Source: Glycocaulis alkaliphilus
GTDB taxonomy: Bacteria > Pseudomonadota > Alphaproteobacteria > Caulobacterales > Maricaulaceae
DNA: 64,000 bases
Reading direction: 5' to 3'
NCBI RefSeq assembly: GCF_004000605.1
Contig: NZ_CP018911.1
Location: forward strand, 1,488,001 to 1,552,000
Part shown: piece after piece, positions 1-64,000 of the stretch
Numbering within the stretch: position 1 is the stretch's first letter
Layout: each line of letters begins with the position of its first letter
Notes under the pieces: generated by a model
What the model was told of the DNA's origin: nothing
The model's input: only the letters and a program-made list of their open reading frames with translations
Database searches by the model: none
Made by a program: the position numbers and the translations under genes

Positions 1-170
1 ATGGGTTGGGTTTGTGTCATGGCGCGGATATAGCGCCGCAACGGCGCAGGCTCAAACCGGCAGGGCAGGCGGGTAGGCGGAATTTCCGCCGGGGGCAAAT
101 TTCGTGTTGACCGTCCGGGATTTGCATCCAAGGATTGCGTCCGGGGAAGGCGGGCTGAACGGGGGCAGTA
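1..170. other. Upstream region, no gene seen
   Basis: No convincing reading frame is seen before the first gene. A weak sigma70-like pair, TTGACC at 107-112 and AAGGAT at 130-135 with 17 bases between, could serve the following gene. The -10 match is poor, so this is only a suggestion. Confidence 0.3.
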
Positions 171-1280
171 ATGCAGAAAATTATCATCGCGGCGCTGGCC
201 GCGCTGTGTGTCAGTGCGGGCGGATACGCCATTCCGCCCGGTGTCCTTGCGGCGTTTGATGCCTATATGGACGCGGTGGAAGCCAATGATCTGGTCGGGG
301 CGGTGCCACATGCGGAGGCCGCCTGGCAGGCCGCTTCGCGGGGTGGGGTGGACACCGAGACACTCGCCGTGCTCGCCGAAAACCGCGCGGAGATATACGT
401 GCTGACCGGCGATCATGCCCGTGCCGGTGCTGCTTGGCAGGACCTTGCCGGTGTGCTGGAGCAGGACAATGCAGAGGCCGAGGAGCGTGCCCGCGCGTAT
501 GTCAGCGCGGCGGTCCAGTACGCTCTGGCACGTGATCTTCCTGCGGCAATAACGGCCGCCGATGCGGCCATCGTGCTCTACCCGCAGGATGCTGTATCCA
601 ACCGGCTTTTTCTGGCTCTGCGCGTGAAGGCGGTATCGGAGTGGGCGCAGGGGCAGCTTGGTCCGGCAGGCGTGGCGGCGGATCGCGCCATGCGGGTGCG
701 TGAGCAGATCGGTGCCAGCGTGGACAGCACGACCATGACCACGGCGATGATCGCTGCCGTACACCATATCCTCGGACGGAACCGGGTGGACGCGGCCTTC
801 TACATATCGATAGCGAGTGATCTGGCTGCCGTGCTTCCGGCTGATGATGAGAACCGGCTTATGTTATGGGGCTGGTCTTCCTTCCTGCGGTCATTGCTTT
901 CCGACACCGAACGCGAAGCCCTCTATGAGCGGCGGTTCAATTCTGCGCTGCTGGATTTTGACGATCCGGGGCGGCAGGAACGTGAGCGCGCACAGGAAGA
1001 AGGTGTTGAGGACGCGCGGCCTCTTCGACGCGATCATCCAAGATACCCGCAACAGATGCTTGAACGCGGTGTTAATGGAGTTGCCGTGGTGATGTTTGAC
1101 GTCACTGAGGAGGGGCGCCCGGAAAATGTGCGGGTGGCAATGTCAATTCCTCATGCCGACTTCGGCCGAGAGGCGGTGCGGGCGGTCCAGAGGTGGCGGT
1201 ACACGCCTCGCACGGAAAACGGTGTGGCCGTAAGGCGCGAAGGCGTGGTGACGTCCTTCGACTATCAGATCAGCCAATAA
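171..1280 (+). CDS. Exported TPR-like protein with TonB C-terminal domain
   Basis: The 369-residue product begins with a signal peptide (about residues 1-20, cleavage near GGYA). An alanine-rich helical region resembling TPR repeats follows (about 21-170). The end, about residues 290-368, is a TonB C-terminal fold with the pattern FDVTEEGRPENV followed by a RWRYTPR-like strand. Classical TonB has an N-terminal anchor and a proline-rich linker. Neither is evident, so this is probably a periplasmic TonB-C protein rather than the main energy transducer. It is a paralogue of the gene at 2058-3158 and both flank an unknown secreted protein, so the three look like one operon with a duplication. The family call is fairly safe; the partner is unknown. 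Confidence 0.75.
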   Translation: MQKIIIAALAALCVSAGGYAIPPGVLAAFDAYMDAVEANDLVGAVPHAEAAWQAASRGGVDTETLAVLAENRAEIYVLTGDHARAGAAWQDLAGVLEQDNAEAEERARAYVSAAVQYALARDLPAAITAADAAIVLYPQDAVSNRLFLALRVKAVSEWAQGQLGPAGVAADRAMRVREQIGASVDSTTMTTAMIAAVHHILGRNRVDAAFYISIASDLAAVLPADDENRLMLWGWSSFLRSLLSDTEREALYERRFNSALLDFDDPGRQERERAQEEGVEDARPLRRDHPRYPQQMLERGVNGVAVVMFDVTEEGRPENVRVAMSIPHADFGREAVRAVQRWRYTPRTENGVAVRREGVVTSFDYQISQ

Positions 1281-1291
1281 GGCAGCCCGCC

Positions 1292-2050
1292 ATGCTATTT
1301 TCGATCGCGCTATATCTGTCGGCATTGACGATGTCGCCACCAGAATCCGAGCTGGATCTGCCTGCCGTCACCGTGCAGGACGTCATGTCGGCGTGGGAGG
1401 CAGGGCAGGCGGCAGAGGCCGGGCGCCTCGCTGAGGCCTATCTGACGGCCCGCACCGCCGACGACGGCAGGCTGGGTGTTGAAGGCGCAGGGCTCGCGTT
1501 TATTGCAGGCATCGGACGGGTGATCAGCGCCGGCAGGGAAGACGCTCACTCCGGCTACTGGATGTGGGTGGCGCGTCAGCACGAGGACGTGTGCGGCGCG
1601 TTGCCAGACCAGTATTCGACGGTGATTGACATCATGATGACCGCGCCGGGCCGCTGGCTTCGTGTGGACAGGCTGATCCGGGGTGGGCCGTTTCTGGACG
1701 CCACCAGCCAACCGTGCCGGGACGAGGCCCGCGCTTCCGTTATACCCGCCGCTGCAAATGCTGTCGGCGCGCCTGGTGCGGTGGTGGTGTTTTCTCACGA
1801 TGCGGAACGGGGCTGGGGTGTTCGCGGCCGCCGGCCGACGGTCCGCGTGCCGCTCATTTTTGAATATCCGGCCGGCGCGCTGTCACCATCCTTGGCCCAG
1901 GGCCGCGTGTTTGAAATCCGCTTCAGGTCGGTACATGCTGTCCCCGGTGGTGCAATCGTCCTGAGCCCCTGCTCGGCCATGAGTTTTGATCTGGGCATGG
2001 AGGTGGGCCCTCTCTGCCGGGCCGATCAGCCGGGCTCCGGGGAGGAGTGA
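1292..2050 (+). CDS. Unknown exported protein between two TonB-C genes
   Basis: I do not recognise this 252-residue product. The ATG at 1292, 12 bases after the previous stop, gives a hydrophobic N-terminus (MLFSIALYLSALTM) fitting a short signal sequence; a longer reading would run deep into the upstream gene. The N-terminal half is alanine-rich and helical, with AWEAGQAAEAGRLAEAY recalling the helical parts of both neighbours. The C-terminal half is richer in beta-strand character and has cysteines near its end. It lacks the TonB C-terminal signature. Its stop lies only 7 bases before the next start, which supports co-transcription. Confidence 0.6.
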   Translation: MLFSIALYLSALTMSPPESELDLPAVTVQDVMSAWEAGQAAEAGRLAEAYLTARTADDGRLGVEGAGLAFIAGIGRVISAGREDAHSGYWMWVARQHEDVCGALPDQYSTVIDIMMTAPGRWLRVDRLIRGGPFLDATSQPCRDEARASVIPAAANAVGAPGAVVVFSHDAERGWGVRGRRPTVRVPLIFEYPAGALSPSLAQGRVFEIRFRSVHAVPGGAIVLSPCSAMSFDLGMEVGPLCRADQPGSGEE

Positions 2051-2057
2051 TCACCCG

Positions 2058-3158
2058 ATGACAGCAAACCAGCGAATCGACCAGCGGGCTGGCCTCATGC
2101 TTCAAGCCATGACCGCCATGCTGGCCGCTCTCGGCCTGAGCGCCGCCGCCAACGCCATTCCTGCCGACGTGATGAACGCCTATCGCGCCTATATGGCTGC
2201 GATTGAAGCTGATGATCTGGACGCGGCTGCGGCCCATGCCGAGGACGCCTGGCAGGCTGGTGTGGCAGCCAGTATCGACGGCGATACGCTTGCGGCGCTG
2301 GCCGAGAACCGGGCGCAGCTACTGTATGATATGGGCCGGTATGAAGCGGCCGGTCCGGCGTGGGACGCCGTGTATGCGGTTGCACCAGACATTAATGTGC
2401 TGGCGCTGGCTTCATCCGCCTATTTGCTGGCCGAGGACCGGCAGGCAGCAGCCGAACGTGCACGGTCGCTGCTTGCGGCAGGGCGCGGCCTGTCTGACGA
2501 TCTCACCTATCTGGCGCGCTACATTGTTGCGGTGGAAGCGGGTCCGGGCGGGTTCACCGCAAGCACTGGCCGGGAAGCGTTCCAGAGAGGGCGTGCGCCG
2601 CAGCTGGTTCAGGATTTCATGCGGGAAGGAGAGCGGATGCTGCAAGGGCGTAGCCATGCACTGGAGTTCAGATATGCCGCTTTTGCGGCCGGTGCAGCGC
2701 GGGGGATTGGTCTCCATCCGTCTGTCGCTGATCATCTTCAGCAATGGGCTATACAGGTCGACCTGCCAGAGCACGAGGCACAACTGGCCCGCGCGCATCT
2801 GGGGGAGTCGCTGTTTGCTGCCCTGCTGATCCGGCAGGGGGTGTTTCCGGTACGAAACCGGGATGACCAGTCTGACGCAGCCACCAACGACCGCCTCGCT
2901 CGTAATGCTGTCCCGCCGGATTACCCCGCCGCTGCTCTGAGGCAAGGCCGGCAGGGGCTTACGGTGATGCGCTTTGATGTCAGTGAGGCGGGCCTGCCGG
3001 AAAACATCCAGGTCGTGTTCTCGGTGCCTGATAGCACCATGTTTGACCGGGAGAGCGTTCGCGCCATCGAACGCTGGACTTATGACCCACGAATTGAAGA
3101 AGGCGTGGCGGTCCGGCGGACCGGTGTGGAGACCAGCTTCAGATTCAGCGTGCAGTGA
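2058..3158 (+). CDS. Exported TPR-like protein with TonB C-terminal domain (paralogue)
   Basis: The 366-residue product parallels the gene at 171-1280: signal peptide (cleavage near AAANA), a motif like AYMAAIEADDLDAAAAHAE at the start of the helical region, and a TonB-C end with FDVSEAGLPENI and RWTYDPR. The ATG at 2058 follows a GGAGGA at 2041-2046, a slightly long spacing. A second ATG at 2097 (MLQAMTAM) would also leave a signal peptide, so the start is uncertain. The middle sections of the two paralogues differ much more than their two ends, suggesting an old duplication. Confidence 0.75.
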   Translation: MTANQRIDQRAGLMLQAMTAMLAALGLSAAANAIPADVMNAYRAYMAAIEADDLDAAAAHAEDAWQAGVAASIDGDTLAALAENRAQLLYDMGRYEAAGPAWDAVYAVAPDINVLALASSAYLLAEDRQAAAERARSLLAAGRGLSDDLTYLARYIVAVEAGPGGFTASTGREAFQRGRAPQLVQDFMREGERMLQGRSHALEFRYAAFAAGAARGIGLHPSVADHLQQWAIQVDLPEHEAQLARAHLGESLFAALLIRQGVFPVRNRDDQSDAATNDRLARNAVPPDYPAAALRQGRQGLTVMRFDVSEAGLPENIQVVFSVPDSTMFDRESVRAIERWTYDPRIEEGVAVRRTGVETSFRFSVQ

Positions 3159-3218
3159 CACCCCCTGCGTCACCCTGATCCTTGGCAGACCGGGCAGAGC
3201 GGGCTAAGTCCCGCTGCC

Positions 3219-4064
3219 ATGAAACTCATCCATGCCGATGCCCTGCAAGACGGGCTTGCCCTCATATTGCGTCATCCCCGCGCCGTTCTGGCCGCCAGCG
3301 CGCTGTGCGCGGCCATCGCCGCGCTTGAAGCGCTGGTCTTCTCGCTCACTGGCGAAGCGGGGCCGGGCCTGATTGGCGTTACCCTGCTTTTCATCCTTGG
3401 CTTTCATGCTTGGGTGATTGCGGCGGTGCTGGTCACGCGCCCGGCGCTGGGGCTGGCCGAGGGAGACATTCAGGACCGAGCCCGCGACGTGTCGCGTCTG
3501 GTGCTGGTGGCAGGGCTGACGCTGGTGCTGGTGCTGACCGTGCTGGGCACCGCCTTTGTCATGCTGGCCTTCATGCTGGGCGCGCTGGCAATCCTTGGCG
3601 CTGAGCGGACAGGCCTGACCGAGCCGCCCGAAGGCTTTGTGAATATCTTCGCCCTGTTCAGCACCGCAGAATGGATCATCGCGGTTGCTCTGATCGCGGT
3701 ATTCGCCGGTTTTGCTCTCTGGTTCATCTCCCGCCTGCTGCCCGGCATTCCCGCCACGCTGGCGCGCGGCAAGGTGCAGCTTCTGGCCGCATGGCCGATA
3801 TTGCAGGGGAGGGGGCTTGGCGGCTTCATTACCGGCACGCTGGCGGTGTTGCCCGGCATCGTGCTGCTGGTGGCCTTCGCCTTTCTGGTGGAAAGCGTGA
3901 CCGGATATAACCCCGCACAGGGCGTGCGGGCAGACGGGTTGAACCCGCTTGGCATCGCCCTTTTGCGCGCCGTTCTGGTGGGCGGATCGGTGGCCTTCGG
4001 GCTGACCCCGCTGCTGGGCACGCATGCCCGCCTCTACATGAAATTTACGTCACAAAGCGTGTAA
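3219..4064 (+). CDS. Multi-pass membrane protein, unknown
   Basis: The 281-residue product has about six hydrophobic segments (for example LVLVAGLTLVLVLTVLGTAF) and a short polar tail. No catalytic motif is visible. Its general plan (cytoplasmic N-terminus, paired helices) resembles the three downstream membrane paralogues, but it lacks their PYRLGxDE signature. A 6-bp hairpin (AGCGGG/CCCGCT, 3198-3215) sits just before the ATG where a ribosome binding site would be expected, and no clear SD is visible. Function cannot be assigned. Confidence 0.65.
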   Translation: MKLIHADALQDGLALILRHPRAVLAASALCAAIAALEALVFSLTGEAGPGLIGVTLLFILGFHAWVIAAVLVTRPALGLAEGDIQDRARDVSRLVLVAGLTLVLVLTVLGTAFVMLAFMLGALAILGAERTGLTEPPEGFVNIFALFSTAEWIIAVALIAVFAGFALWFISRLLPGIPATLARGKVQLLAAWPILQGRGLGGFITGTLAVLPGIVLLVAFAFLVESVTGYNPAQGVRADGLNPLGIALLRAVLVGGSVAFGLTPLLGTHARLYMKFTSQSV

Positions 4065-4140
4065 AACACGCCTTGGAGCGTGCCGTGCTCACGGGCCTGT
4101 GATAGTGTCCCGCCAAATTGTTGCAGGGTAGGGACATACA

Positions 4141-5181
4141 ATGACATCTCCGATCGAGACGAAATACGATTTCACCAGCGCAGCCTTCTGGTTCTTCAAA
4201 TGTGTGGGCCGCAATCCGGGCGGTGCCTTCTCGATCGCGCTCTGGCAGATCATCGCCTATGCGGTGATTGTCGGCGCTCTGCTGGTTTTCGGCCTGCCTG
4301 CCATCCAGTCGGTTCTGGAGCTCGTTGCCACGACGGACGATCCTGATCCGGCCCAGGTCTTTGCTGCTGCGGGCACGCTGGCGGCCCTGTCGCCGGTAAT
4401 CGTGATCGTTTCCATTCTTGTGGCGCTCATGGCGCAAGGCGCCTGGCTGCGCCTGATGACGCGCAACGAGGTGGCGGGCGGTATCCCCTTCCGTCTCGGC
4501 GCGGATGAGGGACGGCTCTTCCTGGTCAATCTGTGCCTGATCGGCCTCGTGATCGCCGGCTATGTCGCCGCTATCATCTTTTTCGGAATTGTCGTTGCCG
4601 TGACCATGGGGATCAATTCTGCCGCCGATGGTGCATTCTGGGCGGCGCTTCTCAACGGTTTCATCTGGTTTGCGGCAGTGGTCGGGTTCACCGTCGCGGC
4701 CGTCATCATCTGTGTGCGCCTGGCTGCCGGTCCGGCGCTCACCGTGCGCCAGAAAGGCTTCCGCCTGTTCCACTCCTTTGCGGCCACGAAGCGGATCGTG
4801 GGCTGGCTGGTGCTGACCTATTTCGTCCTGCTTCTGATCGCGCTCGTCGGCTCCATGGTCCTGTCCATCGTCCAGCAGATCGCCGTGATGGGCGGCATGA
4901 TGGGCGCCATCGCCCCCTACTGGGGTGATCTGATGGCGGGCGCCGAGCCGGACCCCGAACAGGTCCGCGAGATGATCACCGGGCTCATCACCAGCCCGGC
5001 AGCCATTATCGCCCTGTGCGTGATGCTGCTGGCGCAGGTGATCTTCCAGATCGTGTTTGAAGGCCTGTGGCACGGCGTCGGCGCATACACGGCGGTTCGC
5101 CATGATAGCGGTGATGGCCCGTTTGAAACCGATCTTGCTGCCCCGGCTGAATCGGTCGGCAACGCGCCGTCAGAGGGCTGA
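4141..5181 (+). CDS. Membrane protein of the PYRLGxDE paralogous family
   Basis: The 346-residue product has six or so transmembrane segments. After the second hydrophobic stretch (from about residue 100) it carries GAWLRLMTRNEVAGG then IPFRLGADEGRL. The same pattern recurs in the products at 7340-8254 and 8265-9194, so the three form one paralogous family. The N-terminus (KYDFTSAAFWFFKCVGRNP) is amphipathic and probably cytoplasmic. A repeated acidic insert (TTDDPDPAQ, EPDPEQ) appears in two loops. The next gene starts 5 bases after the stop, suggesting an operon with a CPBP protease. No function is known to me. Confidence 0.65.
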   Translation: MTSPIETKYDFTSAAFWFFKCVGRNPGGAFSIALWQIIAYAVIVGALLVFGLPAIQSVLELVATTDDPDPAQVFAAAGTLAALSPVIVIVSILVALMAQGAWLRLMTRNEVAGGIPFRLGADEGRLFLVNLCLIGLVIAGYVAAIIFFGIVVAVTMGINSAADGAFWAALLNGFIWFAAVVGFTVAAVIICVRLAAGPALTVRQKGFRLFHSFAATKRIVGWLVLTYFVLLLIALVGSMVLSIVQQIAVMGGMMGAIAPYWGDLMAGAEPDPEQVREMITGLITSPAAIIALCVMLLAQVIFQIVFEGLWHGVGAYTAVRHDSGDGPFETDLAAPAESVGNAPSEG

Positions 5182-5186
5182 TACTC

Positions 5187-6197
5187 ATGGCTGAGCAGGC
5201 CCTCGTGCCGCCGCCCTGGCAGGCGCTCTACGCCCCGTGGGCGCCGGCATCGCGGCGGACCTTTGGCTGGGCGACGCCCTTCATCCTGTTTCTGACCTAC
5301 GTCATCTCGTCCATTCCGATGATCGTGCTGACGGTCATTGCGATGGCTGGGGCGCCCGGAGGCCTCGAAGCTGCGGCTGAAGGGGACACGTCTGCTGCGC
5401 TCTCCGGCGATGTCATGTTGCCGGGTATTCTATTGCAGTTTGCCTTGTGGGCGGCGCTGATCATCGTCTGGGTGAAGGCGTTTGAACGGCGTGAGCTGGC
5501 CTCGATGGGCTTTACCGCCACGGGCTGGCTGGGGCGCTATTTGCGCGGGCTTGTCGTGGGCGTGGGCCTTGTCCTCCTGCTGGGCGGGGTGATGGCCGCG
5601 CTGACCACGCTTGCGCCGCAGGCCGTGCCCGAAAGCATGCGCGACATGGCCATGCCGGAAAATGCCGACTGGGCGGTGCTGGCGGGCGGCGCCTTTATAG
5701 GCTTTGCGCTGTTCGCCATCATCACCTTCCTCATTCAGGGCGGTGCGGAGGAGGTGATCTTCCGCGGCTGGCTGATGAGCACGCTGACGGCGCGCTGGGG
5801 CGCGGTGGCAGCCATTATCGCCTCCAGCGTGATCTTTGGTGCCTTCCACCTGCATGTGATGGTGTCCGGCGTGGCCTACGGCCTGATGGCCGTGTTCGGC
5901 ATCACCGCGACGGGGCTTTTCTTCGCGCTCTACGCCTATGCCGAGCGCGGCGTGTGGGGCGCCGCCGCCGCCCATGGCACGTTCAACGCGGCGGCTACGC
6001 TGATACCGCTGGCGGTCATGCAGGCCAGCGAGCCGGACCGCATGCCATCTGATCTCTTCGCCGAGGTGATTGCCCGCGCAACCGGCATGGCGGGTGTGGA
6101 AGCCACAGAGGTCGGCCCGCATCTTCTCGTTCAGCCGGGCGTGTTCCTCACGCTCAGCCTCATCCTCTTCCTGCGCCTGCGGGCGAGGAAGGGGTAG
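5187..6197 (+). CDS. CPBP-family intramembrane glutamic protease-like protein
   Basis: The 336-residue product carries the CPBP (Abi/Rce1-like) motifs: EEVIFRGW with paired glutamates at residues 188-189, a following helix with FGAFHL, and a late HGTFNAA box. In this family the glutamates and histidines form the active site inside the membrane. About eight hydrophobic segments are present, so length and topology fit. It follows the membrane protein at 4141-5181 by only 5 bases, and that protein could be a partner or substrate, which is inference. CPBP proteins act in prenyl-protein processing, bacteriocin immunity and regulated proteolysis; which applies here cannot be told. Confidence 0.85.
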   Translation: MAEQALVPPPWQALYAPWAPASRRTFGWATPFILFLTYVISSIPMIVLTVIAMAGAPGGLEAAAEGDTSAALSGDVMLPGILLQFALWAALIIVWVKAFERRELASMGFTATGWLGRYLRGLVVGVGLVLLLGGVMAALTTLAPQAVPESMRDMAMPENADWAVLAGGAFIGFALFAIITFLIQGGAEEVIFRGWLMSTLTARWGAVAAIIASSVIFGAFHLHVMVSGVAYGLMAVFGITATGLFFALYAYAERGVWGAAAAHGTFNAAATLIPLAVMQASEPDRMPSDLFAEVIARATGMAGVEATEVGPHLLVQPGVFLTLSLILFLRLRARKG

Positions 6198-6235
6198 CCG
6201 CGACGCCCCTCGCGGAGCATCGCGGCCATCGCTAC

Positions 6236-6943
6236 CTAGTTGTCAGCCTTGAAGAAGTGCCGGTAGGCGAAGCCGGCAATCACGGCGCCAACAAGCGGGG
6301 CAACCCAGAACAGCCAGAGCTGCCCGGTGGCACCGCCATCGCCCAGCGCCAGCCATTCCATCAGGGCCGGGCCGGTGCTGCGCGCCGGGTTTACCGAGGT
6401 GTTGGTGACCGGAATGCTGATCAGGTGGATCAGCGTGAGGCACAGGCCGATGGCCAGCGGCGCAAACCCCGCCGGAGCGCGGGCATCCGTTGCGCCGATA
6501 ATGACGACGAGGAAGCCCAGCGTCAGGATCAGCTCGATCGAGAAGCCGGAGACAAGATTGTAGCTGCCCGGCGATCTCTCAGCAAAGCCGTTTGAGGCCA
6601 GCCCCGCCACGTCGCCTGGTGCGCCGCTCGCGATAAAATAGAGTGCGGCTGCTGCCACGAGCGCCCCCAGCAACTGGGCGGCGATATAGGCCGGAATGTC
6701 GCGTGCCGCGAAGCGCCCGCCAGCCCACAGCCCAAGCGTCACCGCGGGATTGAGATGGCAGCCGGAAATGTGCCCGATGGCGTAGGCCATGGTCACAACG
6801 GTCAGGCCGAATGCCAGCGACACCCCCAGAAGCCCGATGCCGACATCCCCGAAAGCGGCGGCGTACATGGCGCTGCCGCACCCGCCAAATACAAGCCAGA
6901 ATGTACCGAAAAATTCTGCCAGACTGCGTTTCATTATAGGCAT
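6236..6943 (-). CDS. aqpZ: Aquaporin Z-type water channel
   Basis: The 235-residue product has both aquaporin NPA boxes (NPAVT at residues 65-69, NPARS at 185-189) in a six-helix frame. The selectivity filter follows water-specific AqpZ: phenylalanine near 45, H173, T182 and R188 (spacing H-x8-T-x5-R). A water channel is therefore more likely than a glycerol facilitator. The start at 6943 is chosen because GGAG lies about 7 bases upstream; an internal ATG at 6934 is also possible. It converges with the CPBP gene at its 3' end. Confidence 0.93.
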
Positions 6944-7339
6944 GACTCGTCTCCAGTTGTCCTTGTCCTGTCCGGACCGCGGCATTGGTCAATGAGTCGG
7001 CCTATACAGGAAATGCATCTGGACTGTTTCTTTATTGATCAGGTGATCGGCGGCGAAACCTAGCCCGCTTTCTTCAGCGCTTTCTGGCGGCCCACGCCGC
7101 ACTCAATGCACTGGATAAGGAGGAACTGGGCGCGTGCGGTGCCTATCCCGCATCAAGCGCAAGGTGGGCGGGGTGAAACCCCTGACGCGCGGTGATCCGG
7201 CTCCTTTTTTTTTGAGGGGCTTCACCCGGCGTCCGCTTCCGTCCTGCGCGGGAATATTTTTATCGCCAGCCCAATTACGGGTTGCGGTCCCGTATTAATG
7301 CCGCCACGATTGCCTATGGCGATAGCGGGAGGGCGGGCC
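6944..7339. other. Intergenic region with uvrA-tail-like fragment and T-rich inverted repeat
   Basis: No complete gene is seen in these 396 bases. On the minus strand, 7062-7130 reads as a 3' coding end with GRQKALKKAG and a TAG stop. It resembles the end of uvrA 2.2 kb away, but has no start codon because a TGA lies upstream. At 7170-7229 an imperfect inverted repeat (GGGGTGAAACCCC versus GGGGCTTCACCC) encloses a run of nine T (7205-7213). The aqpZ promoter and that of the next membrane gene must lie here, but no strong consensus stands out. Confidence 0.5.
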
Positions 7340-8254
7340 ATGGCTTTCAGCTTCTGGAAAGCACTGGGCTACGGCGTCAAGCGTGTGCGTGAACGCCCGG
7401 TGGAGGCGGCGCGCATCTGGGCGTTTGATGCGGCGTTCATCATTGTGCTTCCCTTCGTCCTGCTGGCGGTTAGCGGTGCCTGGACAGGGCAAGGTGGCCG
7501 CATCACGCTTGATGGCCTGCCGCCGGCGCAGGCATTTGCGGCGCTGGCGATTTTCTTTTCGATGTCTGTGTTCTGGCTCTGCTCTGAAGGGGCATGGGCT
7601 CGCTTTCTGGCGACCGATGAGCCTGCCGGGATCATTCCCTACCGTCTTGGCAAGGATGAACTGCGCATATTTGGCCTGCTGGTCGCCTGGTCGATTCTGG
7701 CGATCATCATCGCGTTCTGCATGATGATGCCGATAGCCTTGCTGGCTACGATGATGGCAGATGGCGTTGTCGCCGGACGGGCCAGCGCGGGCTTCTTTGC
7801 CGTGCTGCTAATGATCGCTGGCATGTTCATCCTGCCGCGTGTGAATACCAGTCTTATGCTGGCTGTCCGGCGCAAGGCCTTCAACCCGATGTACCATTTC
7901 AGCGCCACCGATCCGTTCTGGTTCCGTTTGGGCCTGGCCTTCGGTGTAGGCGTCGTCTTTGCCCTGCTGCTGGCCTACGCGTTGCCGCTATTCCTCGCCT
8001 TTGTCCTGGGCTTTGATGGGCCTGCGCGTCTGGTGATGGGTGGCCAGTCAATGACGCCCTGGGCCGAATGGTTCGCCGTGCAGAAATCGCCTCAGGCCGG
8101 TCACGCCTTGATTGTTCTGATCGCCTGGCTTGGGTCGGGCGCGGGTATGTTGGTGGCGCGCGGCATTTATGCCCACGCGGCGCTCAATGCGCTGGAGCAG
8201 CACCAGCTTGACGCCCGGCACGTCTATCCGGCCGGTGAGGCCACTACTGGCTAG
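7340..8254 (+). CDS. Membrane protein of the PYRLGxDE paralogous family
   Basis: The 304-residue product starts at the ATG at 7340, preceded by a GGGAGGGCGGG purine-rich stretch; an earlier in-frame ATG at 7298 is less well placed. It has about six membrane segments and the family signature from about residue 84: GAWARFLATDEPAG then IIPYRLGKDELRI. It ends with a short polar tail after ARGIYAHAALNALE. A similar terminal ARGI(S/Y)A..A pattern closes the next gene, which starts 10 bases downstream. The tandem arrangement suggests duplication and joint expression. Function unknown. Confidence 0.7.
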   Translation: MAFSFWKALGYGVKRVRERPVEAARIWAFDAAFIIVLPFVLLAVSGAWTGQGGRITLDGLPPAQAFAALAIFFSMSVFWLCSEGAWARFLATDEPAGIIPYRLGKDELRIFGLLVAWSILAIIIAFCMMMPIALLATMMADGVVAGRASAGFFAVLLMIAGMFILPRVNTSLMLAVRRKAFNPMYHFSATDPFWFRLGLAFGVGVVFALLLAYALPLFLAFVLGFDGPARLVMGGQSMTPWAEWFAVQKSPQAGHALIVLIAWLGSGAGMLVARGIYAHAALNALEQHQLDARHVYPAGEATTG

Positions 8255-8264
8255 CAGGCACTCC

Positions 8265-9194
8265 ATGAAGATAGCCTTTTCAATCCGCGCTGCATTCCTG
8301 CGCACGCCCCGCATGGTCGCCCGGCGTCCGGGCCGGTTTTCCATTCTGCTGCTGGCGGATTTCGCGGCCTATACGGCCATGACACTCATCCCGCTTGCGA
8401 TGATCTGGCCATACATGCTGGATCCGGCGGCGATGCTTCAGCTGGAAGAAGGCGAATTCTTCCCGCGCGCTCTCATCGACCTCTATGTCCGCATGTGGCT
8501 CTTCTTCGGACCGGCTTCGCTGGTTTTCTGGGTGGTCAGCGATGCGGCCTGGTTCCGCCTGCTGACAGGGCGGGAGGCCGGCTGGTTTCCCTACAGGCTG
8601 GGGCGAGACGAGTTGCGTGTAGCTGGAACAGGTCTGGTGATATGGCTGGCAGGCTTGCTGGCCAATTCGCCGCTGATTGCCCTGATCGGCCTTCTTGTCA
8701 TCCTTGACCCGAACAATATCTGGGCGGCGTTACCGCTCATGTCGGTAAGTCTGGTCATCTTCTTTTTCGTCTGGACGCGGGTTGCGCCAATGGTGCCGCA
8801 CGCGATTGTCACGCGGACATGGAAGCCGTTCACGGTCCTGGCGCGCGCAAGGCATATCTGGGGGCGCCTGATGGGCGCTTTCGCCTTGCTGATCTGCGCC
8901 CTGATGGCGTTCAGCCTGCTGTATTCCCTTGTGATGATCGCTGTCATGGTCCCGGTCATGATCGCGGGTGCAGGCACGATGGTTGCCGGCGATCCGATGG
9001 CAGGCATGCTCTCGCCCGCCTTCGTGATCATGCAGGCTCTCAATATGATATTTAATCTCGTGGGCTCGCTCGCATTCATCGCCTTCGCCCGCGGCATCTC
9101 CGCCGAGGCTGCGATCTGCCTTGATCAGCACCAGAGAGTGCAAATCCCCGTTGCGCCGCCGCCTTCAGGCGAGGCTGTGCCCGCGGCAGGATAA
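8265..9194 (+). CDS. Membrane protein of the PYRLGxDE paralogous family
   Basis: The 309-residue product starts at the ATG at 8265, just after the upstream stop. The N-terminus is basic (RAAFLRTPRMVARRPGR), then come about six transmembrane segments. The family signature lies at about residues 94-119: AAWFRLLTGREAG, WFPYRLGRDELRV. The C-terminus ARGISAEAAICLDQH parallels the preceding gene. The shared loop between helices two and three is polar and strongly conserved while the helices diverge, so the loop is probably the functional or partner-binding part. Confidence 0.7.
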   Translation: MKIAFSIRAAFLRTPRMVARRPGRFSILLLADFAAYTAMTLIPLAMIWPYMLDPAAMLQLEEGEFFPRALIDLYVRMWLFFGPASLVFWVVSDAAWFRLLTGREAGWFPYRLGRDELRVAGTGLVIWLAGLLANSPLIALIGLLVILDPNNIWAALPLMSVSLVIFFFVWTRVAPMVPHAIVTRTWKPFTVLARARHIWGRLMGAFALLICALMAFSLLYSLVMIAVMVPVMIAGAGTMVAGDPMAGMLSPAFVIMQALNMIFNLVGSLAFIAFARGISAEAAICLDQHQRVQIPVAPPPSGEAVPAAG

Positions 9195-9237
9195 AGTTTC
9201 CGGAGAGGGGCTGCAGAAGGCGGTATTGGCTGATGGC

Positions 9238-12129
9238 CTAACCCGCTTTCCGCAGCGCTTTCTGACGGGCCATGTCGCGCTCCAGTACGGGCTTGAGATA
9301 ACGCCCGGTCCAGCTCGCCTCCACGCCGGCCACGTGTTCGGGCGTGCCAGCGGCCACGATCTCGCCGCCGCCATCCCCGCCTTCGGGGCCGAGATCGATG
9401 ATCCAGTCGGCGGTCTTGATGACATCGAGATTATGCTCGATCACGATCACCGAATTACCCTGTTCGACCAGCTCATGGAGCACTTCGAGCAGCTTCTTCA
9501 CGTCCTCGAAGTGAAGCCCTGTGGTCGGCTCATCAAGGATGTAGAGCGTGCGGCCCGTGGCGCGCTTGGAGAGCTCCTTGGAGAGCTTTACCCGCTGCGC
9601 CTCACCCCCCGATAGCTGGGTGGCGGGCTGGCCGACCTTCACATAGCCAAGGCCGACGCGTTTCAGGGTTTCCATCTTGTCGCGCACGGACGGCACGGCC
9701 TGGAAGAAGTCGGCGGCCTCTTCCACCGTCATGTCGAGCACCTGCGCGATGGATTTGCCCTTGAAGGTCACTTCCAGCGTCTCGCGGTTGAAGCGCGCGC
9801 CATGGCACACATCGCAGGTGACATAGACATCGGGCAGGAAGTGCATCTCGATCTTCACCACGCCATCGCCCTGACACGCCTCGCAGCGCCCGCCTTTGAC
9901 GTTGAAGGAGAAGCGGCCGGGCTTGTAGCCGCGCGTCTTGGATTCCGGCAGGCCGGCAAACCAGTCGCGAATGGGTGTGAACGCGCCGGTATAGGTCGCG
10001 GGGTTGGAGCGCGGCGTGCGGCCAATCGGCGACTGGTCTATGTCGATGATCTTGTCGAGCAGTTCCAGCCCTTCCACCGTCTCGTGCGGGGCAGGGACCG
10101 CGCTCGCCCCGTTGAGCTTGCGCGCAGCCGCCTTGTAGAGCGTTTCCAGCGTCAGGGTGGATTTGCCGCCGCCCGACACGCCCGTGACGCAGGTGAACAC
10201 GCCCAGCGGAAACTCCGCCGTCACGTTTTTGAGGTTATTGCCGCTCGCGCCAGTGACCTTCAGCACGCGCTTTTTATCGATCTTGCGGCGCTTTTCCGGC
10301 ACCTCGATCATGCGCGTACCGGCAAGATACTGCCCGGTCAGGCTTTTCGGGTTGGCGCGGATGTCCTCCGGCTTGCCTTGCGCCACCACCTCGCCGCCAT
10401 GCACACCGGCAGCGGGGCCGAGATCGACCACATAATCGGCCGTCTCGATGGCTTCCTCGTCATGCTCCACCACGATCACGGTATTGCCGAGATCGCGCAG
10501 GCCCCGCAGGCTCTCCAGCAGACGCGTATTATCGCGCTGGTGCAGGCCGATAGAGGGTTCATCCAGCACGTAGAGCACGCCGGTCAGGCCCGACCCGATC
10601 TGGCTGGCAAGGCGGATACGCTGGCTCTCTCCGCCTGACAGCGTGCCGGATGCACGGCTGAGCGTGAGATAATCCAGCCCCACATCGACCAGGAAGCGCA
10701 GCCGGTCGCGTATCTCTTTCAGGATGCGCCGGGCGATCTCCTGTTCCTTGTCGGTCAGGCGCTCCTCGATATTGGAAAACCAGGCCAGCGCCTCGCGGAT
10801 GGAGTGTTCACCGGCCTGCGAGATGTCATAGCCGCCAATCTTCACCGCCAGCGCTTCGGGCTTCAGGCGCTTGCCGTGGCAGGTCTCGCAAGGCTGGTTG
10901 GACTGGAAGCGGCCCAGCTCCTCGCGCACCCAGGCCGAATCCGTCTCCCGCCAGCGCCGTTCCAGATTGGGGATCACCCCCTCAAACGACTTGGTGGTGG
11001 AAAACTGGCGAAGCCCATCTTCGTAGGTAAACTTGATCTTGTCGGCGGTGCCGTAGAGCACGGTGCGCTGAAACTTCTCCGGCAATGTGCGCCAGGGCTT
11101 GTGCATGTTGGCGCCATAATGGTCGGCCAGCGCCTGCAGGGTCTGCTGGTAGAGCTTGGACGTGCCGCGGCTCCACGGCGCAACCGCGCCCTCATAAAGG
11201 CTCTTTTCCCGGTCCGGGACGATCATCGCCTCGTCAAATTTCAGGCTGACGCCGAGGCCGTCACAGGCAGGACACGCCCCGAACGGATTGTTGAAGGAGA
11301 AGAGGCGCGGCTCAATCTCCTCAATGGTGAAACCGGTCTCCGGGCAGGCAAACTTTTCGGAGAAAATCAGGCGTTGGGGCGCGTCCTTCCCGTCGGCGGG
11401 CGCGTCGGCGAACTCGGCCATGGCCAGGCCGTCGGCGAGGCGCAGGGCGGTCTCCAGACTGTCAGCAAGGCGCTGTTCCAGCCCCTCGCGGATCGCCACC
11501 CTGTCCACCACCACGTCAATGTCGTGCTTGAACTTCTTGTCGAGCTCCGGGGCTTCTTCCAGTGTGTAATAGGTGCCGTCCACCTTCACCCGCTGGAAGC
11601 CCTGCTTCATCAGCTCGGCAAATTCCTTGCGGTACTCACCCTTGCGCCCGCGCACGATCGGCGCCAGCAGGTAAAGCCGCGTGCCATCTTCCAGCGCCAT
11701 CAGCCGGTCGACCATCTGGGAGACGGTCTGCGAGGTGATGGGCAGGCCGGTAGCAGGCGAGTAGGGGATGCCGACGCGCGCCCATAAAAGGCGCATATAA
11801 TCATAGATCTCGGTGACCGTGCCGACCGTGGAGCGCGGGTTTTTCGAGGTGGTTTTCTGCTCGATGGAGATGGCCGGCGATAGGCCTTCAATGGAATCCA
11901 CATCCGGCTTGCTCATCAGCTCCAGGAACTGGCGGGCATAGGCCGAAAGGCTCTCCACATAGCGGCGCTGACCCTCGGCATAGATCGTGTCAAATGCCAG
12001 CGAGGACTTGCCCGACCCGGACAGGCCGGTGAACACGATCAGCTCGTCGCGCGGCAGATCGACCGACACGTCTTTGAGATTGTGCTCGCGCGCGCCGCGC
12101 ACCGAAATGTGTTTCAAAGGGTCGGGCAT
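9238..12129 (-). CDS. uvrA: Excinuclease ABC subunit UvrA
   Basis: UvrA is the damage-sensing ATPase of nucleotide excision repair. The 963-residue product has two ABC modules: Walker [10 protein letters not shown] near the N-terminus and GVSGGGKST in the second half, with signatures [11 protein letters not shown] and [11 protein letters not shown]. Cysteine pairs of the zinc modules are present ([20 protein letters not shown]). The ATG at 12129 gives the usual start ([16 protein letters not shown]); a longer reading to 12174 has no support. It diverges from ssb across an SOS operator. A short copy-like fragment of its last codons occurs at 7062-7130. Confidence 0.97.
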
Positions 12130-12337
12130 GGGGGCGGAAAATCCATAAATCTGCAAAGGGCCAGCGGGCGGCACTGGCCGGAGGTTAAATAGGCCGCAAG
12201 GCAGCCCCGCGCTACCTTGCCCGCATCGTCATTACACCTCGCGGTGCGATTGCGTTCACCGGGCGCATGGACACCCCGGCGGTGATGGAGTGATATGCGC
12301 TCGAAAATTCACTTGGCGACTCGCCCGTTGACGGGCG

Positions 12338-12352
12338 GAACAATATGTGAAC
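12338..12352. promoter_or_regulatory. LexA (SOS) box between uvrA and ssb
   Basis: The sequence GAAC-aatatgt-GAAC reads GTTC-N7-GTTC on the other strand, the direct-repeat LexA operator known from alphaproteobacteria. It lies between the divergent starts of uvrA (12129) and ssb (12387), both classic SOS genes. A TTGACG at 12328-12333 could be the ssb -35 element, which would place the box in the -35/-10 spacer. The site is read directly; regulation is inference from the family. Confidence 0.85.
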
Positions 12353-12386
12353 ATTTTAAAGAAAAGCGCAAGCACGGGGTTCGGAT

Positions 12387-12863
12387 ATGGCAGGCAGTGT
12401 CAACAAGGTCATCATTATCGGCAATCTGGGCGCGGACCCGGAAGTGAAGGCCATGCCGTCCGGCGACCGGATGGCGAAATTTCCCGTCGCGACGTCGGAA
12501 ACCTGGCGTGACCGCCAGTCCGGCGAACGCCGCGAGAAAACCGAATGGCACAACGTGGTCATCTTCAACGAGAACCTCGCCAAGGTCGCCGAGAACTATC
12601 TTAAAAAAGGCGCCAAGGTTTACATCGAAGGCTCGCTGCAGACCCGCAAATGGCAGGATCAGAACGGGCAGGACCGTTACTCCACCGAGATCGTGCTGCA
12701 GAAATATCGCGGCGAGCTGACCATGCTGGATGGCAAGGGCGATGGCGGCGGTTCGGGCGGTGGCAATTATGGCCGCATGGATGACCGCTCAGGCGGCGGC
12801 AATAATGACCGCCCGCGCGAAAGCTTCGCCTCCGACACGCTGGACGACGATATCCCGTTCTAG
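12387..12863 (+). CDS. ssb: Single-stranded DNA-binding protein
   Basis: SSB coats single-stranded DNA in replication, recombination and repair. The 158-residue product has the OB-fold in residues 1-110 ([19 protein letters not shown] at the start; TEWHNVVIF; a [16 protein letters not shown]-like strand). A glycine-rich linker follows, and the acidic partner-binding tail ends DDDIPF. It diverges from uvrA and probably shares the LexA box at 12338-12352. Confidence 0.97.
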
Positions 12864-12903
12864 GGGCGTATCTGCTTTACAGCTCACTGGCTAACGCGCG
12901 ATG

Positions 12904-12932
12904 GTCCCCGCTCAATCATCTTGAGCGGGGAC
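12904..12932 (+). terminator. Perfect 12-bp hairpin after ssb, over the next SD
   Basis: GTCCCCGCTCAA (12904-12915), loop TCATC, then TTGAGCGGGGAC (12921-12932) form a perfect 12-bp stem. It lies 40 bases after the ssb stop and 4 bases before the next ATG at 12937. No T-run follows, so it is not a textbook terminator. The only SD-like purines (GAGCGGGG) lie in the right arm, so the hairpin could limit translation of the TM2 gene. Confidence 0.6.
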
Positions 12933-12936
12933 ATCC

Positions 12937-13308
12937 ATGAATCGCCAGAGCTACACAGCCGAACTCCTGACCATTGTCGGATCACTGCCCGAGGCCAACC
13001 GGCCAGGCTTCATCTCCGCCTTTCAGGCCTCGGAGAAGAACCCGGTCCTGTTGTTCGGATTCAATATCTGGCTGGGCGGTCTGGGCATTGACCGATTCCT
13101 CGTCGGCGACATTCTGGCCGGCGTGCTCAAGCTCATCACGCTGGGCGGATTTGGCCTGTGGGTGCTGATCGACTGCTTCCTGATCGGCGGCAGGACACGG
13201 CAGAAGAATATCGAGTACGCGCGTCAGCTGCGCGATTCCTTCTCCAGCCGCGCCAGCGCGCCGGCCCCGGCACCCGCATCCTCCGAACCCCCGCCAGCCG
13301 CGTCCTGA
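12937..13308 (+). CDS. TM2-domain membrane protein
   Basis: The 123-residue product has a soluble N-terminus (about 1-45) and a TM2 domain (about 45-90): two membrane helices with the hallmark GGLGIDRFLVGD turn and a LKLITLGGFGLWVLIDC stretch ending in DCFLIGG. A low-complexity alanine/proline tail follows. TM2 proteins are small inner-membrane proteins of mostly unknown role. Its ribosome site lies inside the strong hairpin at 12904-12932, so translation may be controlled by structure. It converges with the kelch gene; the two stops are only a few bases apart. Confidence 0.85.
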   Translation: MNRQSYTAELLTIVGSLPEANRPGFISAFQASEKNPVLLFGFNIWLGGLGIDRFLVGDILAGVLKLITLGGFGLWVLIDCFLIGGRTRQKNIEYARQLRDSFSSRASAPAPAPASSEPPPAAS

Positions 13309-13314
13309 CGCGCA

Positions 13315-14358
13315 CTAGGGCCTGAACACCTCCACTGCGGCGCTGGTATCGACGGCGCCGCGCTGGGCGGCTCCGCCAATCGTGTAGATCGCGCCATCAA
13401 TGGCGTGCGCGCCCAGGCCGTGGCGCGGGGTGGGCATGGTGCTGACCGCTTCCCAGCTATCGGTCTCCGCCCGCCAGGCCCACACCTCCTCATAGACGCC
13501 GCCGCCATCCTCAAACCATTCGCCGCCAAACACGTAGAGCGTATCGCCGACGCTGGCGGCCGCCAGCCCGCCAGACCCGCGCGGGCCACGGGAGGGCTGG
13601 GGCAGGGGCGCGGCAAAAGTCCAGCTATTGCTGGCCGGGTCATAGACCTCATGGGCGGGCGTATTGCCGCCAGAGACGGTGCGCCCTGCCACCACATGGA
13701 TCAGCCCGTTCATCACGGCGGCAGCGGCTGAATTGCGTGCGCTGGGCGAGGGCGCCAGCGTCGTCCATGTCCCTTCCGCCGGGTCCAGCACCAGATGCGC
13801 TGTCACGTCCGACTGGTGGTTCCATTCCGAATTTTCCACGCCGGACGGACGCCGCCCGGTGATGACATGGATGCGGCCATCCAGCGCCACCGCCACATTC
13901 TCCGACCAGGGGCCGGGCAGGGCTGGCCCTTCCTGCCAGGCGGTGTCCTCGCCGGGGCGCAGCGCCCATACCCGGTTGGTATTGGACCACACCCCGCCCT
14001 GCTCGGTGGTGTAGCCGCCAATCGCGTAGAGCGTGCCGTCAAGGCCGGCGCATTGCGGGTGATGGATCGGCATAGGCAGGCGCGGCATCTCGCGCCAGCT
14101 CTCATCGGCGCCGGGGGTAAGGGCCAGCACGCGGTCTGAAATGTCCAGCGGACGCTCTGAAATCCCCGTCGCGAACCCGCCAATCACGTAGAGCGTGCCG
14201 TCCAGCAGGGCAGGGTAGATTTCCTGTACGGGGAAGGGCAGGTCCGGAGCATTGCTCCAGCGCGTGTCGTCATTGCGGCGCGCGAAGCCCGCGCCCGATG
14301 CGATCAGGCCCGTTCCGGCGGCGAGGCCCAGCGTTGCGGCCCTGCGTGTGAGTTTCAT
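13315..14358 (-). CDS. Exported kelch-repeat protein (Tat signal)
   Basis: The 347-residue product begins with a twin-arginine-type signal (MKLTRRAATLGLAAGTGLIAS). About six kelch repeats follow, recognisable by LDGTLYVIGGF, LDGTLYAIGGY, LDGRIHVITGR, MNGLIHVVAGR, VGDTLYVFGGE and IDGAIYTIGGA, each with a double glycine and a later W. This is a complete beta-propeller exported folded to the periplasm. Kelch propellers bind proteins or sugars; no catalytic residues are evident. The start at 14358 is chosen for the signal peptide; the longer upstream reading crosses intergenic repeats. It looks monocistronic. Confidence 0.85.
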   Translation of the reverse strand: MKLTRRAATLGLAAGTGLIASGAGFARRNDDTRWSNAPDLPFPVQEIYPALLDGTLYVIGGFATGISERPLDISDRVLALTPGADESWREMPRLPMPIHHPQCAGLDGTLYAIGGYTTEQGGVWSNTNRVWALRPGEDTAWQEGPALPGPWSENVAVALDGRIHVITGRRPSGVENSEWNHQSDVTAHLVLDPAEGTWTTLAPSPSARNSAAAAVMNGLIHVVAGRTVSGGNTPAHEVYDPASNSWTFAAPLPQPSRGPRGSGGLAAASVGDTLYVFGGEWFEDGGGVYEEVWAWRAETDSWEAVSTMPTPRHGLGAHAIDGAIYTIGGAAQRGAVDTSAAVEVFRP

Positions 14359-14455
14359 GGGGTCAGCCTCCCTTTGCGTTTTCAGCAGGCTAGCATCGGG
14401 GCGGTGGTGGTTCCATAGCTGCCGGTTCGGAGCTGTCGAAGTATCTTTCAATGGC

Positions 14456-14556
14456 CTCTCAACCGGGGTCCCCCGCCCCGACGGGGGACCCAGACATTGG
14501 CTGAAGGTCAGGAAAAGTGCTGGATCCCGGGTCAAGCCCGGGAACCCGGTTGAGAG
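14456..14556. repeat. Palindromic intergenic element (type C)
   Basis: Perfect 12-bp outer arms, CTCTCAACCGGG (14456-14467) and CCCGGTTGAGAG (14545-14556), enclose two smaller palindromes: GGTCCCCCG/CGGGGGACC (14467-14490) and TCCCGGG-tcaag-CCCGGGA (14525-14543). The first inner palindrome resembles those at 22960-23007 and 23069-23094. It is a REP/BIME-like element between the kelch gene and gyrA. Confidence 0.75.
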
Positions 14557-14557
14557 A

Positions 14558-14652
14558 TCGAAGGCTCCTCGGGCCGCGAAGCGGACCGCAAGCGCGACTG
14601 CGCGCCCGCGACTTTTCGCGGAACATCGCAACGCGGATGCGTTGCGGAACTA
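14558..14652. repeat. Palindromic intergenic element (type A, copy 1)
   Basis: This stretch is almost identical, in reverse orientation, to 40486-40605, except that copy 2 has a 27-base insert where this copy has 3 bases (14598-14600). It contains hairpins such as CGCAACGC/GCGTTGCG and CCGCGA/TCGCGG. It directly abuts the type C element. A further 9-bp hairpin (ATCACCCGC-atgaa-GCGGGTGAT) follows at 14665-14687, so 14456-14687 is one cluster of palindromes. Confidence 0.8.
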
Positions 14653-14841
14653 AAAGAGGCATGGATCACCCGCATGAAGCGGGTGATGACAGGTATACCC
14701 CCCAACAACACCTCATCGTTTGCCCCTGTGGCTGGGGCTTGGTAAACCCTTTCCCAGCTTTGCTGACACGTGATTCCGGGTGCCAGCGCCCATTCCTTGC
14801 GGGGCATCTTCCATGCCCGCCAGACTACAGGACAGATACGC

Positions 14842-17705
<2,864 letters not shown>

Positions 17706-17706
<1 letters not shown>

Positions 17707-18200
17707 TGAAAGAGCGCGTCGCCCTTTATCCTGGCACGTTCGATCCGCTGACGAACGGCCATATCGATATCGTGCGCCGCGCGGTGAAGCTTTACGACAA
17801 GCTGGTCATCGGCATTGCCCGCAATGAGGACAAGCGCCCGCTCTTCTCGCTTGATGAGCGGGTGGAAATGGCGCTGGACCTGACGCGCGAATATACCGGC
17901 GAGACGGTGATCGAGGTGCGCCCGTTCTCCGGCCTGCTCATGCACTTTGCCGAGGAAGTTGGCGCCGGAGCGATTATCCGCGGCCTGCGCGCCGTCTCGG
18001 ACTTCGAGTACGAGTTCCAGATGGTCGGCATGAACCAGCGCCTCAATCCTGACATCGAGACGGTGTTCCTTATGGCCGATCCGCGCCATCAGGCGATTGC
18101 CTCGCGGCTCGTCAAGGAAATCGCGCGGCTGGGCGGTGACATTACCGCCTTCGTGCCGCCCACCATCAAGACCCGTGTGCTGGAGAGATTTGCCAAATGA
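17706..18200 (+). CDS. coaD: Phosphopantetheine adenylyltransferase
   Basis: This enzyme makes dephospho-CoA from 4'-phosphopantetheine and ATP, the penultimate step of coenzyme A synthesis. The 164-residue product is full length with the nucleotidyltransferase motif YPGTFDPLTNGH (TxGH), the IIRGLRAVSDFEYE segment and a VKEIARLGGD motif near the end. The start overlaps the gyrA stop and the stop overlaps the next start, so it is translationally coupled in a gyrA-coaD-cyclophilin operon, as seen in other alphaproteobacteria. Confidence 0.97.
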
Positions 18201-19198
18201 TCCGTATGACTTCTGCCCTGCTGACGGCGAGCGTCAGCGCCTTCGCCCTGGCGGCCACGGCCTGCGCAGACGCGTCCACCGATACCGGGATGGCGGAGTC
18301 GTCCGCCACGATCCAGGAAGCCGATGGCAGCCGCTATGCGCGCGACGGTATCCCGTCCGGCCCCGATGCGGCCCGTCAGATCATCGCGGACGCGCCTGAG
18401 GCGGCATGGCGCGCGGTTGATCCGGACAGGCTTCTCGTCATCTCCACGCGTCATGGCGACATCTGGGTGGAGCTGGCACCGGAATTTGCGCCCAACCATG
18501 TCGCGCGCATCCGCGAACTGGTGGCTGAAGGCTTTTATGACGGCAAGGTCTGGCACCGCGTAATCCGTGATTTCATGGCGCAAGGCGGCGGCGCGTCCGA
18601 CAATCCGGGGCTGAATGCCGACAGGGAGCCGCTGCAGGCGGAGTTCATGATCGCCCGCCGCCTGGATACCGATATCGCCATCAGCGAGCTGCAGGACCGT
18701 GTGGTTAATCCGCGCGAGGCAAACACCCGCGCACGCGCGGGCTTCTGGAACGGATTCCCGGCCTCCACCATGCCGCTAGGCCAGGCCGGCATTCGCGCCG
18801 ATGGCCAGGTGGAATCCTGGCTTTTGCACTGCCGCGGCGCAGTAGCAGCAGCCCGCACCAGCAATCCCGATTCGGCTAACAGCCAGTTCTACATCACCAC
18901 CGGCACCCCGGCGCATCTGGAAGCGGTCTACACCGTGTGGGGGCGTGTCCGGGCGGGGCAGGACGCGGTGGATGCCATCCGTGTCGGCACGATGGGCGAG
19001 ACGATGGGCTTCCGCCCGGACTTCATCATGTCCATGCGCATGGCCAGCGAACTGCCCGAGAGTGACCGTCTCACGATCGAGGTGTTCGACACCGATACGC
19101 CTGACTTCGCCGTCTATCTCCAAGCCCTTCAGGCGGCCAATAATGACCGCCTGCCCGATGTCTGCGACATCGAAATTCCTGTCCGCATCACGGAGTAA
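18197..19198 (+). CDS. Exported cyclophilin-type peptidyl-prolyl isomerase with insert
   Basis: The 333-residue product has a signal sequence ending ALAATAC, a possible but imperfect lipobox with Cys23. The cyclophilin fold starts near residue 75 (HGDIWVELAPEFAPNHV). Active-site elements are HRVIRDFMAQGG and NSANSQFYITTGTPAHLEAVYTVWGRV. Between them lies a segment about 55 residues longer than in the neighbouring 148-residue cyclophilin, and an extra tail follows. It probably assists folding of envelope proteins. It overlaps coaD and precedes ppiB by 5 bases. Confidence 0.88.
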   Translation: MIRMTSALLTASVSAFALAATACADASTDTGMAESSATIQEADGSRYARDGIPSGPDAARQIIADAPEAAWRAVDPDRLLVISTRHGDIWVELAPEFAPNHVARIRELVAEGFYDGKVWHRVIRDFMAQGGGASDNPGLNADREPLQAEFMIARRLDTDIAISELQDRVVNPREANTRARAGFWNGFPASTMPLGQAGIRADGQVESWLLHCRGAVAAARTSNPDSANSQFYITTGTPAHLEAVYTVWGRVRAGQDAVDAIRVGTMGETMGFRPDFIMSMRMASELPESDRLTIEVFDTDTPDFAVYLQALQAANNDRLPDVCDIEIPVRITE

Positions 19199-19203
19199 AT
19201 CCC

Positions 19204-19650
19204 TTGGCCGATACCCTCATCTTCACCCTCGACACCGGGGGTGATGTAAAAATCCGTTTCCGCCCCGATCTCGCCCCCAAGCATGTCGCCCGCATCAGCG
19301 AGTTGGCACAAAGCGGCTTTTATGACGGCATCAGCTTCCACCGCGTGATTGACGGCTTCGTCGCGCAGGGCGGCTGCCCGAAAGGCACCGGCACGGGCGG
19401 TTCGGGCACCAAAATCCCGGCCGAGTTCAGCGCCGAGCCGCATGTACGCGGCACCATGTCCATGGCGCGCACCAATGACCCCAATTCCGCTGACAGCCAG
19501 TTTTTCATCTGCCTGGACGCCGTGCCCTATCTGGACAATAGCTACACCGTCTGGGGCGAGGTGATTGAAGGCATGGAATTCGTCGACGCCCTGCCCAAGG
19601 GCGAACCGCCCCGCAATCCAGGCAAGATCGTGAAAGCGACGGTTCAGTAG
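19204..19650 (+). CDS. ppiB: Cytoplasmic cyclophilin peptidyl-prolyl isomerase
   Basis: The 148-residue product is a minimal single-domain cyclophilin without a signal peptide. HRVIDGFVAQGG and SADSQFFICLDAVPYLDNSYTVWGEV carry the catalytic arginine and the hydrophobic pocket. It starts with TTG at 19204, with GGAG about 9 bases upstream in the end of the previous gene. It is the last gene of the tight gyrA-coaD-cyclophilin run before a palindromic repeat. Confidence 0.93.
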   Translation: MADTLIFTLDTGGDVKIRFRPDLAPKHVARISELAQSGFYDGISFHRVIDGFVAQGGCPKGTGTGGSGTKIPAEFSAEPHVRGTMSMARTNDPNSADSQFFICLDAVPYLDNSYTVWGEVIEGMEFVDALPKGEPPRNPGKIVKATVQ

Positions 19651-19660
19651 CAATGGCGGT

Positions 19661-19770
19661 TTCTCCCCCCGTTTACGGGGGGAGTGCCCCTGAAAGGGGC
19701 GAGGGGGGGAATAAAACAAACTCCCCCCTCCGTCAGCTTCGCTGACACCTCCCCCGTAAACGGGGGAGGA
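19661..19770. repeat. Palindromic intergenic element between ppiB and queA
   Basis: The ends are near-identical palindromes: CTCCCCCCGTTTACGGGGGGAG at the left and CCTCCCCCGTAAACGGGGGAGG at the right, so the element can fold on each end or end-to-end. Inside are GCCCCTGAAAGGGGC and GTCAGCTTCGCTGAC hairpins. It is REP/BIME-like, about 110 bases, and leaves 17 bases before queA. It could act as terminator or RNA stabiliser after ppiB. Confidence 0.75.
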
Positions 19771-19787
19771 AAAGACACGGCCACCCC

Positions 19788-20852
19788 ATGAAGCTCTCCG
19801 ACTTTGATTTCCACCTGCCAGAGGACCGGATCGCGCTGAGGCCCGCTCGTCCGCGTGACAGCGCGCGCCTGTTGCATGTGGGCCAGGGCGGGGCGCTGGG
19901 TGATCACACCATGCTGGACCTGCCAGCGCTATTGCAGCCCGGCGATCTCCTGGTGCTGAACAATACCAGCGTCATCCCGGCGGCACTGACCGGGGAGCGT
20001 CCGGCGCGCGCGGTTGGCGGCGGCGGCCCGGCCCGCATCGAGCTGAACCTGCATACGCGCGTGAGCGAGGATAGCTGGCGCGCCTTCGCCCGGCCCGCCA
20101 AGCGCGTGCGCGAAGGCGACACGATCCATTTCCCCGAAGGCCTGTCGGCGACCGTAATGGCGAAAGCCGAAGGCGGCGATATTGCCTTGCAATTCAATGC
20201 GTCAGGGGCAGGTCTTGATGCCGCACTTGAAGGTGCGGGCAACCCGCCTCTACCCCCTTATATTGCCTCGAAACGCGATACGGATGCTCAGGATCGCACT
20301 GATTACCAGACCCTGTTCTCCGACCCCGCCCGCAAGGGCTCGGTCGCTGCGCCCACGGCTGGCCTGCACTTCACCGACCGCCTGTTCGCGGCGCTGGAGG
20401 CGAGGGGCGTGTCGACCACCCAGCTGACCCTTCATGTTGGCGCTGGTACCTTCCTGCCGGTGAAGACCGAAAACGTCGCCGAGCACACCATGCATGCCGA
20501 ATGGTATGAGATCAGCGAGGACACCGCCGCCGCGATCAATACGGCAAGGGCTGAAGGCCGGCGCATCATCCCGGTCGGCACCACGGCGCTCAGAACGCTG
20601 GAAAGCGCCGCCGATAATGAAGGCCGGGTGAGGGCGGGCAGCACCGAAACGGCGATCTTTATCACGCCGGGCTATCGTTTCCGGGTGACGGACGCGCTGC
20701 TGACCAATTTCCACCTGCCCAGATCCACGCTCTTCATGCTGGTCAGCGCGCTGGTGGGGCTGGACGTGATGCAGGGCGCCTATTCGCACGCGATTGCGCG
20801 CAGCTACCGCTTCTTTTCCTATGGCGATGCGTGCCTGATCGAGCGGGGTTAG
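19788..20852 (+). CDS. queA: S-adenosylmethionine:tRNA ribosyltransferase-isomerase
   Basis: QueA adds the epoxycyclopentane precursor of queuosine to 7-aminomethyl-7-deazaguanine in tRNA. The 354-residue product shows typical motifs: [41 protein letters not shown], a [13 protein letters not shown] block, [12 protein letters not shown] and [16 protein letters not shown]. It is complete. The usual partner gene tgt is not in the following sequence; a palindromic repeat and convergent typA follow instead. Confidence 0.96.
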
Positions 20853-20860
20853 CCCCTCTT

Positions 20861-20955
20861 CCTTCGAGACGCTCGCTTCGCTCGCCCTCAGGATGAGGGG
20901 CGAAAACCCAAACCCTCATCCTGAGGAGGCCGAAGGCCGTCTCGAAGGACGAGGG
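20861..20955. repeat. Palindromic intergenic element (type B, copy 1)
   Basis: The outer arms are CCTTCGAGACG and CGTCTCGAAGG. Inner parts include CCCTCAGGATGAGGG and CCCTCATCCTGAGG, inverted relative to each other. A closely similar element lies at 40599-40696. It sits between the convergent ends of queA and typA, where it could act as a two-way transcript end. Confidence 0.8.
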
Positions 20956-20979
20956 TTTGGTGCAAAGTCAGATCCCGCC

Positions 20980-22806
<1,827 letters not shown>

Positions 22807-22959
22807 GGCGGCGTTCCTGACGTCTTGGGGAGCTAAGTGTTCTTTTCGCGCGCCCTCATACAGGCGGGCGGGCCTTATGGCCAGTCATGATGCAGCCCCT
22901 CGCCCTTTTCGTTCTCGCGGTGAAACGCGGAGAAGGCGGAAGCGCAGCGACCTTTTTCT

Positions 22960-23007
22960 GGGTCTCCCGTTCCCCGTTTTCACGGGGACAGGCGAGGCGG
23001 GAGACCC
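22960..23007. repeat. Nested palindrome (GGGTCTCCCG type)
   Basis: GGGTCTCCCG (22960-22969) and CGGGAGACCC (22998-23007) form perfect 10-bp arms around an inner TCCCCG/CGGGGA hairpin. The same arms occur 60 bases downstream. Confidence 0.7.
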
Positions 23008-23068
23008 CGGAATTTGAAACGTCTGCGTAGAGTAGGCCAGACCTTGTGTAGCGCGAACCTCTCCACCG

Positions 23069-23094
23069 GGGTCTCCCGCCCCGACGGGAGACCC
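23069..23094. repeat. Palindrome of the GGGTCTCCCG type
   Basis: GGGTCTCCCG, loop CCCCGA, CGGGAGACCC: a perfect 10-bp hairpin. With its left flank (CTCCACCGG) it closely matches part of the type C element at 14456-14490, so the two belong to one dispersed family. Confidence 0.75.
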
Positions 23095-23190
23095 ATAAAG
23101 CCCGGCAAGCTGCGACGGCGGAAAGGCCCCCCGCAACTCGTCATGCCCGCGCAGGCGGGCATCCAGAGATTAAGGGCGAGGACCTACTCA

Positions 23191-23293
23191 CCTCGTCATT
23201 CCGGGCGAGCCGCAGGCGAGACCCGGAACCCAGACATTCTGGCGAAAAGCTGGGTTCCAGATAGCGGCTGACGCCGCTTCTGGAATGACGAGG
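23191..23293. repeat. 103-bp palindromic element with CCTCGTCATTCC ends
   Basis: Perfect 12-bp arms CCTCGTCATTCC (23191-23202) and GGAATGACGAGG (23282-23293) enclose smaller inverted repeats, including GGAACCCAG/CTGGGTTCC. It is REP-like. No transposase gene is in the window. Confidence 0.75.
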
Positions 23294-23364
23294 GTATTTT
23301 CATCTCCACCCAAAAACGGGGACAGATTCCGGCCCCGAAAACCGCCCTCGCACCGCCCCGCCGT

Positions 23365-23382
23365 TGTGGCAGTTTTGCCACA
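23365..23382. promoter_or_regulatory. Palindrome upstream of gor, possible operator
   Basis: TGTGGCA-GTTT-TGCCACA is a perfect 7-bp inverted repeat about 90 bases before the gor start. Size and spacing fit a dimeric regulator site, but I do not recognise the regulator. Confidence 0.35.
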
Positions 23383-23471
23383 TGTGAAAATGGGCCTTCC
23401 GAACCTATGAATCGGGGGTGCGCGTACCCACGTTCGGGCGTTCAAACCTATAAAACGGGGCTTTCATACCC

Positions 23472-24854
23472 ATGGCCGATTTTGACTATGATCTCTTCAC
23501 CATCGGGGCCGGTTCAGGCGGGGTGAGGGCCTCGCGCCTAGTGGCCATGAAGGGGCATAAAGTGGCCGTGGCCGAAGAGCACCGGCCCGGCGGCACCTGC
23601 GTCATCCGCGGCTGCGTGCCGAAGAAGTTCATGGTCTATGCCTCTGGCTTCAAAAAGCAATTCGAGCTGGCGAAGGCTTATGGCTGGTCGGTGGAGGCGC
23701 CGCAATTTGACTGGCCAAACTTCCGCGATGCGATGAATGCGGAGGTGGACAGACTATCCGGCATTTATGCGAAGAACTTGGCCAATGCGGGCGTGGAGCT
23801 GATCTCCGAGCGAGCCGAATTCATCGATGAACACACGCTGGAGCTCAAACCCAGCGGACGGCGGATAAGCGCGAAAACTATCCTGATCGCAACAGGGGGA
23901 AGACCCAATGTGCATGAGGGGCTGGAAGGCGTAGAGCTGGCCATCACCTCGGACGAGCTGTTTCACCTGAAACGCCTGCCCAAAACCATGCTGATCGCGG
24001 GCGGCGGCTATATCGCGTGCGAATTCGCGCAAGTGTTTGCGCAGATGGGCGTTGAAGTGACGTTGGTCTATCGCGGCGACATCGTTTTACGCGGGTTTGA
24101 CGATGATGTACGCGAGTTCGTCCATGAGGGGCTGAAAGCCTCCGGCGTGCGCGTGATCACGCACACCGTGTTTGAAAAGATCGCTGATAACGGCGATGGC
24201 ACCAAGACAGTTCACCTTAAGAATGGCGATGAATGCCCTGTAGATGAAGTGGTTTTCGCGATTGGCCGCGATCCGCACACCAGGGGGCTGGGCCTGGAGA
24301 AGGCCGGCGTGGAAACCGGCGCGCGTGGCGTCGTGAAGGTCGATGAGTACTCGCGCTCAAACGTGCCGCACATCTATGCCGTGGGCGATGTGACCGACCG
24401 GGTCAATCTGACGCCGGTGGCCATCCGCGAGGCGATCTGCTTTGCCGAAACGGCCTTCGGGGACAATCCGAGCGCCTATGACCACAGCAATATCGCCAGC
24501 GCCGTCTTCACCCAGCCGCCTGTCGGCACGGTGGGTTTAAGCGAGGCGCAGGCCCGCGCCGAACACGGCGATGTCGATGTTTATAAAAGCGTTTTCCGGC
24601 CGATGAAGGGCATGCTCGGGCCCAATCCCGACCGCATGCTGATGAAGATGATTGTGCAGCGCGGCACGAACAGGGTTCTCGGCGTGCATATTGTAGGCGA
24701 TGATGCGTCCGAGATCATCCAGGCTGTCGGCATTGCCGTGAAAGCCGGGCTGACCAAGGAACAGTTTGATGCGACCTGCGCGGTGCATCCAACCGTCGCC
24801 GAAGAGCTTGTAACCATGCGGGAAAAATGGACCCCGCCCGAATTGAAAGTGTAG
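23472..24854 (+). CDS. gor: Glutathione reductase (NADPH)
   Basis: This flavoenzyme reduces glutathione disulfide with NADPH. The 460-residue product has the FAD-binding glycine motif ([11 protein letters not shown]), the redox-active disulfide [13 protein letters not shown] (Cys43, Cys48), a second dinucleotide fold with [17 protein letters not shown] and following arginines that suit NADPH, and the C-terminal [12 protein letters not shown] with the catalytic histidine. The DAHP synthase gene begins 4 bases after its stop, indicating a shared transcript. Confidence 0.95.
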
Positions 24855-24858
24855 CGCC

Positions 24859-26226
24859 ATGAGTGGATGGAAACCGTCAAGCTGGAGATCGAAAACCGCT
24901 CTGCAGTTGCCGAACTATCCCGACGCGGCCGCGCTGGCAGCGGTCGAGGCGGAGCTGTCGCGCCGTCCGCCGCTGGTCTTTGCCGGCGAGATACGCCGTC
25001 TGCGCCGCCAGCTCGCCAATGTCGCCTCTGGCCAGGCTTTCCTGCTGCAGGGCGGGGATTGCGCGGAAAGTTTCAAGGAGTTCTCCGCCGGAAATGTGCG
25101 CGATACATTCCGCGTGCTTTTGCAGATGGCGGTGGTGATGACCTTCGCCGCGGCAAAACCCGTGGTCAAAGTGGGGCGGATAGCCGGGCAGTTTTCCAAG
25201 CCGCGCTCCAGCGATACCGAGGTGATCGATGGCATTGAGTTGCCGTCCTATCGCGGTGATTCCATTAATGATATGGCGTTCACGCCAGAGGGGCGGGTGC
25301 CAGATCCGCAACGCCTTGTGCGCGCCTATGACCAGTCGGCTTCGACGCTCAATCTCCTGCGTGCCCTGGCCTCTGGCGGCTATGCCGATCTCCACAATGT
25401 TCACCAGTGGACGCTGGATTTCCTGTCGGATAGTCCGGCCGGGGAGCGCTATCAGGAATATGCCGACCGCATCACCGAGGCATTGTCCTTCATGCGCGCC
25501 TGCGGGGTGACGGCTGATGCCGCGCCGTCGCTGGAAGGCGTTGATTTCTATACGTCTCACGAGGCGCTGCACCTGCCGTTCGAAGAAGCAATGACCCGGA
25601 TGGAGACCCAGTCCGGGCGCTGGTATGGCACCTCGGCGCACCTGATCTGGATCGGGGATAGAACCCGCCAGCCGGACGGGGCGCATATCGAGTATTGCCG
25701 CGGTGTCGAAAACCCGATCGGCCTCAAGTGCGGCCCGACGCTCGATCCGGACGAACTCATTGAACTGATTGACCTTCTCAACCCGCGCAATGAGGCGGGC
25801 CGTCTGGTGCTCTATGCCCGCATGGGCGCTGGCAAGGTAGAGAAGGGCCTGCCGCCGCTGGTGCGCAAGGTCGTGTCCGAAGGGCGCAATGTCGTCTGGT
25901 CATGTGACCCGATGCACGGCAACACCATCAAGGCCGGAAACGGTTATAAAACAAGGGCTTTCGATCATATCCTCTCCGAGCTCAAGAGCTTTATCGAGGT
26001 GGTTCGCAGCGAGGGCGCAGAGCCCGGCGGCGTCCATTTCGAGATGACCGGACAGGATGTGACCGAGTGCGTTGGCGGGGCAGGGCATCTTTCCGAAGCT
26101 GACCTTTCCAGCCGCTACCATACCCATTGCGATCCACGCCTGAACGCCGATCAAGCCCTTGAAATGGCATTCCAAATTGCCGATGCGCTCAAACCCGCTG
26201 CGGCCATGCGCGAAGCGGCTGAATGA
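24859..26226 (+). CDS. Class II 3-deoxy-7-phosphoheptulonate synthase
   Basis: DAHP synthase condenses phosphoenolpyruvate and erythrose 4-phosphate, the first step of aromatic amino acid synthesis. The 455-residue product matches the plant-like class II type: [14 protein letters not shown], the Cys-containing QGGDCAESF (metal ligand), [39 protein letters not shown] and [10 protein letters not shown] typical allosteric extension is not obvious. It is co-directional with gor, 4 bases apart. Confidence 0.95.
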
Positions 26227-26344
26227 TCGCTAACTAGCTAATATATATGCGTTGTCATGCGCCGCGCCTGCTTCATGGGCGTGGCGTATACTGCCGTCGG
26301 TTTCAACTGTCCACCCGGCTTGATCCCCGCCCCAGACCGGCTAT

Positions 26345-26371
26345 GTGACGGTCCCGTGACACTTTGGTGAC
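26345..26371. promoter_or_regulatory. Three GTGAC direct repeats at 11-bp spacing
   Basis: GTGAC occurs at 26345, 26356 and 26367, exactly one helical turn apart; the other strand reads TGTCAC-like repeats similar to PhoB half-sites (CTGTCAC near 26367). This phasing is typical of OmpR/PhoB-type regulators. The repeats end 19 bases before the start of the first barrel gene. The regulator is not in the window. Confidence 0.45.
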
Positions 26372-26390
26372 AGGGCGGGCGGACGTGATC

Positions 26391-27692
26391 ATGATCAGCG
26401 GCAGGGGATTGTTCGCGGCCGTCGCGATCTGGCTGTCCGGTGCTGCTGCCCACCCGCAGCCCCCTCAACCTTCTGTGGAATTGGAGTTTTCCGGCTTTGC
26501 GCGTGTACGCGCGGAAACGCTCGGCGCGCACTACCGGGCCGGGATGAACGGTTCGGACCAGCTGCTTTCAACTCAGCTTTTCCTGCGCGGCGAGGCCCGC
26601 CTGGAATCGGTTACGCTTGTCGGAGAACTCATTGATGCGCGCGGCTATCTTCAGGATGATGGCTCGGTCATTTCTTCGAGCGCCTACAATGCGGCGGACA
26701 TTTTCCAGCTGTATGCCGAAGCTCAGGTGTCGAGCCAACTTACTGCCAAAATTGGTAGATTTACGATGCCGCTCGGCTCGGGGCGCCTGTCCGACGCCAG
26801 CTCGTTCTCCAACATGCCAGCCAATTTTGAAGGTGTGCGGCTTCAGCTCGACATAGATGAAAACTGGCGGGCCATTGGCTTTTTCACGGCGCCGGTGATC
26901 CGCGACCCGGCAGACCGGCAGGCACTGGCGGATAACCGCATGGGACTTGACTACGCGGACTGGCATACGCGGTTTTACGGCGCCCATCTGTCGCGCAACG
27001 GCTTGCCACATGGCCTGCGGGCAGAGGCCTATGTCTTCGCGCTCGACGAGAATGGCGGCGCACGCCTGGTAACCCCGGGCGTGCGTCTGCGCCGCCCTCC
27101 GCAAGAGGGGCAGTACGACTTCGATGCCGAGCTAATGCTCCAGACCGGGCACACCATTATCGGCGCCACGCGCCGCGATGTCAGTGCAGCGGCGTTTCAG
27201 GCGAATACGGGCTATACGTTCGAGCGCGAAAACCCGGTCCGCCTCTCGGCCCATCTCAGCTATGCCAGTGGTGACCGGCAGCGCAGCGCAGACTGGAACC
27301 GCTTCGATCCGCTGTTCGGCGGACGCGGGTCTGATTACGGCCATACCGGCCTGTTCGGTCCAATAGCGCGGGAAAACCTCATCAGCTACGGCGCGCGCGC
27401 CGAGTGGAGCAACGGGCCGGTACGCGCACGCCTCGTCGCCCATGATGTCCATCTTGCCTCACGGACAGATAGCTGGGAGCGTGCACGCCTGCGCGATGGT
27501 AGCGGCAATTCGGGTCGTCATATCGGCCAGGTGATCGATACGCGGATCCAGTGGGACGCCGTTCCCGAGCGCCTGACGGTGGAGTGGGGCGCAGCGGCGC
27601 TCATCAAGGGCGACTTCGCGCGCCACGCGCCGGGCGCTCCCGATACCGGCAACTCACTGTACAGCTATCTTTCGCTAAGCACGCGGTTCTGA
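26391..27692 (+). CDS. Outer-membrane barrel, alginate-export/porin-like
   Basis: The 433-residue product has a signal peptide ending near AAAHPQ, followed by amphipathic beta-strands and a terminal phenylalanine (SLSTRF), the usual outer-membrane barrel signature. Features shared with the gene at 29684-30988 include FSGFARVRAET, GSDQLLSTQLFLRGEARL, ELIDARGYLQDDGSVI, SFSNMPANFEGVR, FFTAPVIR and the pattern YASGD..R..DWNRFDPLFG..RGDYG. These fit the alginate-export-domain family. A GTG at 26364 would also open the frame, but 26391 (ATG) gives a better signal peptide. Substrate unknown. Confidence 0.8.
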   Translation: MISGRGLFAAVAIWLSGAAAHPQPPQPSVELEFSGFARVRAETLGAHYRAGMNGSDQLLSTQLFLRGEARLESVTLVGELIDARGYLQDDGSVISSSAYNAADIFQLYAEAQVSSQLTAKIGRFTMPLGSGRLSDASSFSNMPANFEGVRLQLDIDENWRAIGFFTAPVIRDPADRQALADNRMGLDYADWHTRFYGAHLSRNGLPHGLRAEAYVFALDENGGARLVTPGVRLRRPPQEGQYDFDAELMLQTGHTIIGATRRDVSAAAFQANTGYTFERENPVRLSAHLSYASGDRQRSADWNRFDPLFGGRGSDYGHTGLFGPIARENLISYGARAEWSNGPVRARLVAHDVHLASRTDSWERARLRDGSGNSGRHIGQVIDTRIQWDAVPERLTVEWGAAALIKGDFARHAPGAPDTGNSLYSYLSLSTRF

Positions 27693-27700
27693 ACGGCAAA

Positions 27701-27727
27701 ACGCCGCCGGGCTTGTCCCGGCGGCGT
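27701..27727 (-). terminator. Terminator between barrel gene 1 and the chemoreceptor
   Basis: ACGCCGCCGGG, loop CTTGT, CCCGGCGGCGT form a perfect 11-bp stem. On the minus strand it is followed by TTTTG, so it best terminates the chemoreceptor gene; it may also stop transcription from the barrel gene. Confidence 0.75.
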
Positions 27728-27753
27728 CTGCGCTATGCTCATGGCACCGGGTG

Positions 27754-29448
27754 CTATGCGGCGCGTACCTTTTCCACGAAAGCGGCCATCTGCGTTTTCA
27801 GCGATTGCGTCTGGCCGGACAACATGGAGGCAGCGTTCTTTACTTCGGCGGCGGCCTTGCCGGCCGCGTTCGACGCTTCTGCTATGCCGGCCATGGAGGC
27901 TGTAACCTCGCCCGTGCCGGTCGCGGCTTCGGCGACATTGCGGGCGATTTCCTGCGTTGTGGCCTGTTGCTCCTCTGCTGCTGCAGCGATGCCTTCGGAC
28001 CGCTCGGTGATGCCGGATATCTGGCCGGTGATGACCGTGACAGACTCAATGGAGCCATTGGCGGCGGTCTGCATGTCCTGGATCTTCGAGTTGATTTCCT
28101 CGGTCGCTTTCGCCGTCTGTTCGGCCAGCGCTTTCACCTCGCTGGCGACCACGGCAAACCCTTTTCCAGCCTCGCCTGCGCGTGCAGCCTCGATCGTGGC
28201 GTTAAGGGCGAGCAGATTGGTCTGTTCGGCAATCGTGGAGATCAGCTCGGTGACAGAGGCGACGGTATCGACCACTTCGCGCAGGCGGTTCATGGCCTCG
28301 GCAGACTGACCGGCCTGCTGGAGTGCCTGACGGGCCTGCTCACGGGTTTCGCCGATCTGCTTGGCGACTTCCGTGATGGAGGCAGAGAACTCTTCTGCTG
28401 CACCAGCGACCGATTGCACATTGGCGCTGGCCTGTTCGGCGGCGGCAGACACCGTGGTGGACTGGCGGTTTGTCTCCTCGGCAATGGCGGCCATGTTGGA
28501 CGCATTGCCCAGAAGCTGCTCCGCAGCTGCGCCCACCTGGGTGACGATCTGGCCGACTGCAGTCTCGAAATCGTCAGCCAGCTGGTTCATTTCCTGAATG
28601 CGCTGCTCGCGTGACCGTTTTTCGGTCGCCTCGGCTTCCGCCTCAAGCTCGCGGGTACGCTGCAGCTGTTCGCGGAAGTAATTGGCGACGCCTGCCAGTT
28701 CCCCGATCTCGTCCTTGCGCTCGGCGCCGGTTACGACGGTGTCCAGCTTGCCATCGGCGATGTGCTGAATGCTGGCCATCACGTCAGAGAGTGGCCGTGC
28801 AATGCCAAACCGCGCGATCACGAAACCCAGCGCCAGACCGGCCAGAATGCCGATGACGGCGACAGCGATCAGCATCATCATGCTGGATTCCGCGACGTCG
28901 GCGGCGTTGTCGACTATATCATTGCCATAGGTGTCGAGCGTATCAACTACCGACCCCACGTCACCGCGAAGCGCTCGCAAGACGGCGCGGTTTTCGTAGG
29001 CGTGATCAATGACCCTTTGATGGGCCGATCCGATTTCAATACCGCGAGCCCGCCGAGCGAGGTTGATGGTCTGGTTGGCCCGTTCGACATAGGCGTTGAA
29101 CTGGCCTTCGACCGCGTCGACCCGCGCCCGTGTTGCCGGCTCAACATTGGCTTTCAGCCAGGTGAGCCGGTCACGCGCCTGCTCGACCGCTTCGTTCATG
29201 ATGCTTTGGGCGTCATCTGCCAAAGCCGGACTTGCAGCAGCAATATATTCTGCCCGGCCAATATCGACGATGCTCTGATTGAGGCGCGCCCCGATGCGGG
29301 TTCCGTTCCCGGCCTCGTTGATCTCAACGCTGGCGGCCGTCAGCGCCTGGAGCCCCCAGGCACCGATGCCGGAAATGGCTGCCGCACTGAACGCCATGAT
29401 ACCGATGATGATAAAAATCTTCGTTGCTATTTTAAAACGCGAAAGCAT
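27754..29448 (-). CDS. Methyl-accepting chemotaxis protein
   Basis: The 564-residue product is a transmembrane chemoreceptor. TM1 lies at about residues 10-32, with a helical periplasmic sensor of about 150 residues (four-helix-bundle style). TM2 is [20 protein letters not shown], then come HAMP ([20 protein letters not shown]) and a long cytoplasmic coiled coil. Its tip is [18 protein letters not shown] and [13 protein letters not shown] lies beyond. No C-terminal NWETF-type pentapeptide is present. The ATG at 29448 has AGGAG well spaced upstream. It lies between two barrel paralogues and reads against both, an uncommon arrangement that may reflect co-regulated sensing and uptake. Confidence 0.93.
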
Positions 29449-29683
29449 GCCCAAAGTCTCCTTTACTTGTCCCGCCCAGCGTCTGCATGCGGTTGGATGA
29501 AGAAAAAATGCTGACTGTCCTTGCGGTATCAAGTTCTCGACGAAACACCTAACCGAGGGTTAATCGCGCTGCCCGGCGCTTCCAAGTGGATCGCCCGGAT
29601 TGGTTTGCGCCACATGGTTAAGCTGAAAGTCAACTTTTCGGTTTGTATTGGCGGAGTTCTTCCTCAACTTCGCCAGGTTCATC

Positions 29684-30988
29684 ATGAAAATCGCTCTTGC
29701 TTCCGCCCTTTCGGGCCTTCTCGTGACGGTCTCTGCGCCGGCCATCGCGGCCGCGTCAGAGACGCAGGCTTCCCCCTTCACGCTCTCCGGTTCGGCGCGC
29801 ATCCGCTATGAATCGATCAGCGATCTGTTCCGCGCAGGCGCCAACGGCTCAGATCAGATGCTCTCCAGCCGTGTTCGCATCAAGGGCGAATACGATGCGG
29901 GCCGCGTCATTTTTGGCGGCGAGTTTCTCGACGCGCGGGCATGGCTCACCGATAGCGGTTCGGTTATTCCGGCTGGCAGCGTGAATGCTGCGGAGTTGCT
30001 CCAGGCCTATGTACGTGTGCCGCTGGAAGGCGGCGAGCTTCAGGCTGGGCGATTCGTGATGAATGTCGGGTCTGGCCGTCTGGCCACCGAACAGGGTTTC
30101 CGTAACACGCCCAATAACTTTGAAGGCGTACGCGGACGTTTCACGCCTGCGGAAAACTGGACTCTCGAAGCGTTCTTTACGGCGCCGGTACGCATCCGCC
30201 CGAATGACCGCAATGCCATCGAGAACAACACCGCCCAGATCGATGAAGCCGAGTGGGGCACCCATTTCTGGGGTGTTCATGCCACGCGTACCGGCCTGGC
30301 CGGCAATCTGCGTGCCGAAGCCTATCTGTTCGGCCTGAATGAAGAAAACGGCGCCGATCTGCTTACTCCGGGATTCCGGATTTCCAGCCCGCGTGCGGCT
30401 GGCACCTATGATTTCGAGATCGAGATGATGGCCCAGTTTGGCGATCAGCCCTCGGCTGGCGGCACGCTGGATGTACGCGCCTGGTCGGCAAATGCGGCAC
30501 TGGGCTACAGCTTTGATGCGCCATGGCGCCCCCGCCTGTCAGGCCAGCTGGTTTACGCCAGCGGTGACAGCAATCCTTCTGACGGGGAGTGGAATCGCTT
30601 CAACCCGCTCTTTGGCGCGCGCCGTGGGGATTATGGCACGACGGGCCTGTCCTTCGCCCATTTCCGCGAAAACCTGATCGCGTTTGGTCCGCGTCTCGAC
30701 CTGCGTGATGGTCCGACAGCGATCACCCTGCAGGTGCAGGAATCCTATCTGGCTTCCGACACCGACCGCTGGCGTGTTGCAAACCTGCGCGATACCACCG
30801 GCCAGTCCGGCAGCCGTATCGGTACGCTGGCAGAAGCGCGCATGACTTACTGGATCCGCCCTGACCGGCTGCAGCTGGAAACCGGCGCCATGGTGCTCTT
30901 CCGTGGTGATTTCGCCAAAAACGCGCCTGGTGCGCCCGCCGGCGACAACCCGGTCTACGGCTATGTCATGCTGAGCGCACCGTTCTAG
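29684..30988 (+). CDS. Outer-membrane barrel, alginate-export/porin-like (paralogue)
   Basis: The 434-residue product begins with a signal peptide (MKIALASALSGLLVTVSAPA, cleavage near AIAAAS) and ends in a barrel-type YVMLSAPF. It matches the gene at 26391-27692 throughout: FTLSGSARIRYES, GSDQMLSSRVRIKGEY, EFLDARAWLTDSGSVI, NNFEGVR, FFTAPVR, YASGDSNPSDGEWNRFNP. The family suggests a channel for anionic or oligosaccharide solutes, but substrate is not deducible. The start at 29684 gives a clean signal peptide; the earlier reading does not. A strong terminator follows. Confidence 0.82.
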   Translation: MKIALASALSGLLVTVSAPAIAAASETQASPFTLSGSARIRYESISDLFRAGANGSDQMLSSRVRIKGEYDAGRVIFGGEFLDARAWLTDSGSVIPAGSVNAAELLQAYVRVPLEGGELQAGRFVMNVGSGRLATEQGFRNTPNNFEGVRGRFTPAENWTLEAFFTAPVRIRPNDRNAIENNTAQIDEAEWGTHFWGVHATRTGLAGNLRAEAYLFGLNEENGADLLTPGFRISSPRAAGTYDFEIEMMAQFGDQPSAGGTLDVRAWSANAALGYSFDAPWRPRLSGQLVYASGDSNPSDGEWNRFNPLFGARRGDYGTTGLSFAHFRENLIAFGPRLDLRDGPTAITLQVQESYLASDTDRWRVANLRDTTGQSGSRIGTLAEARMTYWIRPDRLQLETGAMVLFRGDFAKNAPGAPAGDNPVYGYVMLSAPF

Positions 30989-31013
30989 CCTGATCTTTCT
31001 CAGAGTGCGTATG

Positions 31014-31045
31014 AAGGCCCCGTCCCGGTTAGGACGGGGCCTTTT
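31014..31045 (+). terminator. Strong bidirectional terminator
   Basis: AAGGCCCCGTCC, loop CGGTTA, GGACGGGGCCTT form a perfect 12-bp stem followed by TTTTCG. It closes the barrel gene on the plus strand and sits 4 bases past the end of the converging PepSY gene. Confidence 0.9.
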
Positions 31046-31048
31046 CGT

Positions 31049-32380
31049 TCAGCGCTTTGGCTGTGGCCGTCTGCGCCGCCGGGTGAATGTCAGCCCGGTC
31101 AGAGCCAGCGCTATCAGGGCGGCGATGACCACCATCATCAGCGTGTCTCGCACATCGCGGCCCAGCGGGTTGGCGAACTGCCATTTGTGAAGCTGGTCAA
31201 AGCTGCGCCCCTCCAGTGCCGCAACCGGGCCTGCCTGTCCGGCCTGCGCGAGCAGGCCATCTACCGGGTCAGCGAAGACCGGGCCGCCTTGTGTTTCCAC
31301 CCGCCAGACCGGCAGGCGCTTGCTGGCAAAGCCGTAATCGCCATCGAATCGGGTCTGCAGGGCGGTCACGCTGTCTGATGGCGCGTCCGCAAGGCGGAGC
31401 GCGCGGGCAGCATCATCAAGGGGCAGGCCCGCGCCGTTACCGGCGAAATAGCGCGCCTCACGGCCCTCTGCCGCGCGCCAGAGCCCGCCTTCAGTGTCCG
31501 CCGTGGCCGCCAGATGGGCAAAGCGCCCTTGCGGCACCTCATCAAGGCTGGCGGGCGCAAACAGGGCGGCGCCGGGGCGTTCGGCGGCAAACAGCGATGC
31601 GTTCACCCAGGCATGGAAAAGCCCCGATACAGGAAAGGCGAGGGCAGGCAGGGCCAGCGCCAGCCCGGCATAGCGGTGCCATCGGCGCAGCCCCTTTCCC
31701 TTTGCGGTAAACGTAAGGCTGATGCCTGCCAGCACCGTGCTGATGAAGATCAGGGTGAGCGCAGTGATGACCAGCAGGCGCAAGGGCTCGACGGGTTTCA
31801 GGAAGGAGAGCGTGTGTACGCTCTGGAAGACACGCAGCATCACCCGGCGTGGCGCATTGGTGACGGAGGCCAGCCGGTCCGAGCCGGTATCGACATAGAC
31901 GGTAAGCCGGTCTGACGTGTCGAACATCACCGCCATGACCGGCAGGAGACGGTTGATGGCCGGATAGTCTGCGCTGAAGGCTGTGATCTCTTCCACCGTG
32001 AGCACGGGCACGTCGGGCAGGGCGGCGTAGTGGCGGGCGAGCGTGATGGCGTGCTCGCGCGCCGCTTCCGGTGCTGGTTCGCCGGTTGCGGCATTGAGGG
32101 CGAGGCGGGGCGTATGCGGATCAGTGCGCACTGACCAGTAGGCGCCATTGCCGGACGGGGCCAGCCGGAGATGTCGAACCCCGGACGGCATGGCGGCGAG
32201 GGTGGAGGGGGCCGAAGCCCCCTCCGTTTCGATTTCCAGCGCGGGCGGCATCTGGATCGCGGCTCGCGGCGCGGTCCAGCTCATGATGGGATGGAGGAAG
32301 CCTGAAAGCCCCCACATCACCACGGCAAGAACCGCGAGTTGCGGCCCCGTCCGGTGCAGCCGCCGGACATCGATCCTCAT
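31049..32380 (-). CDS. PepSY-domain inner-membrane protein
   Basis: The 443-residue product resembles PepSY-associated TM proteins found beside iron or copper receptors, some acting as ferric-siderophore reductases. TM1 is LAVLAVVMWGLSGFLHPIMSW, PepSY-like periplasmic regions follow, then TM2 LRLLVITALTLIFISTVLA, KGKGLRRWHRYAGL, TM3 with FHAW, and a last TM LIALALTGLTFTRRRRR. Histidines in or near helices (GFLHP, RWHRYAG, LFHAW, QLHKW) could bind heme or metal. Its start overlaps the stop of the receptor gene by 4 bases, so the two are translationally coupled. Confidence 0.82.
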   Translation of the reverse strand: MRIDVRRLHRTGPQLAVLAVVMWGLSGFLHPIMSWTAPRAAIQMPPALEIETEGASAPSTLAAMPSGVRHLRLAPSGNGAYWSVRTDPHTPRLALNAATGEPAPEAAREHAITLARHYAALPDVPVLTVEEITAFSADYPAINRLLPVMAVMFDTSDRLTVYVDTGSDRLASVTNAPRRVMLRVFQSVHTLSFLKPVEPLRLLVITALTLIFISTVLAGISLTFTAKGKGLRRWHRYAGLALALPALAFPVSGLFHAWVNASLFAAERPGAALFAPASLDEVPQGRFAHLAATADTEGGLWRAAEGREARYFAGNGAGLPLDDAARALRLADAPSDSVTALQTRFDGDYGFASKRLPVWRVETQGGPVFADPVDGLLAQAGQAGPVAALEGRSFDQLHKWQFANPLGRDVRDTLMMVVIAALIALALTGLTFTRRRRRPQPKR

Positions 32381-34434
32381 TGCCCGCCCCCGAAGGCCAG
32401 CGTCACGCCCGCATAGACGGCGCGGGTTTCGCCGGGGGTAAAGCGCGCCAGCGCAGCCGTGGACGCATCGGCAACAGTCTGTACCGCCGAGACATAGGCT
32501 TCGTCGGTCAGATTGCGGCCCTCGACATAGAAGCCGAGGCGGTCATTCACATCATAACGCGCAGAGACGCCCAGCAGGGTGTAACCGGGGAGCTTTTCCG
32601 AATTCATGTAGTCGGTGAAGCCGTCCCCGCTCTGCCAGGTAAGGCTGGGCGCAATCTCGAACGGACCGAAGCCGTAGCGCAGCTCGGCCACCAGACGGTG
32701 ACGGCCCAAGCCCGGCAGGCGGTTATCGCCATAGGTCGTATCGCCGTCGAAACGGAAATCGCCATAGGTGTAGGCCAGACGCGTGCGCCACGTTCCTGCT
32801 TCGCCCTCATGCAGCAGGGCTTCAGTGCCGAGTTCGAAGCCGGTACGCACCGTGTCATCGGCGTTGAAGATCGCAGCCGGAATGCCGGGCACGACCGTGA
32901 AGGCGGTGAACTCGTTATCCAGATGGATGCGGTAGAGCGCGGCCTCAAACCGGAAACGGTCGTAGGCGCCCCTCAGGCCGATCTCGTAGCTCGTGCCTTC
33001 CATCGCGCGGATCGGCGTGAAACCGCCCACCCCGCCTTGCGTCACGTCGGAGAAGGTGGGCGGCTCGAAGATCTGGCTGATATTGGCAAACCCGGTCAGC
33101 GCGTCATCGAAGCGGTAGAGCGCGCCGATGCGGGCCGTGACGCTGGAGAAGCTGACATCCCCGCCTGCCGCCGGGTTGATCCGGTCCTCGACTTCGCGCC
33201 GCGTTGAATTGTTCACCAGCCCCGCCAGCAGGTCGAAGCGCTCGGTCAGCCCCACGCGGGCATCGATAAAGGCGTTCGCGCCTGAACCCTTCTGGCGTGC
33301 GTTACCAATCTGGAAGCCGGCTGTGCCGCCATTATTGAGGAACACCCGTGCGTCGGTTTCACTGCGCCGCAGATCGCCGCCAAGCGTGAACTCCACCGGC
33401 AGGCCGGCCAGCTCGGCCTCATGGCTCCAGCGGGCAAAGAGGCGGTAATCCTCCATGTCCTGATCGACGATGACCGGAACCGGGTGCCAGAGCGTGCGCG
33501 TGGTTGCGCTGCCGCCAATGGAAAAGCGGCCCACACCTGTATCAAAATGGGACACTGTCCAGCCGCGCCAGGCATTCAGGTCGCGGCCATAGCGAAGGGC
33601 GATCGCAGCAGGGTCCTGCTGGCGCGGATCAGCCCGCAGCTGGGCCAGCGTCAGATTGCCCGGCATCTCCTGATTGATGTCGCTGCCAAGCAGGCCAAAG
33701 CGCGTTTCCACCTGATCATTCCAGCGCCAGCCGAGATCGGCATAAATGCGGCCATTGGACTGGTTTGCGTTGGGACGGAAGCCGTCCTGACGCTGCCAGG
33801 TAGCGGCGAGGGCATAGTCCAGATTGCCGTGCGTGCCGCTGGTGCGGCCATGGGTGCGTGTCGTACCGAACGAGCCGGCTTCCAGCCGGACACCCGACTG
33901 GTTGTTCAGCGAGGCCGCGCTTAGCCCCTCAATCTCGATAGACCCGCCCAGCATGGTGGAGCCGGTGCGGAAACCGTTGGCACCGCGATTGACCGCCATG
34001 TGCGAGACGAAAAGCGGATCAAGCTCCTGATAATCGCCAAACCCGTCGGCGTTATTGATCGGGACGCCGTTGAAGATCAGCTCCACACCGCGCAGGTGCA
34101 TATTGTTGGCAAGACCCGAACCGCGCACCGACAGGCGCGAATCCTCGCCGAATTTGGGCTGGGCCACCACACCGGCGGTAAACGCCAGCGTATCGGCAAA
34201 CCCGATCGCGTAACGCGTGGCGAAGCTTTCCGCGTCGATGATGGAGATATTGCCGGGCTGGCGCGCGGCTTCGGCTGCCGCTTCTTCAGCAGGCGCGGAC
34301 AGGCGGTAGCCGGTGACGACAACGCGGTCCTGTAGTTCGCCGGTTTCGGCCGTTTCCGCGAAGGCAGCTGTAGACAGGCCGGCAGCGGCCAGCAGAACGA
34401 ACCCGGCAGTGCGGGCAAGGTATTGGGTTTTCAT
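32377..34434 (-). CDS. TonB-dependent outer-membrane receptor
   Basis: The 685-residue product has a signal peptide (cleavage near TAAFAET), a TonB-box-like DRVVVTGYR, a plug domain (residues about 55-170 with NISIIDAESFATRY, SVRGSGLANNMHLRGVELIFNGVPINNADG) and a 22-strand-type barrel. The RGVELIFNGVPINNADGFGD plug is reminiscent of FecA-type siderophore receptors. Context (DUF2946 upstream, PepSY protein downstream) suggests iron or copper uptake; ligand not deducible. It ends in GVTLAFGGGQ rather than a terminal aromatic residue. Confidence 0.92.
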   Translation of the reverse strand: MKTQYLARTAGFVLLAAAGLSTAAFAETAETGELQDRVVVTGYRLSAPAEEAAAEAARQPGNISIIDAESFATRYAIGFADTLAFTAGVVAQPKFGEDSRLSVRGSGLANNMHLRGVELIFNGVPINNADGFGDYQELDPLFVSHMAVNRGANGFRTGSTMLGGSIEIEGLSAASLNNQSGVRLEAGSFGTTRTHGRTSGTHGNLDYALAATWQRQDGFRPNANQSNGRIYADLGWRWNDQVETRFGLLGSDINQEMPGNLTLAQLRADPRQQDPAAIALRYGRDLNAWRGWTVSHFDTGVGRFSIGGSATTRTLWHPVPVIVDQDMEDYRLFARWSHEAELAGLPVEFTLGGDLRRSETDARVFLNNGGTAGFQIGNARQKGSGANAFIDARVGLTERFDLLAGLVNNSTRREVEDRINPAAGGDVSFSSVTARIGALYRFDDALTGFANISQIFEPPTFSDVTQGGVGGFTPIRAMEGTSYEIGLRGAYDRFRFEAALYRIHLDNEFTAFTVVPGIPAAIFNADDTVRTGFELGTEALLHEGEAGTWRTRLAYTYGDFRFDGDTTYGDNRLPGLGRHRLVAELRYGFGPFEIAPSLTWQSGDGFTDYMNSEKLPGYTLLGVSARYDVNDRLGFYVEGRNLTDEAYVSAVQTVADASTAALARFTPGETRAVYAGVTLAFGGGQ

Positions 34435-34502
34435 TGGGATGTCCCCGAAGGCAGATGCTTGAACAGTGGCCCGCAGCCCCGTTCAGCGTCATGCCGAGGG
34501 GA

Positions 34503-34922
34503 TCAGGCCGTTTGGAGGTCTGTCAGGCTGCTTGAGGGTGGTCCGCGCTGGCCGGGCAGGGCGATATGACCGGATGCGGATTTGCCTGCTTCTGGCGCGT
34601 ATAGACGGTGAAGCGGCAGGGCGTGGCTCAGCCAGGCCGGGCTGTCGGGCATGACCGCAATGGCGGCAAGTCCGGCAAAGGCACACGGTGCCTCAGGGGT
34701 AATGGGATCTGCGCTATCGGGCGATACGGCCTTGCCATCGGCATCGAGGACCAGTTCGCGCATGCCCTCGGATGTACAGATGACAAGGGTGAACTGCCCG
34801 TCGGCGCCTGCCTGCGGCATCCACCCCGATGGCACCAGGCCGCTCATGCACGCGGCGACAAGCGCGAGCGTGGCCATGATCTGGCGAAGGCTGGAAAGCC
34901 GGGAGGGGCGGGCGTTCAACAT
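34503..34922 (-). CDS. DUF2946-like small exported protein
   Basis: The 139-residue product starts at 34922. It has one N-terminal hydrophobic segment (ALVAACMSGLVPSGWMP) followed by the pattern GQFTLVICTSEG, matching the DUF2946 family (GWMP...F.LVICT). A cysteine-containing stretch (EAPCAFAGLAA) and histidines (LSHALPLH) follow. DUF2946 genes often sit next to TonB-dependent receptors and copper-handling proteins. Here it is directly upstream of a receptor on the same strand, 68 bases away. The role is unknown. Confidence 0.7.
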   Translation of the reverse strand: MLNARPSRLSSLRQIMATLALVAACMSGLVPSGWMPQAGADGQFTLVICTSEGMRELVLDADGKAVSPDSADPITPEAPCAFAGLAAIAVMPDSPAWLSHALPLHRLYAPEAGKSASGHIALPGQRGPPSSSLTDLQTA

Positions 34923-34990
34923 GGGTTGATCTGCTAACGCCGGTTTCTGATGCGTGCAACATCGCGAAGCTGCGGCGAAACGCGCAAACA

Positions 34991-35020
34991 AAAACGCCGC
35001 CAGTTGCCCGGCGGCGTTTT
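34991..35020 (-). terminator. Terminator of the HU gene
   Basis: AAAACGCCGCC, loop AGTTGCCC, GGCGGCGTTTT: an 11-bp stem with a T-rich run on the minus strand, 49 bases after the HU stop and just before the DUF2946 gene. Confidence 0.88.
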
Positions 35021-35068
35021 CGCGAAGGGGTGTCTCCCGTCCCTTTCGGGCGGGAAACGGAAATTCCC

Positions 35069-35335
35069 TTAGATGTCTTTCAGCGCAGACGCCGGGCGGA
35101 ATGCCAGCGAGGTCTTGGCTTTGGACTTCATTTTTTCGCCCGTACGCGGGTTGCGGACTTCACGCGCTTCGCGGTGCTTGGCGTGGAAGGTGCCGAAACC
35201 GGCGAGCTGAACCGTGTCGCCTTTTTTGGCGGAGGCAACGATGGCATCGACGAAGGTGTCGATGGCGTCGCCGGCCTGGGCGCGGGTGATGCCAGCCTTG
35301 TCGGAGATGGCTTTGGCGAGTTCTGCTTTGTTCAT
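35069..35335 (-). CDS. hup: HU-family nucleoid protein
   Basis: The 88-residue product is a full HU homologue: MNKAELAKAISDKAGITRAQ at the start, the helical dimer domain, GDTVQLAGFGTFHAKHR, and the DNA-binding arm REVRNPRTGEKM with the conserved RNP. It ends LAFRPASALKDI. HU bends and compacts DNA and assists replication and repair. It has its own terminator. A purine-rich SD (GGGGGGAACC) lies upstream. Confidence 0.96.
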   Translation of the reverse strand: MNKAELAKAISDKAGITRAQAGDAIDTFVDAIVASAKKGDTVQLAGFGTFHAKHREAREVRNPRTGEKMKSKAKTSLAFRPASALKDI

Positions 35336-35544
35336 GAGGGTTCCCCCCGGTTGTTTGACGCCTCGCCAGCCGCAAGCGGCAGGGTTGGCCGTTCATTGGA
35401 CGGATGAATCAATCGCGATTCTCATAAGGCATAGCAAGGAAATACAGGGGAGTCGGCAGGTTTTACGCAGGCATCTGCCATTCATCCGATCCATATGGTA
35501 AACAAAAGCTTGAAATCTGGCCCGGTGTTTGCGCTACGGAAAGC

Positions 35545-35742
35545 ATGGAACCCAAACGCGCCCCATTATTGAACATCGTCGCCGCGACCGGCCTGGCTGT
35601 CAGCGTGGCTGTGCTGAGCTATGCGGGGTTTGAAGCCCTGTTTTCCAGCCCCACCCTGTCGGCCCTGACAGGCGCGGTTGTGGGCGGTTTCGTTCTGGGA
35701 CGCCTATTGCGCCAGCGCCGGGACACGGCTCACCGCGCGTAA
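35545..35742 (+). CDS. Small two-helix membrane protein, hypothetical
   Basis: A 65-residue reading frame begins with an ATG preceded by CGGAAAG. It codes for two hydrophobic helices (IVAATGLAVSVAVLSYAGF and LTGAVVGGFVLGRLL) with a basic C-terminus. It diverges from HU and its stop overlaps the end of the convergent thioesterase gene. It is likely a real small inner-membrane protein because codon use and topology look natural, but conservation is untested. Confidence 0.5.
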   Translation: MEPKRAPLLNIVAATGLAVSVAVLSYAGFEALFSSPTLSALTGAVVGGFVLGRLLRQRRDTAHRA

Positions 35743-36146
35743 AGCACCATCTGCGTACAGCGGAAGAGCGCGAGCACCTTGCCATCGGCTTCACGCCGCG
35801 CGGCTGCATCCCACACCTGCGTGGTCCGGCCCAGATGCACCGGCTTTGCTTCCCCCAGCACCCGGCCATCGCGGGCTGTGCCCATGAAGTTCGATTTCAG
35901 CTCCACCGTGGTGAAGCTGATCGCGCCTTCGGGCAGATTGGCCATGGCCCCATAACCGCATAGCGAGTCCAGCAACGCCATGATGCTCGCGGCATGCAGG
36001 AAGCCGTTGGGCGCCAGCAATTCCTCGCGCACATCTATATAGCCTTCGACGTGCGCGGGATCGCCATTGGTAATGACGAGACCCACGAGGCCGGGCAGCT
36101 TACCGGCGCTGACGGCATTGATGGCGTCGAGATCTGACGTGTTCAC
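35730..36146 (-). CDS. PaaI-type hotdog thioesterase
   Basis: The 138-residue product has the hotdog-fold PaaI pattern. ELLAPNGFLHAASIMALLDSL places the usual catalytic Asp in the helix (ALLDSLCG) and an HA pair where PaaI proteins have HGG. Then come TTVELKSNFMGTARDGRVL and a final strand GKVLALFRCTQMVL. These enzymes hydrolyse acyl-CoA thioesters; substrate unknown. Its ATG overlaps the stop of the upstream oxidoreductase by 4 bases, so the two probably form an operon. Confidence 0.88.
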   Translation of the reverse strand: MNTSDLDAINAVSAGKLPGLVGLVITNGDPAHVEGYIDVREELLAPNGFLHAASIMALLDSLCGYGAMANLPEGAISFTTVELKSNFMGTARDGRVLGEAKPVHLGRTTQVWDAAARREADGKVLALFRCTQMVLYAR

Positions 36147-37138
36147 ACTTTCACCAGCATTTTGCCGAGATTGGCGCCGGTGAAGAGGCCGGTGAACGCC
36201 TCGGGCATCTTTTCAATCCCCTCATAGACGGTTTCGCGGCTCTTCACCTTGCCGCTCATCATCCAGCTGGAGAGATCCTTGATGAACTCGCCCTGCAGGT
36301 CGAAATGCTCGGTAACGATGAAGCCGCGCATCATCAGCGACTTCGTGACGATATTGGTCATGTTGTGCGGGCCGGGCGAGGGCGTCTCGTCATTATAGCG
36401 CGAGATCATGCCGCACGCGGCGATGCGCCCGAACTGATTGAGCACGTCGAGAGCGGCCACCAGATGATCGCCGCCGACATTCTCGAAATAGGCGTTCACG
36501 CCTTCAGGGGCCGCCTCCTTGATGGCTTTGCGCAGGTCAGGCACGTCCTTGTAGTCGATCGCGGCGTCGGCCCCGATCTCCAGGCAGAAATCGGTCTTGG
36601 CCTTGCCGCCGGCGGTCGCGATGACGCGCGCGCCCATGGCCTTGGCAAACTGGATACCGGCAGAGCCCACCGCGCCTGCGCCCGCGCTCATCCACAGCGT
36701 TTCGCCTTCTTTCAGGCCTATAATGCGCTTCAGGCCCGCATAGGCCGTCAGCCCTGTAAGGCCGGCAATGCCCAGATAGGCGTGGGCGGGCAGAAGGTTT
36801 GCATCGACCTTCATCAGGCCCTTGGCGGGTGCCACATAAGCTTCGCGCCAGCCGAGCATGCTCATCACATAGTCGCCCTCTTTCAGGGCGCCGGAGCGCG
36901 ACTTGATGACCTTGCCGACCGCGCCGCCTTCCATGGGCTTACCGGGCATGAACGGGTCGATATAGGTCTTCAGGCCCGCCATGCGCGGGCGCATGTAAGG
37001 ATCGACCGAGAGCCATTCATTCGCCACCAGCACCTCGCCCTCGGCCGGCTCAGGCAGGTCCACCTCCGCCAGCGTGAAGTATTCGGGCTTCACCGCACCG
37101 GTGAAGTGACGAACGAGATGGATTTCACGAGATTTCAT
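36143..37138 (-). CDS. NADP-dependent medium-chain oxidoreductase (CurA/leukotriene-type)
   Basis: The 331-residue product belongs to the zinc-free MDR family that includes CurA and leukotriene B4 dehydrogenases. Seen motifs: LSVDPYMRPRM, GGAVGKVIKSRS, GLTGLTAYAGL, the dinucleotide-binding SAGAGAVGSAGIQFAKAMG, and YFENVGGD. Such enzymes reduce alpha,beta-unsaturated carbonyls with NADPH. The start at 37138 matches the family N-terminus (HLVRHFTGAVKPEYFTL). It is coupled to the thioesterase gene downstream. Confidence 0.9.
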   Translation of the reverse strand: MKSREIHLVRHFTGAVKPEYFTLAEVDLPEPAEGEVLVANEWLSVDPYMRPRMAGLKTYIDPFMPGKPMEGGAVGKVIKSRSGALKEGDYVMSMLGWREAYVAPAKGLMKVDANLLPAHAYLGIAGLTGLTAYAGLKRIIGLKEGETLWMSAGAGAVGSAGIQFAKAMGARVIATAGGKAKTDFCLEIGADAAIDYKDVPDLRKAIKEAAPEGVNAYFENVGGDHLVAALDVLNQFGRIAACGMISRYNDETPSPGPHNMTNIVTKSLMMRGFIVTEHFDLQGEFIKDLSSWMMSGKVKSRETVYEGIEKMPEAFTGLFTGANLGKMLVKV

Positions 37139-37142
37139 GGAC

Positions 37143-37967
37143 TTACTCTTCAGTTGCGGAAGGGGGTGGAGCTTCGGCCGGCGCGTCGCCGGAGTCGAGG
37201 CTGATGGACATGAGTTCAAGGAAGGAGACATCGTAGCCGAGCTGCAGCACCAGTTCCATACTGGCCATGGTCAGGGCCATGATCAGCACGGTTGATGGGA
37301 TGGTGACCAGAAGGCTCGCAATGAGCAGGCCGGCCAGGGCCAGCGGGTGCAGACCATACCCGCCAGAGCCGATCCGGATCAGCGCCACGAAGAACACGAT
37401 GGCGCTGAGGCTCTGTGTCATTATGAATGCGAGCTCGCTGAAGATGAGCAGCGGAACCACCAGCAGCGATGCAATCAGCATCGCATTGTTTGCCGTCAGG
37501 TAGCACTGCAGATGGTGCCACCAGCTGACCGATGGCCGGAACAGCTTGATAACCACAAGATAGGGGACCATGCCTGCCACCAGAATGGGCCAGTTTAAGA
37601 GCCCGCCCCAGCGAGACACCGTTGCGGAGACCTCCTCGAACGTGTGTCCACGCTCGGCAAGCGCTGCGCGCACCCTGTCCCAGCCATCTGCTGCCATCAT
37701 CGTCTCGAGCGAGAACATGTTGGGCAGGCCGAAAAACGCGATGATCGCGAAGGTCAGTCCCATCAGGCTGAGAAACAGCCGCAGAGGTGAGAAGTAGGCG
37801 TTGGTCCCGTTTAGTACATCGCGGGCGATGCGCGGCGTAAACACCAGCGTGTCGATCACCGTGCGGACAATGTTCGGCCCTAGCGGAAGGCCTGCAACAC
37901 CGGCGACCGCGCCACGCAGCTCTGACTGCGGCGTTACGGGCCCGGAATCCCTCTCTGAATTGCTCAT
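37143..37967 (-). CDS. Membrane protein, unknown (Yip1/DUF3667-like features)
   Basis: The 274-residue product starts at 37967, with GGGGAGAG about 6 bases upstream. It has about 60 polar residues, then FTPRIARDVLNGTNAYFSPLRLFLSL, a pattern seen in DUF3667/Yip1-like proteins (RDVL.G...YFSP.R). About five transmembrane segments follow, then an acidic tail. Family placement is tentative. It ends 4 bases before the oxidoreductase start, so it may be the first gene of that operon. Confidence 0.6.
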   Translation of the reverse strand: MSNSERDSGPVTPQSELRGAVAGVAGLPLGPNIVRTVIDTLVFTPRIARDVLNGTNAYFSPLRLFLSLMGLTFAIIAFFGLPNMFSLETMMAADGWDRVRAALAERGHTFEEVSATVSRWGGLLNWPILVAGMVPYLVVIKLFRPSVSWWHHLQCYLTANNAMLIASLLVVPLLIFSELAFIMTQSLSAIVFFVALIRIGSGGYGLHPLALAGLLIASLLVTIPSTVLIMALTMASMELVLQLGYDVSFLELMSISLDSGDAPAEAPPPSATEE

Positions 37968-38100
37968 TCGTGCTCTCCCCGCCCTGTTGCCCGTCATGCT
38001 AGGGGCGCTTTGCGGCAGCGGAAACAGGAAAATCCCGCGCCGGGGCGAATTGTGAACTTCCCCTTTGTCAGCCTCGCCGCAACGTGCAATCTCCGCCCCT

Positions 38101-39045
38101 ATGAGCAATGCATCCCAACCCTTGCGCGCCGGGGTCGTCGGCGCGGGCGTTTTTGGCGGCTATCATGCAGGCAAGTATGCCGGTGATGCCCGCACCGAGT
38201 TTATCGGCGTATTCGATCCGGTGCGTGACCGGGCGCGGGCGATTGCCCGTCAGTACGGGGCCATCGCCTTCACCTCGCTCAACGCGATGATCGAGGAAGC
38301 CGACATCATCACCGTTGCCAGCCCGGCCCTCTTCCACCATGACGCAGCCCACCGCGCGCTGGCGGCGGGCCGGCATGTGCTGGTGGAAAAGCCGATCTGC
38401 GCCACCGTGGAAGAGGGGCGTGAGCTGCTGGAGCTGGCGCGAAAATATGGCCGCGTCCTGCAGGTCGGCCATCAGGAGCGCTTCGTCTTTGCCGCGATGG
38501 GGCTGTTCGGCACGCTGCCGCCTGCGCGCACCCTGTCCGCACGCAGGATGGGCACGCCGTCGCCCCGCAATCTGGACGTCTCGGTGACGCTCGACTTGAT
38601 GATCCACGACATTGACCTGGTGCTGGCGCTGGCGGGCAGCGCCCCGTCAAAGGTCGAGGCGGATATGCGCGCCGAACGCGGCGGGCTGGCCGATCACATC
38701 GTCACCAGGCTGGAATTTCCCGGTGGTCAGGTGGCAGAGCTCGAATCGAGCCGCGTGGCCGCAGACCGCGACCGCGTCATGACCATCGAGTTCGAGGGCG
38801 GGGCAGTGCTGGACGTGGACTTCATCCGCAAGCGTTTCGAGAACGGAGCCGGGCTGCCGCTGGATCCCGGCTTTGCCGACGCGCCCATGGCGAAGGATTC
38901 GCTGGGCGCCAGCGTGCAGAACTTTGTGTCGCGCGTGCTCGACCCCGCTCATGTCAGTCCGGCCGCGGACGGGCAGGCAGGTGTCCTGGCACTGGAGACG
39001 GCTCTTGCCATCGACGCCGCAGCGGGCAGCCTCAGCCGGATGTAG
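38101..39045 (+). CDS. Gfo/Idh/MocA-family oxidoreductase
   Basis: The 314-residue product has an N-terminal Rossmann fold (GVVGAGVFGGYHAGKY) and the family signature HVLVEKPICATVEEG with the catalytic-region Lys. A C-terminal alpha/beta domain follows, with LMIHDIDLVLALAG (metal/substrate-side histidine) and an ADHIVTRLEFPGG strand. Members oxidise sugars or inositols with NAD(P); related proteins serve UDP-sugar pathways for lipid A and O-antigen. Substrate not deducible. It lies 84 bases before gltX on the same strand. Confidence 0.9.
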   Translation: MSNASQPLRAGVVGAGVFGGYHAGKYAGDARTEFIGVFDPVRDRARAIARQYGAIAFTSLNAMIEEADIITVASPALFHHDAAHRALAAGRHVLVEKPICATVEEGRELLELARKYGRVLQVGHQERFVFAAMGLFGTLPPARTLSARRMGTPSPRNLDVSVTLDLMIHDIDLVLALAGSAPSKVEADMRAERGGLADHIVTRLEFPGGQVAELESSRVAADRDRVMTIEFEGGAVLDVDFIRKRFENGAGLPLDPGFADAPMAKDSLGASVQNFVSRVLDPAHVSPAADGQAGVLALETALAIDAAAGSLSRM

Positions 39046-39129
39046 GCGAGCGGCATTTGACGCCTGACAGCGGGCATGGCAAAGCCAGCCGCCTTCACCT
39101 GCCGCTCTAACTGTGCTGGAAATCCGTCC

Positions 39130-40476
39130 ATGTCCGTCAAAGTCCGTTTTGCGCCGAGCCCGACCGGCCTCATCCATGTCGGCAATGTCCGCATTGCCCT
39201 GATGAACTGGCTGTTCGCGCGCCGCGAGGGCGGGACTTTTGTGCTGCGCGTTGACGATACTGACCTTGAGCGCTCCACCAAGCTGTTTGAGGACCAGATC
39301 GTGGAGGACCTCCACTGGCTGGGCCTGAATTTTGATGAGCGCTTCAACCAGTCGGCCCGCTTTGACCTTTACGAGGCTGCGCGCGCGAAGCTGGTCGACA
39401 CCGGCTTCCTCTATCCGTGTTACGAGACCGAGGACGAGCTCGATCGCAAGCGCAAGCTGCAACGCGCGCAGGGCAAGCCGCCTGTCTATGACCGCGCCGC
39501 GCTGAGCCTCACCGACGCCGAGAAGGCGAAATACGAGGCCGAGGGGCGCAAACCCCACTGGCGCTTCAAGCTGTCGGGTGGGCGTATCGAGTGGAACGAT
39601 CTGGTGCGCGGCCCCAGCCATATCGATACGAGCTCGGTCTCTGATCCGATCCTGATCCGGGAGGATGGCAGCTATCTCTACACGCTCCCCAGCGTCGTCG
39701 ATGATCTTGAAGCGAAGATCACCCACGTGATCCGCGGCGAGGACCATGTGACGAACTCCGCTGCGCAGATCGAGATTTTCGAGGCGCTCGGCGGCAAGGG
39801 CTCATCGCCTGCACTCGCGCACTTCCCGCTGCTGGTAGGCTCTGATGGCGAGAAACTTTCCAAGCGTATTGGCGGCCTCTCGGTAAAGGCGCTGCGCGAG
39901 GAAGAGGGCATCGAGCCGATGGCGATCCTCTCGCTGCTGGCCAAGCTTGGCACGTCTGACGCCATCGAGGCGCGCAGCGATCTTGCCTCGCTGGTCTCCG
40001 AGCTCGATTTCTCGAAAGTCTCGCGTACGCCTGCGCGCTTCGACTTTGCCGAGATGGAGCGGCTGAACGCCAAACTGCTCCATGAGACAGGGTTCCTCGC
40101 GGTCAGGGACCGGCTGGAAGCCCTTGGTATCACCGCCGGTGAGACGTTCTGGAATGCCGTGCGGCCCAATCTCAACCGGCTGAAAGACGCCGCAGACTGG
40201 TGGCAGCTGGTCGAGGGGCCTGTCACGCCGGTGATCGAGGATGCGGACTATGCCGCCAAGGCGGCGTCACTGCTTCCCGATGGCGAGCTGACCCGCGAAA
40301 GCTGGGGCGCGTGGACGAGCGCCATCAAGGCCGAGACAGGCCGCAAGGGCCGCGAGCTGTTCATGCCGCTGCGCCAGGCGCTGACCGGCCAGAACCATGG
40401 CCCGGAGATGGATGTGGTGCTGATGCTGATCGGCCGGGAAAAGGCGCTGACGCGTCTGTCGGGGCAGGCGGCTTAA
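39130..40476 (+). CDS. gltX: Glutamyl-tRNA synthetase
   Basis: A class I aminoacyl-tRNA synthetase of 448 residues. VRFAPSPTGLIHVGNVR holds the HIGH-like HVGN (residues 16-19), followed by LRVDDTDLERS and the KMSKS-like GEKLSKRIGG. Length and the KLSKR form resemble the GltX2-like paralogue group of alphaproteobacteria, some members of which charge tRNA-Gln with glutamate; specificity cannot be read here. The ATG at 39130 is chosen because it gives the conserved N-terminus directly. Confidence 0.95.
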   Translation: MSVKVRFAPSPTGLIHVGNVRIALMNWLFARREGGTFVLRVDDTDLERSTKLFEDQIVEDLHWLGLNFDERFNQSARFDLYEAARAKLVDTGFLYPCYETEDELDRKRKLQRAQGKPPVYDRAALSLTDAEKAKYEAEGRKPHWRFKLSGGRIEWNDLVRGPSHIDTSSVSDPILIREDGSYLYTLPSVVDDLEAKITHVIRGEDHVTNSAAQIEIFEALGGKGSSPALAHFPLLVGSDGEKLSKRIGGLSVKALREEEGIEPMAILSLLAKLGTSDAIEARSDLASLVSELDFSKVSRTPARFDFAEMERLNAKLLHETGFLAVRDRLEALGITAGETFWNAVRPNLNRLKDAADWWQLVEGPVTPVIEDADYAAKAASLLPDGELTRESWGAWTSAIKAETGRKGRELFMPLRQALTGQNHGPEMDVVLMLIGREKALTRLSGQAA

Positions 40477-40485
40477 TATCATATT

Positions 40486-40605
40486 TTAGCTCCGCAACGC
40501 ATCCGCGTTGCGATGTTCCGCGAAAAGTCGCGGGCGCGAAGGCCTGTCCCCGGCTTGATCGGGGATCGCGCTTGCGGTCCGCTTCGCGGCCCGAGGGGCC
40601 TTCGA
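40486..40605. repeat. Palindromic intergenic element (type A, copy 2, with 27-base insert)
   Basis: Reverse-orientation copy of 14558-14652. Bases 40539-40565 are an insert absent from copy 1; it contains the hairpin TCCCCG-gcttgat-CGGGGA. The right end, CCTTCGA, is shared with the start of the type B element that follows, so the two elements are fused. Confidence 0.8.
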
Positions 40606-40696
40606 GACGTTCGCTTCGCTCACCCTCTGGATGAGGGAAAAGCGTACAACGCCCTCATCCTGAGGAGCCACGCAGTGGCGTCTCGAAGGACGAGGG
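40599..40696. repeat. Palindromic intergenic element (type B, copy 2)
   Basis: Closely similar to 20861-20955: the same outer arms (CCTTCGAGACG / CGTCTCGAAGG), the same CTTCGCTCACCCTCTGGATGAG and CCCTCATCCTGAGG parts, and variable centre. It lies between the convergent ends of gltX and the phosphoribosyltransferase gene. Confidence 0.8.
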
Positions 40697-40711
40697 CGTT
40701 TAAGTCACCCC

Positions 40712-41239
40712 TCACACAAACCCGTCTGGGACAGGCTTGTGCGCTGCGATCTCTTCCTCCGTCAGCCCCTCCAGTTCATGGGGGAAGACCAGCCAGTCGT
40801 CGGTCTCGTGGACGTGGTAGTCCGGCCGGATTGTAGTCTCGTTGCGCTTTGGCTTGTACCAGGCGACAGCGGTGCGCACCTCATAGCGGCCCTTTAGCGC
40901 GTCCAGCACGGCCGCCAGCGTATGGCCCCGGTCCAGTACATCATCGACCACCAGCAGCTTGCTGCCGGCGGGCAGCACCGCTGTCAGCGCATCCAGACCA
41001 GAGATAGCGATCTCGCTCTTACGCTCGTCTATCCCGGTGTAGGAATGGGCGGCGAGGGGTGAGTGGCCGATTTTCACGCCCTTGAAGGCCAATGCCTCAT
41101 GCAGGGCAATCGCGACCGGACAGCCTCCACGCCAGAGTCCGACCAGATGATCAGGCCGCCAGCCGCTTTCCAATACGCGTAGCGCCAGACTAAACCCGTC
41201 GCGCACCAGGCTGTCAGCGGTCAGAAAGCGTTTTTCCAT
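40712..41239 (-). CDS. Phosphoribosyltransferase-domain protein
   Basis: The 175-residue product has the type I phosphoribosyltransferase fold with the PRPP-binding loop KLLVVDDVLDRGHT and an upstream LVGLWRGGCPVAIALHEAL that contacts pyrophosphate. It resembles hypoxanthine/xanthine-type PRTases (COG2236-like). A purine-salvage role is plausible, but the base specificity cannot be read. It is monocistronic and diverges from the DUF1328 gene. Confidence 0.88.
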   Translation of the reverse strand: MEKRFLTADSLVRDGFSLALRVLESGWRPDHLVGLWRGGCPVAIALHEALAFKGVKIGHSPLAAHSYTGIDERKSEIAISGLDALTAVLPAGSKLLVVDDVLDRGHTLAAVLDALKGRYEVRTAVAWYKPKRNETTIRPDYHVHETDDWLVFPHELEGLTEEEIAAHKPVPDGFV

Positions 41240-41340
41240 GGGGATTTACCGGCTTTTATGTGTTGTTTTTTGAGTGCTGTGGAACGCTATCTGCGGGGCG
41301 GCGTTATCTGTTCGTGTTCATAATGCGAAAGGATAGCAAT

Positions 41341-41517
41341 ATGCTTCGTCTAGCACTGGCCTTCTTTATCGTTGCGATAATTGCGGCCCTGTTCGGTTTT
41401 GGTGGTATTGCTGCCGGTGCCGCCAGCATTGCCCAGATACTTTTCTTCCTCTTTGTGGTCCTGTTCCTTGTCGCCCTCGTGGTGGGCTTGGTGCGCGGAC
41501 GCTCACCGAGGATATAG
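41341..41517 (+). CDS. DUF1328 small membrane protein
   Basis: A 58-residue product with two hydrophobic helices: LRLALAFFIVAIIAALFGFG then GIAAGAASIAQILFFLFVV and a short basic end. Length and the AALFGFGGIA turn match the DUF1328/YtjA family, widely induced by envelope or stationary-phase stress in other bacteria. AAAGGATAG precedes the ATG. Role unknown. Confidence 0.85.
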   Translation: MLRLALAFFIVAIIAALFGFGGIAAGAASIAQILFFLFVVLFLVALVVGLVRGRSPRI

Positions 41518-41543
41518 TTCTCCCCAAGGGTAGAACGTCAGTG

Positions 41544-41571
41544 AGGCCGGGCTTTCCCCTTAGCCCGGCCT
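41544..41571. terminator. Hairpin between DUF1328 and tyrS ends
   Basis: AGGCCGGGCT, loop TTCCCCTT, AGCCCGGCCT form a 10-bp stem between the convergent genes. The tyrS stop codon (41560-41562) lies in the loop and right arm, so termination overlaps the coding end. No T-run follows on either strand. Confidence 0.6.
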
Positions 41572-42795
41572 TACTAATGCGTGACGTTTCTTGCCGACAG
41601 ACAGCTTGATCGCGCCATCTTTCACATCAGCCTCACCGAGTGAGCGGGACTGATCACTTTCGGTCTCGTCATTCACCTTCACGGCGCCCTCGGCAAGCTT
41701 GCGCTTGGCTTCACCTTTTGAGCCAGACAGGCCCGCCTCGACGAGAGCATCGAGCAGGCCGATACCAGCACCCAGATCAGCGGTGATCGTCGGCAGGGCA
41801 TCGCCCGTGCCGCCCCCGGCGAACGTCGCCTTGGCGGTTGCCTCCGCCTCGCTCGCCGCTGCATCACCGTGCAGCATGGCGGTCGCGGCATTGGCAAGCG
41901 CAATCTTGGCGTCGTTGATCTCCGCGCCCTGCAGGGCCTCCAGCCGGGCGATCTCGGTCAGCGGCATGTCGGTGAAGAGTTTCAGGAAGCGGCCCACATC
42001 CGCGTCTTCGGTATTGCGCCAGAATTGCCAGTACTCGTACGGGCTTTTCATATCGGCATTGAGCCAGACCGCGCCGTCGGCCGTCTTGCCCATCTTCGCG
42101 CCTGATGCGCTGGTAATCAGCGGCGTCGTGAAGCCATAGACTTCCTTGCCATCGACGCGGCGGCACAGCTCCACCCCGTTGATGATATTGCCCCACTGGT
42201 CGGCTCCGCCCATCTGCAGGGCCGTGCCGAATCGCCGGTTCAGCTCCAGATAATCGACCGCCTGCAGGAGCATGTAGTTGAACTCCAGGAAGGTCATGGG
42301 CTGCTCACGGTCCAGGCGCAGCTTCACACTGTCAAAGCTGAGCATGCGGTTGATCGTGAAATGCGTGCCGTAATCGCGCAGAAAGTCGAGATAGCCGTAT
42401 TCGGCCAGCCACTCGTCATTATTGACGACGATGGCCTCCTTCATGTCGAGCAGGGCGCCGAAGGGTTTGAGGATGCCTTCCTTGTTCTCGGCGATGATTT
42501 CCGGCGTCAGCATGGGGCGGCTGGTGTCACGCCCTGTGGGGTCGCCCACCTTGGTGGTAGCGCCGCCCATGAGAATAATGGGCTTGTGCCCTGCCTGCTG
42601 CAGGCGGCGCAGCAGCATGATCTGCACCAGTGAGCCAACATGCAAGGAACGGGCGGTCAGGTCGAAGCCAGTATAGCCGCTAAGCGTTTCTGACGCCGCG
42701 CGCTTGTCCAGCCCCTCAATATCGGTTGCCTGATAGAGATAGCCGCGCTCGACCAGCGTTTTGACAAGTTCTGACGCATAGGTGTTTGCGGCCAT
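41560..42795 (-). CDS. tyrS: Tyrosyl-tRNA synthetase
   Basis: The 411-residue product is a class I synthetase: [18 protein letters not shown] has HIGH-like HVGS (residues 52-55), [10 protein letters not shown] binds tyrosine, and SGAKMGKT is the KMSKS loop. The C-terminal S4-like domain (residues about 345-411, [20 protein letters not shown]) binds tRNA. Complete. It diverges from anmK across 94 bases. Confidence 0.97.
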
Positions 42796-42889
42796 GGCTT
42801 AGGGCTTTCCTGCTGAAACGAATATGGCGCTAATAGCAGTAATGCACGCGGGTATGGAAGGCGTAGAGCCATCGGATGGGTAAACTAAC

Positions 42890-43993
42890 ATGAAGTGGGT
42901 TGGTCTGATGAGCGGCACTTCGCTGGACGGGGTGGATGCGGCGCTGCTGGAGAGTGATGGCGAGACGCTGATCCGCTTCGGGCCGGGGCTGGAGCGCCCC
43001 TACACAGTAGATGAGCGCAAAGTGCTGCAGGCCGCCGTCGATGCCGCGCTGCAATGGCGCTGGCAGGGCGAGGCGCCCGGCGTGTTCGCGGACGCAGAAG
43101 CCGTGCTGACCACCACCCATGCCGAGGCGGTGGAGGCCGTGTGTGCAAAGGCGGGCCTTGCGCCGTCAGAGCTGGATGGCGTTGGCTTTCACGGTCAGAC
43201 TGTGCTGCATCAGGCACCCAGAGACGGCGTGGCGGGCCGTACCCTGCAGATCGGCGACGGGCAGGCGCTCAGCCGCCGGCTCGGCTGCCGGGTGGTTTTC
43301 GATTTCCGGTCAGCAGATGTCGCGGCTGGGGGGCAGGGCGCGCCTCTGGTTCCGGTCTATCACCGCGCGCTGGCAGAGTGGTCCGGGCTGGAGCGCCCTT
43401 TGGGCGTCATCAATATTGGCGGCGTCGCCAATATTACCCATATCGCGGCTGACGGCACGCTGACCGCCTTCGATACCGGGCCCGGAAACGGCCTTATCGA
43501 CGCTTTCATTGAGGCCCATACCGGCGAGGACATGGACAAGGATGGCGAAATCGCTGCGCGCGGCCGCATCCACGAGGCGGCTTTTGCGGAGTTTCTCTCC
43601 AATCCGTATTTTGCTGCTCCGGGACCAAAATCGCTCGACCGCTGGGATTTTTCCCTCGATGCGGTGCGCAATCTCTCGCTCGAAGACGGCGCAGCCACGC
43701 TGACCGGCCTGACCGCAAAGACGATTGCGCTGGGCGTTGCTGCCCTGCCGGACGCGCCGGAACGGCTGGTCCTGTGCGGGGGCGGCCGGCGCAACAAAAC
43801 GCTTGCCGAGCTGGTCTCGGCGGCAACCGGCCTGAAAGTCTATTGCGCTGAAGCGCTGGGCTGGCGCGGTGATCTGGTTGAGGCCGAGGCGTTCGCCTTC
43901 CTTGCGGCACGGGTGATGGCTGGCCTGCCCTATACCTGGCCCGGCACGACGGGAGTGGCTACGCCGATGGGCGGGGGCAGGGTGGTGGAGTAG
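42890..43993 (+). CDS. anmK: Anhydro-N-acetylmuramic acid kinase
   Basis: AnmK opens and phosphorylates 1,6-anhydro-MurNAc to MurNAc-6-phosphate in peptidoglycan recycling. The 367-residue product shows the family start MKWVGLMSGTSLDGVDAALL, GFHGQTVLHQAP, VFDFRSADVAAGGQGAPLVP, INIGGVANIT, FDTGPGN and LVLCGGGRRNK. All main motifs are intact. The tyrS/anmK divergence is also common in related genomes. Confidence 0.96.
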   Translation: MKWVGLMSGTSLDGVDAALLESDGETLIRFGPGLERPYTVDERKVLQAAVDAALQWRWQGEAPGVFADAEAVLTTTHAEAVEAVCAKAGLAPSELDGVGFHGQTVLHQAPRDGVAGRTLQIGDGQALSRRLGCRVVFDFRSADVAAGGQGAPLVPVYHRALAEWSGLERPLGVINIGGVANITHIAADGTLTAFDTGPGNGLIDAFIEAHTGEDMDKDGEIAARGRIHEAAFAEFLSNPYFAAPGPKSLDRWDFSLDAVRNLSLEDGAATLTGLTAKTIALGVAALPDAPERLVLCGGGRRNKTLAELVSAATGLKVYCAEALGWRGDLVEAEAFAFLAARVMAGLPYTWPGTTGVATPMGGGRVVE

Positions 43994-44084
43994 CGCCGCT
44001 GGCGCATATCGTGCAACGCCGCATTTTTCCTGACAGCTTAATGACAGACGGCAAAAATTTATCGTTTTTCGGAAAAAACCCTTT

Positions 44085-44119
44085 CATATCGAGTTTCGAT
44101 ATGTTATCGAGTTTCGATA
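44085..44119. promoter_or_regulatory. Tandem palindromes upstream of the bactofilin-like operon
   Basis: CATATCGA-gtt-TCGATATG (44085-44103, 8-bp arms) is followed by TATCGA-gtt-TCGATA (44105-44119, 6-bp arms), with centres 18 bases apart. They end 33 bases before the first ATG of the operon. Two copies of an identical core strongly suggest binding of two dimers of a repressor or activator. The regulator is not identified. Confidence 0.65.
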
Positions 44120-44151
44120 TGGTTGGTCCCTCATCAAAAGAGGTAAGAAAA

Positions 44152-45000
44152 ATGAAAAACCGTCTCCTCCTTTCCACCGTCACCGCCACGGCGGTCATTC
44201 TTGTGGCCTGCGGGCTGCCGCCCGTTGCCTCAAGCTCCTCAGCGCAGGATGGCACGCGTATCACGGGCGGAGATATTCGCCTCTCCCTGAATGAAGACAC
44301 CGATGCGCGTATCACCGGCGCTGACGTCAGGCTCGATGGCCGGGTCGGCGGCGAGTTGCGCGTTGCTGGCGCCGACATCACGCTTCGCGACATGTCGGTG
44401 GGTTCGCTCTCGGTGACGGGCGCTGATGTAAGCTTTGCCGGTGCTGTTCTGGGCGATGCCCGCGTGACGGGCGCTGACATCTCCATCCGGGGCAATGTTG
44501 GCGGCGATCTGCGCGTTCGCGGCGCGGATGTGCGTATGGAAGGCAATGTCGCCGGGGAGGTGGATGGCAGCTTCGCCGACGCGCACTTCAACGGCCGGCT
44601 CGGCAGCCTGCGTGCCAACGGCGCCGACATCCGCCTCGCGGCGGGCTCCATCGTTGATGGCGATGTCCGGCTCAATGCCGCCGCCTTCGACAGCCGTGCC
44701 GCCATCGGCGGAACGCTGCATGCCAATGTTCGCACGGCGCGCCTTGGCGGTTCAGTCGCCGGCAATGCCGACATCTATGCCGACGAAGGAAACCGCCGCC
44801 GTTTGCGTGACACGGACGGGCTGGTCGAGATCAGCGGTGAGCTGTCGGGTGGAACGATCTGCGCGCGGCGCGTTGTTATCTCCGGCACCGTTACCGGGCC
44901 ATTGAGTGTGCGCGCGCTGGAGCCGGTCAGCTTTACAGGCGATGGCACCGCCCCGCAGCTGGACTATACACCGCGCGGCTCTGACCGTTGCCGCCGCTAG
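44152..45000 (+). CDS. Lipoprotein with 17-residue beta-solenoid (bactofilin-like) repeats
   Basis: The 282-residue product has a lipoprotein signal with lipobox LVAC (Cys20). About ten repeats of roughly 17 residues follow, each near [I/V]xGADIxxxGxVGGDxR (for example VTGADISIRGNVGGDLR and VRGADVRMEGNVAGEVD). Such spacing predicts a right-handed beta-solenoid like polymer-forming bactofilins, but exported and lipid-anchored. The end (TICARRVVISGTVTGPLSV..SDRCRR) has two cysteines that could form a disulfide. The ATG at 44152 follows AGAGG. The partner gene with the same repeat starts 48 bases downstream. Confidence 0.75.
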   Translation: MKNRLLLSTVTATAVILVACGLPPVASSSSAQDGTRITGGDIRLSLNEDTDARITGADVRLDGRVGGELRVAGADITLRDMSVGSLSVTGADVSFAGAVLGDARVTGADISIRGNVGGDLRVRGADVRMEGNVAGEVDGSFADAHFNGRLGSLRANGADIRLAAGSIVDGDVRLNAAAFDSRAAIGGTLHANVRTARLGGSVAGNADIYADEGNRRRLRDTDGLVEISGELSGGTICARRVVISGTVTGPLSVRALEPVSFTGDGTAPQLDYTPRGSDRCRR

Positions 45001-45048
45001 TTTTCGCCAGATTGAATTTCCTGAGCCATTACAGAAAGGCTTGAAACC

Positions 45049-46305
45049 ATGATCAGCAAATGGATAGCGCGTTTCGCCCAGACGGGCATGCTGGCCGGGC
45101 TGTTGCTCGCCGCATCGCCCGCCCATGCGCAATATATCGGCGGCGATCTCAATCTTGATCTCGATCAGGACCGTTCGGCCCAGTTCCTGGCCGGCGATGT
45201 GACCCTGCGCGGCCGCGTCGGCGGCGACATTAGCGGCCTGGCGGGCAATGTCGACATTACCGCCGACATAGGCGGCAGCGTCCAGCTGGCTGCCGGGGAC
45301 ATCGTCATCCGCGGCACGGTAGGCCGGGATGTATCGATCGCCGGCGCCAATATCTCCATTCTGGCAGATGTTTCGGGCAGTGCCGACCTGGCTGGCGCTG
45401 ACATCCGGGTCGGTGGACGCGTTGGCCGGGATCTGGCCGCTGGCGGCGCTCTGATCGCCATTGATGAAAGCGGGTCCATCGGCGGCAATATGGATCTCGC
45501 TGGCAGTGAAATCCGCATGTCCGGCACGGCGCAAGGGCGTCTGAAAGGGCGGGCCCGCACCGTTATCATCGAAGGCACGGTGGCCGGCGATGTCGAGCTT
45601 CATGCAGAGAATGTTGAAATCATGCCGGGTGCGCAGATCGCCGGTCAGCTCCGGGTTCGCGGCCCCAACGCGCCTGTCATCGCGGATGGTGCCCAGATCA
45701 TCGGTGAAATGACTTATGAGGAAGCGCCGTTCAGCGAACAGCGCCGTGCCCGCAGCCATGCGGGCCCGCGCGTGTCAGACTTCGGTCCGCCGGTCTGGGC
45801 ATTCGGGACGGCCATGGGTATCGCGGCTTTTGTGCTGGGCCTGCTGGCCTGCCTGATCTCGCCGCGCGCCGTGTCGGGCATTGCCGACCATTTCCGGGCG
45901 CGCCCCTGGGCTTCGGGTCTGCTGGGGCTGGTGCTGGCCGCCTTCCTGCCGATCCTGCTGGTGGCGGTGTTTGTCTTCCTCGCGATCACGGTGATCGGCA
46001 TTCCGCTGGGTATCATCCTGCTGTTCGCCTTCCCCTTCATTATGGTGCTGGCCTACGCATTTGGCGCAGTGGTGCTCGGGGACCTGATCTTCAACCGCTC
46101 GGGCGACGGAATCGGCCTTGGCATGCGTGTCCTGTCGCTCTTCCTTGTACTGGCGGTTGTCGGGGCGCTCGGTGTTGTGCCGGTGCTTGGCTTTATCATC
46201 GGGTCGATTGTCTTCTTCATCGGCCTTGGGGCCTGGACGCTGGCCCTTTTCAATCGCAATCCGCGCATAGTTGCCGCCGAGCATAACGGTGGGGCGGCAA
46301 TCTAG
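45049..46305 (+). CDS. Exported bactofilin-like solenoid with membrane C-terminus
   Basis: The 418-residue product has a signal peptide (cleavage near SPAHAQ). It carries about eleven 17-residue repeats (FLAGDVTLRGRVGGDIS, IAGANISILADVSGSAD and so on, residues about 25-215) of the same type as the preceding lipoprotein. After a polar hinge (about 216-245) come four or so transmembrane helices, including ILLVAVFVFLAITVIGIPLG and a final LGFIIGSIVFFIGLGAWTL. The solenoid would project into the periplasm from the inner membrane. With the lipoprotein upstream it may bridge or line the envelope; this is inference. Confidence 0.75.
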   Translation: MISKWIARFAQTGMLAGLLLAASPAHAQYIGGDLNLDLDQDRSAQFLAGDVTLRGRVGGDISGLAGNVDITADIGGSVQLAAGDIVIRGTVGRDVSIAGANISILADVSGSADLAGADIRVGGRVGRDLAAGGALIAIDESGSIGGNMDLAGSEIRMSGTAQGRLKGRARTVIIEGTVAGDVELHAENVEIMPGAQIAGQLRVRGPNAPVIADGAQIIGEMTYEEAPFSEQRRARSHAGPRVSDFGPPVWAFGTAMGIAAFVLGLLACLISPRAVSGIADHFRARPWASGLLGLVLAAFLPILLVAVFVFLAITVIGIPLGIILLFAFPFIMVLAYAFGAVVLGDLIFNRSGDGIGLGMRVLSLFLVLAVVGALGVVPVLGFIIGSIVFFIGLGAWTLALFNRNPRIVAAEHNGGAAI

Positions 46306-46387
46306 CGTGCCAACGCATAGCTGACTTGCGCAGCGGCCCGGTTCACAGCGCTTGAACCGGGCCGCTTTGCGCGCCATGTTCCCGGCC

Positions 46388-47359
46388 ATGACAACACTCT
46401 TCGACACCCGCCAGCAGCAGCGCGCCGAGCGCCATCCCGAAAAGCAGAAGCGGCCCGATACGCCGGTCCTGCGAAAGCCGGAATGGATTCGCGTAAAAGC
46501 CCCTGCAGGCGGTGTGTTCTCGGAGACCCGCAAAGTGGTGCGCGAGAATAATCTCGTCACCGTGTGCGAGGAGGCGGGCTGCCCCAATATCGGCGAGTGC
46601 TGGGCGCAAAAGCACGCCACCTTCATGATCATGGGCGATACCTGCACCCGTGCGTGCAGCTTCTGCAATGTGAAGACGGGCATGCCCGCGCCGCTGGATA
46701 TTGACGAGCCGCGCCGTGTTGCCGAAGCCACCGCCACCATGGAGCTGCAGCACGTCGTCATCACCTCGGTGGACCGTGATGATCTGGCCGATGGCGGGGC
46801 GGAGCATTTCGCACTGACCATCCGCGCGATCCGCCAGCTCAATCCGAAGACCACTATCGAAATCCTCACACCGGACTTCCTGAGGAAGCCCGGCGCGGCC
46901 GAAATCGTGATTGATGCGCGCCCGGATGTGTTCAACCATAATCTGGAAACCGTGCCGCGGCTCTATCTCTCCATCCGGCCCGGTGCGCGCTATTACCACT
47001 CGCTGCGCCTGCTGGAGCGGGTGAAGGAGCGCGATCCCTCCCAGTTCACCAAGTCCGGCATCATGGTCGGCCTTGGCGAGACCAAGGAGGAGGTGATGCA
47101 GGTGATGGACGATATGCGTTCAGCCGGTATCGATTTTCTCACCATCGGCCAGTATCTGCAGCCGACACGCAAGCACGCTGCCGTTGATCGCTTCGTCACA
47201 CCTGACGAGTTCAAGGGCTATGAGACGATTGCGCGCGCGAAGGGCTTCCTCATGGTGTCCGCCTCGCCGCTCACCCGGTCCAGCTATCATGCAGGCGAGG
47301 ACTTTGCCCGGCTGCGTGATGCGCGCGAGGCGGCGCTGAAAGCAGGCCGCAAGGCCTGA
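46388..47359 (+). CDS. lipA: Lipoyl synthase
   Basis: A radical SAM enzyme that inserts two sulfurs into octanoyl-protein to form lipoate. The 323-residue product has the auxiliary cluster [12 protein letters not shown] (C-x4-C-x5-C) and the radical [11 protein letters not shown] (C-x3-C-x2-C), then [27 protein letters not shown] and [10 protein letters not shown] with the cluster-ligating serine. The ATG at 46388 is chosen; ATG 46376 is also possible. The next gene starts 14 bases downstream. Confidence 0.97.
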
Positions 47360-47373
47360 AGCGCGGCGAGCTG

Positions 47374-47862
47374 ATGACCTCTGAACACCGCGAGAGCCTG
47401 CGCCTCCCATACCAGCCTGACGAGCTGTTTGATCTCGTCAGCGATGTGCGCGCCTATCCCAAATTCATACCACTTATCAGTGCGCTGCGCGTGATACGTG
47501 AGAGCGTGGTTGAGGGGGTGGGCGAGCTGGACGCCGAAGCGCGCGTGCAGTTCCGTTTTGTCCGTGAGAGCTTCACCACGCGCGTCCTGTTGGACCGGCC
47601 AGCCAGGACCATCAAGGTCTCCTACCTCTCCGGTCCGTTTCATGATCTGGCCAATGAGTGGCGCTTTGCAGAACTGGCAGACGGTTCGACCGAAGTCAGC
47701 TTCTGGATCCGCTACCGCTTCCGCAATCCGGTGCTGAACGCCCTGATGGATGCGAGCCGGTCGCGCGCCATCCGCTATCTGATCGAGCGTTTCCGTGAGG
47801 AAGCCGCCCGGCGCTACACGCCAGTGGAGTCAGGCACTGACCGCCTCGGACAGGAGGCGTAG
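47374..47862 (+). CDS. COQ10/RatA-like START-domain protein
   Basis: The 162-residue product matches the COQ10/RatA (polyketide cyclase/START) family: LPYQPDELFDLVSDVRAYPKFIPL, followed by LDRPARTIKVSYLSGPF and WRFAELADGSTEVSFWIRY strands and a C-terminal helix. In alphaproteobacteria such proteins likely bind ubiquinone and aid respiration; a toxin role (RatA) is less likely. Its last 33 bases overlap convergent pncC on the other strand. Confidence 0.9.
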   Translation: MTSEHRESLRLPYQPDELFDLVSDVRAYPKFIPLISALRVIRESVVEGVGELDAEARVQFRFVRESFTTRVLLDRPARTIKVSYLSGPFHDLANEWRFAELADGSTEVSFWIRYRFRNPVLNALMDASRSRAIRYLIERFREEAARRYTPVESGTDRLGQEA

Positions 47863-48330
47863 GGCTTCCGACGCCGCTGCTTCACGCACACCGTGGCGGT
47901 CCAGGTGGGCGAAGAGATGCCGTTCGCTATGCGTTGGCTCTCCGCGCCGGGCGAGGCCGAACCAGACCAGCCCCACCGGCTTTTCATCGCTACCGCCACC
48001 CGGTCCGGCAATGCCGGTGATAGCCACGGCGATCTCCGCGTGGGAGTTGAATAGCGCGCCTTCGGCCATGGCGCGCGCTACCTGTTCGCTCACCGCGCCG
48101 TGCTGGGCGATCAGGGTGACGGGCACAGCCAGGCTCTCGGCCTTCGCGGCGTTGGAGTAGGTGACAAAGCCGCGCTCCAGCACGGCTGAGCTGCCGGCGA
48201 TCTCGGTGATGGAGGTGGCGACCAGCCCGCCGGTGCAGCTTTCGGCCGTGGCCAGGGACACACCCTGCCCGGTGGCAAGCTCAACCAGTTCACGGGCCGC
48301 ATGGGTTAGCAGGGCGGGCAGGGTGCTCAT
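47830..48330 (-). CDS. pncC: CinA-family nicotinamide-nucleotide amidohydrolase
   Basis: The 166-residue product is a stand-alone CinA C-terminal domain (PncC), which deamidates NMN in NAD recycling. Motifs: [21 protein letters not shown] with the catalytic serine, [24 protein letters not shown] and [23 protein letters not shown]. Its start overlaps the ispDF stop by 4 bases, so they are coupled. Its 3' end overlaps the COQ10-like gene tail-to-tail. Confidence 0.95.
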
Positions 48331-49463
48331 CGCAGAACTCCGGTGAAGGCGGCCTGCGCGGCGATCCCTTCGCCCCGGCCGGTGAAGCCCAGTTTCTCGG
48401 TGGTGGTCGCCTTGATGTTCACGCGCGCCAGCGGCAGGCCGGTCAGTTCTGCCACACGCGCCCGCATCGCATCGCGTACCGGCCCGATCTTCGGGCGCTC
48501 GCAGATCAGTGTGATGTCGGCGTGAGCGGGGCTTATGCCCGCCTCGCGGGCAAGCTGCATGGCGTGGGTAAGAAACTGCGCACTGTCAGCGCCGCGCCAG
48601 CGTTCATCGCTTGGCGGAAAATGCTGGCCTATATCGCCTGCGCCCGCAGCGCCCAGAATCGCGTCCGTCAGGGCGTGCAGGCCCACATCGGCGTCAGAAT
48701 GGCCTACCAGCGCCAGATCGCAGGGCACGAACACGCCGCACAGATGGACGCCGTCTCCCGCCGTTAGCCGGTGGACATCAAAGCCCGTACCCATGACCGG
48801 CAGGCCGGACGGTCCGCCCAGCTGGGTTTCGGCGCGTGCAAAATCGTCCGGGTAGGTCACTTTGAACACCGTCTCATCGCCTTCAACCAGCTTAACCTGA
48901 AGTTCCGCTGCGCGGACCAGCGAAATTTCGTCGGGATAATCAGCGCCGCGCGCCTCATCGAACGCCCAGCTCAGCGCGGCGAGATGAAAAGCCTGCGGCG
49001 TCTGCACGCGCATCAGCCCGTCGCGCGAAACAGCCTCGACGCCCGCCTCGGTTTCGCGCGCCAGCGCATCGGCGACGGGCAGGGCAGGCGCGGCGCCCGA
49101 TGTGTCCTCCAGCGCGTGCAGCAAGCGGTCGATGAGCGCCGGGCTCAATCCCGGACGCGCCGCATCGTGAATGAAAACAAGCGGCTGGCTAGCCTTTTCA
49201 ATGCAAGCTTTTACGGAGCGGGTGCGGCTGGCCCCGCCTTCCACCAGAATGACATCAAGCCCTTCGAGCGCCTGGCGGGCCATTTCGATATGACCTTCGG
49301 CTACGGCGATGATGATCTCCCGGCAGAGCGGATGGCTGGCAAACGCTTCCACAGACCATCGCAGCAAGGGCTTGCCCGCAACACGCTCGAATTGCTTGGG
49401 CAGGCTGCGGCCAGCCCGCGTGCCGCTTCCTGCGGCAACGATGCATGCACTGAATGGCGTCAT
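48327..49463 (-). CDS. ispDF: Bifunctional IspD/IspF (isoprenoid MEP pathway)
   Basis: The 378-residue fusion carries two steps of the MEP pathway. Residues about 1-220 are IspD, CDP-methylerythritol synthase ([32 protein letters not shown]). Residues about 225-378 are IspF, MECDP synthase ([27 protein letters not shown], zinc-binding DVH and SDAD). IspDF fusions are typical of alphaproteobacteria. The start at 49463 is chosen for the conserved IspD N-terminus. It diverges from dusB across 94 bases. Confidence 0.97.
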
Positions 49464-49557
49464 CGGGTCTCTTTCGTGCAGCACTCTGGCACCAAAACCG
49501 GGCAGAGCGCTGTGCGGCGTCTGGCGGTCCGCGTCCATACACTGTATCTGCACGCCT

Positions 49558-50586
49558 ATGACAAGGGTGTCACATAATGCCGTCGAGGCAGGTTTCAGCG
49601 TTGGCGCGGTGCGTGTGGACGTGCCGTGCATTCTCGCGCCGATGTCTGGCGTGACCGACTACGCCATCCGCAAGCAGGCCAAGGCCTTCGGAGCGGGCCT
49701 TGTGGTGTCGGAAATGGTGGCGTGTGAAACGCTGGCGCAGGGCCGTGCTGACGTGGTGCGGCGCATGGCGGGCGATGCAGATGTCGCGCCGCGTGTGATC
49801 CAGCTGGCCGGGCGTGAAGCGAAATGGATGGATACAGGCGCGCGCATCGCCGCTGACGCGGGTGCTGAAATCATCGACATCAATATGGGCTGCCCGGCGC
49901 GCCAGGTGACGCGTGGCCTGTCGGGATCTGCCCTGATGCGTGATCTCGACCATGCGCTGGAGCTGGTCGAGGCGACGGTGAACGCCACCGATGTGCCAGT
50001 GACGCTGAAAATGCGCCTCGGCTGGGACCACGACACCATCAACGCGCCGCAGCTTGCACGCCGCGCTCAGGATGCCGGCATCCGCATGGTCACGGTGCAT
50101 GGCCGCACCCGCCAGCAATTCTATACCGGGACCGCCGACTGGGCGGCGGTGCGGCCCGTGAAGGATGCCGTGTCCATCCCTGTGGTGGTCAATGGAGACA
50201 TTACCAATGCCGATGAGGCGCGCGCGGCGCTGGCCCAATCTGGCGCGGACGCCGTGATGGTGGGCCGCGCCGCCACCGGGCGCCCCTGGCTGCCCGGTGC
50301 CATCGGCCGGGCATTGCTTGAGGGCGGTGATGCGCTCGATCCGCCCATGGCGGACATGATTGGCGCGCTTGTACGGGCCACCGATGACTCAGCAGCCCTT
50401 CATGGCGAAATTCTGGGCGTGCGGTGCATGCGCAAGCATTATGCCGGCTTTGTAGACCACCTGTTTGATGATCCGGGCGAGGCGCGAAACTGGCGCAGCG
50501 TGCTGTGCAAGGCCGCCAGCGTGAAGGCCGCTATTGCGGGGCTGGAGCGCCTTGCTGGCGAAGCCGGGATACGCAGCGCCGCATGA
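49558..50586 (+). CDS. dusB: tRNA-dihydrouridine synthase (NifR3/DusB)
   Basis: A flavoenzyme that reduces uridines in tRNA. The 342-residue product has [15 protein letters not shown], the catalytic cysteine in [27 protein letters not shown] and [17 protein letters not shown]. Its position before ntrB is the classic alphaproteobacterial nifR3-ntrBC layout. The ATG at 49558 lacks a clear SD; GTG 49570 is an alternative. Its stop overlaps the ntrB start by 4 bases. Confidence 0.93.
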
Positions 50587-51623
50587 ACCCGTCAGACGCC
50601 ACGACCGCCCAGGCTGCCGATTTTCTGCCAAGCGCGGTGCTGCTGATCAATGGCGCTGGTATCATCTCTTATGTGAACGACGCCGCCGAAGCGCTGTTTG
50701 AACGCTCCGCGCGCCGGATGGCGGGCGAGCCTCTGGATGCGCTGGGACCGTGGGGCAGGGCCGCGCGCGCGGTAGCCAGCCGGGCGATCAGCGAGGGCAG
50801 GGCGGTTTTCGCCCATGATGTGCGCGTGGAGTTTCCCGACGGCACACGCCGGGCAGCGATTGATGCCGCGCCTCAGATGGACGGGGCCTGTATCTCCATC
50901 CGCCTATGGCCGGAGGCCGGTGCTGTCGCGCGTGGCGACCGGGCAGCGAACGCTGCCGCAGGGTTCGGGCGGATGCTGTCTCACGAGCTGAAAAACCCGA
51001 TGGCAGGTGCGAGAGGCGCCGCGCAGCTCATCGCGTCGTCGGCAGACCCCGAAACGGCCGAGATGGCTGCGCTCATCATGACGGAGCTGGACCGGGCGCT
51101 GCGTATTGCCGACCGCTGGAGCAAGGTTGGCGATATAGCGCCGCACCCGTTTGCGCCGCTGAGCCTCAATGAGGTGGCCAGCGAGGCACTGCGCTCCATG
51201 TCGGCGGCCAGCGGCAAGGGGCTGGTGCTGGTCGAGGACTACGACCCGTCACTGCCCGATGCCTTTGGCGATCGTGATCTTGTGCTTCAGGCCGTGCTTA
51301 ACCTGCTGGTCAATGCCGCCGAGGCTCTGGCGGGCCAGAGCGACGGCACCATCGAGATTTCCACGCGCTACCGCATGGCGCGGCCGGGCGGGGTCGCCCC
51401 CGAAGCGCGCCTGCAGATTGATGTGACTGATAATGGGCCCGGCGTTCCTGAAGAGCTGGGCGAGTCGATTTTCTCACCATTTGTGACCGGCAAGCCGGCC
51501 GGCGAAGGGCTCGGGCTGGCGCTGGTGTCGAGGGTCGCGGAGCTGCATGGCGGCGGACTGGAATATGAGAGCCGGGCCGGACGTACGGTGTTCCGTATGT
51601 ATTTACGCGAGGAGGGGACATGA
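50583..51623 (+). CDS. ntrB: NtrB sensor histidine kinase
   Basis: The 346-residue product is a soluble nitrogen sensor kinase. An N-terminal PAS-like domain (residues about 10-110, [25 protein letters not shown]) precedes the H-box [20 protein letters not shown] with His134. Then come N-box [11 protein letters not shown]1 DNGPGVPEE and G2 GEGLGLAL, all intact. It overlaps dusB by 4 bases and ntrC by 4 bases. Its cognate regulator should be the product at 51620. Confidence 0.92.
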
Positions 51624-52912
51624 CGCAGGACAGCAGCGCCGGGCGGCGTATTCTGGTTCTGGAGGATGACGAGACCTTGCGCCTGGTCATCTCCCGTGCG
51701 CTGACACGCGCCGGTTTCGACGTACGTGCGACGGCTTCGCCCTCATCGGCCATTGAGCGGATGGCGCGCCGCGATGCTGACCTTCTGGTCGCGGACGTGC
51801 TGCTGGGCGACGAGAACTTCCTCGACCGGCTCGAAGAGCTTCAGCATGTGCGCCCCGACGCGCCCGTACTGGTGATAAGTGCGCAAACGACGGCCGCTAC
51901 GGCGATCCAGGCGGTCCGGGGCGGCGCGTATGAGTATCTGCCCAAGCCGTTTGATCTGGACGATCTGGTAGATGCCGCCTGCCGGGCTCTCGACACCGGC
52001 GAGCGGGCAGGGCAGCAGCGCTCGGGCGCAAACCCGTTTCCCGATCTGGTGGGGCGGTCCCCCGCCATGCAGACGGCTTTCCGTTTGCTGGCAAGGCTGT
52101 CGACGGCCAGCGCGCCGGTATTGTTCACAGGGCCGGACGGGTCGGGCAGGGCCAGCGCCGCGCGGACATTGCACCGCGCCTGCAAGCCGGGCGCGCCGCT
52201 GATCGAAGCCGGGCCTGACAGGCTGAGGCGTGAGGGGGTTCAGGTTTTCGCCGAGGCGCGCGGTGGCGGCCTGCTGCTGCGCCGTGCCGAACGCTGGGAC
52301 GATGGTATTCAGGATCTCGTGCTGGAGCAGCTTGGCCAGATGAGTGACACACGCCTTTACGTTACCGCGCTGGCTGATGTGCGCACAATCATGGCGCCCG
52401 CCCTGTTCGAGCGCCTGGCAGTGGGCCATGTCGATATGCCGCCCTTGCGCTCGCGCGGCGATGACCGCCTGCGCCTGTTCGAGCACTTTCTCAAAAAACA
52501 CGGACGCACCGACTTTGCGATTGCGCGCGACGCCGCAGAGTTCATCAACGCCTACCCTTGGCCCGGCGAGGTAGCAGAACTCGAGCGGACCGCTGCGCGC
52601 CTTGCCGTTCAGGGTGATCGCGGGACGATGGGGCTGGCGGCACTGCAAGAAGCGCTGACAGCCCCTGTGGCGCCGGGCACCGGCGCAGCGCTGGAAGACG
52701 CCGTGCGTGCCTTTGCCGCTGCGCGCCTCAGCGAGCACAGTCATGATGTAGCCAATGATGTTGCAGCGATAGTGGACAAGGCCATGATTGAAACCGTGCT
52801 GGCCCATTGTGGCGGGGTGAGGCGGGATGCGGCACGCTACCTCGGACTTAACCGCAATACGCTCGCGCGGCGCCTGACGGCCCTGGGCATGGATTCCGGC
52901 GGTGAGGAGTAG
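51620..52912 (+). CDS. ntrC: NtrC-type regulator with degenerate AAA+ domain
   Basis: The 430-residue product has an intact receiver (residues about 10-122): acidic pair near 15-17, Asp59 phosphoacceptor (LVADVLL), Ser87 and Lys109. The central AAA+ domain is present in outline but lost for catalysis. Walker A reads GPDGSGR (171-177) with Arg for the usual Lys. The GAFTGA segment is absent, and Walker B reads GGGLLLRRAERW (about 215-226) with Arg-Arg where Asp-Glu is expected. The C-terminal Fis-type HTH (DAARYLGLNRNTLARRLTALGM) is intact. Normal sigma54 activation therefore seems impossible; it may act as a phospho-controlled DNA-binding protein. Confidence 0.88.
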   Translation: MTQDSSAGRRILVLEDDETLRLVISRALTRAGFDVRATASPSSAIERMARRDADLLVADVLLGDENFLDRLEELQHVRPDAPVLVISAQTTAATAIQAVRGGAYEYLPKPFDLDDLVDAACRALDTGERAGQQRSGANPFPDLVGRSPAMQTAFRLLARLSTASAPVLFTGPDGSGRASAARTLHRACKPGAPLIEAGPDRLRREGVQVFAEARGGGLLLRRAERWDDGIQDLVLEQLGQMSDTRLYVTALADVRTIMAPALFERLAVGHVDMPPLRSRGDDRLRLFEHFLKKHGRTDFAIARDAAEFINAYPWPGEVAELERTAARLAVQGDRGTMGLAALQEALTAPVAPGTGAALEDAVRAFAAARLSEHSHDVANDVAAIVDKAMIETVLAHCGGVRRDAARYLGLNRNTLARRLTALGMDSGGEE

Positions 52913-52958
52913 TTGCAACACTGGGCGTTGATATTTGGCCACACCCGGTCCAACATGG

Positions 52959-55211
52959 ATGTCGGGGCGATTTACGAATAGGCGCAGACGCTTGCCATCC
53001 TGGCTCAAAAACGGCTTTAAATCCTTGCGCATGTCGCTGTTCGCCACCGGGTTTCTGGTGGCAGCTGTGGGTGTGGTCGCCTGCGCGATTCTGGCCGTAT
53101 CGGAGCAGGGCGCAATCGGCAGCCTGGCCCCGCTTTTCTATACACTGCTATCCATATCAGCCGTCATTATTGCCGGCCTCGCCGGCGCCGTCAGCGTGCG
53201 TGCCGCGCGCATTTTCATGGGCCGGCGCTTTGGTGCGCCCGCGCCCCGTCTCCACATGCGGTTCATGGCGCTGTTCGCGCTGGCTGCGGTTGCACCGTCC
53301 ATTCTGATGGCCCTGCTGCTGGCTCTCGTTTTGGGCCGGGGGGTGGAGTTCTGGTTTGGTGAGCGTGTCACCACGCTGGTTGAGACCATGGCCGAAGTTG
53401 GCCGGGCGCAAGCGCCGCTGGAGTTGAATCTGGCCGAGCTTCAGCTGGTCAGCATGGCGGGGGATCTGTCCTATCCCGAAGCCGTCGCGGCGATGAGCGA
53501 GAGCCGTATCGAATACACGCAATATCTGCGCAACCAGGCTATCGGGCGTAATTTTGCGTCTGCCTACGTGATCGACAGCCGCTCCACGATTCTGGCCCGC
53601 GCGGAGGCGCCAGGCGCGCCACCATTCGTGGCACCGTCACAGCGCATGTATGAGTTTGCGGCCTCGCGCGACATCGGTGTCAGCGACCCGACCCAGCGTG
53701 AGGATGCGCCGGCCTATGTTCGGCTACTGGTGAACCTTCCAGCCTATGATGACGCGTATCTTTATGTGGTCTGGTACGTCGATCTGGGGGTGCTGACCGC
53801 CGCCGAGGAGGCGACCGCCTCCTACCGTCAGGCCGTGGCGCGTGAAGAGGGGATGCGCCAGGTCTTCATCCTCGTCTATTTCGCCGCTGTGGCACTGATC
53901 CTCGTTGGCGCGTTGTGGCTGGCGCTGAGCGCGGCGACGCGGGTGGTAACGCCCGTTGCGCGTCTTGTCGGCGCCGCAGAGCGGGTGCGGCGGGGCGATC
54001 TCGACGCGCGCGTCCTGGTCCAGCGTGACGACGACGAGATTGCCGCCCTTGGCCGCGCCTTCAACCGGATGACGCGCCAGCTGCGTAGCCAGCGCCGCGC
54101 CCTGCTCGAAGCGAACGCGGAATCGGAAAGCCGGCGCAACTTCATCGAGGCGGTGCTGACCGGGGTCAGTGCCGGTGTGGTGGGTCTCGCCCCTGATAAC
54201 CGCATCACGCTGGTCAACCGCTCGGCAGAAGCGCTGCTGGATGTGGAGGCAGGCACGCTGACCGGCGAGCAGGTCGACACCGTGCTGGGTGTGTTTGCGC
54301 CCATCGTGGAGGAGGCGCGGCGCTCGCGCGCGGTGCTGATCGAGCGGCAGATCGACATTCCAGGCAATGATGGCGCGCTGCTCAATCTGAACGTACGCGC
54401 CTCCACCGATGACAAGGGCGAGCTGGTCATCACGTTTGATGACGTGACGCGCCTCGTCGCGGCCCAGCGCAACGCCGCATGGCGCGATGTCGCGCGCCGG
54501 ATTGCCCACGAGATCAAGAACCCGCTGACCCCGATCCAGCTGTCCGCCGAGCGCATCCGCCGGAAATACCGGGCTGCGATACCCGACGACCAGGCCGAGA
54601 TATTCGACAAATGTGTCGAGACCATCGTGCGTCAGGTCAGCGATATAGGGCGGATGGTCGACGAGTTCTCTGCGTTCGCGCGGATGCCGACACCCAAGAT
54701 GGAAGCGGCCGATCTCGTCGGCGTGGTTGAGGGCGCAGTCTTCTCGCAGCGCGTGGCGTCGCCGCGCATCAAGCTGCCGCTGGAACTGCCCGGGCATCCG
54801 GTGATCGTGGAGTGCGATAGCCGTCTCACGGCGCAAGCGCTTGCCAATATTCTGAAGAATGCCGGTGAAAGCGTGCTGGCGCGGCTTGATGAAGATGGCG
54901 CCAAACAGGGCGGCGAGGTTGCCGTGACCCTGAAGCTTGAAAACGACACCGCCGTGATTGAGGTCGTCGATAACGGGCTTGGCTGGCCGTTTGCGGACCG
55001 GGCAAAGCTGACCGAACCCTATATGACGACACGTGAGAAGGGCACAGGCCTTGGCCTGGCCATCGTGAGGCGGGTCATGGAAGACCATGGCGGCCGGCTG
55101 GAACTTGAAGAACGCGAAGACGGGGCGCGGGGCGCAGTTGTGCGGCTGGCCTTCCCCTTGCTTGAAATAACGAATGCGGCCAATGAGTCCGCTCTGTCCA
55201 GAGAGGCGTAA
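52959..55211 (+). CDS. ntrY: NtrY-type membrane sensor histidine kinase
   Basis: The 750-residue product has two N-terminal transmembrane helices, a third before a periplasmic sensor of about 190 residues, and a further helix (VFILVYFAAVALILVGALWL). HAMP, PAS and a HisKA domain with His517 (RRIAHEIKNPLTPIQLSAER) follow. The HATPase_c end has DNGLGWPF and GTGLGLAIV. It senses an unknown signal and phosphorylates NtrX. No strong SD precedes ATG 52959; TTG 52935 is possible. ntrX starts 3 bases after its stop. Confidence 0.93.
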   Translation: MSGRFTNRRRRLPSWLKNGFKSLRMSLFATGFLVAAVGVVACAILAVSEQGAIGSLAPLFYTLLSISAVIIAGLAGAVSVRAARIFMGRRFGAPAPRLHMRFMALFALAAVAPSILMALLLALVLGRGVEFWFGERVTTLVETMAEVGRAQAPLELNLAELQLVSMAGDLSYPEAVAAMSESRIEYTQYLRNQAIGRNFASAYVIDSRSTILARAEAPGAPPFVAPSQRMYEFAASRDIGVSDPTQREDAPAYVRLLVNLPAYDDAYLYVVWYVDLGVLTAAEEATASYRQAVAREEGMRQVFILVYFAAVALILVGALWLALSAATRVVTPVARLVGAAERVRRGDLDARVLVQRDDDEIAALGRAFNRMTRQLRSQRRALLEANAESESRRNFIEAVLTGVSAGVVGLAPDNRITLVNRSAEALLDVEAGTLTGEQVDTVLGVFAPIVEEARRSRAVLIERQIDIPGNDGALLNLNVRASTDDKGELVITFDDVTRLVAAQRNAAWRDVARRIAHEIKNPLTPIQLSAERIRRKYRAAIPDDQAEIFDKCVETIVRQVSDIGRMVDEFSAFARMPTPKMEAADLVGVVEGAVFSQRVASPRIKLPLELPGHPVIVECDSRLTAQALANILKNAGESVLARLDEDGAKQGGEVAVTLKLENDTAVIEVVDNGLGWPFADRAKLTEPYMTTREKGTGLGLAIVRRVMEDHGGRLELEEREDGARGAVVRLAFPLLEITNAANESALSREA

Positions 55212-55214
55212 GGT

Positions 55215-56639
55215 ATGGCACACGACATTCTGGTCGTTGATGATGAAGCCGATATCCGCGAGCTGATCGGCGGCTTGCTTGAGGACGAGGGCTATATGGC
55301 CCGCTATGCCGGTGACGCCGACGAGGCTCTGGCGGCGGTGCGCCAGCGCAAGCCCTCGCTGGCCATTCTGGATGTCTGGCTGCAGGGCAGCCGGCTGGAC
55401 GGGATCGCCCTGCTCGACGAAATCCGCGCTGCCGATCCCGGCCTGCCAGTCATCGTGATCTCCGGGCACGGCACGATCGAGACCGCCGTGGCCGCCATCC
55501 GCAAGGGCGCTTACGATTTCATCGAGAAGCCGTTCAAGTCCGACAAGCTGCTGCTGACGGTGGAGCGTGCGCTGGAAGCCAGTCAGCTGCGCCGGGAAGT
55601 CGCCGAGCTGCGCGCCCGCACCGAAATGCATAACGAGCTGATCGGAAGATCGACAGCTGCAAACCAGCTTCGCCAGACTATTGATAGGGTTGCGGCCGCA
55701 AATTCACGTATTTTGATAAGCGGCCCGGCAGGGTCCGGCAAGGAGCTGATCGCCCGGCTGATCCATGCGCGCTCCCCGCGTGCAGGCGGTAATTTTGTGC
55801 CTGTCAGCGCAGCCATGATGAACCCGGACCGGGTTGAGGAAGAGCTTTTCGGAGCCGAACGCGCGGACGGCGGCGTCGAACGCGTCGGCCTACTGGAACA
55901 GGCCCATGGCGGGACGCTATTCCTTGATGAAGTCGGCGACATGCCGCTCGCCACGCAAGGCAAGCTGCTGCGCATGCTCGTCGAGCAGCGCTTCCGGCGG
56001 CTGGGTGGCGGCGTCGATGTGGAAGTGAATGTGCGTGTGCTGTCCTCCAGCTCGCGCGATCTGCGTTCGCTTATCAGCCAGGGGCGCTTCCGGGAGGATC
56101 TCTATCACCGTCTGGCGGTCGTGCCGATTGATGTGCCGCCATTGTCGGACCGGCGCGAGGACATTCCGCTCTTGGTGAGCCACTTCCTGGAGCGTCTGAC
56201 GGCGATGTCCGGGCTGACGCCGCGCAAGATCGGGCCCGATGCCATGGCAGCGCTGCAGGCGCATAGCTGGCCGGGCAATGTCCGCCAGCTGCGCAACAAT
56301 GTGGAACGCGTGCTCATTCTGGCAACCGGCGATCCCAATGAAGCCATAACGCTTGATGCGCTTCCTTCAGAGGTGGTGGGACGCGATAGCGGTCCTGGCG
56401 GACTGGATACAGAGCGGATGATTGCGCTGCCGCTGCGCGATGCGCGCGAGAATTTCGAACGTGAATACCTCAAGGCACAGATCAGCCGGTTTGGCGGCAA
56501 TATTTCCAGGACGGCCACCTTTATCGGCATGGAGCGTTCCGCCCTTCACCGGAAGCTGAAGAGCCTCGGTGTGGGCGGCACTGACAGGGCTGGCGACGGT
56601 GAAAGTGACGATACATCCGCGGCGGGGAGTGAAGGCTGA
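55215..56639 (+). CDS. ntrX: NtrX-type response regulator, AAA+ domain without GAFTGA
   Basis: The 474-residue product has a complete receiver (Asp53, Ser83, Lys105) and an AAA+ domain with Walker A GPAGSGKELIA (Lys176) and Walker B GTLFLDEVGDM (Asp238, Glu239). The sigma54-contacting GAFTGA loop is replaced by GAERADGGVERVG (about 213-225), as in other alphaproteobacterial NtrX. The Fis-type HTH is NISRTATFIGMERSALHRKL. It therefore probably controls sigma70-type promoters. NtrY-NtrX influences redox, envelope and nitrogen functions in relatives. trkA overlaps its stop by one base. Confidence 0.93.
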   Translation: MAHDILVVDDEADIRELIGGLLEDEGYMARYAGDADEALAAVRQRKPSLAILDVWLQGSRLDGIALLDEIRAADPGLPVIVISGHGTIETAVAAIRKGAYDFIEKPFKSDKLLLTVERALEASQLRREVAELRARTEMHNELIGRSTAANQLRQTIDRVAAANSRILISGPAGSGKELIARLIHARSPRAGGNFVPVSAAMMNPDRVEEELFGAERADGGVERVGLLEQAHGGTLFLDEVGDMPLATQGKLLRMLVEQRFRRLGGGVDVEVNVRVLSSSSRDLRSLISQGRFREDLYHRLAVVPIDVPPLSDRREDIPLLVSHFLERLTAMSGLTPRKIGPDAMAALQAHSWPGNVRQLRNNVERVLILATGDPNEAITLDALPSEVVGRDSGPGGLDTERMIALPLRDARENFEREYLKAQISRFGGNISRTATFIGMERSALHRKLKSLGVGGTDRAGDGESDDTSAAGSEG

Positions 56640-58012
56640 TGAAAGCCGTCGTCTGCGGAGCAGGGCGGGTAGGGTACGGCATCGCCCGCGAGCTGGCTGC
56701 CGAAGGCAATTCGGTGACGGTCGTGGACTGGTCGCAAACGCTCATCGACCGGGTGACAACCGATCTGGATGTGCGCGGTATTGTTGGCCATGGCTCACAT
56801 CCTGACACGCTTGAACGCGCCGGCATTGCCGATGCTGACCTGCTGGTTGCGGTCACGTACTCCGACGAGACAAACATGGTCGCCTGCCAGGTGGCGCATT
56901 CCATCTTCGATACACCGCTGAAGATCGCGCGGGTGCGGGCCCAGAGCTATCTGGCGAAATCCTGGCGCGATCTCTTTGCCCGCGGTGCGCTGCCGATTGA
57001 TGTGACGATCTCGCCGGAGCTGGAGGTGAGCCGTGCCATCCTGCAGCGTCTGGAGACGCCGGGCGCATCGGCGACGGCGCCTTTCGCCAATAACCGGCTG
57101 CAAGTGTTGGGTCTGCGCGTGGATGAAGGCTCCCCTATAGCGGGGACGAACCGGGAGCATCTGCGCGAGCTGTTTCCCGATCTTGGCATGGATGTCGTCG
57201 GTGTGCGCCGGGATGATACGGTTTTCATCCCCGAAGAGCGCGACCCGCTAAGTGTCGGCGATGACGCCTATGTCGCCGTCGCGGGGCCGCACGTGCCGCG
57301 TGTGCTGGATGTGTTTGGTCATCAGGTGCAGCGCGCGCGCCGCGTGGTGATTATCGGCGCGGGCAATATAGGGGTGTATGTCGCCCGCGCGCTGGAGCGC
57401 ATGGCGGGGGTGCGTGTCCGCGTCATCGAGGCAGACAAGGCGCAGGCCGAAAAGGCCGCCGACAGTCTTTCGCGCACCGTTGTGCTGCATGGTGACGGCC
57501 TTGACCGCCGGCTGCTGCGCGAGGCGGGGGTAGAGGATGCGGAGCTGGCGATCTGCCTGACCAATGACGACAAGGTGAACCTGCTCTCGGCCGTCATGGC
57601 CAAGCGTGAGGGTGCGCAGCGTACGCTCTGCCTGGTCAACGAGCCGGGGCTGAAGGATGTACGCACCGAGCTTGGGATAGACATCATGATCGATCCGCGC
57701 GGCGTCACCGTGTCCACCATCCTCCAGCACATTCGGCGCGGCCGGATTACCGGCCTGCAGACACTGGCTGACGGTCAGGCCGAGGCGCTGGAGGGCGTGG
57801 CACTGGCGACTTCGCCGCTGGTGGGCAAATCTCTGCGGGATCTGGACCTGCCCGAGGATGTTTCGGTTTGCGCGCTTGTGCGCGGCGAGAAGGTCTATTT
57901 CCGCCGGGACAATGTGACGATCGAGACCAATGACCGGCTGGTGGTGTTTGCCCTGAAAGCGGCTGTTCCCAAGGTAGAGCAGCTATTCCGGGTCTCCCTG
58001 GAATACTTCTGA
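56639..58012 (+). CDS. trkA: Trk potassium uptake regulator TrkA
   Basis: The 457-residue product is the cytosolic NAD(H)-binding ring protein that gates TrkH. It holds two RCK units, each with a Rossmann fold (VVCGAGRVGYGIARELAAEG at 4-23; VVIIGAGNIGVYVARALE around 234) and a TrkA_C subdomain. Length matches E. coli TrkA (458). The ntrX stop and trkA start share one base, so it is coupled to the two-component operon. trkH follows after 4 bases. Confidence 0.96.
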   Translation: MKAVVCGAGRVGYGIARELAAEGNSVTVVDWSQTLIDRVTTDLDVRGIVGHGSHPDTLERAGIADADLLVAVTYSDETNMVACQVAHSIFDTPLKIARVRAQSYLAKSWRDLFARGALPIDVTISPELEVSRAILQRLETPGASATAPFANNRLQVLGLRVDEGSPIAGTNREHLRELFPDLGMDVVGVRRDDTVFIPEERDPLSVGDDAYVAVAGPHVPRVLDVFGHQVQRARRVVIIGAGNIGVYVARALERMAGVRVRVIEADKAQAEKAADSLSRTVVLHGDGLDRRLLREAGVEDAELAICLTNDDKVNLLSAVMAKREGAQRTLCLVNEPGLKDVRTELGIDIMIDPRGVTVSTILQHIRRGRITGLQTLADGQAEALEGVALATSPLVGKSLRDLDLPEDVSVCALVRGEKVYFRRDNVTIETNDRLVVFALKAAVPKVEQLFRVSLEYF

Positions 58013-58016
58013 TCCC

Positions 58017-59414
58017 ATGCAGCCCTCTCCCCGCACGATACGCGCCCTGGGCTGGAGTTGGCTCACGATAGGTCTGTTTGCGCTGCCCGTGACACTTTAT
58101 GCCACCGCCCTGAGCGAAGTGGCGGCCGCGCGCGGGCTGGGGGCCAGCGCGCTGATCGGTATATTTGCTGGTGGCGGCTGTCTGCTGGCCACAGCCGGGC
58201 TTGGCCGGCGGGTTCGCGCGCCAGCGGCCTTGCGCCTTCTGGTTATTGGCTGGATTACCGGCCCTCTGGTCGCCGCTCCTTCTTTCGGAGCGGTGTCGGA
58301 CGGATGGGTGGAGGCAGTGTTCGAGGCGGTGTCAGCCCTGACGACGACGGGTGCGACACTGACCGAGCCGGACGCGATGCCACGCAGCCTGGTCGTCTGG
58401 CGCTCCATGCTGCAATGGCTGGGCGGGCTGGCAACGCTCGTACTCGCGGTCACGGTACTGGCGGGGCTGGATGACCGCCGCGCCGGCCTGCGCCGGTCAT
58501 CGCTGCTGACGATCGAAAGCGGCGACCTGTTCTCCAATCTGGGACGCGCACTTGTCCGGCTGGGTGGGGTGTATACGGGCCTGACAGTGATCGGTTTCGT
58601 GATACTGGCCTTCGCTGGCGCGAGCGGGTTCGAGGCATTCAACCTGGCACTGTCAGGCATTTCGACCGGCGGCTACGTGCCGCGCGGCGGCGAGCTGACA
58701 GAATGGCTGCCTTGGCCAGCGGTAACAGTGCTTGCGGTCCTTTGCGTGCTAGGGGCGGGGAATATGGCGGTGCTCTACGAGCATGTGTCGCGGGGGCGGG
58801 TCACCCGCCGGTTTGGCGATGTGCGCTCCATGCTGATCGTTTCGGTGATCTGCGGCGCGATGCTCGCCCTCGCGTCCGGCCCGGCGACGGGGATTGCCGG
58901 ATTTTTCGACGCGCTGTTCGCCGTTACAACTACCGGGTACTCTGTGAGCCCTGTGGGCGCGGGCCTGCCCTTGATTGCCCTCTTGACGCTGGCGCTCGCC
59001 GGTGGCGCGGCGGTATCGACGTCTGGCGGCATCAAGATGGCGCGGCTCCGGCTTCTGGTGAGGCGGGCAGGGCGCGATATACTGCTGCTGGTCCAGCCCT
59101 CTGCGGCCGGTGGATCACGCTTTGCCGGACGCGCGGTCAACGAGGCGGCTCTGGTATCGGTCTGGGCCTATGCGCTGGCCTATCCCGTGGTTCTGGCGCT
59201 CGGAGCGCTCGCGCTGGGCCCGTTTGCCGCTGATATGGGGATTGCCTGGTCGGTGGCTGGGGCTGCGCTGACAAATGCCGGGCCGATAGCGGGAGAAGCC
59301 TATGGTGAAGTGGGCGCAGGCGGCCTGATAATCGCCTCGATCCTGATGATTCTCGGCCGGATCGAAATTCTGCCGTTTGCGGCGGTTGTGTTCCTTCTGT
59401 TTAGCGGAGACTGA
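58017..59414 (+). CDS. trkH: TrkH-type potassium transporter
   Basis: The 465-residue integral membrane product has the four-repeat K+ channel-like fold with selectivity-filter segments ALTTTGATL, GISTGGYVP, AVTTTGYSV and ALTNAGPIA, each with the filter glycine except the relaxed fourth. Length is close to E. coli TrkH (483). It forms the pore that TrkA regulates. It directly follows trkA. Confidence 0.93.
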   Translation: MQPSPRTIRALGWSWLTIGLFALPVTLYATALSEVAAARGLGASALIGIFAGGGCLLATAGLGRRVRAPAALRLLVIGWITGPLVAAPSFGAVSDGWVEAVFEAVSALTTTGATLTEPDAMPRSLVVWRSMLQWLGGLATLVLAVTVLAGLDDRRAGLRRSSLLTIESGDLFSNLGRALVRLGGVYTGLTVIGFVILAFAGASGFEAFNLALSGISTGGYVPRGGELTEWLPWPAVTVLAVLCVLGAGNMAVLYEHVSRGRVTRRFGDVRSMLIVSVICGAMLALASGPATGIAGFFDALFAVTTTGYSVSPVGAGLPLIALLTLALAGGAAVSTSGGIKMARLRLLVRRAGRDILLLVQPSAAGGSRFAGRAVNEAALVSVWAYALAYPVVLALGALALGPFAADMGIAWSVAGAALTNAGPIAGEAYGEVGAGGLIIASILMILGRIEILPFAAVVFLLFSGD

Positions 59415-59420
59415 CGCTTT

Positions 59421-60275
59421 ATGGCCCGCATCGCCTACGTAAACGGCTGCTACCTGCCCATCGATGCGCCGGCCATCCAGATCGAGGACCGCGGTTTCCA
59501 GTTCTCCGACGGTGTCTACGAGGTCTGGCTGGTCCGCGACGGCCAGTTTCTTGACCATGCAGGTCATCTGGAGCGCCTGAAACGTTCGCTCGGCGAGCTG
59601 CGTATTGATCTGCCGATGAGCGACGCCGCGCTGGATGTCGCCTTGCGTGAGACGCTTCGCCGTAACCGGCTGGGCGATGCGCTGGTCTATCTGCAGGTCA
59701 CGCGCGGAGCTGCCAGGCGCGATCACGCCTTCCCGCTAAAACCCGTACGCCCTACCATCGTCATTACGGTCCGGCCCGCCCCGCGCGCGCCACTGGCAGC
59801 ACGCGCCGAAACGGGCATTGGTGTCATCACGGCCAATGACATCCGCTGGAAGCGCTGTGACATCAAAAGCATATCGCTCCTTCCCAATGTTCTGGCCAAA
59901 CAGGCGGCGCGCGAAGCAGGGGCCTTTGAGGCCTGGCTGATCAATGCAGACGGCGAGGTCACAGAGGGCAGCTCCAGCAATGCATGGATCGTGACGGGCG
60001 AGGGGGCACTGGTAACGCGGCCCGCAGGCGATGACATCCTCAACGGTATCACCCGCCAGCGCATTATCCGCATCGCCGCCGCCCAAGGACTGCGGCTGGA
60101 AGAGCGTGCCTTCACGGTGGAGGAGGCCTTGAGCGCGCGCGAGGCCTTCATCAGCTCGGCCACCTCCATGGTGATGCCGGTTGTCAGCATTGATGGCAGA
60201 CCTGTAGCCAATGGCGCGCCGGGTTCGCTTGCCGGGGCGCTCAGGGAATCTTATGAGGCAGGTGAACAAGCCTGA
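59421..60275 (+). CDS. dat: D-amino acid aminotransferase (class IV PLP enzyme)
   Basis: The 284-residue product is a fold-type IV PLP aminotransferase. IQIEDRGFQFSDGVYEVW leads in, and the PLP lysine lies in KRCDIKSISLLPNVLAKQAA (RCDIK motif typical of D-amino acid aminotransferases rather than branched-chain ones). A phosphate-binding EGSSSN (EVTEGSSSNAW) and a final TSMVMPVVSIDG also fit. It provides D-glutamate/D-alanine interconversion. It is 6 bases after trkH and 105 before hfq, a common alphaproteobacterial context. Confidence 0.93.
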   Translation: MARIAYVNGCYLPIDAPAIQIEDRGFQFSDGVYEVWLVRDGQFLDHAGHLERLKRSLGELRIDLPMSDAALDVALRETLRRNRLGDALVYLQVTRGAARRDHAFPLKPVRPTIVITVRPAPRAPLAARAETGIGVITANDIRWKRCDIKSISLLPNVLAKQAAREAGAFEAWLINADGEVTEGSSSNAWIVTGEGALVTRPAGDDILNGITRQRIIRIAAAQGLRLEERAFTVEEALSAREAFISSATSMVMPVVSIDGRPVANGAPGSLAGALRESYEAGEQA

Positions 60276-60380
60276 CACCCGTGTTCGGCTTACCCCATTG
60301 CACCCGCACGCGAGCGCCGCTACCTATGGCGTTCCTTGTGTGTGATGCCCTTTATGTGGGCGGGGAATAGGTGGATTGCC

Positions 60381-60641
60381 ATGTCGAACGATAAAAAACA
60401 GAACCTTCAGGACGTGTTTCTCAATACGGTCCGCAAGACCAAGACACCCTTGACGATTTTCCTTGTGAACGGGGTGAAGCTGCAGGGCATTGTCACCTGG
60501 TTTGACAATTTCTGCGTGCTCCTGCGCCGCGATGGACAGGTCCAGCTTGTCTACAAGCATGCGATCTCGACCATCATGCCGAGCCAGCCGGTTCAGCTGT
60601 TTGACGGTGCCGAAGATGGTGCGGACGGGGACAGCGATTGA
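60381..60641 (+). CDS. hfq: RNA chaperone Hfq
   Basis: The 86-residue product has the full Sm1 ([33 protein letters not shown]) and Sm2 ([12 protein letters not shown]) motifs. A short acidic tail follows ([12 protein letters not shown]). Hfq hexamers pair small RNAs with mRNAs. The ATG at 60381 gives the family start [11 protein letters not shown]. It overlaps hflX by 4 bases. Confidence 0.97.
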
Positions 60642-61966
60642 CCGAAACTGCCCAGGCACCAACCCGCGCACTCATAATCCATCCGCTGCCCCCGGGCGCG
60701 GATGACAGCCGGGCCGATGCGCGTCTTGAGGAGGCCTCTGGCCTGGCCATCGCGCTGGGTCTTGAGGCCGCTGACGCCATCATCGAGCCAGTGCGCAAGC
60801 TGGAAGCGGGCACGTATTTCGGCAAGGGCAAGCTGGAAACCCTGCATGAGCGCATGCAGGCACTAGAGGTGCAGGCTGTCATCATCGACACGGCCCTGTC
60901 GCCCGTCCAGCAGCGCAATCTGGAAAAGCGCTGGCAGGTGAAGGTCATCGACCGCACCGGGCTGATCCTGGAAATTTTCGGTGAACGGGCCCGCACCCGC
61001 GAGGGCCGGCTGCAGGTGGAGCTGGCGCGCCTCACTTATGAGCGCTCGCGCCTGGTGCGCACCTGGACCCACCTGGAGCGTCAGCGCGGCGGCCGCGGCT
61101 TCCTGGCTGGCCCCGGTGAAACCCAGATTGAGACCGACCGCCGCCTGCTGGCCAGCAAGATGGCCAAGCTGCGCCGCGAACTGGAGCAGGTAAAGCGTAC
61201 CCGCGCCCTGCACCGCACGCGCCGGCAGGCCGCGCCATGGCCGTCGATTGCGCTGGTCGGTTACACGAATGCGGGCAAGTCCACCCTGTTCAATCGTCTG
61301 ACCGCGGCTGGCGTGCTGGCCAAGGACATGCCGTTTGCCACGCTGGACCCGACCGTGCGCGGCGTTCGTCTGCCATCCGGGAGGCGCGTGCTCGTGTCCG
61401 ACACGGTGGGCTTCATCACCGATCTGCCGACCGAGCTCATTGCCGCCTTCCGCGCCACGCTGGAAGAGGTGAGGGAGGCCGACATTCTCGTCCATGTACG
61501 CGATCTGTCGGACCCCGACCATGAGGGGCGAAAGGCGGACGTTGAAAGCGTGCTGACCGCACTGGAATGCGGGCCTGCGCATGGTCAGCCCATGATCGAG
61601 GCCTGGAACAAGTTTGACCGGCTGGACGCCGAAGCGCGCGATGACGCTGTCTGGGCGGCGCGCATGGCGGCCAGCAAGTCCCGCGCATCGGTACACACGG
61701 TGTCAGCCGTGACGGGCGAGGGGGTATCCGCGCTTCTGGAGGCGGTGGATGCCGCCCTGGGCCGGGATGATGAGCGTATCTCGCTCGACCTTGAGCCCGG
61801 ACAGGCCGAAATCGCTGCCTGGCTGCATGAGCATGGCGAGGTCGTCAGCGACCGGCGCGACGCCAAGACCGGGCAGATCCGGATCGAAGCGCGGCTCGCC
61901 GGACCTGATGCAGGCCGGTTCCGGGCGAAGTTCGCAGCCCTGCTGAATGATGAAGCGGACGCGTAA
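60638..61966 (+). CDS. hflX: Ribosome-splitting GTPase HflX
   Basis: The 442-residue product has the N-terminal HflX domain ([27 protein letters not shown]), a coiled-coil bridge with [20 protein letters not shown], and a G domain with G1 GYTNAGKST (about residues 208-216), G3 [10 protein letters not shown] and G4 NKFD. It starts with TTG at 60638 overlapping the hfq stop, so hfq and hflX are coupled. HflX rescues stalled ribosomes under heat or antibiotics. Confidence 0.95.
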
Positions 61967-61969
61967 AAG

Positions 61970-62773
61970 CTAGCGCGCTGCGCGTTCATCCTCTTTCACG
62001 CGGCCCCATTCAGCTTCCATCTCGTCGAGGCTGGCCTTGCTGACCGGATTTCCAGCCGCGTCCATACGCGCCTCCACCGCGCGGAAGCGGCGTTCAAACT
62101 TGGTGTTGGCGTCACGCAAAGCTTCTTCGGGGTCAACATCAAGTTTCCGCGCCAAATTGGCGCAGACAAACAATAAATCGCCAACTTCTTCCTTGATGTT
62201 GGCGGTGTCTTTCGCCGCGATGGCCTCGCGCAGCTCGCGTGCTTCTTCCTCGAACTTGTCGAATACGCGCTCCGCATCGGGCCAGTCAAAGCCGACGCGG
62301 GCGGCCCGCTTGGTGAGTTTTAGTGCTCTAACAAGGGCGGGCAGGGCAAGGGGAATGTCGGCAAGGGCGGAACTGTCCGGGTTTCGCGCCGCGCGCTCTT
62401 CGGCTTTTTGCGCCTCCCAGGCGATTGTCTGGCCTTGCGCGTCGCGCGTATCACCATCGCCGAACACGTGCGGGTGGCGGCGCTCCATCTTTTCGGCGAT
62501 GGCGTCAGCGACATCATCAAACGCGAAATGCCCGGCCTCGGACGCCATCTGGCTGTGAAAGACGACCTGAAACAGCAGATCGCCCAGCTCGGACTTCAGA
62601 TCCGCCATATCGCCGCGCGCGATGGCATCGGCAACTTCGTAGGCTTCTTCGATGGTGTAGGGTGCGATGGACGCGAAATCCTGCTCCACATCCCAGGGGC
62701 AGCCGGTTTGCGGATCGCGCAGGCGCGCCATGATGGCGAGGAGGCGGTCCAGAGGGCGGGCGTCGGCGGTCAT
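61970..62773 (-). CDS. mazG: Nucleoside triphosphate pyrophosphohydrolase MazG
   Basis: The 267-residue product has two MazG domains. The first carries GCPWDVEQDFASIAPYTIEEAYEVADAI with the EExxE metal motif and a later ELGDLLFQVVFHSQMA. The second has a weaker copy (FEEEARELREAI, EEVGDLLFVCANLARKL). It removes non-canonical or surplus NTPs. The start at 62773 is favoured because GGAG lies about 9 bases upstream; 62788 is an alternative. It converges with hflX 3 bases apart. Confidence 0.94.
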   Translation of the reverse strand: MTADARPLDRLLAIMARLRDPQTGCPWDVEQDFASIAPYTIEEAYEVADAIARGDMADLKSELGDLLFQVVFHSQMASEAGHFAFDDVADAIAEKMERRHPHVFGDGDTRDAQGQTIAWEAQKAEERAARNPDSSALADIPLALPALVRALKLTKRAARVGFDWPDAERVFDKFEEEARELREAIAAKDTANIKEEVGDLLFVCANLARKLDVDPEEALRDANTKFERRFRAVEARMDAAGNPVSKASLDEMEAEWGRVKEDERAAR

Positions 62774-62838
62774 CTTGCGCGTCTCCATCAGTCCTGTCTT
62801 TCATGGGCTGATGTGCGCGAAAAATAAACCTGCGCGGC

Positions 62839-63585
62839 CTAGCCGATCGCATACATGCGCAGCGGCATCCAGACCGCCATGGCGATCATGATCAGGTTTT
62901 CGGTCAGCGAGATGAAGCCCAGCGGTACTCGGCTATCGCCGCCCATGCAGGCGCATTTGAGCTCGCGCCGGTCGATATAAACCGCCTTGAAGACCGAAAT
63001 GGCCCCAATGGTACCGATGAAGAGCGCAACAGGCGAGGAGAGCCAGATCAGCGAACCGGCCAGCATGAGAACGCCCGCACCAGCCTCGGCAAACGGATAG
63101 ATGCGCCCATAGGGCACCCAGCGTTGCGCCAGCAGGTCGTAATTGAGAAACATCGTCGAGAAGGACTCGATATTGGTCAGCTTCTGCAGGCCGAGCAGCA
63201 CCATGGCGATGGCAATGAAATACTCCACCGTATGGAGGTGGAGGAGGGGGCCGCCCGCCTGCCACGCGACGGCCAGCGCCAGCAGGGCGGCCACCGAGAA
63301 CAGGGCGATGACGGGCGTGTAGCTGGTGCCTTTGCCGGTGGAGAGACCCAAATGCTCCCGCAGCGCCTCATATCCGCCAATGCGCTTTCCATCGATGAAG
63401 GTCTGCGGGGTGGTCTTCACGCCGTGCTCCGCCTTGAAGGCGTCGGTTTCCTCGCGGCTGGTGAGCAAATGGTCCTCTACCGTGAAGCCCTTGCTGCGCA
63501 GGAGGTGGCGGCTTTTTAGCCCGTAGGGGCAGGTATGATCCGGCATATCCATGCGGTAGAGAACGGCCGTTTTTCCAGTCATCAC
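62839..63585 (-). CDS. Glutaredoxin-MauE/DoxX-type membrane fusion protein
   Basis: The 248-residue product has an N-terminal glutaredoxin domain (residues about 6-80) with a single-cysteine active site CPYG, followed by TTPQTFIDGKRIGGYEAL, the glutathione-binding cis-Pro loop and GG motif. A four-helix membrane domain (about 90-245) of MauE/DoxX type follows, with a late cysteine pair in KCACMGG. Glutaredoxin plus MauE in one chain suggests thiol transfer across the inner membrane, perhaps to periplasmic targets. No methylamine genes are nearby. It is monocistronic in the window, upstream of mazG. Confidence 0.85.
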   Translation of the reverse strand: MMTGKTAVLYRMDMPDHTCPYGLKSRHLLRSKGFTVEDHLLTSREETDAFKAEHGVKTTPQTFIDGKRIGGYEALREHLGLSTGKGTSYTPVIALFSVAALLALAVAWQAGGPLLHLHTVEYFIAIAMVLLGLQKLTNIESFSTMFLNYDLLAQRWVPYGRIYPFAEAGAGVLMLAGSLIWLSSPVALFIGTIGAISVFKAVYIDRRELKCACMGGDSRVPLGFISLTENLIMIAMAVWMPLRMYAIG

Positions 63586-63668
63586 AGTGTCCTTTCCGTG
63601 AAGGGCGGATTGGCGCGCACCCTCGACCTTACCATCATGGGAAGGTCAACGCGAAAGGCGAGGCAGGT

Positions 63669-64000
63669 TCAGATCCAGCGGCGCACGCGGGCGCAATAGG
63701 CAGTAAACGTATTACCGAACAGGGTCTGCAGCGCGCGTTCTTCGGGCTGTATCTGGAAGTGGTTGATATAAGCGACGAAGAAAGCAATGCCCACCAGCCC
63801 GCCTGGATGACCCAGAATGAGTGTCCAGCCGAGCAGCATGACCGCCATGCCCAGATACATGGGATTGCGGGTGCGCGTGTAAACGCCGTTCACAACAAGC
63901 GAAGTGGCCGCGCCGGGATCGATAGGGCTGAGCGTTGTACGCGCTTTCTGGAAGGCAAGAATGCCGGCTGCGGCTGTTGCCACGCCCAATGCCGCGACGA
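63669..64000 (-). CDS. Isoprenylcysteine-methyltransferase-like membrane protein, partial (5' end off window)
   Basis: The frame runs off the right edge of the window, so only the C-terminal part (about 110 residues) is visible. It carries VVNGVYTRTRNPMYLGMAVMLLGW and IQPEERALQTLFGNTFTAYCARVRRWI, the ICMT/PEMT signature (RNPMYxG, then EE, then the YxxYxxRV-like end) that binds S-adenosylmethionine. Several transmembrane helices are present. The methyl acceptor is unknown. Confidence 0.85.
   Translation of the reverse strand, partial: VAALGVATAAAGILAFQKARTTLSPIDPGAATSLVVNGVYTRTRNPMYLGMAVMLLGWTLILGHPGGLVGIAFFVAYINHFQIQPEERALQTLFGNTFTAYCARVRRWI

Follow-up and report, generated by a model that had tools for sequence, protein, structure and literature searches.

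Within the window (the whole stretch of DNA analysed here, 64,000 nucleotides covering positions 1,488,001-1,552,000 of the 3.02-Mb Glycocaulis alkaliphilus genome, on one contig) two adjacent genes lie on the forward strand, gene A at 44152-45000 and gene B at 45049-46305, with a gap of 48 bases between them; both pairs of coordinates given in a preliminary description of the locus were correct. Gene A encodes an exported lipobox protein of 282 amino acids with a predicted beta-solenoid of about 14 rungs and two invariant C-terminal cysteines, and gene B encodes a protein of 418 amino acids comprising a signal peptide, a predicted periplasmic bactofilin-type solenoid, a linker and a five-helix membrane domain. 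The operon is followed by a perfect 14-bp hairpin (46332-46366), a possible operon terminator with a weak T tract, and then by lipA, and the nearest named record with B is that of Glycocaulis albus, in which the protein is 93% identical. The two proteins had been described as arrays of 17-residue repeats, and this periodicity held, self-identity at lags of 17 and 34 being 0.21 and 0.21 for A (maximum at any lag in 2000 shuffles, 0.19) and 0.24 and 0.28 for B (shuffle maximum, 0.21), but the proposed counts of about ten and eleven repeats did not, as the models give about 14 for A and 11-12 for B.

The lipobox previously noticed in A is present as LVAC, with Cys20, in a signal peptide encoded at 44152-44211 (forward strand), and a cysteine occupies the lipobox column in 22 of 27 proteins of the A/C type, C being a paralogue that comprises exported solenoids of about 220 amino acids encoded upstream in most genera. 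The signal peptide of B (residues 1-27, ending AHA|Q; 45049-45129, forward strand) also stood up to inspection, its A25 and A27 being invariant or nearly so in relatives, but the membrane domain that follows the solenoid (residues 249-401; 45793-46251, forward strand) has five hydrophobic, predicted transmembrane helices and one short amphipathic helix, rather than the four helices first proposed. Loops 1 and 3 of this domain contain lysine or arginine in all 31 B-type proteins and the tail does so in 97% of them, while loops 2 and 4 have no lysine or arginine in any of the 31, and this distribution of charge would place the tail of B inside and its solenoid outside, in the periplasm. The earlier claim that both proteins face the periplasm is therefore upheld, by prediction, from the signal peptide and lipobox and from the charges of the B loops. 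Cys237 and Cys280 of A (codons 44860-44862 and 44989-44991, forward strand) are each invariant in 27 of 27 A/C proteins, and this C-terminal pair, spaced about 40-45 residues apart in A and in C, is as would be expected for a disulfide formed outside the cytoplasm.

Predicted solenoids and their relationship to bactofilins

AlphaFold2 models, for which the input alignments consisted only of relatives read from the fetched loci, gave a beta-solenoid for each protein, as had been anticipated: an all-beta solenoid at residues 35-275 of A (mean pLDDT 90.2) and, in B (mean pLDDT 84.4), a solenoid at residues 29-225 (45133-45723, forward strand), a low-confidence linker and the helical domain. The suspected link to bactofilins was also found by profile, since A (31.4 bits) and B (32.3 bits) both score just over the Pfam Bactofilin (PF04519) cut-off of 27.9 bits; several relatives of A score under it. 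In VIA-align, residues 118-224 of B, its six C-terminal rungs, were superposed on 6rib, a filament subunit of the T. thermophilus bactofilin, at Z 11.1 and with an rmsd of 1.4 A and 29% identity across 96 aligned residues. Other beta-helices overlay B at higher Z than 6rib, with 2odl ranking first, but in longer and looser alignments, and two solved bactofilins were the sole matches at E < 0.001 to the profile of B-type proteins. By the overlay and the profile matches, the solenoid of B is of the bactofilin kind, lengthened at its N-terminus by about five rungs.

As judged by comparison of their profiles (E 5.6e-37 over 203 columns), A and B share a common origin, and the direct match of A to a bactofilin (6ria, E 0.0014) is weaker than that of B. 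The A model had no Foldseek match at E < 0.001, and its structural overlays were led by secreted beta-helices, the antifreeze protein 3p4g (Z 18.0) and the HMW1 secretion domain 2odl (Z 17.9), with no bactofilin, 6rib included, in the overlay list. The location of A and B and their beta-solenoid folds are well supported by prediction. In the known bactofilin polymer the interface aromatic is F130 of BacA or F105 of ThBac, and the equivalent column holds isoleucine, valine or leucine in 29 of the 31 B-type proteins and phenylalanine in the other 2.

That the best overlays of A are secreted beta-helices, that 2odl also ranks first for B and that repeat number is plastic among relatives would fit beta-helical solenoids which do not polymerise but bind ligands or mediate surface adhesion, the targets being envelope polymers such as polysaccharide or peptidoglycan. 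However, the beta-helix overlays reflect a common arrangement and are no evidence of function, and the B profiles reach only bactofilins at the above threshold. We consider this a possible but not a favoured explanation.

Compared with the canonical bactofilins (PF04519; C. crescentus BacA and T. thermophilus ThBac, structures 6rib/6ria and 2n3d), which have a right-handed solenoid like that of B and a significant sequence match to both A and B, our two proteins are exported, A and C have the cysteine pair, and B has the longer solenoid, a five-helix anchor C-terminal to the solenoid and no interface aromatic. Where the canonical proteins are cytoplasmic with an N-terminal membrane-targeting peptide, A and B have predicted signal peptides, lipobox and positive-inside topology. 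The same genome also encodes two proteins of 181-185 amino acids, the size of canonical bactofilins, with strong PF04519 matches (G000:C1:2005522-2005806 and 2608495-2608782).

Distribution of the operon and loss of the A solenoid

The orthologous operon was found in 16 of 61 genomes searched (our own included), usually adjoining lpdA and lipA, and 14 of these 16 retain a full-length A, which supports a conserved pairing; solo B-type genes occur across Bacteria and Archaea. In G033 and at locus L151 only a lipopeptide is left of A, with no solenoid, and in G009 A is cut down to 122 amino acids, in each case with B and the operators kept, while at L150 A is gone and the operators lie directly 5' of B. 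The stretches behind intact operators from which the A solenoid has been lost are L088:7051-7290 and L151:7596-7920, with lipopeptide remnants, and L150:947-1079, where the loss is complete.

Partners of the A type were found only in Maricaulaceae, and 385 alphaproteobacterial genomes, when searched, yielded no full-length A-type protein apart from that of our own genome, compared with a B-type protein in about 35. The B-type architecture occurs without A in Bacillota, Patescibacteria, haloarchaea (L164 and L167) and other groups, and on this distribution and the losses of A we take B as the core, to which A and C were added in Maricaulaceae. The proteins with signal peptide, solenoid and C-terminal membrane bundle in Bacillota, Patescibacteria and archaea share the architecture of B over its full length at 22-28% identity but have no A/C partner, and some Bacillota ones lie in ECF sigma operons. 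Such proteins are often annotated as polymer-forming cytoskeletal protein. At three Bacillota loci (L172:6705-9161, L175:6897-9284 and L178:6932-9275) the B-type gene is 3' of an ECF sigma gene, with a small gene between them that encodes a zinc-finger anti-sigma-like HxxxCxxC motif and had no Pfam match, and at a fourth (L176:1445-3928) it lies close behind the ECF sigma gene. Maricaulis-like genomes (L079:5060-10750 and L087) have as many as four solenoid genes at this locus, between which a gene for an AMP-binding enzyme is inserted on the opposite strand, and in two other alphaproteobacteria (L224:89-2661 and L228:182-2634) a solo B-type gene lies directly 3' of a class III adenylate cyclase-like gene.

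This distribution bears on the idea that end-to-end stacking of the two solenoids joins A and B in one mixed filament in the periplasm, or makes them a bridge from inner to outer membrane. The two proteins are of the same solenoid lineage and encoded in one operon with complementary anchors, and the +2 residue of A is glycine, not aspartate, lipoproteins with a +2 residue other than aspartate being assigned to the outer membrane under the E. coli rule; at a solenoid rise of 0.48 nm per rung two stacked solenoids would measure about 12 nm, and with extended linkers could approach the width of the periplasm. However, B persists in G033, L151 and L150, which have no A solenoid, and in G009, where that solenoid is truncated; the orthologue of A in G004 lacks the lipobox and is not a lipoprotein, B stands alone in most taxa and the interface aromatic is not conserved. 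In addition, only N-N contacts would be left for stacking of A on B, because the C-terminal ends are taken by the two-cysteine segment of A and the membrane linker of B. The A solenoid appears to be dispensable in evolution, and therefore a bridge is unlikely as the main function; an obligatory filament or bridge of the two proteins, as the preliminary description had it, is not supported and is unlikely, given that at least four loci have kept B but lost or reduced the A solenoid.

In the literature bactofilins figure as scaffolds of the cytoplasm, about 3.2% of which carry N-terminal transmembrane helices, and the membrane-anchored P. mirabilis CcmA type resembles B in having a bactofilin domain with membrane segments (PMC12448750), but B has a C-terminal bundle behind a signal peptide. 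It is highly improbable that B is an ordinary cytoplasm-facing membrane bactofilin of the CcmA kind and A a mispredicted lipoprotein, as, in spite of the PF04519 match and the existence of bactofilins with N-terminal transmembrane helices (PMC12448750), B has a cleavable signal peptide with a conserved AxA and a membrane domain C-terminal to the solenoid, its positive-inside pattern sets the solenoid outside, and its A/C partners have the invariant cysteine pair. The halofilins of Haloferax are divergent bactofilin-family proteins (cited in PMC12186497), and the haloarchaeal B-type proteins found here are L164 and L167. In the open-access literature searched, bactofilins were nowhere called periplasmic, exported, secreted or extracellular, although absence there is no proof of novelty.

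The shared palindrome and its candidate regulator

The operator is the strongest new result of this analysis. The common tandem-palindrome operator reported earlier is real, with two perfect copies of TATCGAGTTTCGATA at 44087-44101 and 44105-44119 (18-bp spacing) before A, supporting an operon with a dedicated operator. A third, degenerate palindrome, TATCGTTTTTCGGAA (44060-44074), which has a counterpart 5' of the operator in 10 of 10 aligned loci, resembles the TATCGTTTTTCGATA site 5' of an operon encoding a DUF2975 protein and an HTH protein. The perfect TATCGA-N3-TCGATA would be expected by chance about 0.04 times in the 3.02-Mb genome and occurs only 3 times, twice 5' of A and once 5' of a PF14373 gene, and the reversed control pattern gave 0 perfect sites in the same genome. 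A perfect palindrome lies 5' of A in 14 of the 16 operon-bearing genomes and a related one in 15 of them, and the tandem arrangement is conserved in relatives. Genome-wide matches with two mismatches were at chance level (39 versus 37 for the control) and were not used, and relaxed palindromes at 199736 and 199769 of our own genome, beside what by eye is a HigB-HigA-like two-gene pair, were excluded from the regulon. A perfect TATCGA-N3-TCGATA was also seen in G035 (L108:1501-1515) between pspF-like and pspA-like genes, which may be chance.

The third perfect site precedes a gene for a 62-amino-acid PF14373 membrane protein (L096; G000:C1:1767491-1767708), and a perfect palindrome is found no more than 60 nt 5' of this gene in 11 of 12 genomes compared. 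The PF14373 gene was present in 12 of 12 B-positive genomes and in 0 of 12 B-negative family relatives, except for one 50%-identical paralogue, counts which are uncorrected for shared ancestry; because the B genomes may form one clade, the co-occurrence and the shared operator may have been inherited together. The phage-type "superinfection immunity" function in the PF14373 family name was not adopted from the name.

The related TATCG-N5-CGATA lies 5' of an operon encoding a DUF2975 membrane protein and a 78-amino-acid HTH_26 (PF13443) protein in each of the 16 genomes with B, as an exact copy in 14 and with one mismatch in 2. In our genome this operon (L097:5690-6499) has its own tandem palindromes (G000:C1:119286-119321); this palindrome shows family-wide conservation, and related sites occur in other families of the order. 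One palindrome is common to the operon of the candidate regulator and to its putative targets, and the HTH_26 protein of the DUF2975 operon is the probable regulator of itself and of both envelope targets. The DUF2975-HTH_26 operon also occurs in genomes that lack the A-B system, and therefore the regulator would not be dedicated to this system. A literature search on DUF2975 and YozG gave nothing useful.

A proposed periplasmic solenoid regulon

The explanation that we prefer, and to which we would give an about even chance, is a small envelope regulon with the inner-membrane-anchored periplasmic bactofilin-type solenoid protein B as its core product. The A-B operon and the two other small-membrane-protein gene sets that share its operator suggest a controlled envelope-support system. 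B would display a bactofilin-type solenoid on the periplasmic side of the inner membrane, and A, a lipoprotein of the same solenoid lineage with a two-cysteine C-terminal segment in place of a membrane domain, would serve as its accessory partner in the periplasm. The switch for the operon is probably the Cro/C1-type HTH_26 protein encoded with the DUF2975 membrane protein, which would bind TATCG-N5-CGATA palindromes 5' of its own operon, of the A-B operon and of the small PF14373 membrane protein gene, as a repressor would, and release them once an envelope signal is perceived by way of DUF2975. On its periplasmic face, the inner membrane would then carry a static scaffold made of B together with A and, in relatives, of paralogue C, the C-terminal ends of the A and C solenoids probably being closed by a disulfide.

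We counted in support of this regulon the putative envelope-stress context of B-type genes elsewhere, suggested by ECF sigma genes in four Bacillota loci, and, for B as the apparent core, its widespread solo architecture and the L150 operators directly 5' of B, while the interface aromatic of polymerising bactofilins, which is not conserved in B-type proteins, was counted against it. A bolder and distinctly more tentative possibility is an extracytoplasmic bactofilin cytoskeleton, in which B, as a polymer or an array, would line the inner membrane on its periplasmic side, capped by the lipoproteins A/C in disulfide-closed form, and an envelope switch of HTH_26 and DUF2975 would have it built when needed; in Bacillota a B-type scaffold of this kind would be coupled to ECF sigma factors.

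If a widespread family does present the bactofilin solenoid beyond the inner membrane, the concept of bactofilins would no longer be limited to the cytoplasm but would include the periplasm, and the operator with its probable regulator would make an uncharacterised envelope regulon open to testing.
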